DNA of 36,258 nt from a virus: positions 1 through 36,258 of IMG/VR virus record IMGVR_UViG_3300042090_000050. The stretch is one strand, 5' to 3'. The notes beneath the pieces were generated by a model. The model did no database searches, had not been told where the DNA came from, and saw only the letters and a program-made list of their open reading frames with translations. How positions within the stretch are numbered: the stretch's first letter is position 1; every line of letters starts with the position of its first letter. Made by a program: the position numbers and the translations under genes. Positions 1 through 36,258 of the stretch are shown here, one piece after another.

Positions 1-146
1 AGATCGGCCCCGGACAGATTGGCCCTGGACAGATTGGCCCCGGACAGATTGGCCCCGTACAGATTGGCCCCGGGCAGATCGGCCCTGGACAGATTGGCCC
101 AGGACAGATCGGCCCTGTACAGATCGGCCCCGGACAGATCGGCCCG
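1..146 (+). repeat. 15-bp tandem repeat, about 9.7 copies
   Basis: The unit is AGATYGGCCCNGKAC with near-exact 15-bp spacing, starting at base 1, so more copies may lie outside the window. Variation is confined to a few columns: C/T at unit position 5, C/T/A at 11, G/T at 13 and A/G at 14. The length is a multiple of three and all copies share a codon phase, consistent with a coding repeat rather than an origin iteron or CRISPR array, because there are no spacers. Confidence 0.9.
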
Positions 147-179
147 TTGCCCTCTGGGTTTGTTTTGAAGCCAAAGTGA
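1..179 (+). CDS. 3' end of a gene encoding IGPGQ pentapeptide repeats (partial)
   Basis: This reading frame is open from base 3 to a TGA at 177-179 and has no start inside the window. It encodes nine pentapeptides, seven IGPGQ and two IGPVQ, then IGP and the tail [10 protein letters not shown]. The frame is chosen because differences between repeat copies fall mostly on silent third positions here (ATC/ATT, CCC/CCT/CCA, GGA/GGG); only the two GGA-to-GTA changes alter the protein. In the other forward frames the same changes would replace residues. Repeats of the GPGXX type form extended or spiral structures in silk-like and elastin-like proteins, so this may be the C-terminal stalk of a fibre or other structural protein, but the function is unknown. 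It converges on the leftward gene at 209-415. Confidence 0.6.
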
Positions 180-208
180 ATGAAGTCTCAAAGTCTCTTT
201 TAAGTCGA

Positions 209-415
209 TCATGATTCAGTCTCCTTTTTAAGATTGTTAGCAAGGTCTGCTTGGTCTAGTTCAAGGTTTTCGGCCTGGTTAGCTTCCCAGTCCTCGTCGT
301 CAACGGTTCGGTAGTCTGGTTCGATCCATTGACAGGACTCACACCAGTCCAAGATCTCGTCCTCCCCGGCCGGAATTGTTTGAATTTCCTCGTCGCAATG
401 AATACAGAGTCTCAT
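209..415 (-). CDS. small acidic zinc-ribbon-like protein, 68 aa
   Basis: The N-terminus carries two CxxC knuckles, CIHC (residues 4-7) and CESC (25-28), suggesting a single zinc site; the C-terminal half is very acidic and probably helical. Its ATG overlaps the stop of the upstream gene (ATGA at 412-415), and a GGAGAG Shine-Dalgarno lies about 7 nt upstream, so it is the second gene of a two-gene leftward unit. Small zinc-ribbon proteins are common phage accessories that bind nucleic acid or host proteins. No specific function can be assigned. Confidence 0.75.
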
Positions 416-1278
416 AATACACTCTCCAATACGGCTTTAGCATCGTCTAGTCGGATACGGTGACAGCCAATGGTAACCGTCTCGCCGTCGAATTCAGTCA
501 ATTGAAAACCTCCAATTTTAGCTTGACCTAAGATCAAACCCTCGGCCTGTCCAGACATCAAGTCTTTAAGTAATACAATCGCGTCTTTAAGTGGGACTTG
601 TGCACCTTGAGTTGTTTCAACCGTTTCGCCGGTGATTCTAATCAACTGAGGGCGAATCAAACGAAGGGCGTCAGTCAAAGGTCCACCAGACTTCCATGCG
701 GCTAGGTCTTGTTCGGCTTTGACTCGTAACGCGGCGTCTTTAATCGCGCGTCGCTCGTCGTATTTACGGTCACACGCTTGGATATACGCATTAATCCAGG
801 TTTTAAGATCATCTGGGACTTCGATTCTCATTTTAGGTTGTTTAAGAAGGTCACAAAGCATATTGAAATTCTCAATACGTTTCGCCGTCGCGCCGTGATC
901 GTTCCATCCGCGTGTAGAATGAACGCGTTTCGTGAATACATCAAATATACCGGATATGATATCGTCTTGAGTTTCAAGTAGAGTTTGATTCAAGTCCGTC
1001 GGATCAGAGCTTGAAAAATGAAGTTTATGGTATACCGCTTGATTGGCGTATGATTGATGTTTTGACGTCGTGACTGAATACCGCGTTGAGTTTATTACAG
1101 CAATTTCGCGACCTTTGACAACGTGTATACGGCCTAACAAGTAATGTCGACCGTATGAGTACACGTCCAAACCTTCGAAAAACACATTGCTGCACCTAGC
1201 ATCGGACTGCGATTGGTTAGCCCAGAGGTGCAGGACTTGGTCGGCGGTGGAATAAACCCGTTTCATTCGTTTTCCCAT
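412..1278 (-). CDS. conserved phage hypothetical protein, 288 aa
   Basis: The N-terminal 100 residues hold VYSTADQVLHLWANQ, then SYGRHYLLGRI, a short strand AVINSTRYSVTTSKHQ and YANQAVYHKL. From memory this pattern resembles an uncharacterised protein seen in several tailed phages. The middle is helical, and the C-terminus ends in a beta-rich GETVTIGCHRIRLDDAKAVL segment. The first ATG is preferred over the one four codons later because AGGGAGA lies just upstream of it. It is the first gene of a leftward pair with 209-415, behind a candidate sigma-70 promoter at 1299-1327. No enzymatic motif is visible. Confidence 0.8.
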   Translation of the reverse strand: MGKRMKRVYSTADQVLHLWANQSQSDARCSNVFFEGLDVYSYGRHYLLGRIHVVKGREIAVINSTRYSVTTSKHQSYANQAVYHKLHFSSSDPTDLNQTLLETQDDIISGIFDVFTKRVHSTRGWNDHGATAKRIENFNMLCDLLKQPKMRIEVPDDLKTWINAYIQACDRKYDERRAIKDAALRVKAEQDLAAWKSGGPLTDALRLIRPQLIRITGETVETTQGAQVPLKDAIVLLKDLMSGQAEGLILGQAKIGGFQLTEFDGETVTIGCHRIRLDDAKAVLESVL

Positions 1279-1298
1279 AAATGTCTCCCTGTTTATAA

Positions 1299-1327
1299 GT
1301 TATACAAATTAACCTTACAGCGGCCAA
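1299..1327 (-). promoter_or_regulatory. candidate leftward sigma-70 promoter
   Basis: On the minus strand TTGGCC (1322-1327) is followed after 17 bp by TATAAC (1299-1304). This matches the TTGACA and TATAAT boxes at 4/6 and 5/6 with ideal spacing. It lies 21-49 bp upstream of the ATG at 1278, in the only divergent intergenic region of the window. It would drive the 1278-to-209 pair. A rightward candidate in the same gap (TTGTTT-17-TATGCA) is much weaker. Confidence 0.45.
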
Positions 1328-1397
1328 TCTATACGTGGGCCGCAGTCAATATGTATTGTTTGCAATAGGTATGCCCATTATGCACTAAGTTGTAGAT

Positions 1398-1994
1398 ATG
1401 AGAACCATTGAGCGTGACGCATTACCTTCAGATATACCGTTCATTTACTCGACGTGGTTGAAGTCGATTAGGTATGACTCCGCGTTGGGTAAGGCGTGTA
1501 GAAACTCCGTGTTTTTTGATACGTATAAGCTCGTTATTGATAGAATCTTGCGTGATCCTAATACGATTGTACGCGTTATAACGGCGGAAGACGCGCCGGG
1601 AACGATATTTAGTTACGTCGTCCGCGACGCGAAAATCTTACACTTTGCATATACTAAGGAAGATTTCCGCAGGTTTGGTTTGGTGAGACGGTTGGTCGGT
1701 GGGTTACCCATCCCCATCACGCCCCCTGCAAGCCCCATGCCACCCGTCCCTGGCACGTCCCTTGCTACTGCAAACATCACGCCAACGCAGTCTGGCACGC
1801 ATCTTGCACCCCCTGCAAGCCCCATGCCAGCCCCCCTCCCTGCAAAAAGCGAGCCACCCCCTAATGGAATGAGCCCCAGGTCGATTATATGCACCCACAA
1901 AACTTTTTTAAGTCAGCCAATTTTCGATAAGTATGCGGAATTAGTGTATAATCCGTTTTTACTCTACAAGGGAGTGCCCGAAAATGAAGGTTAA
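1398..1994 (+). CDS. GNAT-like phage protein interrupted by a proline-rich segment, 198 aa
   Basis: Residues 1-101 look like the N-terminal part of a GNAT acyltransferase-like protein that recurs in podoviruses: SDIPFIYSTWLKS, a central helix, GTIFSYVV, ILHFAYTKEDFRRFGLVRRLV. The last piece corresponds to the strand and helix that hold the acetyl-CoA pyrophosphate loop, here degenerate (RRFGLV). The C-terminus, RSIICTHKTF then KYAELVYNPFLLY (162-190), fits the end of the same family. Between them, about residues 104-158, lies a Pro/Ala/Ser-rich stretch that is probably not part of the fold and is encoded by the repeat array at 1727-1856. Phage members are often head- or tail-associated or have no known substrate. 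It is the first rightward gene; its ATG has only a weak ribosome binding site. Confidence 0.75.
   Translation: MRTIERDALPSDIPFIYSTWLKSIRYDSALGKACRNSVFFDTYKLVIDRILRDPNTIVRVITAEDAPGTIFSYVVRDAKILHFAYTKEDFRRFGLVRRLVGGLPIPITPPASPMPPVPGTSLATANITPTQSGTHLAPPASPMPAPLPAKSEPPPNGMSPRSIICTHKTFLSQPIFDKYAELVYNPFLLYKGVPENEG
1727..1856. repeat. array of six 16-bp sigma-54-like motifs in mixed orientation, inside a coding region
   Basis: Forward copies are TGGCACGTCCCTTGCT (1751-1766) and TGGCACGCATCTTGCA (1793-1808). Reverse copies, read on the plus strand, are TGCAAGCCCCATGCCA (1727-1742 and, identical, 1814-1829), TGCAAACATCACGCCA (1769-1784) and TGCAAAAAGCGAGCCA (1841-1856). All six share TGGC and TTGC(A/T) ends at fixed spacing with a variable middle. 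The two forward copies match the sigma-54 promoter consensus TGGCACG-N4-TTGCW exactly. Copy starts are 24, 18, 24, 21 and 27 bp apart, all multiples of three. The first and second, and the third and fourth, copies can pair as hairpins with 8-nt loops. A 21-bp exact direct repeat (1722-1742, 1809-1829) contains two of the copies. Confidence 0.85.
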
Positions 1995-2030
1995 ACGACG
2001 CTATATTAAATCTCACAAAGGAGTCCCAGA

Positions 2031-2264
2031 ATGAGCAAAGTCTATGTAAAGGTTGTCCACCTCCATACCGGGTCGCCGGCGCTTGGCGGTAAGCTTAGCC
2101 TGCAGGCTACCAAGAACAACACCCTTGAAGTAACGCCGGAAGGGATTAAAGCGGTCTCCAAGGCTAGTAAGCGTTGTATCCTCATCCCATATTCGAACGT
2201 GGTCGACTGCGAACTGTATTATCAAGAAGCCGCCCAACCGGCCAAACCTGTGGATAACGGTTGA
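2031..2264 (+). CDS. small conserved protein upstream of terminase, 77 aa
   Basis: The protein is a compact mixed alpha/beta domain with alternating hydrophobic strands (VYVKVVHL, KLSLQAT, CILIPYSNVVDCELYY). The sequence LEVTPEGIKAVSK...LIPYSNV is the kind of small phage protein found before terminase genes. A strong AGGAG ribosome binding site lies 7 nt before the ATG, and the stop overlaps the TTG start of the terminase (TTGA). By position it could be a small packaging accessory, but it has no visible helix-turn-helix and is short for a classical small terminase subunit. Function unknown. Confidence 0.8.
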   Translation: MSKVYVKVVHLHTGSPALGGKLSLQATKNNTLEVTPEGIKAVSKASKRCILIPYSNVVDCELYYQEAAQPAKPVDNG

Positions 2265-3745
2265 AGCCAACTGATCTAGACCTTATAGGCGAAGTCCTCG
2301 CCGAACGGGTAGCCCCCAAGGGATTTGACCTGAAGTCTATCTGCTTTCCCGAGCAGTTAGCCTTTATCGAGGACCCCGCGGACTGGGTAACCGGTTGCTG
2401 CTCCCGCCGGAGCGGTAAAACGGAGGTATGTGCCCTGGACCTCCTGAACACCGCCTTGAGTAACAGCGGCGCAGTCTGCCTGTACATCACAACGACTAGG
2501 CTGAACGCTGAGCGTATTATCTGGGCTAAACTCAAGAACTTAAACGAGAAATACGAACTCGGGGGTAAAATCAACCAGGCTAAACTGAGTATATCCTTCC
2601 CCCATATGAACTCAGTCATATACCTCTGCGGCTGTAAAGACAAGAACGCCCTGGACAACTTCCTTGGTTTAGGCTTAAAACTCGTGTACATAGACGAGGT
2701 CCAAAGCTTCCGGAAGTTCATTGGAGAACTAATCGATGACAAACTGGGACCAACCCTTGCGGACTATCGTGGAAAGCTTAAACTCATTGGGACACCCGCC
2801 GCGCTTAAGTCGGGATACTTTTGGGATACGCTTCAATCTAAAGTATGGTCACATCATCATTGGACATTCTGGAACAACCCCTTCATCTCCAAGACCTCAG
2901 GACTTACCCACCAACAAATCCTCGACCGCGAACTCAAACGCCGGGGAGTAGATGTTAACCATCCGAGTGTACAGAGGGAATGGTTCGGGCTTTGGGTTAA
3001 CGACACAGAAGCATTGGTACTCCATTGGGGACCTGGTAATAATTACCAGACATTGCCGGAACTTACTGATTACGTTATTGGGGTGGACCTTGGTTTTGAC
3101 GATGCCGACGCTATCTCGGTACTCGGCTGGCACAAAAACGAGAAAACGTGCTACCTTGTCGACGAGATCGTCAAGCCGCAGCAAGGCATTACTCCGCTTG
3201 TTGCCCAAATCGAGGCCGCCATAAAACGATACAAACCCCTCAAAGTCGTAATAGACCAGGGTGGCCTGGGTAAGAAGATCGCGGAAGAACTCCGGAAACG
3301 CTACAGCCTCCCTATCGTCGCCGCGGAGAAAACCCGTAAGATCGAGTTCTTAGCCCTCCTGGACGACGCCCTGCGCACTAACTGCCTTAAAGCCAAGGGT
3401 ACGAGTCAGTTCACCCAGGACTCATTCGTAACAGAATGGGACTTCGACAAGACCACGCCGGATAAGAAGGTGGTTAAGGCGGACCCCCACTCTGACATCA
3501 TCGACTCCGTTCTGTACGCCTACCGGGAAGCCTTGCACTGGCTGGGCGAGCCGGCCAAGCCCAAGGTCAACATGAAGAACACTGCGGAACGAGTTGAGTT
3601 CACACGTAAACATCTGGAAGAGAACCTTCAGAAACAAATCGACGCCCAGCAAGCCCAGGAAAACGACGAACTGTATTTCGCTATGCAGGAACTTGAGGAC
3701 TCCCGTGATGTGGGGCGCTACTTCATTAATCGGAGGAAAGGATGA
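2261..3745 (+). CDS. terL: terminase large subunit
   Basis: This is the ATPase and nuclease of the DNA packaging motor, which docks on the portal, pumps DNA into the prohead and cuts it. The N-terminal ATPase domain has a Walker A loop CSRRSGKT (residues 47-54) and Walker B LVYIDEV (141-147). The C-terminal RNase H-like nuclease has acidic residues in VIGVDLGFDDAD (D276), VVIDQGG (D332) and HSDIIDSVLYAYR (D412/D415). At 494 aa it has the normal length. TTG at 2261 is the only start available, because a TAA lies two codons upstream in frame; it is coupled to the previous gene by TTGA. A separate small subunit was not recognised. Confidence 0.95.
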   Translation: MKPTDLDLIGEVLAERVAPKGFDLKSICFPEQLAFIEDPADWVTGCCSRRSGKTEVCALDLLNTALSNSGAVCLYITTTRLNAERIIWAKLKNLNEKYELGGKINQAKLSISFPHMNSVIYLCGCKDKNALDNFLGLGLKLVYIDEVQSFRKFIGELIDDKLGPTLADYRGKLKLIGTPAALKSGYFWDTLQSKVWSHHHWTFWNNPFISKTSGLTHQQILDRELKRRGVDVNHPSVQREWFGLWVNDTEALVLHWGPGNNYQTLPELTDYVIGVDLGFDDADAISVLGWHKNEKTCYLVDEIVKPQQGITPLVAQIEAAIKRYKPLKVVIDQGGLGKKIAEELRKRYSLPIVAAEKTRKIEFLALLDDALRTNCLKAKGTSQFTQDSFVTEWDFDKTTPDKKVVKADPHSDIIDSVLYAYREALHWLGEPAKPKVNMKNTAERVEFTRKHLEENLQKQIDAQQAQENDELYFAMQELEDSRDVGRYFINRRKG

Positions 3746-3758
3746 GTAAAGGATGAGT
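3737..3758 (+). repeat. 11-bp tandem duplication at the terminase 3' end
   Basis: AAAGGATGAGT occurs twice in tandem (3737-3747 and 3748-3758) and is followed by AAAG. Each copy contains GGATGA, a stop overlapping a start. The first ATG (3742) overlaps the terminase TGA but now encodes only M-S-K-G before a TGA at 3754-3756, which overlaps the second ATG at 3753. The duplication therefore inserted a four-codon minigene between the terminase and its downstream neighbour. Confidence 0.85.
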
Positions 3759-4340
3759 AAAGTCTCGAAAGCCAAGGAGATTTATAAAGAATACCTAGCC
3801 TGGTTTGAGCGCTTGGCCCAGACCCCAGATGGTGTCGAGGAACTCCGGAAGCGGAAAGCTTTCTCTAAATACGCCGACCGGCAAGCTAAACCCGAACCTT
3901 ATCCGTTTCAACTCTGGTATCTCTACGATCGTAACTCCGGAGTGGATGAAGCTAAGATGGCGAAACGCGCTGACTTCCTTAAGAAAAAGAACCGGTACAG
4001 TATCTCAGAAGCGAATAAACACGTCGGCGGGAACATTAACAACCCCCTCCTTAACCCCGAGTACGTAGCCCGGGCTGAAGCCACCAAGAAGCTCCGGGAG
4101 CAATATAAGGTGTACGCGGGGGGCTATGCGGAGGATGCGGTGCTTAATCTCCGCAAGGAACACGGGGATTTGCTGAAAGTTGCGACCAAACCGCAAACTG
4201 ATAGCTCTAAAGGCCCCATCCAAACAATACCCTTTCGTAAGGGCCTGTTTAAACGTATCTGGGATTGGTTTGTAACCCCCGACTACGGTAAAGTAGGTCC
4301 CGGCTGGAAAGAATGGAGAGACAAGAATGACGCACGCTGA
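3753..4340 (+). CDS. hypothetical protein between terminase and portal, 195 aa
   Basis: The protein is basic and mostly helical. It begins MSKVSKAKEIYKEYLAWFERL and contains a lysine/arginine-rich middle (KRADFLKKKNRYSISEANKHVGG) and a tryptophan-rich C-terminus (KRIWDWFVTPDYGKVGPGWKEW). No motif is recognised. Its start follows the 11-bp duplication; the best ribosome binding site (CGGAGGAAAGG) belongs to the first copy at 3742, so translation probably depends on termination/reinitiation from the MSKG minigene. The position suggests a packaging or head role, but this is context only. It overlaps the next gene by 14 bp. Confidence 0.75.
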   Translation: MSKVSKAKEIYKEYLAWFERLAQTPDGVEELRKRKAFSKYADRQAKPEPYPFQLWYLYDRNSGVDEAKMAKRADFLKKKNRYSISEANKHVGGNINNPLLNPEYVARAEATKKLREQYKVYAGGYAEDAVLNLRKEHGDLLKVATKPQTDSSKGPIQTIPFRKGLFKRIWDWFVTPDYGKVGPGWKEWRDKNDAR

Positions 4341-4620
4341 ATTAGTAGCCCTCCTGACGAACGCCAAGGCCCTTGGTTTGACGGAAATGACCATAGATGG
4401 CAATCGATACATCTTTGAGACATCGAAGCCTGTAGAGGCTATTAGGAAGCCACAGACGGTACCGGACGTTAAACCCGAGGAGCTGGTTAAGCCTTTAAGC
4501 ACATTTGATGAACCTACGGACGACGAGGTTCTGTTTTATGCGACCCCATACTACGACGAACTCCAGGCTCAGAAAGCCGAGAAGGCCAAACGGCAGAAAG
4601 ACGGTAAGATAGATGGCTAA
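4327..4620 (+). CDS. small hypothetical protein before portal, 97 aa
   Basis: The protein starts with a helical segment (HAELVALLTNAKALGL) and a short hairpin (EMTIDGNRYIFE). A Pro/Glu/Asp-rich linker and a highly charged C-terminal helix (ELQAQKAEKAKRQKDGK) follow. A GGAGAG ribosome binding site precedes the ATG, which lies inside the end of the previous gene; its own stop overlaps the portal start. The tight coupling suggests production together with the portal. No family was recognised. Confidence 0.75.
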   Translation: MTHAELVALLTNAKALGLTEMTIDGNRYIFETSKPVEAIRKPQTVPDVKPEELVKPLSTFDEPTDDEVLFYATPYYDELQAQKAEKAKRQKDGKIDG

Positions 4621-6544
4621 GATCGAACGGAAGAACATGACGCAGACCGACGAGAAAGGTCGGGTTACCCGGGAGTCTAAAAAGGACAATGAACCTGGTG
4701 GTAAAAACTTTAAGTGGTGGACGATCAAGGACAACGACGAAGAACAGGCTAACTCCGTTGTAAACACCGTCGCTTTCATCCAAAAGCACCAGGCTTCCAG
4801 GATGGAACAAATGACAGTGAGTACGCGCCTTTACGGTAATACCTCGGCGTATAACCTGATCGGTACGGCGTTCACCCGGGCGAACTCCGTCAACACCAAT
4901 CCGTACTCCCAGCGTATGAGCTTTAACGTCTGCGCCAGCGTTATAGACACCCTGGTCAGTATGATCGCCAAGAACAAGATCATCACGACGTTTATAACCG
5001 AGGGCGGCGTGTGGGGGATGCAGCGTAAGGCTGAAAAGCTGAGTAAATTCACGGAAGGTATGTTCTATCAGGCTAAAATGTCTGACAAAATCCCTATGGC
5101 ATTCCGCGACGCCTGCGTCTGGGGTGACGGGTTCCTCCATATCTTCGAAGACGACGGGAACATCGGCGTTGAGCGTGTACTGCCGCATGAGTTATTCGTC
5201 GACATGATCGAGTCCCTTGCTACGAATCCTACGCAGTTACACAGAGTTAAGTACTCTGACAGGGATACAATCATTGCCCAATTCCCGAAGCATGAGGAGT
5301 ATCTCCGTACCGCCAACCCTACCGCGCCCCAAGACATCGGAGGCGCCGGCACGGCGGCCCAGCTTATCACGACTACCGAGTCCTGGCACCTTCGTTCTGG
5401 CCCCGGCGCGGACGACGGGTTACACCTGATTTGCTGCGGGGACCACATTCTGTTTAAAGAAAAGTACAACAAGGACTACTTTCCATTTGCCCAATTATCA
5501 TACTCAAAACGGCTACTTGGCTGGTTTGGACAAGGTATCTGTGAACGCCTCCAGAACATCCAAGGTGAGATCAACCGGAACATGATGCTTGTCCAGCGGA
5601 GTTTCTGGATGGGCGGTAGTTTCAAGGTGCTCCTGGAGAATGGTTCGAAAGTAGTGTCCCAGCACTTGAACAACGACGTCGGGGCTATTATCCACTACAC
5701 AGGTACCCCGCCTCAGTACATCACCCCTCCGACCATTCAACCAGAGATTATCCAGTACATCGATGCTCTGATCGACAAAGCTTACCGGCAAGAAGGGATT
5801 TCCCAAATGACCGCCGCGGGAACGCGTCCCGCCGCCGAGTTGTCAGGTCGCGCACTTCGCGAAATGAACGATTCCGAGCAAGACCGGTTCATGCAAATCC
5901 AACAGGGCGTTGAAATGTTCGCCCTTGGATGCGCCCGCCAAATGATTGAAGTCGCTAAGGATATCTACAAGCGTAAAGGTAGCTTCAAGGCTACTTACCC
6001 CGCGGTTAAGTTCCTTGAGACTATCGATTGGTCGGAGATCAAGTTGGAGGAGGACGAATACGTCCTCAAAGCATTCCCTGTATCTAGCCTCCCCAGCGAC
6101 CCCGCCGGCAAGCTCCAAACGATTCAGGAGTACGCCCAAGCTGGTTGGATATCCCCTAGAGCCGCCCGAAGGCTTATGTCCATGCCCGACCTTGAAATGG
6201 CGGACAGTCTAGCCAATGCCGCAGAGGAATGGGTCTGTAACATCATCGAGCTTATGCTGGACAAGGGTAAATACACACCCCTTCAGCCGTTTAACGACTT
6301 GATGATCGCCAAGGAATATGGATTAAAGTACTACAATTACGCGCAGTTAAACAACTGCCCGGAGAAAAACCTCGCCCTGCTACGGAAATGGATGGCTAAC
6401 CTAGACGATATGCTGGGAGTCAATCAGCCCCCACCGGTGGTCCAGCCCGGTAACGTAGCCCCTGGCGCTAGCCAACCCAATGCCGTGCCCCAACCCCCTA
6501 ATGTTTCACCCCTTTTACCTAACCAACCCGGAGGTCAATCATGA
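4613..6544 (+). CDS. portal protein (head-tail connector), 643 aa
   Basis: The portal ring is the DNA gate at one capsid vertex and docks the terminase, then the adaptor and tail. Support comes from position between terminase and scaffold, the usual 500-700 aa length, and portal-like sequence: a helical stem and wing region with FRDACVWGDGFLHIFEDDGNIGVERVLPHELFVD in the centre. A long C-terminal helical part (ALIDKAYRQEGISQMTAA, ELSGRALREMNDSEQDRF) matches podovirus-type portals of the collar class. The last 45 residues are Pro/Asn-rich and probably disordered. The start overlaps the previous stop (ATGGCTAA) and the stop overlaps the scaffold start. Confidence 0.88.
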   Translation: MAKIERKNMTQTDEKGRVTRESKKDNEPGGKNFKWWTIKDNDEEQANSVVNTVAFIQKHQASRMEQMTVSTRLYGNTSAYNLIGTAFTRANSVNTNPYSQRMSFNVCASVIDTLVSMIAKNKIITTFITEGGVWGMQRKAEKLSKFTEGMFYQAKMSDKIPMAFRDACVWGDGFLHIFEDDGNIGVERVLPHELFVDMIESLATNPTQLHRVKYSDRDTIIAQFPKHEEYLRTANPTAPQDIGGAGTAAQLITTTESWHLRSGPGADDGLHLICCGDHILFKEKYNKDYFPFAQLSYSKRLLGWFGQGICERLQNIQGEINRNMMLVQRSFWMGGSFKVLLENGSKVVSQHLNNDVGAIIHYTGTPPQYITPPTIQPEIIQYIDALIDKAYRQEGISQMTAAGTRPAAELSGRALREMNDSEQDRFMQIQQGVEMFALGCARQMIEVAKDIYKRKGSFKATYPAVKFLETIDWSEIKLEEDEYVLKAFPVSSLPSDPAGKLQTIQEYAQAGWISPRAARRLMSMPDLEMADSLANAAEEWVCNIIELMLDKGKYTPLQPFNDLMIAKEYGLKYYNYAQLNNCPEKNLALLRKWMANLDDMLGVNQPPPVVQPGNVAPGASQPNAVPQPPNVSPLLPNQPGGQS

Positions 6545-7503
6545 GTAAAGCTTCAGCCCTTGCCGCCGCAACCGGACAACCCGCTCCGACTGCCCCGGCA
6601 CCAGCCGCCGGAGGCCTTCAAGTAACGCCGCGGCAAGCCGCCAGAATCCCCGTCCCACCCACTAAAACCCCCGAACCCGGCCCTGCACCGGTTGTAACAC
6701 CCGCGCCGGCCCCTACAGACCCTCCTACCGCCCCTGCGGCAGGCGTCGACTCTGACAGATTCGCCCATTTGGCTAAAAAGGAAGTCGCGCTCCAGAAACA
6801 ACGGGATGAACTCAAAGCTAAAGAAGAAGCCGTCGCTAAACGGCAGGCCGAGCTTGAGACAATCGCGTCTAAATTTAAGGGTTTTGAGGACTTACGACAG
6901 AAAGACCCGATCGCAGCGATGAAACTGGCTGGGTTTTCCGATACGGATATCTTTAATTTCTATGCCAAGGCTCAGGAAGAACAGAAAGCCAAGGACACCC
7001 CCGAGGCTAAAGCCGCCGCCGCGGCCCAGGCCGAGATCGATAAGTTCAGAAAAGAGCAGGCCGACCGCGAAGCCCAGCAAAAAGCCACCGCGGACGCCCA
7101 GACTATCCAGCAATTCAAGACCCGAATCAACCAAACTATCAGTAAAGACAAGGAAAAGTTTGAACTTTGTAACTTTAACGGTCCGTCTGCCGAAGCTTTG
7201 ATTTATGAAACAGTGGAAGCGTACTACAAAGAGAACAACGAGGTCCTTACTCCTCTCGAAGCCGCTGAAATGGTTGAGCAATACTATGAAGACCAGGCTA
7301 AAGCTATGGCCGGGCTGAAAAAACTGGGCGCCAAACCGACTGAGCCCCCGCCAGCCCAGCAAACACCACCTCCGCCCCCGTCTAAAACGCTTACCAATAA
7401 GGTAGCACCTACCGTGTCGTCAAGTATCCCTGTCCGGGAGACCCGGGAGCAGAAGCGGGAGCGTCTTATAAACGAAATTAAGACAAACGGGTTACGAAAG
7501 TAA
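6541..7503 (+). CDS. head scaffolding protein, 320 aa
   Basis: Scaffolds line the inside of the prohead and are lost on maturation. This one has the expected build: a Pro/Ala-rich disordered N-terminus (residues 1-75), a long charged coiled coil (about 80-215; ALQKQRDELKAKEEAVAKRQAELE and later heptads), a short folded part (YETVEAYYKENNEVLTPLEAAEMVEQYYEDQ), a second Pro-rich linker and a basic C-terminal tail (RETREQKRERLINEIKTNGLRK). Basic C-terminal helices of scaffolds bind the coat protein. Position between portal and major capsid is standard. The ATG overlaps the portal stop (ATGA). Confidence 0.85.
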   Translation: MSKASALAAATGQPAPTAPAPAAGGLQVTPRQAARIPVPPTKTPEPGPAPVVTPAPAPTDPPTAPAAGVDSDRFAHLAKKEVALQKQRDELKAKEEAVAKRQAELETIASKFKGFEDLRQKDPIAAMKLAGFSDTDIFNFYAKAQEEQKAKDTPEAKAAAAAQAEIDKFRKEQADREAQQKATADAQTIQQFKTRINQTISKDKEKFELCNFNGPSAEALIYETVEAYYKENNEVLTPLEAAEMVEQYYEDQAKAMAGLKKLGAKPTEPPPAQQTPPPPPSKTLTNKVAPTVSSSIPVRETREQKRERLINEIKTNGLRK

Positions 7504-7606
7504 CCCCAAGTTGCCCCTTTTGCCCTACTTATAGTAGACATGAGGCCGCATAAGACAAGATAGGCACGTTATTTGATGTGTTTAACAACTTTTATGAGGT
7601 CTTACA

Positions 7607-8902
7607 ATGTCTTACGCTGGTTTTACCCAATCCAACGTACCTGGCATTCTCAAAGAACTTTACGATGACCAGAAGGTCCAGTGGTTGACTTACAAGGACA
7701 ACCCGGCCCTTGCTATGATTCATAAAGAAGAGAAGTTCCCAGGTAAATACTTCCCCAACCCTGTCGTTTACTCGCTTAGCTCCGGTGGTGCGTCTGCGAC
7801 GTTCTCAAGCGCGTACAACAACCAGTCCTCGCCGCTCGTGGCCGAGTTCTTGGTTACCCGCGTTGCCGATTTCTCGCTTGCCACGATCGATGGCCAACTT
7901 TTGGCCTCTGCCCAGACCGACCCTGGCGCTTTCATTGACGGTTCCGAGTTGATGATCGACGCCGCGTTCCAAGTCGCCGTTAACCGCATTGCTTCCGCGA
8001 TGTTCAGAAACGGTGCTGGTACGATCGGTCAAATCAACACAGTTACGAACGTGTCCGGTAACACCTACACGATCAACTTGACCAACCCTGACGATGCCAT
8101 TCAGTTCGAGATCAACCAGATCTTGCTCGCCGTCCAAAACGTCGACGGTTCTGGCTCTGCCCCGACTGATACCGCTACCGTCACCGCGGTCGATCGTAAC
8201 CTGGGCAACTTGACTGTTACTTCGGCGACGAACATCGCTTCTGACTGGCCTACGTTGTATTACCTGGCCGTTCAGGGCGACCTGCCGACCACGAACAACA
8301 ACAACTTCCAGCCGAGTGGTTCTACCACGACCAACAGCCTGCTTAAACTCGCAGGTTTCGCGGCCTGGTTGCCTTTGACTGCCCCGTCCAGTTCGGACAG
8401 TTTCTTTGGCGTTAACCGCAGCCTGGACGTTCAACGTCTCTCGGGCGTGCAGTTCGACGGAAGCGCTCTGAGCCTCGAAGAGGCCCTCCTCCAAGGAACG
8501 GGCCGTATTGCGATGCAGGGCGGACGCGTTGACACGGGTATTTGCTCGTATGCGACGTATACCGCGCTCATTACCTCGTTGGGCTCTAAAGTCCAGTACA
8601 TCGACGAGAAAGTCGGCGAAATCGGTTTCCGCGGCGTTCAGGTGAACGGTGCGAACACGGTTATGTCGGTATTCCCCGATCGTAGCTGCCCAGATGGTGT
8701 TATTTACGCCCTTGAGATGGATTCGTGGTGCCTGCGTTCCCAGAATCCGGCCCCGCACATCCTCAAGTACATGGACGAGATCGAAATCCTCCGTGTACCG
8801 GGTGTTGATGCTGCCGAACTTCGGGTTGGTGGTTACATGAACATGTACCCCAAAAAACCCGGCCATAACGGCGCCATCAAGGTCCAATTGCAAGAGTTTT
8901 AA
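7607..8902 (+). CDS. major capsid protein, 431 aa
   Basis: This is the main shell protein, predicted to have the HK97 fold from position and sequence. It has an N-terminal arm (FTQSNVPGILKELYDDQ), a helical spine region (SELMIDAAFQVAVNRIASAMFRNGAG, about 113-138) and a C-terminal segment typical of these coats (EIEILRVPGVDAAELRVGGYMNMYPKKPGHNGAIKVQL). Residues about 141-225 form a beta-rich insertion (QINTVTNVSGNTYTINLTN to LYYLAVQGDL), as in several podovirus coats. A 103-bp untranslated leader precedes it, with a GAGG ribosome binding site. No convincing promoter was found in the leader. Codon use is strongly biased toward C/G-ending codons, as expected for the most abundant product. Confidence 0.9.
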   Translation: MSYAGFTQSNVPGILKELYDDQKVQWLTYKDNPALAMIHKEEKFPGKYFPNPVVYSLSSGGASATFSSAYNNQSSPLVAEFLVTRVADFSLATIDGQLLASAQTDPGAFIDGSELMIDAAFQVAVNRIASAMFRNGAGTIGQINTVTNVSGNTYTINLTNPDDAIQFEINQILLAVQNVDGSGSAPTDTATVTAVDRNLGNLTVTSATNIASDWPTLYYLAVQGDLPTTNNNNFQPSGSTTTNSLLKLAGFAAWLPLTAPSSSDSFFGVNRSLDVQRLSGVQFDGSALSLEEALLQGTGRIAMQGGRVDTGICSYATYTALITSLGSKVQYIDEKVGEIGFRGVQVNGANTVMSVFPDRSCPDGVIYALEMDSWCLRSQNPAPHILKYMDEIEILRVPGVDAAELRVGGYMNMYPKKPGHNGAIKVQLQEF

Positions 8903-8919
8903 TTAGCTTGTCAGAGTTT

Positions 8920-9000
8920 GCCGGTCTCTCCAAAACCGGCCTCTCCTCCTAGGGGGCTTCGAGTAGAGTAAACCACCCACCTTCGGCATACCGCCCTAGG
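8920..9000 (+). promoter_or_regulatory. intergenic hairpins after the major capsid gene
   Basis: The 118-bp gap holds GCCGGT (8920-8925) and ACCGGC (8935-8940), a perfect 6-bp stem with a 9-nt loop. A larger inverted repeat follows, CCTAGGG (8948-8954) with CCCTAGG (8994-9000), enclosing 39 nt. Neither is followed by a T-run, so they do not form an ordinary Rho-independent terminator. They may act as an attenuator, an RNase processing site or an mRNA-stabilising 3' structure for capsid message. Confidence 0.5.
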
Positions 9001-9020
9001 TTATTGAAAAGGAACCTAAT

Positions 9021-9689
9021 ATGTCAAATCGTCGCGACATTCAGTTTCATTACTCCCCACATAACAAGGCCACGGTCTTGGATTGCAGTTTCATCGTCGA
9101 TCACACCAACGGTAGTGGCTTTGGAATTCGAAGTCTTAAAAAATCGGGGCGTGTTGCCACAGTGTTTATGAATACCTCCGCCACTCCGGGTACGTCGACT
9201 AACGGTCAAATAAACCCCAATCCCGCCGCTGGGTATATCCTGGTAACCCTGCAGGATAACTACAATACATATCTTGGTGGTTATTCTGGATTTGTGTCTC
9301 CTCCGTCAGGGTCTCCGATCAGTTCGGGTCTTACGGTTGGGCAGGCGTATACTATCGCCTCAGTCGGTGCCAGTACTCAAGCCCAATGGGTTGCAGCCGG
9401 CCTTGCGCCGCAAATTGCCGCGGCCCCTAACGCTAGCTTTATCGCCAAAGCGACCAGTATCGCCGGCGGTGGAACGGCATTAGCTACCCAGTTCTCCGGT
9501 ATCGACCATATCGAGGTCGTGGGAGACGCCAACCAAATGAATAACACCCTTCAAGGTGCTGTTCAAGGGTTTAGCGTCGGTCAGAGTTTCATCCTCGCGT
9601 GCTATAAGAACGGCGTGCTGACGGCCCCGACTGATAACACTGTGATTGGATTGAACTTCTACATGAACAACAGCGCCCAAGGGGTGTAA
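9021..9689 (+). CDS. structural protein, probably capsid decoration/head protein, 222 aa
   Basis: The sequence is beta-rich, with little charge and many Gly/Ser/Thr/Asn. The first 75 residues and the C-terminus (VQGFSVGQSFILACYKNGVLTAPTDNTVIGLNFYM) probably form one domain. Residues about 105-175 contain a small module (TVGQAYTIASVGASTQAQW ... PNASFIAKATSIAGG) seen in many phage virion proteins. Its place directly after the major capsid gene, separated only by the hairpin region, suggests a decoration or minor head protein. A weak AAGGAA ribosome binding site precedes the ATG. The assignment rests on composition and context. Confidence 0.65.
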   Translation: MSNRRDIQFHYSPHNKATVLDCSFIVDHTNGSGFGIRSLKKSGRVATVFMNTSATPGTSTNGQINPNPAAGYILVTLQDNYNTYLGGYSGFVSPPSGSPISSGLTVGQAYTIASVGASTQAQWVAAGLAPQIAAAPNASFIAKATSIAGGGTALATQFSGIDHIEVVGDANQMNNTLQGAVQGFSVGQSFILACYKNGVLTAPTDNTVIGLNFYMNNSAQGV

Positions 9690-9941
9690 ATGTTCTTTGA
9701 TGAGAAGAAAAATCAGATATCGACGATTATCTCGAAGCGTACACCGAAGGGTGATAAGGTATCTGAAGCTCCGATGAAAAACGAAGTCGTGAAACACGAG
9801 GACGGCCAAGTAGATGGGCGTCATGTAGCTGCTCAGGACATCATTGCTGCACTACACGAGAAGTCTCCTGAGAAGCTTATGCACGCCCTGGCCAACTTCC
9901 ATGACTTGCACAGCACTGCGAGTAAACCCGACAAGGAGTAA
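9690..9941 (+). CDS. small hypothetical protein, 83 aa
   Basis: The N-terminal half is charged and flexible. The C-terminal half holds a helical pair (VAAQDIIAALHEKSPEKLMHALANFHDLH) that looks like a protein-interaction helix. It starts immediately after the stop of the previous gene, with AAGGGG just upstream, and ends 3 bp before the next start, so it is part of the head-tail operon. Small helical proteins of this kind are frequent between decoration and adaptor genes. The function is not known. Confidence 0.7.
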   Translation: MFFDEKKNQISTIISKRTPKGDKVSEAPMKNEVVKHEDGQVDGRHVAAQDIIAALHEKSPEKLMHALANFHDLHSTASKPDKE

Positions 9942-9944
9942 ACC

Positions 9945-10961
9945 ATGAGTCAATCCGTTGTAGCCGTCAATCCCTCTAACGGGCCGTTGACGGGTAATCA
10001 ACTGATTACGATTACATTGTCTGGATACACGGGACCGTCAACAGACGGTCTTCAAGTTCAGATAAACGGGGTGAACTGCTCCGCCGCGGTCTGGGTCAAC
10101 CAATCGACTATCCAGGCAGTTACCCCTATCGGGCAGATTTCAGGTCAAGTAAACGTAACAGTTACGGATACAACGAACTCCCAGACCGCCACGCTAACGG
10201 ACGGGTTTACGTACCTCAACCCCGGGCAGACTACACTGGGCAGTATGCGGACTCAGATTCGTCAACGGTGTGATTTCGTAAACAACAACTTCATCACTGA
10301 CCAGGAGTTCAACAGCTATATCAACGCTAGTAGGTTCGAATTATACGACATCCTCTGCCAGAAGTTCGGGGACGACTATTATGTAGCCACTCCGTACACA
10401 TACACAACGTCCGGGAAAGTCAGCGCGCTGACAAACGCCAGTACGTATCCACTCCCTGGGGACTTCTACAAAGGTTTGGGCGTTGAGGTTGCGTTGAACC
10501 CCCAAGACCCGAACTCGTGGGTCTCTTTGCGTAAATTCGAATTCATCCAGCGGAACCTGTGGAACTTCCCCAACGTATACACGTTCTATGGAATTACCAA
10601 CCTGCGGTACCGCTTCAACGGTACAAATCTATTGATCGTCCCTATCCCCAGCGCCGGCCAAACGATCAGATTATGGTATGCCCCTAGACTGAACTATCTC
10701 CTTAACGATACCGACGTATTTGACGGGGTATCGGGGTGGGAGGAGTATATCATCGTTGATTGTTGCATCAAGGCCCTGGCTAAAGAGGAATCCGACGCGT
10801 CAGTGTTTATGGCGCAGAAAGCCGCCCTCCTTCAGAGGATTGAAGAGGCCGCGGCCAACCGTGACATCGGTGAACCTGAGACCGTGTCTGACTCTAAACG
10901 CCGTAACTTTGCTTGGGGTGACCCAGGTGAGAACGGTAGCGGAAACTCGTCCGGATGGTAA
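9945..10961 (+). CDS. head-tail adaptor with an N-terminal IPT/TIG domain, 338 aa
   Basis: Residues about 3-91 form an immunoglobulin-like IPT/TIG domain (VVAVNPSNGPLTGNQLITIT, QVQINGVNCSAAVW, STIQAVTP, VNVTVTDTTNSQTATLTDGFTYL), a beta sandwich usually found in surface and adhesion proteins. From TLGSMRTQIRQRCDFVNNNFITDQEFNSYINASRFELYDILCQKFGDDYYV onward (about 97-300) it resembles phage adaptors that form the ring below the portal: helical bundle, then PLPGDFYKGLGVEV and a long C-terminal helix. The likely job is to join portal to nozzle, with the TIG domain displayed outside the neck. The fusion is unusual. The last 25 residues are disordered. Confidence 0.75.
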   Translation: MSQSVVAVNPSNGPLTGNQLITITLSGYTGPSTDGLQVQINGVNCSAAVWVNQSTIQAVTPIGQISGQVNVTVTDTTNSQTATLTDGFTYLNPGQTTLGSMRTQIRQRCDFVNNNFITDQEFNSYINASRFELYDILCQKFGDDYYVATPYTYTTSGKVSALTNASTYPLPGDFYKGLGVEVALNPQDPNSWVSLRKFEFIQRNLWNFPNVYTFYGITNLRYRFNGTNLLIVPIPSAGQTIRLWYAPRLNYLLNDTDVFDGVSGWEEYIIVDCCIKALAKEESDASVFMAQKAALLQRIEEAAANRDIGEPETVSDSKRRNFAWGDPGENGSGNSSGW

Positions 10962-11158
10962 GTATTCCGAAGGTCCAAACGACCGACAGAGACATCAACC
11001 AACTCCAACAGAACATCATTACGGCGTTCAATGCGCTTCAGCGTCAACTCCAGGGATTCTCAGGTACGATCAAGACCGCTAAACTGACTACCGGCGGAAC
11101 TGAAGGTAGTATGACTTTTGTAAACGGTGTATTAACCGAGCAAACGCAGGCGACGTAA
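10955..11158 (+). CDS. small tail-associated hypothetical protein, 67 aa
   Basis: The start overlaps the previous stop (ATGGTAA) and the stop overlaps the next start, so translation is coupled on both sides. The sequence has a coiled-coil helix (TTDRDINQLQQNIITAFNALQRQL) followed by a beta-hairpin-like end (TIKTAKLTTGGTEGSMTFVNGVL). This layout recalls the short N-terminal or neck pieces of tail fibres. It may trimerise or plug the neck; no motif decides between these. Confidence 0.7.
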   Translation: MVSIPKVQTTDRDINQLQQNIITAFNALQRQLQGFSGTIKTAKLTTGGTEGSMTFVNGVLTEQTQAT

Positions 11159-14100
11159 TGGCTTTGCAGGACATTGACGTACCGATAGATTTAACCGGTG
11201 GGCTAGATACCAAGACTGACCCTAAACAGGTCGTCATTGGTAAACTCTTAAGCCTTCAGAACGCCCGGTACAAAACCCTGAACTTGTACATCAAGCGAAA
11301 CGGATACGCAGCGCTCCCTACGGGGCTTCTGGGCGGAGGGAGTATCTCCACCGGCGTTGGTATCGCGAACTTCCAGAACCAATTGAACCTCTACGATGGT
11401 AACCGGTTTTACGCGTTTAACGAGTCCACACAGTCGTGGTCCAACAACGGACCTTTTAGCCTTACGTCGCTGACCTCTACCTCTATCATCAAGAACTTCT
11501 ACAGCCAGACCTCTCCTGACTTCGCGTACAACGCCGCGGCGAATCTGAGCGTGTACGTCTGGGAAGACACCCAAGGTGGAGTCCGGTACTCAGTGATCGA
11601 CACGGTTACCGGCAACCAAATCGTCGACGACGCCCAACTTAGCTCTACCGGTATCAACCCCCGCGTGGCATCTATTGGCAGCGTGTTCGTTCTGTTCTAT
11701 GTGAACTCTGGCCAGATCTACTACAACTCCATCAACACGTCAACGCCGGAAACCCTGAGTAGCGCAACGGCTCTGACTTCCGATCTATCCGGAACTAATC
11801 AGATTTATGCTGTAAATACGATAAATGGGTCGGCGTACATCGCGTATACAAATACGTCGCCGGCTATAGCGCTGTACTCTCTCAGTTCCAGTTTGGTCCG
11901 AAGCTCGCAATACACGGTTGGTAGCGATACCGAGACTTGTATCAGCATAGCATCTGATACGTCCTATAACGCATGGGTTTCGTATTACACCGGGACTGCC
12001 GTTAAAACGTTCGTCGTAAACGCCGCGCTGAACTCGACAGTTTTAGCCCCTACGGTTGTAGAAACAGTTGCCAACATCCGGAACATTACGTCCGTAGTCA
12101 ATGGAACTACTGGTACACTGTTTTACGAAGTATCAGCTACCGAGGCATATAACGAGAACATCCGGACCAACACAATCACACTCAGCGGCACGGCAGGCAG
12201 TGCCTCGGTATTCATCCGGTCTTTGGGACTCGCTTCCAAAGCATTCAATTACAACGGTGGGATTTACGTCCTGGGGACGTACTCAAGCGACCTCCAAGCA
12301 AAGTACTTTCTCCTTAACCAAAATGCCCAGGTAGTCTGCCGACTCGGTGGTGAACCAAACCTTGGCGGTAGTCTGACTGCTAAGAGCCTGCTCCCTTCGG
12401 TGGCTAACCCCTCCACGGGAGTATACACGTTTCCGTACTTACTGGTAGACGAAATCACGTTTACCCAGGTATTCGACGCCAATAACGTGGCTAGTGAGCA
12501 AGCGACGACACAGACAGGTATTCAGCAAGCGCAAATCGCGTTTACTCAGACCTACCCCAGTGCATTGAGTCTGGGGAATAACTTGAACCTTACGAATGGT
12601 ATTCCTTCAATATACGATGGGAATAACATCGTAGAGCAAGGTTTCAATCTTTACCCAGAGAACGTAGCGGGAGGCGCTGCGGCTATCAACCCTCCTAGTC
12701 TCCTCGGTCCTATCGGGCAATACAACAATACGTCTTCAATCCAGTACCTCGGGAATGATACCGCCGCACACAACTCTACTGCAATCCTCGCGCAGCCTTT
12801 TACCGCCTCCTCTAATGGGGTGCTGGACAATGCTACGATAAGCTTAGGTAAAACGAATAACGTTGGTGGTAGCATTACAGGCAGTGTCCAAGTCTATATT
12901 TGCGCAGACAACGCGGGAAGTCCTGGGACACAGATCAGTGACACCCAAACCATTGCCGCTAGTGGTATCCCTTCTGCAGCTTACCCCTCGATTGCGCCGC
13001 AATCCCCATTTACGGTGATGTTTTCTACCACCCCCGTGTTAACTAACGGGGTGCAGTATTGGTTGGTTGTATCTGCCGCGGGATTGTCATTTAACTCGTC
13101 GGGTGGTACGGTGTATTGCTCGATGGGAACATCGTCTTTACCATATGGCTACTGCCAAGAATCTATGTATGGGCAGGCTTATCAAACCGCTTGGAACCAA
13201 ATTACAACCAGCCCCGGCGGCGGTGTATGGCCTCCTACGACCTTTAGCAACTGTAACCTTATTTTTGAGGTCCAGGCGTTTAACTCCATTACTTCTAACC
13301 CCCCGCTTATCGGGTACAACCCTATCGGGGGCGGCCTTACGCCGGGTGAGTATCAATACTCCGCGGTGTACTCCTGGGTAGACAACCAAGGACAGAAACA
13401 CCAGTCAGCCCCTAGTGTTGCCTACCAAATGGATTCTGGTGTGAACCTCGGACAGTACAATCTCCAGATCGTAGCGAGTGTGAGCACTTCTAGTCCTAAT
13501 GCCACGACTAACAACAGCCTGGGGCTATTCCCTGGGATGGGGTTGGTAGGTGCTGATTTGACATCGACACCTCCGACATACGTAACCGCCGTATCCAGCG
13601 GGGCTTTTACGATGAACCAGGACGCCTCGGTTACTAGCGCGTCTGCGTTAGTCAAAGGCTCCCCGTCGTTCTTAATGACCGTTAATACATCCATAGGTTC
13701 GAATCTTGTGCAGGTCGATAAGCCTACGTATGCATACATCTACGCGACTTGTAATGGGACAAACGTTATTCAAGTCGACGACACTAGCTGGTTACAGGTC
13801 GGTAATACTTTAGTCGCCGCGGATGGGAGCAGTAGCTTCCCTTCCCAAACGATTACCGCGATTAACGGAGGTTCTGTTACTCTGTCGGGTTCTGTACCCA
13901 GCACTGTCACGCAAGCCCTTCAAATCTCCGGAAGTACGTTGAATGCCGCGGCTTACCTGCGGATTGGTCAAGTCTTAGACGACGACGGTGTCAATATACT
14001 CGCCGGGTCTACGATCGAAAACATCTCAGCTAATCCTGACGGCACCGCGGTTGTCACTATCTCCGAGCCTGCGCTTAATACTGCTACGGGGGACACTGTG

Positions 14101-15372
14101 CGTATTACCAACACCGTTATGGGGGTAATCCGCATACCAACCATTCGGGTAACTAACCGGGTAGGACCCATCAATATCGACGTATACCGCACGACCAACA
14201 TCGGTGGTGTACCGGGAACTGTGTTTTACAAAGCCGGCTCGATTAAAAACGACACAACTGTCGATTACGTTACATTTTTTGATAAGTCCTCGGATGTTCA
14301 AATACTGTCCAACACCCAGCTTTATACGACCGGGGACGTGGTGTCGAACATCGCCGCACCCCCGCATCAAATCTCGGTCCAGTACAACAACCGTGAGATC
14401 ATCATACCTAACGAAAACCTATTGAGCTTCTGGTACTCCCAACAAGTCATTCCCGGCAGCCCGGTTGAGTTCTCCGATTCGTTCATCAACAACCTTGATT
14501 CCAAGGGTGGTAACGTTACCGCCGCGGGAGTTATGGATGACAAACTGATTCTGTTCAAGCAAGACACGATATTCTATCAGGTTGCCCAAGGACCCTCCCC
14601 CAACGGGTCTAACAATGACTTCAACTCAGGTACCCAGATCGTTACTCCCGTAGGCTGCAGTAACCAGCAATCGATTATACCCATGCCTAGCGGATTGATG
14701 TTCCAAGCTTCGGGTAATCAAGGTATTTGGCTTCTGTCCAGGGACCTCGGTGTTAAATACATAGGCGCGGACGTTGAAGGGTACAACCAGTACACGGTTA
14801 CCAGTGCCCAACTCGTGCCCACGGAGACGGTCGTCCGATTCACGATGAGCAACGGCGTAATCCTGATCTATGACTACTTCGTAAATAAGTGGGGCGTGGA
14901 CCTAAACCTAAGCGCCATCCAGTCCTGCGTATTCCAGAACGTTTTTACGTATTTGAATGCTAACGGAACTGTATACCAAGAAACCCCCGGGTCGTATACG
15001 GACAATGGGGCGTTTATACCGCTTGGTCTGACCACGTCCTGGCTGAGCTTTGCCGACCTCCAAGGGTTCCAGCGTGCGCGGGAGTTCTTGATTTTAGGGC
15101 AGTATTTCTCACCGCATACGCTGAACGTGAGTTTCGCATATAACTTTAACTCCACGGTAGTACAGACCAACGCGATACCTGTGTCGAGTGACCCAAATCC
15201 TTATCAATTTCGCGTATTTCTAGACGTTCAGAAATGCCAGAGTGTCCAAATCTCTCTATTAGAGAGTCAGTCAGGGTCTTATGGACAAGGGCTGAGTCTC
15301 TCTGGTTTTAACTTCATAGTAGGTAAGAAGAAAGGGCACTTCAAAATGCCTGCAGCGGCGAGTTACGGATAG
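11158..15372 (+). CDS. tail nozzle / hub-like protein with inserted beta domain, 1404 aa
   Basis: The N-terminus IDLTGGLDTKTDPKQVVIGKLLSLQNARYKTLNLYIKRNGYAAL is typical of large podovirus nozzle or DNA-stabilisation proteins that cap the tail below the adaptor. A series of beta-propeller-like repeats follows. Residues about 513-706 look like a separate jelly-roll module (ILAQPFTASSNGVLDNATISLGK, VQVYICADNAGSPGTQI), resembling secreted choice-of-anchor domains. A fibronectin-like stretch (GEYQYSAVYSWVDNQGQKHQSAPS) and the conserved C-terminal nozzle part (LILFKQDTIFYQV, GVILIYDYFVNKWGVDLN, SLLESQSGSYGQGLSLSGFNFIVGKKKG) come next. It is long for the family because of the inserts, which could bind the host surface. 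It overlaps the previous stop. Confidence 0.75.
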   Translation: MALQDIDVPIDLTGGLDTKTDPKQVVIGKLLSLQNARYKTLNLYIKRNGYAALPTGLLGGGSISTGVGIANFQNQLNLYDGNRFYAFNESTQSWSNNGPFSLTSLTSTSIIKNFYSQTSPDFAYNAAANLSVYVWEDTQGGVRYSVIDTVTGNQIVDDAQLSSTGINPRVASIGSVFVLFYVNSGQIYYNSINTSTPETLSSATALTSDLSGTNQIYAVNTINGSAYIAYTNTSPAIALYSLSSSLVRSSQYTVGSDTETCISIASDTSYNAWVSYYTGTAVKTFVVNAALNSTVLAPTVVETVANIRNITSVVNGTTGTLFYEVSATEAYNENIRTNTITLSGTAGSASVFIRSLGLASKAFNYNGGIYVLGTYSSDLQAKYFLLNQNAQVVCRLGGEPNLGGSLTAKSLLPSVANPSTGVYTFPYLLVDEITFTQVFDANNVASEQATTQTGIQQAQIAFTQTYPSALSLGNNLNLTNGIPSIYDGNNIVEQGFNLYPENVAGGAAAINPPSLLGPIGQYNNTSSIQYLGNDTAAHNSTAILAQPFTASSNGVLDNATISLGKTNNVGGSITGSVQVYICADNAGSPGTQISDTQTIAASGIPSAAYPSIAPQSPFTVMFSTTPVLTNGVQYWLVVSAAGLSFNSSGGTVYCSMGTSSLPYGYCQESMYGQAYQTAWNQITTSPGGGVWPPTTFSNCNLIFEVQAFNSITSNPPLIGYNPIGGGLTPGEYQYSAVYSWVDNQGQKHQSAPSVAYQMDSGVNLGQYNLQIVASVSTSSPNATTNNSLGLFPGMGLVGADLTSTPPTYVTAVSSGAFTMNQDASVTSASALVKGSPSFLMTVNTSIGSNLVQVDKPTYAYIYATCNGTNVIQVDDTSWLQVGNTLVAADGSSSFPSQTITAINGGSVTLSGSVPSTVTQALQISGSTLNAAAYLRIGQVLDDDGVNILAGSTIENISANPDGTAVVTISEPALNTATGDTVRITNTVMGVIRIPTIRVTNRVGPINIDVYRTTNIGGVPGTVFYKAGSIKNDTTVDYVTFFDKSSDVQILSNTQLYTTGDVVSNIAAPPHQISVQYNNREIIIPNENLLSFWYSQQVIPGSPVEFSDSFINNLDSKGGNVTAAGVMDDKLILFKQDTIFYQVAQGPSPNGSNNDFNSGTQIVTPVGCSNQQSIIPMPSGLMFQASGNQGIWLLSRDLGVKYIGADVEGYNQYTVTSAQLVPTETVVRFTMSNGVILIYDYFVNKWGVDLNLSAIQSCVFQNVFTYLNANGTVYQETPGSYTDNGAFIPLGLTTSWLSFADLQGFQRAREFLILGQYFSPHTLNVSFAYNFNSTVVQTNAIPVSSDPNPYQFRVFLDVQKCQSVQISLLESQSGSYGQGLSLSGFNFIVGKKKGHFKMPAAASYG

Positions 15373-15378
15373 GAGCCT

Positions 15379-16620
15379 ATGTCGTTTTTACAAGATATCT
15401 TTGGTGGTCTCTCAAATAACTACAACCCCAACCCGAATAATGTTCAGGTTCAGAGCCAAAATCTCCAACCCGCGATTAATACAGCAAATACAAATTACGG
15501 GTCTGCGAATACAGGGTTGGCCAATTTTGCTCAAGCCCTTCAACAACAAATGTCTGGTCAAGGTCCTAACATAGCCAATGCCCAGCTTCAACAGGGCACA
15601 AACCAGAACATCCAACAAGGCGCTGGGCTTATTGCTTCCCAGAAAGGTATCGGGCCGGCGACCGCCGCCAGGACAATCGCCACTAATACCAACGCCGCTA
15701 ACCAAGGCGCAGCCGGCCAGGCCGCGGCTACTAGACTCGCGGGGCAGACCCAAGCTGGTGAGCAACTCGGCGGGGCGCTTAACACACAAGGAAACTTGGC
15801 TAACCAAAACCTAGGTATTCAACAAAACGCATTGGCAGCTCAGAATAACACAGCCGCTAATCTGGCGGGCATCCAAGCCGGGATAGCTCAACAGAATGCC
15901 GGGATGAATCAGGGGCTGCTCGGGGGTCTTGCTGGGAGTTTAATGGGTACGACTACTACAGGCGCAGGAGGCTCCCAAACTTCAACACCTGGCCTGTTAA
16001 GTTTATTTATGGCTAAGGGTGGTCAAGCTGACCGCAACTCCAATGCTTCCGGGCCTTTTGGAAATGTTTCGGGATTCAATGGTTCAGGTAGTAATTTTGG
16101 ATTTGGTAATGTTAATACCTCAAACTTTTTATCAGGTTTGATGCCAAAAACGGAGCCCGTACAAATTGACCCAAGCCAAGCTAATAAACCGGGCGGCGGT
16201 TTAGGCTCATTAATTATGAACGCCCCGGGCGGTAAAACTGGTTTAGCTATGGCCTCCGCCGGAGGCGGCAGCATCGGCGAAACCCCCATGCCCGTATTAC
16301 CTTTTGGACCCCAAACTATGGCACCTATGGGTGCGCATGGTCTTGCTGGCGGCGGCCCTATTGACGGTGATATGTACGCCGCTCACGGAATGCCAGTACC
16401 CGGCCAAGCTGCGGTCCCCGGCGACTCCCTGAAGAACGATAAAATCCCTGCTATGTTATCCCCCAAGGAGATCATCTTACCGCGGAGTATCACACTGTCA
16501 GACGACGCCCCTAAAAAGGCTGCCGAATTCGTGGCTAATATCAAGGCTAAACACGGCGCACCTAAAGAGGACTTCCGCGGTGCCCTTGATCGTAGCATCG
16601 CGTCCAGGAGAAAGAAATGA
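15379..16620 (+). CDS. internal virion / ejection-type protein 1, 413 aa
   Basis: Residues 20-190 are a long low-complexity helix rich in Gln, Asn and Ala (NLQPAINTANTNYGSANTGL, TAARTIATNTNAANQGAAGQ). Gly-rich linkers follow, then a conserved-looking C-terminal motif VPGDSLKNDKIPAMLSPKEIILPRSITL that recurs in phage structural proteins. Proteins of this composition between the nozzle and fibre genes are typically packaged in the head and ejected to form a channel for DNA. It is the first of three overlapping genes of this kind; its stop overlaps the next start (ATGA at 16617-16620). The assignment is by composition and place. Confidence 0.65.
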   Translation: MSFLQDIFGGLSNNYNPNPNNVQVQSQNLQPAINTANTNYGSANTGLANFAQALQQQMSGQGPNIANAQLQQGTNQNIQQGAGLIASQKGIGPATAARTIATNTNAANQGAAGQAAATRLAGQTQAGEQLGGALNTQGNLANQNLGIQQNALAAQNNTAANLAGIQAGIAQQNAGMNQGLLGGLAGSLMGTTTTGAGGSQTSTPGLLSLFMAKGGQADRNSNASGPFGNVSGFNGSGSNFGFGNVNTSNFLSGLMPKTEPVQIDPSQANKPGGGLGSLIMNAPGGKTGLAMASAGGGSIGETPMPVLPFGPQTMAPMGAHGLAGGGPIDGDMYAAHGMPVPGQAAVPGDSLKNDKIPAMLSPKEIILPRSITLSDDAPKKAAEFVANIKAKHGAPKEDFRGALDRSIASRRKK

Positions 16621-18467
16621 AGTTACTGCACGAAGACGCTGAGAACTACCACGTCCAGCACGACAACGGGTCGACTATGACGCTGAAAAAATCGGCATTG
16701 TCTCCCGCGTCTAAAGCATTGCTGGAGGGGTTGAAACCCCAACACTTCGACCAGGGCGGTCAACCGCAACCCAGTCCTTCTCCGGTTCCATTAGACCCAA
16801 CCAAAGCGCAATCCGCGCAGGACTCGATGCGTAAAGCGTTTAACTTCGCGGGTGGTGGGGATGTTATGGGGCATCAAACTACACATCGCCCCAACGCTAA
16901 ACTGGGCCAAGTCCCGGATAAAGACAGGTATCCTAATAGCACGTTTCATGCCGCTAACGGTGGACCACCACCGGAAAACGACGAAGTATCCAAAAATACT
17001 GCACATATTCAAGACGAAATCCAAAACCCGGCGTATCGCCCCAATCCCCAGCAACAGCTTGAACAAGACATGAACGAAACTACTAACGAGCGTAGAGCCC
17101 GGCAGCACGCGTCTCAACCTATTGTACAGCACTTTTACATGGGTGGGCAGCCTCCACAGCATTTTGCTAATGGTGGTGGTAGCTTCCTTCAATCACCTCC
17201 TCCCCAAGACTACGTAACCGCCGCTCCAGCATCGAATCCTCCCGATGCAGCGGCGCAAGCTGGCGGGCCAGCGGCGGCAACGCCGCCCCCGCCGGTCCCC
17301 TCTACACCCGCTATGGACCCGTTGACCGAGGGTTTGGGTGGAGAACAGCAAGAACTACAAGGGTTGGGTCAAGAAGCTGCCGCTAAGGGCAAAATCGGCT
17401 CCGCCGCGGCGTCTGCGTATGACACGGAAGGCGCCGGGTTAGCTAAAGCTCCGAACGTTCAAGAAGCATTCGACGACCTCCATCAAAAGTATGAGGCCAT
17501 GGCGGGTCAAATGGACCCCCGTATTGACCCTGAACATTATTGGACCTCTAAAGATACCCCCAATCGTATTTTGGCAGCGGTTGGATTTATGATAGGTGGG
17601 GCCGGACTCGGCGCAGCGGGGCATCCTGAATTGGGTTTGCAAGCCGTACAAAGTGCTGTTAATCGCGATATTGAAGCCCAGAAAGCTACTTTCAACAATC
17701 AAGACAGTTTACTTAAATCGTATACTCAACAGTTTAATAGTGCTGTATTAGGTGAGCAGGCCACTCGTGTACATCTCGCCGCGCAAGTAGAGAACGAAAT
17801 CAACCGCGCTGCCGCTCAACAGGCGGGTCCATTGGCCCAAGCCGCGGCTAACCGTCTTAAAGGCGCGCTCAGAATGTCTATTGCTCCCCAAATGGCTAAT
17901 CTTGCACTGGCCAGTACTCAGTACAGGTTGCTTACGGACCCGAAGGCTATGGCACAGCTTCCGCTGACCTCTAAAATCCAATACACGCTCCCGGCGGATC
18001 AACAAGCCGAAGCCCAGAAACAGGCTACGGCCTACGAAGCAAATAAGAACGCCCACGCGAACATCGACGACATCTTTGATAAACTCGACCAGGAGCAATC
18101 TACCGGCAACCTTGTAAACCCGCAAAGTTACTCCAGGGTCAGTCAGTTGTTAGGGCGTTTGACACCGACGATCTTAGATGCGTCACCGTCCAAACGTCTT
18201 ACCAAAGAGTCTATCGATAAGGAAATCGAACCTTTCAAATACACCACATTTGCGGACAAGGCTACTCGCGACGCAGCCCGTGAAAGCGTCCACAGAATCG
18301 TTGACAACTCGTCTGACCCCATGAACATCCTTAAAGACCACGGGTTGATTCCCCAACAGACGTACGCGCGTAAACCCGGTATGGAACCTGGTAAACCTCA
18401 GTACAAGATCTCTGGGGGTAAGAAGTATATGCGCGGACCTAACGGCGAGGCTATTGAAGTCAAGTGA
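16617..18467 (+). CDS. internal virion / ejection-type protein 2, 616 aa
   Basis: The first 60 residues form a small domain (LLHEDAENYHVQHDNGSTMTLKKSALSPASKALLEGL). A long disordered Pro/Gln/Gly region with short phage-type motifs follows (FNFAGGGDV, HFYMGGQPPQHFANGGGSF). From about residue 230 the protein is helical (QQELQGLGQEAAAKGKIGSA, the hydrophobic stretch ILAAVGFMIGGAGLGAAG, then a long coiled coil). It ends with a basic tail (KPQYKISGGKKYMRGPNGEA). The hydrophobic Gly/Ala helix could insert into the host membrane during ejection. Its ATG and stop both overlap neighbours. Confidence 0.65.
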   Translation: MKLLHEDAENYHVQHDNGSTMTLKKSALSPASKALLEGLKPQHFDQGGQPQPSPSPVPLDPTKAQSAQDSMRKAFNFAGGGDVMGHQTTHRPNAKLGQVPDKDRYPNSTFHAANGGPPPENDEVSKNTAHIQDEIQNPAYRPNPQQQLEQDMNETTNERRARQHASQPIVQHFYMGGQPPQHFANGGGSFLQSPPPQDYVTAAPASNPPDAAAQAGGPAAATPPPPVPSTPAMDPLTEGLGGEQQELQGLGQEAAAKGKIGSAAASAYDTEGAGLAKAPNVQEAFDDLHQKYEAMAGQMDPRIDPEHYWTSKDTPNRILAAVGFMIGGAGLGAAGHPELGLQAVQSAVNRDIEAQKATFNNQDSLLKSYTQQFNSAVLGEQATRVHLAAQVENEINRAAAQQAGPLAQAAANRLKGALRMSIAPQMANLALASTQYRLLTDPKAMAQLPLTSKIQYTLPADQQAEAQKQATAYEANKNAHANIDDIFDKLDQEQSTGNLVNPQSYSRVSQLLGRLTPTILDASPSKRLTKESIDKEIEPFKYTTFADKATRDAARESVHRIVDNSSDPMNILKDHGLIPQQTYARKPGMEPGKPQYKISGGKKYMRGPNGEAIEVK

Positions 18468-20881
18468 CCGATTTTGACTCTCTGCCGGAAGATCCGGCAC
18501 CAGCCCCAACTGGGCTTAAATTTGACGATCTCCCGGACGACCACACTAGTCTAGGTGAACAAGCCAAGACTGTAGCCGAAGGGTTAGCCCGCGGGGTAAC
18601 TCTCGGCGCCTCCGACGTATTCGAAACCATGCCTACCCCTGAAGTCGGGACGTTCAAGCATGCATTGATGAGCGCTATCCCCGGCGCTATGGAGGCTAAA
18701 TGGGCCATAGGACAAGTCGACCCTAAAAACATTGCTGGGCGTATGGAAGCCAACCCCGGAGAGTCTATCGGTAGCCAAATGGTCGGCGGTGGCTTATCAA
18801 TTGCCGGCACAGGTGGCGCCGGGTCCCTGATCAAGGGCGGCGCGGAAATGGGTCAGACCGCGGGTCTGGCCAAGGGCATTGCGACCAATCTCGCGCTTAA
18901 AGGCACAGCATTGGGTGCCGAGGGCGCTGCGTTTGGTGCTGGTAACGCGGTTACAGATTATGCCTTGGGTGACCCCAATGTCAACGCCCAGAAAGTCTTA
19001 GGTGACATGGGTGAAGGCGCGATGTTCAATCTAGCCGGCGGAGCAATCCTCCACGGTGTTGAAACAGTTGCCCCAATCTCTCAAAGTATCAACAAGATCT
19101 TTGGAGTGCTTAAAGACAAAACCAACGGCGTAATCGACGGTATCTCGGGGAACTACTTCCAGAAGCTCCGTGCTGGGATGTCCGGTATCGTCCCCGACGA
19201 TGTAGTCCGGTCCTTGGCTAAAAACGTCGATAACCTACATGGGGTGCATGAGGACGCGTTAGACAAAATCTACGGCGATTGGTCTAACCGGGATGTAAAC
19301 CCGATCAAAGACGTACCTATCGCCCAAGTTCAAGACCCGGTATTAACTGCGTCTGGTAACATCGAAAAGCTCGTGTCGTCGATGGAAGCCGAACCGAACC
19401 GGTATAAGTACACCCCTAAACAATTGAATGAAGCTCGCGCCGTGGCTGATACGCTCGGCGAAAGCGCGTTGAACGCTACGGACTCTGTGGATCTCCATAA
19501 CGACCTATGGGAAGCCCGTAAACGAATCGGTAAGATCGTAAACTGGGGTGCTAAGGGCTCTGAAGAACTCAAGAACGTCTACGACACTATTGGCGAAACC
19601 ATGAAGAACCCCGATCTGTGGGGTAAAGAGGCTACTGATCAGTTCTCAGCCATGGACAATACGTACCGTACCGGCAGGCTTGCTAACCAGGACTTCCAAC
19701 GGTTACTTATGACTCAAGAACTCGGTAAACCCGTGTCTTCGTTCGGTAAGCTTCGGGGTCTCCTCAACAGTATCGAAAACCCTGATGCCGAGAAAGTCCG
19801 GGCATTTGACAACTTCCTTACGGCCTCTCAAGAAACCGCTAAGCTCGCGGACAACTTCGCGGGTAACGCCGGTATCAAGAACGTCATGCAGGACCGCCTG
19901 GCCCAAGTCGCCAAGGAATACGCGGACTCCCAGAAGCTCGCCAGTCTGATTAAGAAACAGCCTAGTATGCTACCCTCCGTTCTAAAGAGCCTTACGTATG
20001 CCACGATCGGCGCGGCGCATCCCGCGGCTTCAGTCGTCCTAGGGGCTATTGAGGCGGCCCGGACGTTGTCCCAACCGTATGAACTCGGGAAGACGATCAA
20101 TAACACATACAAGATCATGGGTGCGTTGGGTAAGATCACTAATCGGGCTACCCGCGCTATCTCCAGCGGGGCTAAAGCCATCGTGCAGTCCAACCCTATT
20201 CGCGGCGCATTGGAGTCGGGTGGTATCTCCGGTAGGACTTACGACGAGCGTGTAAAGCGTATCCAGGAGCTTCAAAGCAACCCTCAAGCTATGCTGGATC
20301 ACCTGGAGAAATCTACGTCCGCGATGTACGAAGCCGCCCCCAACATCTCCCGCGGCATCCATAACGCGATCATTGCCGGGGCTAATTTCCTCGCCAGTAA
20401 AATCCCCCAACCGGCATCCAAATTTCCGTTGTCCGGGGACTGGGAGCCGTCTGAGGCCCAGAAAGATCAGTTCAATCAGTACTATAACACCGTCGACAAC
20501 CCTATGAGCACCCTTGAAGAGGTTCGAAACGGAACGATAAGTAACCACCAGATCGAAGCCCTTCAAGCTGTGTACCCACATCTTTTAAACGAGATGAGAA
20601 CTAACCTGGTGCAGCAATTGGATTCGAAGAAAGCCGAGGACCTCCCCTACGGTACTAAGTTTGCTATCTCTAAGTTCTTAGGTATGCCCCTGGACGGCAA
20701 TATGACCCAGATGGCTATAGCCTCGAACCAGACCGCGTTTATTCCTTCCCAGCAAGCCCAACAACCGCCCCAGAAAGGCGGTAAATCCCCTAAAAACAGT
20801 ACGTTAGGTGGGTTGAAGGAGTTGGACGTCGCCAACCGGGCCAGTACCCAGACCGAAGTCCTTGAAAAGGAAGAAGTATGA
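18464..20881 (+). CDS. internal virion / ejection-type protein 3, 805 aa
   Basis: The start is GTG, overlapping the previous stop (GTGA). The N-terminus carries two short acidic FDSLPED/FDDLPDD repeats, a motif common in phage internal proteins. Gly/Ala-rich hydrophobic segments follow (SQMVGGGLSIAGTGGAGSLI, LKGTALGAEGAAFGAGNAV), then a long helical body. A second hydrophobic patch lies near residues 505-530 (LTYATIGAAHPAASVVLGAI), and the C-terminus is Gln-rich. This is the largest of three proteins likely to form a trans-envelope DNA channel. No lytic transglycosylase or peptidase motif was found, so peptidoglycan passage would need another protein. Confidence 0.68.
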   Translation: MTDFDSLPEDPAPAPTGLKFDDLPDDHTSLGEQAKTVAEGLARGVTLGASDVFETMPTPEVGTFKHALMSAIPGAMEAKWAIGQVDPKNIAGRMEANPGESIGSQMVGGGLSIAGTGGAGSLIKGGAEMGQTAGLAKGIATNLALKGTALGAEGAAFGAGNAVTDYALGDPNVNAQKVLGDMGEGAMFNLAGGAILHGVETVAPISQSINKIFGVLKDKTNGVIDGISGNYFQKLRAGMSGIVPDDVVRSLAKNVDNLHGVHEDALDKIYGDWSNRDVNPIKDVPIAQVQDPVLTASGNIEKLVSSMEAEPNRYKYTPKQLNEARAVADTLGESALNATDSVDLHNDLWEARKRIGKIVNWGAKGSEELKNVYDTIGETMKNPDLWGKEATDQFSAMDNTYRTGRLANQDFQRLLMTQELGKPVSSFGKLRGLLNSIENPDAEKVRAFDNFLTASQETAKLADNFAGNAGIKNVMQDRLAQVAKEYADSQKLASLIKKQPSMLPSVLKSLTYATIGAAHPAASVVLGAIEAARTLSQPYELGKTINNTYKIMGALGKITNRATRAISSGAKAIVQSNPIRGALESGGISGRTYDERVKRIQELQSNPQAMLDHLEKSTSAMYEAAPNISRGIHNAIIAGANFLASKIPQPASKFPLSGDWEPSEAQKDQFNQYYNTVDNPMSTLEEVRNGTISNHQIEALQAVYPHLLNEMRTNLVQQLDSKKAEDLPYGTKFAISKFLGMPLDGNMTQMAIASNQTAFIPSQQAQQPPQKGGKSPKNSTLGGLKELDVANRASTQTEVLEKEEV

Positions 20882-20943
20882 CCAATATGCCCTATAATAG
20901 CGTAGGCCATAAGCCTTTTGCCCATAAGGAGCACCTGAGATGA
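20878..20943 (+). CDS. 21-codon microgene coupled at both ends
   Basis: ATG at 20878 overlaps the TGA of the ejection protein gene (ATGA), and its own TGA overlaps the ATG of the next gene (ATGA at 20940). AAGGA lies 8 nt upstream of the start. The product is MTNMPYNSVGHKPFAHKEHL plus one R, basic and rich in His and Lys. The double overlap and ribosome binding site are the only evidence; it could be a real microprotein or a leader that passes ribosomes to the next gene. Confidence 0.5.
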   Translation: MTNMPYNSVGHKPFAHKEHLR

Positions 20944-21320
20944 GCCGCAAAGACGTCCTTTTACCATATACCGACCCCTTAATGTCCAACGCCTCTATGG
21001 CATCAAATATCACTGGGACCCCTATCAACATCCAGTTTATGGACGACATCGGGATTGCGTTTACCTGGACTGGTAGCAACCCCCAAGGTTCCGTGAGCTT
21101 ACAGGTCTCTTTAGATTACAACCCTAACACGCAGACTGGTAACTGGTTCACGGTTCAAACTAGCCCCGGGACCAATTACAGCGTGTCTTGTGGGGGCGCC
21201 CCGGGTGGTACTTTCGCGGATTTCGCACTTACTGGCGCTAGGTGGCTTAGGACCACATATACTACCACCGGCGGCAGCTCCGGTAACTTGACCGCCGTAA
21301 TCGGCGCCAAGATGGTGTAA
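20940..21320 (+). CDS. small beta-rich virion protein, 126 aa (paralogue of 24799-25179)
   Basis: The protein is all-beta, with strands ISIQFMDDIGIAFTWTGS-like, GSVSLQVSLDYNP, NWFTVQTSPGTNYSV, a conserved RWLRTTYTTTGGSSGNLTAVIGAKMV end and little charge. The pattern G-x-LxVQxSxD ... NW ... RWLRxxYT ... G-x-xTV also occurs in the 126-aa product of 24799-25179, so the two are probably paralogues flanking the fibre genes. Such single-domain proteins may be fibre-attachment or head-fibre subunits. The ATG is coupled to the microgene stop; AAGGAG lies 9 nt upstream. Confidence 0.7.
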   Translation: MSRKDVLLPYTDPLMSNASMASNITGTPINIQFMDDIGIAFTWTGSNPQGSVSLQVSLDYNPNTQTGNWFTVQTSPGTNYSVSCGGAPGGTFADFALTGARWLRTTYTTTGGSSGNLTAVIGAKMV

Positions 21321-21321
21321 T

Positions 21322-23271
21322 GTGGCGATTACTTATACACGTATAGCCGGTATTTTTGGCGGCGGCGGTGGCGGTGGCGGCGGAAGTGTAACGTCCGTAT
21401 CGGTCGTATCCGCCAACGGATTCGCTGGTACAGTTGCGAATCCGACTACGACTCCAGCCATTACACTTACAACGACTATCTCAGGACTACTTAAGGGTAA
21501 TGGAACCTCTATATCCGCGGCGACTGCCGGAACTGACTACGTAATTCCTTCTGGTAGCATCACAGGTACTGCGGGCAATATTACCGCGACGTCGAATAGT
21601 ACACTTACTACACTCAGTTCGTTGAGTCTACCGTACTCGCAATTGACCGGCACGCCGTCGTTGAACTTTGCTAATCAAACCTTAAGCAACCTTAGTGGAA
21701 CTACTGCGGTTAACCAGAATCTTGTGTCTGGTGTGGGCAACACCTATAACGTCGGAAGTTCGTCCAATGCTTGGTCGGCGATGTATTCCAATACGTTTAA
21801 TACGTCGGACGGGTTGAATACTTACGCACAGTTGTCTTTAAACGGCATTTCACCTTCCGGGGTCAATACCAAAGCTAATTTGTCATTCCCAATAAACAGC
21901 GGACCAGTGGGTATTTGGACATCAAACAACCCGTCGACTGAAAACCTGTTGATTGAAACCGGTAGCGCTAGTTCAGGTAACTCTGGGGATTTAAAGTTCA
22001 CGATAGGTACAGCGACAGGTACCCGGGGTAAAATCCGGTTCATTGACGGGTCCCAAGGGACTGCTGGATACGTATGGACGTCGACCGATACAAACGGTGC
22101 CGGTGCATGGCAAGCGGCCAGCGGTGGGATTTCGAGTATCTCAATCGCGTCATCTAACGGATTTGCTGGTAGTTCTAGTGGTGGTAGTACCCCTACACTG
22201 ACACTCAGCACGTCAATAACCGGTATTCTTAAAGGCAATGGTACAGCGATCTCGGCGGCTTCGGCAGGTACGGACTACGTCATACCGTCCGGGTCTATTA
22301 CAGGTACTGCGAGTAATATCACCGCTACGAGCAACAGTACACTTACGACGCTGTCGGCTTTAAGCTTGCCTGGTAGCCAAGTCTCCGGTAACATCTCCGG
22401 TAACGCTGCTAATATCACGGCTACGTCAAACAGTACCCTGACAACGCTGTCTGCTCTGAGTCTCCCTGGCAGTCAGGTCACGGGTAACATCTCCGGTAAT
22501 GCTGCGAATATTACTGCGACATCTAATAGTACACTTACTACGCTGTCTGCTTTAAGCCTTCCGGGATCTCAAGTCTCCGGTAATATCTCCGGCAATGCGG
22601 CTAACGTAACTGGAACAGTTGGGGTAGCCAACGGCGGAACTGGGGATACCAGCTTTACCGCGAACCAGATCGTAATCGGAGGAACTACCACTACTGGCGC
22701 ACTTCAACAAATCCCCGGAGGTACTGCGGGGTATGTAGCAACTAGCAATGGACCTACGGCAGCTCCTACGTTTCAACCGGCCCCGGGAACGGTATCGGCG
22801 TTCTTTGCGAGTTCTCAAGTTACGACTCAAAGTTCTAACATCACGTCTTCAAGCTTTACAACTTTTTCTAACTCCCCTGCATTTACATTTACCCCGACTA
22901 TTACGGGAACTTACAAGGTTTACTGCCCCGCTCCTTTGGGCTTTGGTGCAACAACGGGAACAAACGCCCAAGTTCGTATAGTTAATACGTCAGGTGGGGC
23001 AACGCTGCTTTATGAATCCCAAGCTCTGGTTCAGTATAGTTCCGCGGCGTCCGCCGCCGGTGAAGATTGCGCGTTTTGTCAGTCCGTTTATACCTTAACC
23101 GCTGGTACTACGTATGTATTTGATATCCAGGGAAAAACGAATGGAACAACGTTTGTTGACGGGGCATCGTCACCCTTCTATATGTTCGCCGAAATGATTA
23201 CTGCAAGTTTGTCTTCGACCACTTTAGGCGCTAATATCGCGGCCTATGTTACCTATGGGATATACTCATGA
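21322..23271 (+). CDS. tail fibre protein with internal repeats, 649 aa
   Basis: The start is GTG, two bases after the previous stop; an overlapping ATG at 21320 is out of frame. After a short Gly run (residues 12-20) there are two long homologous blocks (each with GNGTxISAAxAGTDYVIPSGSITGT). The second block ends in three 32-residue repeats (22315-22602). VANGGTG, a common pre-knob motif of fibres, follows at about residue 433. The last 150 residues (VSAFFASSQVTTQSS to MFAEMITASL) look like a trimeric C1q/TNF-type jelly-roll head, the probable receptor-binding tip. It is expected to form a trimeric beta-helical shaft on the tail. Confidence 0.82.
   Translation: MAITYTRIAGIFGGGGGGGGGSVTSVSVVSANGFAGTVANPTTTPAITLTTTISGLLKGNGTSISAATAGTDYVIPSGSITGTAGNITATSNSTLTTLSSLSLPYSQLTGTPSLNFANQTLSNLSGTTAVNQNLVSGVGNTYNVGSSSNAWSAMYSNTFNTSDGLNTYAQLSLNGISPSGVNTKANLSFPINSGPVGIWTSNNPSTENLLIETGSASSGNSGDLKFTIGTATGTRGKIRFIDGSQGTAGYVWTSTDTNGAGAWQAASGGISSISIASSNGFAGSSSGGSTPTLTLSTSITGILKGNGTAISAASAGTDYVIPSGSITGTASNITATSNSTLTTLSALSLPGSQVSGNISGNAANITATSNSTLTTLSALSLPGSQVTGNISGNAANITATSNSTLTTLSALSLPGSQVSGNISGNAANVTGTVGVANGGTGDTSFTANQIVIGGTTTTGALQQIPGGTAGYVATSNGPTAAPTFQPAPGTVSAFFASSQVTTQSSNITSSSFTTFSNSPAFTFTPTITGTYKVYCPAPLGFGATTGTNAQVRIVNTSGGATLLYESQALVQYSSAASAAGEDCAFCQSVYTLTAGTTYVFDIQGKTNGTTFVDGASSPFYMFAEMITASLSSTTLGANIAAYVTYGIYS
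22315..22602 (+). repeat. three 96-bp coding repeats in the tail fibre, protein-identical but codon-scrambled
   Basis: Units are 22315-22410, 22411-22506 and 22507-22602. Each encodes the same 32 residues beginning NITATSNSTLTTLSALSLPG, apart from one Ser-to-Thr change in unit 2. By direct comparison 15 of 32 codons differ between units 1 and 2 (14 silent), and 16 of 32 between units 1 and 3 (all silent). A fourth, more diverged copy starts at 21577. Confidence 0.9.
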
Positions 23272-24638
23272 TTATTGTTAACGGAACCAGTCAAATCCTC
23301 CAAGCTAAGATGGGTGCGGCAGCAACCACTACGAATCCAACGTACTTCTGTAGTTACGTCTCGGTCAGCGCCAACGTTCTCAATACCGCCGCGAATACCA
23401 ACGGTAGTTTGAACGGGACATCCCAGGTCTCGATCTTGACTGGTGTTAGTACCGGTCAGTATAAGATCGACCAGCTTGACTTCTATAACACCGATACCGT
23501 CGTCCAGAGCATAACCGTTTCGTTATCAATTTCGTCGTCTACATTCAACCTATTTACCGGAAATGTCCCTGTAGGCGGTAGCCTCCACTACGCGTCGGCG
23601 ACCGGGTTCACAGTATTTAACGCTTCCGGGTCACTGGTTTCGACTACGTCATCGACGTCACCTAACGTCCAAGTCTTTAGTACCGCCGGTAACCAAACCT
23701 GGACTAAGCCTACGTTTTTCACACCCTCAGTGGTTGATGTAATCTGCGTGGGCGCAGGTGGTGGTGGGGGCGGTGGTGGCTCGGTCACTACCGCGGCTAT
23801 CGTTATGGGTGGTGGTGGAGGCGGTGGGGGTTGCTATTCTCGTAAAACTTTTAACGCCTCGGACTTGTCTAGCACTGTTAACCTCGTAGTAGGCTCTGGT
23901 GGAGCAGCTGGTACAGCCGGAACGTCCGGTAACGTCGGTGTCGTCGGTTCTAACGGCGGTGCTAGTATGTTCGGCAGTACGTCTCAGGCTACAGCTTATG
24001 TATTCGCAGGTGGTGGCGGAGGCGGTGCTTTAGGTGCTGTAACCGGCGCTATTGGTACTGGTGGATCTGGTGGTGGGGCCGCTGGTTCTGGAACTCAAGG
24101 CTCGACAACTGCACAAGCGGGAGGGCCTCCTGGAACAGTTGTTGCAGCTTCTGGTGCTACTGGCGGCCAAGGTGGTGGAAGCTCTACCACGGCAGCCGGT
24201 GGCTATGCAGAATTTGGTGGCGGTGGGGGTGGTGGTCATACAGCCACTCCGGCTAACTTTGCGGGCGGAACTTCTGTTTATGGTGGTGCCGGTGGTGGTC
24301 AAGGTGGTGGCGCAACTGCGGCTGCATTAGTTGCCGCAACCGCTGGTGGATATTCAGGTCCCAATACTCCCGGTTCTGGTGGTGGTGGGGCTGCGGGTAC
24401 AAGCGGTGCAACTCCTACGGCGGGTTCCGCTGGAGCCGCTGGTAATACGTTGTTATCAGGTTCAGGCGGCGGCGGTGGTGGTGCAGGGTCGACAGGTTCC
24501 GTTGCCGGAACTACTGGCGGAGCGGGTGGATTTCCCGGTGGTGGTGGCGGAGGCGGTGGAGCTGCGTGGCAATCGACTGGCGTTGCAGGAGCAGGTGGGG
24601 CTGGAGGTAACGGTATGGTTATCGTTATGTGCTGGTAA
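23268..24638 (+). CDS. glycine-rich tail adhesin / receptor-binding protein, 456 aa
   Basis: Residues 1-140 form a beta-rich attachment domain. A Gly-rich domain starts at VQVFSTAGNQTWTKP and VVDVICVGAGGGGGGGG, the typical opening of glycine-rich phage adhesin domains. About 300 residues dominated by GGGGGGG, GGAGG and GGSGG motifs follow, ending in GNGMVIVMCW. T-even gp38-type adhesins use stacked polyglycine II helices with variable loops to bind outer-membrane proteins, and this looks like the same architecture in one chain. The ATG overlaps the fibre stop (ATGA). It probably sits at or near the fibre tip and sets host range; loop segments between Gly runs are where variation would be expected. 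Confidence 0.8.
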   Translation: MIIVNGTSQILQAKMGAAATTTNPTYFCSYVSVSANVLNTAANTNGSLNGTSQVSILTGVSTGQYKIDQLDFYNTDTVVQSITVSLSISSSTFNLFTGNVPVGGSLHYASATGFTVFNASGSLVSTTSSTSPNVQVFSTAGNQTWTKPTFFTPSVVDVICVGAGGGGGGGGSVTTAAIVMGGGGGGGGCYSRKTFNASDLSSTVNLVVGSGGAAGTAGTSGNVGVVGSNGGASMFGSTSQATAYVFAGGGGGGALGAVTGAIGTGGSGGGAAGSGTQGSTTAQAGGPPGTVVAASGATGGQGGGSSTTAAGGYAEFGGGGGGGHTATPANFAGGTSVYGGAGGGQGGGATAAALVAATAGGYSGPNTPGSGGGGAAGTSGATPTAGSAGAAGNTLLSGSGGGGGGAGSTGSVAGTTGGAGGFPGGGGGGGGAAWQSTGVAGAGGAGGNGMVIVMCW

Positions 24639-24802
24639 TGGCGCATTTAGCAATAGGTTGTACGACGTGTGGTCAACCGGTGTCAGCAGTGGATTTACCA
24701 AACCCCCCTACTTCGGACCAGTTGACTTTTTATGAGACCGCCAGTATGTGCCCCGTCGATGGGAATACTGGTTCTAACATTGTGATTACGGTGACGTTAT
24801 GA
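24638..24802 (+). CDS. 54-aa zinc-knuckle-like small protein
   Basis: ATG at 24638 shares a base with the previous stop (TAATG), and its TGA overlaps the next ATG (ATGA at 24799-24802), so it fills exactly the gap between two virion genes. The product has a CTTCGQ knuckle (C8, C11) and a later CPVDG (C38), suggesting a small zinc or disulfide fold, and ends in a beta strand SNIVITVTL. No family was recognised. Gene packing on both sides makes it likely to be real. Confidence 0.65.
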   Translation: MAHLAIGCTTCGQPVSAVDLPNPPTSDQLTFYETASMCPVDGNTGSNIVITVTL

Positions 24803-25179
24803 GACCTAGCAATACTACCGTTATCCCTGCCGGTACGACGGCTACTACATCCCAAACGTCTAAGGTTTTAGATGCGGGTTTTGTAATCTCGGCCAGTTTC
24901 CAGATCAATAGTACGAATAACACGAATGCGGGGACACTTCAGGTACAGGCTAGCAATGACCCGGTAAGTACGCTGACGTCCGGTATCCCTAACACGGGTC
25001 AACCGTCACCTTCGAACTGGGTCAACATTGGGTCCGCGGCTACCGTAACCGCAGGGGCGTCCGCAATGGTTTCTATCCCTTCACAAACTTATGCTGGCTA
25101 CCGCTGGCTCCGATGCGTATGGACTCCAACGTCCGGCGCGGGTACGATTACTGTCAACGGTTACACATTAGGATTTTAA
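24799..25179 (+). CDS. small beta-rich virion protein, 126 aa (paralogue of 20940-21320)
   Basis: The protein is all-beta with strands [64 protein letters not shown] and [12 protein letters not shown]. The NW ... YRWLR ... T-x-G-x-G-x-ITV signature and the identical length link it to 20940-21320. It follows the glycine-rich adhesin, so the pair may cap or anchor the two fibre-type proteins. Its start is coupled to the 54-aa gene. Confidence 0.72.
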
Positions 25180-25187
25180 GGAGTTTT

Positions 25188-25796
25188 ATGCCACTCAAAC
25201 CAGGTTATTCCCAAGACGTTATCCATCACAACATCAAGGAAATGGTCAAAGCCGGCCATCCTCAACGCCAAGCTATTGCTGCGGCGCTCGCTAACGCCAG
25301 AAAGCATAAGAAAGCTATGGCCCATGGCGGGATGGCGGAGGCCCCGGATTCAGACGGTGACGCCGAAGCGACACTTGCCGCGATGGAGACCAGTGAACCG
25401 GGTGCGCCGGAGCCTACGCATGCTCAAACCAAGCCTAACCCGGCGAATACACCTAACCAGTCGGACGAAGACGACGAGATATTCCGTAGTCTTGGCGAGG
25501 AAATGAAAGCCGCGCATCCGGATTCAGACAAGGACCTGGCGCAAGCTATTCGACATTACGCTGAAGGTGGTGAGGTAGATGAGATGTCCCCGGAACTCGA
25601 AGTCGAAAGCTTCCCGGACGGCGACAACCTTGGTAACAAACCGGAAGGTCAGGTCTCAGCTACGTCTGAGCCTATGAGTTCGATGCCCAAGAAACCCGGG
25701 CATGCTAAGGAACCACCGGCCCAGCCTGAGATGAATCTACATGAGAAGATCATGAACGTCATTATCGAGCATAAAAAGGCGCGTAGGTTCAAATGA
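25188..25796 (+). CDS. DUF6496-like phage protein, 202 aa
   Basis: The N-terminus [20 protein letters not shown] with [20 protein letters not shown] is a small conserved helical module seen near the ends of many phage structural regions (N-I-x-x-x-V-x-x-G-x-P-x-x-Q-A-x-A-x-A-L-x-x-A). The rest is acidic and low complexity, with a second helical segment ([32 protein letters not shown]) and a basic C-terminal tail ([15 protein letters not shown]). ATG at 25188 is chosen over an in-frame ATG 25 codons upstream because AAGGAG lies 7 nt before it and the longer form would overlap the previous gene. The role is unknown. Confidence 0.72.
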
Positions 25797-26071
25797 TCGA
25801 GGAGGTCCTTAGCTACAGGTTAGCGCTTAGAGCCCAAATCAAACGGGTGTTCTTGAGCCTTTACCCTAAGCGCCAGGACTTTGTACGCTGCCGTGAAGCC
25901 AAGCAGGCTATCCGGGACATCCTAGGGCTCGACAACTCTTACATCTACGGGCGGCTATTGACTGAGGTTATGCCCGAGATTCGATACAGAAAGGTTCATT
26001 ACGCCGGGAGGTTGTTTTACCGACCTAAACGCAGAGCGGATTATGGGAAAGCTAGACAAAGTCTACGATAA
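25793..26071 (+). CDS. small basic hypothetical protein, 92 aa
   Basis: The start overlaps the previous stop (ATGA). The protein is strongly basic and helical ([36 protein letters not shown]), followed by a possible beta wing ([20 protein letters not shown]). That order resembles a winged-helix DNA-binding fold, so it could be a late regulator or a packaging-related protein. This is a reading of the predicted shape only; no family was recognised. It overlaps the next gene by 29 bp. Confidence 0.65.
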
Positions 26072-26264
26072 ACTGCAAGCTATTGATGTGACGTTAGCGG
26101 CTCAGCACGAGACGTTGAAGGACCATATCCGCCGGACTGAGATTCTTGAAACCAAGCTAGAACCTGTCGAGAAACACGTCGCGATGGTTAACGGTGCTGT
26201 TAAGTTCATTATGCTGATCGGGATATCTATCGGGATTTGGGAAGGGTTGAAGCACATTCTATGA
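26043..26264 (+). CDS. coiled coil plus C-terminal membrane anchor, XhlA/holin-accessory-like, 73 aa
   Basis: Residues 1-50 form an amphipathic coiled coil ([43 protein letters not shown]). Residues 52-70 are one membrane helix (AVKFIMLIGISIGIWEGLKHI). This order matches XhlA-type accessory proteins that act with holins at the inner membrane. It is the first of two tiny membrane-associated genes at the end of the late operon, and its TGA overlaps the next ATG. It could instead be a spanin-like tether or an exclusion protein; the topology is clear, the role is not. Confidence 0.68.
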   Translation: MGKLDKVYDKLQAIDVTLAAQHETLKDHIRRTEILETKLEPVEKHVAMVNGAVKFIMLIGISIGIWEGLKHIL

Positions 26265-26485
26265 AAGAACTTATCCACAGAGTGTCGTATTTCTTACACA
26301 TCACAGATGGTCAGGGTCAGCTTGATCTGACTGACTTGAGTTTTATGCTCGTTGTGGGGAAGGTGATCTTTGCAACAGGGATTGACTACCAGTCGGTGTG
26401 TGCGCTCGTCGGCGTCATACTTGCTCAGATGCACAGCAACCAACTCGCCGCGAAAGCTTCCAGCCAACCAGGCTCAAATCAGTAG
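26261..26485 (+). CDS. small membrane protein, holin candidate, 74 aa
   Basis: ATG at 26261 overlaps the previous stop (ATGA) and is preferred over an in-frame start eight codons upstream. The product begins MKELIHRVSYFLHITDGQGQ and then has one or two short hydrophobic helices (LSFMLVVGKVIFATGI, YQSVCALVGVILAQM), with a short polar tail. Size and topology fit a holin working with the coiled-coil gene just before it. It is the last rightward gene; its 3' end overlaps the leftward ORF 26415-26561. Confidence 0.62.
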   Translation: MKELIHRVSYFLHITDGQGQLDLTDLSFMLVVGKVIFATGIDYQSVCALVGVILAQMHSNQLAAKASSQPGSNQ

Positions 26486-26561
26486 CATCATGCGCCGCCC
26501 GGGTCTTCCGGATAAGCAACCATCCCATGTAAGCGTCTAGGCAAATCAAGAACACGATCAT
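26415..26561 (-). CDS. 48-aa membrane peptide, last leftward gene
   Basis: ATG at 26561 overlaps the stop of the upstream gene (ATGA), and CGGAG lies about 8 nt before it. The product has an N-terminal hydrophobic helix (MIVFLICLDAYMGWLLI) and a basic tail with a CC pair. It runs 71 bp into the 3' end of the rightward gene 26261-26485, so the two operons converge with overlapping coding ends. It might be the chance end of the leftward message; confidence is moderate. Confidence 0.4.
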   Translation of the reverse strand: MIVFLICLDAYMGWLLIRKTRAAHDATDLSLVGWKLSRRVGCCASEQV

Positions 26562-26785
26562 GTCCCACTCCGAATCACTTTTTTCTTCCAAATTCTTTCT
26601 AGGTCTTCTCTGGTTGAATGCGGGCTGCATTCCCAATACTCAATAATTCTCGTGGATATTCCACAGGATCTTTCGCAAGTACTCACCCATGGGTCCTGCC
26701 CAGCAGTGGACCTCCAATTGCTCCATTTATGCCAGCCCAACCAACAAAGAATTTTCATACAGTCCATGCAGGAATCACTTTTCAT
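26558..26785 (-). CDS. small Cys/Trp-rich protein, zinc-knuckle-like, 75 aa
   Basis: The sequence CMKILCWLGWHKWSNW with a later STCERSCG resembles small phage proteins with a short C-x-x-GWHKW opening and a C-x-x-C-G closing knuckle, probably one zinc site. The C-terminal half is charged and helical (STREDLERIWKKK). It overlaps the previous gene by 11 bp and is followed by an ATGA overlap. It belongs to the distal end of the leftward operon. No function can be assigned. Confidence 0.58.
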   Translation of the reverse strand: MKSDSCMDCMKILCWLGWHKWSNWRSTAGQDPWVSTCERSCGISTRIIEYWECSPHSTREDLERIWKKKVIRSGT

Positions 26786-26999
26786 TCAAAGCCCCCTCGG
26801 CCAGCTCCGCTGTATATCTGGCAATCCCCGAGGTTATTTCCAGGGCTGGTTTTTGACGTTCAATAATGCGCTCCAAAGCATCTTCCAGCCTTTTTACGCG
26901 GGCGATGAGCCAGTAAATATCCTCTGACATTTCATACCAAGCGCCGATGACCATTGATTCTCGTTTTCTTTCGATGATCTGATCAATTCGCTTCGTCAT
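26775..26999 (-). CDS. small helical hypothetical protein, 74 aa
   Basis: The protein is almost entirely helical and charged: MTKRIDQIIERKRESMVIGAW, then YWLIARVKRLEDALERIIERQ, which looks like a coiled-coil dimerisation helix. Its ATG lies 3 bp after the stop of the exonuclease gene, with GGAGG 9 nt upstream inside that gene. Short coiled-coil proteins at operon ends are often host-takeover peptides, but nothing here identifies a target. Confidence 0.62.
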   Translation of the reverse strand: MTKRIDQIIERKRESMVIGAWYEMSEDIYWLIARVKRLEDALERIIERQKPALEITSGIARYTAELAEGALNEK

Positions 27000-27002
27000 G
27001 AA

Positions 27003-27638
27003 TCAATCCTCCAGTAGGACTTTAAGACGCTTTGGCGTCAGGGTGTCGATGCAGTATGGTAAAAGAATATCATACCACTCCTCCAAAGCCAAGACGTCGT
27101 GGATGTTATATTTCGCCATTTCTTGCCATGCCTTACGGTTGCCGCGGAGGCATTCCTTCCACAGGTCAATACCGGGGAAGGCTTTGTGTTGGAGTTTCTT
27201 GTACTTGCGGCAGAACGTCTGGGACACGTATTCTAACGAGTAGCTGGGCAGGTTGAACTGCTTCTTGGCTTCCTTCAGTGTATCGAATTGTTCGAAGTTC
27301 TTGATCGGGGGTAGCCTGTGGACGGCCAACCTGCCTTTAATGACCTTTACGTCGAATTTCTTCCCGTTCTGGGTCACGACGACATCCGCATCGTTAAGGA
27401 CGTAGCTCAACCGTTCCAGAAGATTACGTTCGTTTTTCTTCGTCACACCTTTACGGAGGTCGTACTGGTACCCTTTAGATTTACCTTGTAACTTAGCGGC
27501 GAAACTGATAATCCGGCGGTCCTTGTTAAGCATGTTGACAGGGGTGTATCCGTAAGTCTTCAGGTCCCATGCCAGGACTCGTATAGGTGCGGTCTCAATG
27601 TCCACGAACAGTATCTTAGGTTTACGCTTAGTCTTCAT
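27003..27638 (-). CDS. DnaQ/RNase H-like 3'-5' exonuclease, 211 aa
   Basis: The fold is the DEDD exonuclease type. Exo I is ILFVDIETAP near the N-terminus, exo II is TQNGKKFDVKVIKGR in the middle, and exo III is KYNIHDVLALEEWYDIL near the C-terminus with the conserved H-D pair. It resembles stand-alone phage proteins related to the exonuclease domain of family B polymerases and YprB-type nucleases. The start MKTKRKPK at 27638 is chosen because it overlaps the end of the 56-aa gene at 27628-27798; an upstream start would be antiparallel to good packing. It may trim DNA ends or degrade host DNA; the phage polymerase has its own proofreading domain. Confidence 0.85.
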   Translation of the reverse strand: MKTKRKPKILFVDIETAPIRVLAWDLKTYGYTPVNMLNKDRRIISFAAKLQGKSKGYQYDLRKGVTKKNERNLLERLSYVLNDADVVVTQNGKKFDVKVIKGRLAVHRLPPIKNFEQFDTLKEAKKQFNLPSYSLEYVSQTFCRKYKKLQHKAFPGIDLWKECLRGNRKAWQEMAKYNIHDVLALEEWYDILLPYCIDTLTPKRLKVLLED

Positions 27639-27798
27639 GCTCACCGAACTCCAGCGTAGCGGCGACCAAACCCAACAGCACACCGTAAATCAAGCACGCG
27701 CCCAACCACTCGATGTCGTCACTGAAGACTTGACGCAGGACTACTGTACCGATTGCGGACCACACCAGGATACCCCATGGGAACTTTTCAGATGTCAT
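27628..27798 (-). CDS. 56-aa protein with two membrane helices
   Basis: ATG at 27798 overlaps the primase stop (ATGA), and AAGGAG lies 6 nt upstream. The product has two hydrophobic helices (WGILVWSAIGTVVLRQVF and WLGACLIYGVLLGLVAATL) joined by a short acidic loop (SDDIE). Such a hairpin could be a small holin, an antiholin or a superinfection-exclusion peptide. It lies in the middle of the replication operon rather than in the lysis cassette. The TAA at 27628-27630 lies just inside the exonuclease gene. Confidence 0.65.
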   Translation of the reverse strand: MTSEKFPWGILVWSAIGTVVLRQVFSDDIEWLGACLIYGVLLGLVAATLEFGEHED

Positions 27799-28463
27799 CG
27801 TAGCTCCTTCTCAAACGTCTCCCGGACCAGCGCCGGGCCGCCTCGTTGGAGTAAGTCATTGAAATCTACAGGGACACAGATAAGCATAACAGATTTCCCA
27901 AGCTTTGTCAATGTCTCTTTAAGCACGCACCCGTTCGCTATCCCCGCCGGGTCGCGGTCGACAACAACAACGACCATTTCATACCGTTTATAGTCCTCAA
28001 TGTGCCGTTGTAAATCACTAGCCGACCCGGGGCTGGCAATGCTAAAGCTACGTTCTGGATAAGCTTCCGCAAGCGATAGCGCGTTGAGTTCACCTTCGAT
28101 GAGAACCAAACATCTATTGGGTTCGGGTCCGAGTAGTAATAGATTAGGTCGAATTCCCCGCGGGCCTTGATAACGTCCCCTGCCGGAATGACGTAACTTG
28201 TAATAGGAATGGTCCGGCCAAAGGATGTAGAAGCCTTCCACTCCGGCATGTAACTTGAGCCCTCTAATAGTTCGGATTGGTCTCTGTATAATCTTGGAAA
28301 CCATTGCTTGGACGTCTTCAGGTTCTTCGCGTTTGATCTCTTTCGGGGCATTGGGGACCTCCGTTATTTTACAATGGTATCCGCAGGAGAAACAATGAGC
28401 GAACTCAGGGTAAAGGTGGAGACTCGGTATCGTGTCCTTGTGGGCCGGGCAAAGAACCTTCAT
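27795..28463 (-). CDS. DnaG-type DNA primase (zinc finger plus TOPRIM), 222 aa
   Basis: This protein makes RNA primers for lagging-strand synthesis. The N-terminal zinc finger is CPAHKD ... HCFSCG (C5, H8, C24, C27), the CHC2 type that reads the priming site. The TOPRIM catalytic core has LIEGELNAL (E123, E125) and VVVVVDRDPAG (D169, D171). At 222 aa it is much shorter than bacterial DnaG and has no helicase domain, so it resembles the primase half of a T7-like primase-helicase, with the helicase encoded separately at 29126-30001. It overlaps the nuclease gene upstream by 59 bp; its ribosome binding site is weak. Confidence 0.9.
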   Translation of the reverse strand: MKVLCPAHKDTIPSLHLYPEFAHCFSCGYHCKITEVPNAPKEIKREEPEDVQAMVSKIIQRPIRTIRGLKLHAGVEGFYILWPDHSYYKLRHSGRGRYQGPRGIRPNLLLLGPEPNRCLVLIEGELNALSLAEAYPERSFSIASPGSASDLQRHIEDYKRYEMVVVVVDRDPAGIANGCVLKETLTKLGKSVMLICVPVDFNDLLQRGGPALVRETFEKELR

Positions 28464-28734
28464 ATTTTACCATGTACTCATATAAAGCTTTCGCAGAAGC
28501 GAGATTGTTACGCCCAATCCGATACTTGTTACACTGGAAACAACACAAACCACGAACCACTCCGGTCTTGTGGTTGTGATCGACAGCCAACCGGCGAGTA
28601 AAGTTAGACTTGTGCTTGCCGCAGAGAGCACAACTGTGATGTTGAGCGCGGAGTTTAGCGTTGTATTGCCGTTCCGTGATGCCATAAGTCCTCCTCAGGT
28701 ACCTGTCTCGTTTAGTCATTCGCCCTTTGCTCAT
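28405..28734 (-). CDS. recombination endonuclease VII-like nuclease, 109 aa
   Basis: Sequence RRTYGITERQYNAKLRAQHHSCALCG, then LAVDHNHKTGVVRGLCCFQCN, is the endonuclease VII/HNH-type signature: zinc cysteines C35, C38, C65 and C68 around the catalytic D52-H53-N54-H55. T4 endonuclease VII resolves Holliday junctions and branched DNA before packaging; small phage homologues may do the same or act as nicking enzymes. At 109 aa it has the core but not the long C-terminal region of T4 endonuclease VII. The start could also be the Met at residue 6. It lies between the primase and DUF2203-like genes. Confidence 0.88.
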   Translation of the reverse strand: MSKGRMTKRDRYLRRTYGITERQYNAKLRAQHHSCALCGKHKSNFTRRLAVDHNHKTGVVRGLCCFQCNKYRIGRNNLASAKALYEYMVKYEGSLPGPQGHDTESPPLP

Positions 28735-28740
28735 TGTTAC

Positions 28741-29139
28741 TCATTTAACCACCCTCAAAATCCCTATCTGACGCCGTCGGCGGGGCTGGTCTAGGTAGTC
28801 GTGGTAGTACGATATCTGCTCCTCATTCGGCAACCAGGAGAAATATCCATACCCTGTGTCGAACCCGTAATATCCTCCCTGAAACATCTTGACACCCAGC
28901 TTAAGGACCTTGTTCGCATGCGCTTGGCATTCCTTCACGACTAGGTTATCCATCTCGGTAATACGGGTCTGTGGGGCTCCGCATCGCATAAAATACCGTT
29001 GATGCTTCAATGCCCGTTTAATCACTTTGTCATGACGCTCGGATATCCGGCGTAAAAGCGGTAGGAGCGCGTTAGCCTGCTCCAGCGTGAAGAACACCGG
29101 TAGCGGGTTACACATCCGGATTACGTTACTCGATTCCAT
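28741..29139 (-). CDS. DUF2203-like protein, 132 aa
   Basis: The sequence VFFTLEQANALLPLLRRISERHDK near the N-terminus and GYGYFSWLPNEEQISYYHDY near the C-terminus match the two ends of the bacterial DUF2203 family (FTLEEAN-LLP ... GYFSW-x-x-x-E-x-I-x-YYH). The family has no established biochemical role. ATG at 29139 is selected because AAGGAG lies 8 nt upstream; it overlaps the 3' end of the helicase gene by 14 bp. Its position between helicase and nuclease suggests a role in DNA metabolism, which is inference. Confidence 0.72.
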   Translation of the reverse strand: MESSNVIRMCNPLPVFFTLEQANALLPLLRRISERHDKVIKRALKHQRYFMRCGAPQTRITEMDNLVVKECQAHANKVLKLGVKMFQGGYYGFDTGYGYFSWLPNEEQISYYHDYLDQPRRRRQIGILRVVK

Positions 29140-30001
29140 TATCAGACTCCTTGTCAATGAACCTACACTGAGCGGAGGCGAACTTCATCGGGATGTCCAG
29201 CGTTGGCCCGTTGCGGTTCTTGGCCACGATCACGGTCGCGTTCTCGTAATCCGTGTCCAGCCGGTGGATAAGCATGACCACGTCCGCATCCTGCTCAATA
29301 CTCCCAGACTCTTTAAGATCACTCAGTTGGGGTCGACCACCCTCCCTGAATTCCGATTGACGGTTCAACTGACATAAGGCGAGTACCGGCACCCGCAACT
29401 CCTTAGCCAAACCCTTTAATGCGTAAGAGACTTTACCAACAGCAATAGCTCGGTTCTCGCCTTCGACGTCGATCAACTGTAGGTAGTCGACTATAATCAG
29501 TCCTGTCTTGGATTTCTTGTTCTGCATCTTGGCGCGGTCAATGATCTGATGTACATTAAGCCCCGGGGTGTCATCGATCACGAAGTTAAGGGACTTGAGC
29601 GACTCACGGGCCGCAACACCCGCAGCAGAGTTCGCCCCACCTTTTTGAATCCAATCTAAGGGACGGTTCATAATCATCGACATCTGCCGGGCTGCGATTG
29701 AATCGTGGTCCATCTCTAAGCTGAAAGCGTGGACCTTCTCGTGCTTGGCGACGCTCGTACCAATCTGGAACCCGAGACCGGACTTACCCTTACTGGGTCT
29801 CGCACCGATAATGATTAACTCCCCGCGGTCGCGCTTGAGAATCATCGCGTCGTCAAAGCTTTTGAACCCACTGGGCATGACATCAATCGCCAGGTCCTTA
29901 AGGTCGAAGTCCGACAACTGCCGGCCAGGGTACAGGAGTTTATCCGCGTACCCCGGGTCTGCCTTGATCTTGTTCATGATCTGTGCGACTGAATCACTCA
30001 T
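29126..30001 (-). CDS. DnaB-family replicative helicase, C-terminal ATPase domain only, 291 aa
   Basis: The RecA-like motor has Walker A GARPSKGKS (66-74), the FSLEMD motif (93-98), Walker B LIIVDYLQL (168-176), motif H3 ALCQLNR (208-214) and ESGSIEQDADVV (231-242), all in the DnaB/SF4 pattern. The usual N-terminal collar domain of about 150 residues is missing; only about 55 residues precede the core. It should form a hexamer that unwinds the fork in the 5'-3' direction with the primase at 27795-28463. An AGGGA ribosome binding site precedes the ATG, which overlaps the end of the small secreted protein gene. Confidence 0.92.
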   Translation of the reverse strand: MSDSVAQIMNKIKADPGYADKLLYPGRQLSDFDLKDLAIDVMPSGFKSFDDAMILKRDRGELIIIGARPSKGKSGLGFQIGTSVAKHEKVHAFSLEMDHDSIAARQMSMIMNRPLDWIQKGGANSAAGVAARESLKSLNFVIDDTPGLNVHQIIDRAKMQNKKSKTGLIIVDYLQLIDVEGENRAIAVGKVSYALKGLAKELRVPVLALCQLNRQSEFREGGRPQLSDLKESGSIEQDADVVMLIHRLDTDYENATVIVAKNRNGPTLDIPMKFASAQCRFIDKESDNGIE

Positions 30002-30245
30002 ACTTTCCCTCTGTTACGATACATCCAACGCTGACTGTGTACGTGCAATGCGGACCTGTGTAAACCCCCGGGGGTGTGTATACCCCGTTGACGTATAGGA
30101 CGTTGTTTACGCACACAGCGTCAGGTGGATAGACTACCCCATAACACAGTTGGAACGAGTACGTCACATTAGGATTGTGGTATACGTCCGGCACCGAGGC
30201 GACGCCGCATCCGGCGCAGAATAACAGTAAAGCTAAAAGTCTCAT
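29994..30245 (-). CDS. small Cys-rich secreted protein or lipoprotein, 83 aa
   Basis: The N-terminus MRLLALLLFCAGCGVASV is a signal peptide with FCAGC, close to a lipobox but with Cys instead of an aliphatic residue at -3. The mature part is rich in Tyr, Val and Cys (VTYSFQLCYGVVYPPDAVCV, CTYTVSVGC) and is likely a small beta fold with disulfides, fitting the periplasm or outer membrane. A strong GGAGGGA ribosome binding site precedes the ATG. It lies between polymerase and helicase genes, an odd place for an envelope protein; superinfection exclusion is one possible role. Confidence 0.68.
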   Translation of the reverse strand: MRLLALLLFCAGCGVASVPDVYHNPNVTYSFQLCYGVVYPPDAVCVNNVLYVNGVYTPPGVYTGPHCTYTVSVGCIVTEGKYE

Positions 30246-30273
30246 ATTCCCTCCACCATTAGAGTATCACATC

Positions 30274-30513
30274 TTAGTACTTTGGACACCAAAAAGCGTG
30301 GGTTGTCTTCGCTTTTTCTCCACCGCATTCACAGACCGGGGGCTTCCGGGGCACCGCGGATACCGGACCTGTATCTGTAAGTGGCAGAGCGGCGACCAAG
30401 AGGAGCTTACCTATGCATAACTCACTACTCGGATAGTAGGACACGTAGAAGGAATTTGACATACCGCATACTGTGCACGAACCTGTAGGTGAATCCCAAA
30501 TATGGTAGCTCAT
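30274..30513 (-). CDS. small zinc-knuckle protein, 79 aa
   Basis: Two cysteine pairs, CTVC (about residues 13-16) and CECGG ... CPKY at the C-terminus, flank a hydrophobic stretch (CIGKLLLVAALPL). ATG at 30513 overlaps the polymerase stop (ATGA) and has GGGAG 7 nt upstream, so it is preferred to the ATG four codons earlier. It may be a small zinc protein, or a membrane peptide with Cys knuckles. The function is unknown. Confidence 0.65.
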   Translation of the reverse strand: MSYHIWDSPTGSCTVCGMSNSFYVSYYPSSELCIGKLLLVAALPLTDTGPVSAVPRKPPVCECGGEKAKTTHAFWCPKY

Positions 30514-32324
30514 GTCTTCTCCCACTTGTCAAGCGGACCGTAAGCTTTGGCCGTCAAAGGGTACTTGAATCCAAAGTCTTGTGTAGACTGCTCCATTATT
30601 AATTCAAGGTTCTGTTTGCATTGTTCTGCTTGGTTTGCCCAAACTTCCGCAACGATTTCATCATGAACAGGGAACATTGCGCGACCGTGTTTGAATTCTT
30701 GGCACCAATTCGCAAATCGATAATATGCCCGATTACACGCCTCTGCGGCTACTCCTTGGATGAGGAAGTTGTACGCTTGTCGCTGTTGGCGGAAGAGTTC
30801 GTACTTGTTTTTAGCTGGTGAGAATCGTCGGGATCGTCCTGCAAGATTTGTGATATAGCCGTCTCGGAGAAGTGTACTATTCGTCTGCTCTTTAAGCGCC
30901 TTGACTCCTGAGAAACGTTGATAGAAAGTATCAATAATCTTGTTAGCTTCCAAGCTGGAGCACCCAACCATTTTCGCAATCTTGTTGGCCCCCGCACCGT
31001 ATTGTAAAGCGAAATTAATATTCTTAACTTGACTTCTAGGTATATTAAACCCAGCTTTGTCCAGATCAGCTTTAAATAAATCATGCTTGCTTGCTCCTCC
31101 GCATACGATTTCTTTCAGCCCGGGGTCGTCGGTAAGGTTTAACTCGACGACTACTTCAAGCTGAGCGTAATCAGCGCCAATAATACACATTCCAGGACTA
31201 GGTATAAAGAAATTCCTAATACGGCCCGTTTTAGGGAGATTTCCCATGTTCGGGTTACTATGAGAAATGCGACCAGTACTAGTGCCGGATACGTTAAAGC
31301 TCGGATATATTTTGGAATCTTGGACTCGCTCAAGCATGCCCTTAATGAACGTCGCATAAACTGCCTTTACGTCTTTGTAGTCAACAAGTGGCTGTAAATC
31401 TGGTCGATCTGTTGCAAGAGATTGTAGAGTTTCGAAGTCAACCGACGGATTTCCCGTCTTCGTTTTGTTGAGCACGGGGAGTCCAAGCGCTTCATACACA
31501 AGCCATGCAATCTGCTTATCTGATTCGAAACTGAACGTAGGTCTTTTGATACGAAGGCGTTGATCGACACTTGGTTCGGTTTTGAGCTTACTGGCCCACT
31601 TTTCGATGTCTTTGGAGTGTTTCTCGAATTCCCAGACCCTGCAGTAGTCATTGTAATCCTTTCGGAGTTTCACCAACCAATCATTGATCATCCCTTCGGT
31701 CTCGGTCTTGACCTCAACCATAAGCGGGACGTTGACATTCAACCCATTGAGTTCAGTGTCCAGCAATGCCGCGGACAACTTGCGGGTATGCTCATACAAT
31801 GGGCGTAGGTTGTCGTCTTCCATTACCGCGACAAAGTCCGACTTACCCAACCGATACGTATAAATCGCGTCTTTACAAGCGTACTCTAACGCCTCTTCCG
31901 CCGGCGCGTCTTCGTAGTTCTTGTACTTGGACCAGAACACAGACTTATAATCATCCCCAGCCATAAGCTTAACACGAGCATCAAGGGAATGCTCGGCGTT
32001 ATCATCAAGTAAATGATGCATATCGATAAGATTATGACAATTAGTCTCACGGAGATCGCATCCATTCTTCAAAAGTATGATGGTGTCACAGTGGTTGTAA
32101 TCCTGCAAGAACACGAGTTTCCTTGACTTAAGAGTAGGGGTGAGCGTGGGCAAGAGTGAGGGAGACACTGCCCACGCCCGATTGTCGTCCGCCACGATAA
32201 CGGACAGAAGTTTGGTAGTTCTAGGGTCACCCTTGACATATTCAGTATCTACCGCGATTACTTCTGGCATGATCTGACACAAGTCTCGGGCTTGCTGTTC
32301 TGTTTCAACTCGAAAGAATTCCAT
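30510..32324 (-). CDS. family A DNA polymerase with 3'-5' exonuclease, 604 aa
   Basis: This is the phage replicase. The exonuclease domain has exo I VDTEY (D26, E28), exo II QDYNHCD (D80) and exo III YACKD (Y148, D152), so proofreading should be active. The polymerase domain has the template-binding SGTSTGRISHSNPNMGNLPK, motif A GADYAQLE (D385, E390), motif B RSQVKNINFALQYG (R430, K434, F438, Y442) and motif C PVHDE (H554, D555, E556). F438 is at the position that in E. coli Pol I discriminates against dideoxynucleotides. Motif A continues VVV instead of the usual L-R after the Glu. No 5' nuclease domain is present. It has a GGGGAG ribosome binding site. Confidence 0.95.
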   Translation of the reverse strand: MEFFRVETEQQARDLCQIMPEVIAVDTEYVKGDPRTTKLLSVIVADDNRAWAVSPSLLPTLTPTLKSRKLVFLQDYNHCDTIILLKNGCDLRETNCHNLIDMHHLLDDNAEHSLDARVKLMAGDDYKSVFWSKYKNYEDAPAEEALEYACKDAIYTYRLGKSDFVAVMEDDNLRPLYEHTRKLSAALLDTELNGLNVNVPLMVEVKTETEGMINDWLVKLRKDYNDYCRVWEFEKHSKDIEKWASKLKTEPSVDQRLRIKRPTFSFESDKQIAWLVYEALGLPVLNKTKTGNPSVDFETLQSLATDRPDLQPLVDYKDVKAVYATFIKGMLERVQDSKIYPSFNVSGTSTGRISHSNPNMGNLPKTGRIRNFFIPSPGMCIIGADYAQLEVVVELNLTDDPGLKEIVCGGASKHDLFKADLDKAGFNIPRSQVKNINFALQYGAGANKIAKMVGCSSLEANKIIDTFYQRFSGVKALKEQTNSTLLRDGYITNLAGRSRRFSPAKNKYELFRQQRQAYNFLIQGVAAEACNRAYYRFANWCQEFKHGRAMFPVHDEIVAEVWANQAEQCKQNLELIMEQSTQDFGFKYPLTAKAYGPLDKWEKT

Positions 32325-32344
32325 TACTCCCCTCAGAGCTAGGA

Positions 32345-32650
32345 TTAATCAATACTGGACGCAGTCGCGGCTTTGGCTCCGACCTTACCCGCGATCTTAC
32401 CAACTCCCGCGCCACCTTTCGGAGACATCGGGGGCAGGATTTCCGCGAAATAGTGCTTGTTGCCTTTCTGCGTGACCTTGTTGAATCTGAAAAGAATCGC
32501 CGAACCGACGCGGATGTTCTCCATGATCGTGTTCAGGTTCTCTTCGGTCACTTGCAGAAGCACTGAACCTTCACCGAAGCTTGAATTCTCGAATGCTCCG
32601 CCGAGGCTGGGGTTAAACTTGGTTCCATCTTTCTTGGTTTGTGTAGGCAT
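32345..32650 (-). CDS. hypothetical protein of the recombination-replication module, 101 aa
   Basis: The core is a small alpha/beta domain (GSVLLQVTEENLNTIMENIRV, then AILFRFNKVTQKGNKHYFAEILPP). A flexible Gly/Lys/Ala tail ends in S-S-I-D, the kind of acidic or short tail seen in small DNA-binding proteins. A strong AAGGAGGG ribosome binding site suggests high expression. Its place between the annealing protein and the polymerase would suit a single-stranded DNA-binding accessory, but no OB-fold signature is clear. Left unnamed. Confidence 0.68.
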   Translation of the reverse strand: MPTQTKKDGTKFNPSLGGAFENSSFGEGSVLLQVTEENLNTIMENIRVGSAILFRFNKVTQKGNKHYFAEILPPMSPKGGAGVGKIAGKVGAKAATASSID

Positions 32651-32659
32651 GCGCCCTCC

Positions 32660-33376
32660 TTAAAGGTTGAAGTCTTTGCAGACAGTTTCGTACACAGTTT
32701 CAAGCTTGGCGACAGGGATTTTAGACAACCCTACTCCGCCGAGGTATTTCGTTTTGAAGTCCGCCGCCGTGATTTGGCCCGACGCTTCGAGGGACTTGAA
32801 CGCCGCGGCGACGAGTTCTTTGACGGGGCGCTGTTTTGGGGTGCCGACATCTCCACCACTTGCGCCCGATTGCTTGCTAACTGCATCAGCTTTGCTGATA
32901 GGCTGCTGCTTGTCGACTGATACGTCAGGGGTCCCGACGTATTCTTGAGTCTTGTCATACAATGCCAACCCCATACTTCTACCAAGGTTCTTACACGCGC
33001 GCTTCACGGCGTCGCTCACGGCTTCCTTGGTTGCAAGCTCGTGGGCTTTACCAGGGGATTTCTTGTCGGTACCGTCGCCATAACCGACCTCGGTAAAAAA
33101 CACCCGTCTACCTTCAACTGACACGTCAAGTTGAACTTGAGCGATATAACTGGTACCGAATGCCTCGCCGCTGTACTGCTCGATTTTACCCTCAAACACA
33201 CATTTAAGGTCAACAATACTGTAACCCCAATTACCTTGTCCAAAGACCTGGTTCATGCGGTCGATAACGTACCAAGTCTCAAGGTAGCTGAGTTCTTTTC
33301 CGCTCTGCGCACGATGCGCGATCACGTCTTTAGGGATGTTCTCGTCCAGTGTTTGCTGGATAGCTGTCTTTGTCAT
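32660..33376 (-). CDS. Rad52-type single-strand annealing protein, 238 aa
   Basis: The Rad52 core is plain: LSYLETWYVIDRMNQVFGQGNWGY (29-52), then VEGRRVFFTEVGYGDGTDKKSPGKAHELATKEAVSDAVKRACKNLG (88-132). The C-terminal 100 residues are less conserved and end in a small helical domain. These proteins form rings that anneal complementary single strands. ATG at 33376 overlaps the YqaJ stop (ATGA), with GGAGGAG just upstream; the longer reading with 14 extra residues is rejected. With the upstream exonuclease it makes a Red-like pair that can recombine and concatenate phage DNA. Confidence 0.93.
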   Translation of the reverse strand: MTKTAIQQTLDENIPKDVIAHRAQSGKELSYLETWYVIDRMNQVFGQGNWGYSIVDLKCVFEGKIEQYSGEAFGTSYIAQVQLDVSVEGRRVFFTEVGYGDGTDKKSPGKAHELATKEAVSDAVKRACKNLGRSMGLALYDKTQEYVGTPDVSVDKQQPISKADAVSKQSGASGGDVGTPKQRPVKELVAAAFKSLEASGQITAADFKTKYLGGVGLSKIPVAKLETVYETVCKDFNL

Positions 33377-34026
33377 TCTAGTTCTCCTCCGTATGCCATT
33401 GAGTCTAAAGCATACCAAAACTGAAACTCTTTGTCAATAAGTTCTTTTATGAATTTGTCGTCCCGGTCCACAATTACTTGTGCAATTGAATCCCCATCAA
33501 TGGGATTACCCCGGACTTCGCAAACTCCGGCGTAAATACATTGGTCATAACCCGTCACGAACAACTGGTGTTGCATTTGGACGTAATGGTCCTGGGGCAC
33601 TACTCCATGCAGTTTCGCCGCCGCCCATTTTTGGTAGCCTTCTGTACCGCGGTTAAACCTCTCCTTAGATTGGGAGGACAAAAGCTTTATCTCAGCAATA
33701 ATCTTGCGATCAGGATTATGCCCATCCAAACTAGCGCGGACAAACTCAAACCGGTTAGAAACCACATTACTTGCCGCAAGACTGTATCCGGAGTTTGCTT
33801 CGAGGAGCTTCCTTGTGATTTCTTCAATCCGGTTACCTCGTTCTTTAATATATTTGTTCTCGTCGTCCTCGGGCTGTACCGGACCAGCTTTCTCCAAAAG
33901 CAACTGCTTCGGCGTCTTGAACCGTGACACGCCAGCAATGATACTAGCGTCACTAGAGCCGATGCCTTGGTGCCGCCACGCCAACCATGCCGCGCGGTCT
34001 GGAAATTCGAGTGTCTTGAATCTCAT
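33373..34026 (-). CDS. YqaJ / lambda-exonuclease-family recombinase nuclease, 217 aa
   Basis: The PD-(D/E)XK nuclease motifs are present: WLAWRHQGIGSSDASIIAG (14-32), RGNRIEE (63-69), ASLDGHN with D101 and AEIKLL with E112 and K114, then HYVQMQHQLFVTGYD. The enzyme should resect double-stranded ends 5'-3' and leave 3' overhangs for the Rad52-type protein downstream. A GGAGGG ribosome binding site precedes the ATG, which overlaps the previous gene. Length is normal for the family (about 200-300 aa). Confidence 0.92.
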   Translation of the reverse strand: MRFKTLEFPDRAAWLAWRHQGIGSSDASIIAGVSRFKTPKQLLLEKAGPVQPEDDENKYIKERGNRIEEITRKLLEANSGYSLAASNVVSNRFEFVRASLDGHNPDRKIIAEIKLLSSQSKERFNRGTEGYQKWAAAKLHGVVPQDHYVQMQHQLFVTGYDQCIYAGVCEVRGNPIDGDSIAQVIVDRDDKFIKELIDKEFQFWYALDSMAYGGELE

Positions 34027-34256
34027 TTACCCTCCGGAATACGAATCATGTGGCCGCATATACGGCACTTGAGCCAAGGCTTACCACCTGCGTACACTGT
34101 ATCCATCCACCCTGTGCAATACGGGCAGGTCGGCGTCGGGTCCTTATGATTTGGGTTTCCGGTCGTCGAGTTCTGGATGGGTAATACCAAACTCAATAAG
34201 AAAGGCCGCGTTACATCGTAAGTGGGCCATGTGGGGAAGGCCGGATTCAGGGTCAT
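34023..34256 (-). CDS. small zinc-ribbon protein, up to 77 aa, start uncertain
   Basis: The C-terminal 40 residues form a zinc ribbon: TCPYCTGWMDTVYAG and LKCRICGHMIRI, two CxxC knuckles on a short beta hairpin. The TGA overlaps the YqaJ start (ATGA). The annotated ATG at 34256 has an AAGGAGA site, but it lies 113 bp inside the diphosphohydrolase gene, where that sequence also encodes a conserved Q-G-E motif, so the site may be coincidental. A later non-ATG start near 34170 would give only the ribbon and is equally possible. No function beyond metal binding can be stated. Confidence 0.65.
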   Translation of the reverse strand: MTLNPAFPTWPTYDVTRPFLLSLVLPIQNSTTGNPNHKDPTPTCPYCTGWMDTVYAGGKPWLKCRICGHMIRIPEGK

Positions 34257-34548
34257 TGGTCTCTCCTTGTATATAAGCGTTTACGTGGCGGAGTATCGAG
34301 TCACAGACAGAAAGGAACGGCAACCCTTTCTTCCAGTTGTCCCGGCTGTATTTCTTCGCGCCGAACATCATTACGAGAGCTTCTTGTTTCTGGGCTTCGT
34401 AAGGGATAAGTGTAAGCTGGACCTTGCCGTCATTCTTACGGTCCGCCAATGGTTGCGAAAATACTAAGTGACACGTGTCGTGTTTACCCGTTTTAATGCA
34501 AAACTCCCGGTCATTACAGCATTTAGTGATTGTTGAAGCTGTCGTCAT
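34144..34548 (-). CDS. dATP/dGTP diphosphohydrolase-like (MazZ-like) protein, 134 aa
   Basis: Sequence MMFGAKKYSRDNWKKG (60-75), then SILRHVNAYIQGETNDPESGLPHMAHLRCNAAFLIEF (84-120), matches the phage family annotated as dATP/dGTP diphosphohydrolase N-terminal domain (formerly DUF5664). H88, E96, D99, E101, H106 and H109 are candidate metal ligands in an all-alpha pyrophosphohydrolase-like fold. Related MazZ proteins help 2-aminoadenine phages reshape the dNTP pool. Here it has a very strong GGAGGAGG ribosome binding site and lies beside the recombination genes. The residues before 40 contain extra cysteines (KCCNDREFC). Substrate not determinable from sequence. Confidence 0.82.
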   Translation of the reverse strand: MTTASTITKCCNDREFCIKTGKHDTCHLVFSQPLADRKNDGKVQLTLIPYEAQKQEALVMMFGAKKYSRDNWKKGLPFLSVCDSILRHVNAYIQGETNDPESGLPHMAHLRCNAAFLIEFGITHPELDDRKPKS

Positions 34549-34565
34549 CGCTTGTTCCTCCTCCG

Positions 34566-35003
34566 TTATCCAAGTTTATGATACAATTCAAGTTCAGCCT
34601 CCCGCCGCCGGCGCAAGCCGGGGTTAAACACACCGTTGACATGATCAAACTCCAACCACTCCGCATCCGGAGACTTCCCGGCATTGACCAGCTTCAAGGT
34701 ATTGGACAGTTTTACAGTGCCCAACCCGACATTGAATGCCAGACAGATCAAGGCGGAGTACTGGTTGTCATTCACTAATTCAGAGATGAAGTGGTCGAGT
34801 TGGTAGAATTTTTGTAAATCTTGCTTCAGGTACATATCTGCCTGCGCCTGATTGACCGTCATGCCCTGAACTACCGTAGGGTCTATGATCGCGGAATGCC
34901 CGTAGCCGATTGTCCAGATACCCTTCTGGTCTTGGTAACTGTTCAACCGGCATGATTCAAAGCTTTTAAGCAGGGCTAAGCCTGCGGCGTTGATTTCTCT
35001 CAT
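34566..35003 (-). CDS. endolysin, GH24 lysozyme (T4 type), 145 aa
   Basis: The muramidase cleaves the peptidoglycan glycan strand. The catalytic Glu-Asp-Thr triad is E16 (KSFES), D25 (YQDQKG) and T31 (WTIGYGH), with the same spacing as E11, D20 and T26 of T4 lysozyme. The downstream LICLAFNVGLG and the C-terminal NPGLRRRREAELELY are also conserved in the family. There is no signal or anchor sequence, so release needs a holin. A GAGG ribosome binding site lies 7 nt upstream. It is the last gene of the leftward lysis cassette. Confidence 0.95.
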   Translation of the reverse strand: MREINAAGLALLKSFESCRLNSYQDQKGIWTIGYGHSAIIDPTVVQGMTVNQAQADMYLKQDLQKFYQLDHFISELVNDNQYSALICLAFNVGLGTVKLSNTLKLVNAGKSPDAEWLEFDHVNGVFNPGLRRRREAELELYHKLG

Positions 35004-35009
35004 GTAACC

Positions 35010-35309
35010 TCACAAGCTATGCGTTAGAATTAATCGGGCGGCTTCAATTAAAATCAAAGTCCCGGCGGCCACCTTAATTGGGTCATGCAAGGGCGACGCG
35101 ATGACCTTCGCTTGGTCGGACTTGATCTGCTCGTCCAGCGCGGACTTGGCTTGGTATTGTTGGATTTCCGCGTCCTGGTCAGCTACCACGGTCTTGCACT
35201 TATTGACCACGTCAAGGCAGAGTTTCAGGTTACTCGCGTCGTCAGCGTGGCAGTTACTTGTTGCTAGTGCTAGGACCAGCGTTATCATTAAGACCACGAT
35301 TAAGCGCAT
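35010..35309 (-). CDS. spanin-like protein with N- and C-terminal hydrophobic segments, 99 aa
   Basis: ATG at 35309 has AGGAGG 7 nt upstream, so the longer reading (22 extra residues) is rejected. Residues 1-19 are a signal-like hydrophobic segment (MRLIVVLMITLVLALATSN) followed by C20. The middle is a charged coiled coil (LKLCLDVVNKCKTVVADQDAEIQQYQAKSALDEQ). Residues about 75-95 are a second hydrophobic helix (PIKVAAGTLILIEAARLIL). An N-terminal Cys plus a C-terminal membrane helix is the unimolecular spanin layout, but the lipobox (ATSNC) is poor; it could also be an Rz-like inner-membrane spanin. Lies between holin candidate and endolysin. Confidence 0.72.
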   Translation of the reverse strand: MRLIVVLMITLVLALATSNCHADDASNLKLCLDVVNKCKTVVADQDAEIQQYQAKSALDEQIKSDQAKVIASPLHDPIKVAAGTLILIEAARLILTHSL

Positions 35310-35508
35310 TCTCTGCCTCCTGTAAGGCGGACTTGTCATCCGCGGTTTTCTGAGCGTCGGCAGCGATTGCCGCAACGACAGGTTGTTCTTTCTTCGTGTC
35401 AGTCTCGATCTGAGTGGTAAAGTACTTGTTCCGGAAGTACTGATACAGGAGATAGATCAGCCCGGCGACTACAGCGCCGATGCCTCCGTATGATTGTAAC
35501 TGGTTCAC
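35254..35508 (-). CDS. holin / inner-membrane spanin candidate, 84 aa
   Basis: GTG at 35508 overlaps the previous stop (GTGA) and has GGAGG 5 nt upstream; a TTG four codons earlier is less likely. Residues about 8-28 form one membrane helix (GGIGAVVAGLIYLLYQYFRN). The rest is a polar helical domain (IETDTKKEQPVVAAIAADAQKTADDKSALQEAENALNRG). Position at the head of spanin-like and lysozyme genes supports a holin, but the coiled-coil tail would equally suit an Rz-type spanin subunit. It overlaps the next gene by 56 bp. Confidence 0.68.
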   Translation of the reverse strand: MNQLQSYGGIGAVVAGLIYLLYQYFRNKYFTTQIETDTKKEQPVVAAIAADAQKTADDKSALQEAENALNRGLNDNAGPSTSNK

Positions 35509-35837
35509 AGCCGCCTCCAATTCTTTTCAATAAAGGTGGCGATACGTTTGAAACTCCAACCGCTATCATTAAAACTCGCGAGACTGCGCGCGTCATGATT
35601 ATCGATACGATGGCCACATGCTGTACGCAATCCAGACCAGTTGCGAACTCTTTGATGCCCAGGACCCCCTAAAACGGAAGTTAATGCATCGGATGGTTGA
35701 TGGGGATACGGACTAATATCCCGCAAGACCCCTAAACAACAAAATGAACCGTTAGAGCTCTTAAGTTTTCCAACTCCTTGTTTATACTTTCCGCTTCGCA
35801 GTGCTTTGACCCATTTTCGCATTACATTGTACTTCAC
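35505..35837 (-). CDS. conserved phage hypothetical protein, 110 aa
   Basis: The start is GTG at 35837, overlapping the previous stop (GTGA), with AAGGAG 8 nt upstream; the ATG five codons later lacks a site. The sequence RKWVKALRSGKYKQGVGKLKSS...SFCCLGVLRDIS, then LASFNDSGWSFKRIATFIEKNW, is a compact pattern shared by many small phage proteins (W-x-x-AL-R-S-G-x-Y-x-Q-G ... CCLGVL ... N-D-x-x-x-x-F-x-x-I-A-x-x-I). Its function is not known. It sits just upstream of the lysis genes. Confidence 0.8.
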   Translation of the reverse strand: MKYNVMRKWVKALRSGKYKQGVGKLKSSNGSFCCLGVLRDISPYPHQPSDALTSVLGGPGHQRVRNWSGLRTACGHRIDNHDARSLASFNDSGWSFKRIATFIEKNWRRL

Positions 35838-36061
35838 AGTCTGTTCTCCTTTTTCATCTTTGCTTCAAGCGCGATGATCTCGTCTTTGGTAAATATCCGG
35901 ACCGGCAACGGCGGGGATGGTGGTGTGTCTCGAACATCGTTCCAGTGATACGGTTCACCGTTCAGGTAATGGTTGTTCATAGTAGGCCGGTACGGAACAA
36001 AGGTCCTGGGGCCTACAAGAACTCCGTCCCAGTCTTCATCAAGAATCTCAATGTGTCTCAT
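35834..36061 (-). CDS. small hypothetical protein, 75 aa
   Basis: The first 50 residues are rich in Trp, Pro and Asp (HIEILDEDWDGVLVGPRTFV), and the last 25 form a charged helix (FTKDEIIALEAKMKKENRL). An AAGGAG ribosome binding site lies 7 nt upstream, and the ATG overlaps the stop of the alanine-rich gene (ATGA). No family was recognised. It is part of the early leftward operon entering from beyond the right end. Confidence 0.7.
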   Translation of the reverse strand: MRHIEILDEDWDGVLVGPRTFVPYRPTMNNHYLNGEPYHWNDVRDTPPSPPLPVRIFTKDEIIALEAKMKKENRL

Positions 36062-36258
36062 TTATGACTCCTTATCAAGTACTCAAGGGCTTGTATTTGT
36101 CGTTCACGTTCGGCGTTGGCGGCGGGGTTGGCGTCGGCGATGTAGGCGGCTTCGGCGTAGCCGGCGGCGGCGTAGGCGGCGGCGTAGGCGGCGGCGTCGG
36201 CGGCGGCGTCGGCGAAGACGGCGGCGGTGGCGGCGGCGGGGTCGGCGGTGTAGGCGGC
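36058..36258 (-). CDS. alanine-rich low-complexity protein, C-terminal part (partial)
   Basis: The frame is open from the right edge to a TGA at 36058-36060. It begins with Ala-rich runs broken by Tyr, Asp and Thr at short intervals (AAAYAAAYAAAGYAEAAY), then AERERQIQALEYLIRSHK. This pattern is typical of phage Ala-rich repeat proteins of unknown function, usually helical. The 5' part is outside the window. Its stop overlaps the next start (ATGA). The DNA is a GCC-rich near-repeat. Confidence 0.7.
   Translation of the reverse strand, partial: AAYTADPAAATAAVFADAAADAAAYAAAYAAAGYAEAAYIADANPAANAERERQIQALEYLIRSHK

Follow-up and report, generated by a model that had tools for sequence, protein, structure and literature searches.

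The window analyzed here, a whole virus record of 36,258 bases, raises the question of why a protein-coding gene should contain six sites that resemble the binding sites of σ54 (RpoN) and point in both directions. Genes for a terminase, portal, DNA polymerase A, DnaB, Rad52, YqaJ and lysozyme are present in the window, and a search based on its terminase and portal found no close cultured relatives. The array is placed in the first plus-strand gene past a divergent operon junction, just upstream of the terminase (Table 1).

Six σ54-like sites within a GNAT-like gene

The −24/−12 consensus of σ54 is TGGCACG-N4-TTGCW. All six 16-mers described in the sequence-only reading are found at the positions and on the strands it gave (Table 1), and the TGGC-N7-TTGCW sites run from 1727 to 1856 in the orientation order −+−+−−. 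Both forward copies match the consensus exactly, as had been claimed, and each reverse copy departs from it at one or two positions. The start spacings of 24, 18, 24, 21 and 27 bp were confirmed, with every site beginning at codon position 3 of the open reading frame. The TGGC...TTGC(A/T) motif proposed earlier stands, but its N7/8 gap does not, as the spacer between TGGCNYG and TTGC is constantly 4 bp. The window contains 8 matches to TGGCNNNNNNNTTGC (1.16 ± 0.96 in shuffles), 6 of them in the array region, and none to the backwards control pattern. No comparable array was found elsewhere in the window, as first noticed, and a search for dispersed copies of the array 16-mer across the window found none, all copies being at one locus.

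Table 1. Features of the array and its surroundings in the window (positions in the 36,258-base record)
Feature	Position	Strand	Sequence or family	Remarks
Divergent neighbor	412..1278	−	phrog_7247	with 1398-1994 marks the divergent operon junction
Host ORF of the array	1398..1994	+		198 aa, GNAT-like fold
Array-bearing insert	1710..1877	+		~57 proline-rich residues, absent from three homologues
Site 1	1727..1742	−	TGGCATG-GGGC-TTGCA	1 mismatch to σ54 consensus
Site 2	1751..1766	+	TGGCACG-TCCC-TTGCT	exact σ54 consensus
Site 3	1769..1784	−	TGGCGTG-ATGT-TTGCA	2 mismatches
Site 4	1793..1808	+	TGGCACG-CATC-TTGCA	exact σ54 consensus
Site 5	1814..1829	−	TGGCATG-GGGC-TTGCA	1 mismatch
Site 6	1841..1856	−	TGGCTCG-CTTT-TTGCA	1 mismatch
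DnaA box	2249..2257	−	TTATCCACA	perfect; ~390 bp from array; single box, may be chance here
Terminase large subunit	2261..3745	+	phrog_2	downstream of array

The array is far beyond chance and is not a by-product of the proline-rich peptide. For every possible 4-gap-4 dyad we counted the copies that do not overlap, over both strands, and took the highest count, a general test that corrects for post hoc choice of the motif. The array region yields 6 copies, whereas 2000 codon shuffles or dinucleotide shuffles yield at most 3; shuffled sequence, the check named in the sequence-only reading, thus never gives as many matches. Synonymous recodings that keep the protein (three kinds, 2000) reach only 4, so the motif is not forced by the peptide. 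The encoded peptide is xGTxLA for the forward copies but xAxxxP for the reverse ones, with no peptide motif common to both orientations.

We therefore find it barely credible that the array arose by chance, through codon bias in a linker rich in proline, or as a mobile micro-repeat inserted in frame like the Rickettsia palindromic elements. The segment is indeed rich in proline and C, and all sites share one codon phase, but chance and a protein-driven origin are rejected by five nulls and the two orientations give unrelated peptides. The micro-repeat, which had been put forward as an option, also fails on the lack of dispersed copies in the window and on the mostly intergenic position of the arrays in other phages. 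As a general explanation this group of readings is refuted by the nulls together with the at least 120 viral loci and 0 backwards matches described below.

Searched alone by sequence against phages, viral_contigs, Pfam, PHROGs and PDB, the product of 1398-1994 matched no relatives; these were reached only via the DNA polymerase and a two-sequence profile. A structure model of the product (mean pLDDT 55) has the strand and helix order of GNAT, its best PDB matches are GNAT acetyltransferases, and the insert is modelled as coil placed between helix 3 and strand 5. GC content is 64% in the insert and 44% in the remainder of the gene. Three other phages (G037, G044 and G060) proved to have homologues, which align with the gene on either side of the array. 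It had been asked whether homologues keep a proline-rich segment that lacks the motifs; all three lack the entire 57-residue segment, and hence the protein does not drive the array. Homologues of this GNAT-like gene lie at the same place upstream of the terminase in several divergent phages and fall outside Pfam and PHROGs.

The genomes of G037 and G060 contain zero TGGCN7TTGCW sites. G044, which has terminase, portal and capsid families in common with the window, carries its own array in an intergenic position ~1 kb upstream of the GNAT-like homologue. Being intragenic in the window, intergenic in G044 and absent from G037 and G060, the array is gained, lost and relocated, whereas the genes remain. 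We propose that the window array grew in frame within a loop of the GNAT-like protein while the reading frame remained open, which would account for the single codon phase. The restriction of the window spacings to multiples of three has a joint chance of ~0.014 given the general spacing distribution and fits stepwise in-frame growth.

Recurrence and geometry of the array in viral contigs

The array is a recurrent phage-wide element, not local to the window, and is specific to viral contigs. When 2.9 million viral contigs were scanned for a single convergent pair, at least 119 loci were identified, and many of those listed carry arrays of 4-12 sites; array counts from these collection scans are lower bounds. 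The strict three-site (+−+) pattern occurs at no fewer than 120 viral loci and, across 257 Gb of genome sequence from bacteria and archaea, on one 4.3-kb contig. Its backwards version was found at 0 loci, and the strict pattern with a 5-bp spacer gave 0 arrays in viral_contigs. Removal of near-duplicates among the arrays listed left 89 non-redundant arrays, in which the median is 6 sites over 147 bp. In 34 array-phage records we counted 132 forward and 135 reverse exact sites (control matches, 3), those listed being mostly at one locus per genome. Among the distant relatives of array phages, 18 cultured or complete ones were checked and none has a TGGCAYRNNNNTTGCW site; an array is thus not known from any isolate.

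The sole bacterial-genome match is a contig binned as a Verrucomicrobiia MAG (L128), which has four sites at 137-211 and another pair at 1761-1810; no PHROG match was found on this contig, which may be either phage or host DNA. A genome of jumbo-phage size (G045, contig L122, 353,765 bp) carries ~8 sites at 77431-77746, with further sites up to 81440, which shows that small podovirus-like genomes are not the only carriers of the element.

Most arrays lie close to the divergent start of the operon that contains the terminase, and this position bears on whether they serve as packaging (pac/cos-like) recognition sites for the small terminase subunit, which we regard as improbable. Among the arrays listed, 81 of 127 have a gene for the terminase large subunit no more than 5 kb away, typically 0.7-1.9 kb downstream of the array, and several contigs start or end at arrays. 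However, the same array is found in phages with unrelated terminases (phrog_2, phrog_9 and phrog_15), many arrays have no terminase nearby, and relatives package their DNA without an array.

Contigs that start or end within an array comprise L031 and L040 (both ends of one 36,563-base contig), L074, L039, L047 and L080. At these positions, either the assembly broke at the repeat or the genome truly ends.

Neighboring sites alternate in orientation in 395 of 470 cases among the arrays listed. Convergent pairs are 17-21 bp apart, a range set in part by the search pattern, and tandem pairs start at 25-29 bp, a range that the pattern did not set. Back-to-back pairs, whose distances were likewise free of the pattern, fall into preferred distances (21-26 bp, 102; 27-31 bp, 3; 32-37 bp, 54; 38-42 bp, 1; 43-50 bp, 15). 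The spacings in the window are all typical of arrays in general. This helical phasing exceeds the needs of a plain decoy and may indicate an ordered nucleoprotein complex. An RNA hairpin was considered and rejected, as there is no base pairing between the N4 positions of convergent sites.

Likeness to σ54 sites and the probable reader of the array

Base preferences were computed from 201 sites unforced by the query. Position 5 is A (0.99), position 6 is C or T (0.49/0.50), position 7 is G or A (0.62/0.35), and positions 16 and 17 are W. The corresponding values for 29 intergenic sites from σ54 ChIP in Salmonella are A5, 1.00; C/T at position 6, 0.59/0.38; G/A at position 7, 0.66/0.34; and W/W (PMC3844500). 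The array preferences thus match those of the mapped Salmonella σ54 sites almost value for value. Within arrays, the spacer from TGGCAYR to TTGCW is 4 bp in 412 cases, versus 0 for 1-3 and 5-7 bp. In one aligned family (23 arrays), conservation is 98% in the site cores, 72% in the N4 and 74% in the spacers between sites. The sites therefore have the GG and GC elements at invariant spacing, as well as the A5, Y6, R7 and W16 preferences, that are looked for in a σ54 site.

In the form TGGCAYR-N4-TTGCW, with Y6, R7, W16, W17 and a rigid 4-bp spacer, the sites are like bacterial σ54 promoters. The arrays differ from these in having multiple copies (median 6) in ~150 bp that alternate, partly converge and are helically phased, and in being located in phage DNA with mostly no adjacent gene start. 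Intragenic σ54 sites in E. coli and Salmonella are likewise consensus-like sites within coding sequence (PMC4591121, PMC3844500), but they are single, whereas the window array is inserted in frame as an extra protein segment.

A protein family common to all 14 array-phage genomes was not found, the best being DNA polymerase (8/14), and no σ54 DNA-binding domain is encoded in 26 array-phage records. Together, these results indicate that the reader of the sites is probably a host protein. We consider a host factor, most likely the σ54 of the host, to be the simplest candidate for this reader.

Candidate functions: promoters, RpoN sink and replication origin

It is unlikely that the sites are working σ54 promoters that fire both ways from the divergent junction to express phage operons. 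Their −24/−12 elements are of consensus quality, the recurrent flanking gene families all point away from the array, and σ54 promoters located inside genes are known from both E. coli and Salmonella (PMC4591121, PMC3844500). However, half of the sites face each other at 17-21 bp and would block one another, this distance leaving no room for two holoenzymes on both. In 37 of 47 arrays the terminase-proximal site, far from facing the gene at promoter distance, is aimed away from the operon, as it is in the window, where 4 of the 6 sites oppose the gene; the doubt expressed in the sequence-only reading about real promoters was sound. The distance from array to first gene is 206-440 bp, against 27-154 bp for known σ54 promoters (PMC3844500), and in some families σ70 motifs of the TTGAC...TATAA type lie in this interval. 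A match to the bEBP domain (PF00158) was detected in only 1 of 36 array records, and is weak, although bEBPs of the host may take this role.

The weak PF00158 match is located in a 372-residue open frame (L193, G022:10025-10177). At L010:8448-8660 and related loci in several families, the interval from array to first gene repeatedly contains G-rich tracts (GGGGGAGGGGG-like) followed by TTGAC...TATAA-type σ70 motifs.

We give even chances to the array being a cis-acting sink, or decoy, for host σ54 (RpoN) or its RNA polymerase holoenzyme. A decoy or titration array for host σ54 was among the options first listed for the window, and it is the one favored by the evidence, as a putative sink judged from sequence comparison. 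The presence of the cluster in more than 100 phage contigs and almost never in bacterial genomes suggests that phages capture or soak up σ54. An RpoN sink would also account for the density of the sites, their consensus quality, the balance of orientations, the free position of the array and its restriction to phages. As looked for in a titration locus, the sites are near consensus and form one array per genome, which is intergenic or intragenic.

In the proposed mechanism, the 16-mers are predicted RpoN sites in both orientations, packed as densely as the protein allows, and RpoN would bind the array. After replication, the sites on phage genomes would outnumber the RpoN molecules of the cell, and σ54-dependent host genes for nitrogen and surface functions and the phage-shock response would be shut down. 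Alternatively, inactive holoenzyme may be parked on phage DNA. Counting against a sink, a single incoming genome brings only ~6 sites. The wider claim, which we hold with slightly less than even confidence, is that many unrelated phages carry a phased, alternating array of consensus σ54 sites, at times accompanied by clusters of DnaA boxes, that sequesters RpoN, perhaps also DnaA, in the infected host, as a protein-free sponge able to lodge even in a coding gene, where the added protein segment is tolerated.

The loci that titrate DnaA, such as datA and other DnaA-box clusters, soak up a limiting host DNA-binding protein through sites clustered in cis. The phage array is likewise a cis site cluster proposed to soak up such a protein, but its target would be σ54, it is phage-borne and its sites alternate in orientation (DnaA titration is reviewed in PMC5835720). 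We found no phage DNA-element class built from σ54 sites in the open-access literature searched. If RpoN binds the arrays, they would represent a takeover strategy that needs no protein, in which replicated copies titrate a scarce host sigma factor. RpoN-dependent functions, which govern much of the cell surface (PMC3162934), would then be a repeated target of lytic phages. The arrays are easy to search for and might help predict RpoN in the host of a phage.

The surroundings of the arrays also raise a reading that we consider rather doubtful, in which the array belongs to a replication origin of the phage or to some other nucleoprotein hub, with alternating iterons beside DnaA and IHF sites, bound by host σ54 as an architectural factor or by an initiator. 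Iterons at plasmid and phage origins are fixed-length, helically phased repeats, at times located in a coding linker or beside DnaA boxes, and those of the phage lambda origin lie inside the coding linker of gene O. The arrays share these properties, but differ in that one motif spans unrelated phages with no common initiator, in mixed orientation and with the consensus of a host sigma factor.

Perfect DnaA boxes occur at 0.276/kb within 500 bp of arrays and at 0.009/kb elsewhere (27 near arrays, 6 in 665 kb elsewhere), a 30-fold enrichment that speaks for an origin no less than for a sponge. In ~ten phages the boxes form tandem clusters. IHF-like sites are enriched 4-fold near arrays, and the helical phasing and the single array per genome at a divergent junction also agree with an origin. 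On the other hand, DnaA boxes accompany only ~10 of the 89 nonredundant arrays, and the relatives G037 and G060 replicate without an array. The array phages (14 genomes) have no initiator-like family in common, although very divergent initiators could be missed, and, were the sites read by another protein, their σ54 base preferences would be coincidental. The sink for RpoN and the origin can coexist, for example as a hub that captures several host DNA-binding proteins.

Tandem TTATCCACA clusters are located beside or inside arrays at L169:4055-4169, L149:4026-4073, L160:1119-1178, L053:1013-1070 and L113:2024-2043. Such clusters are either an origin or a second host-factor sponge.
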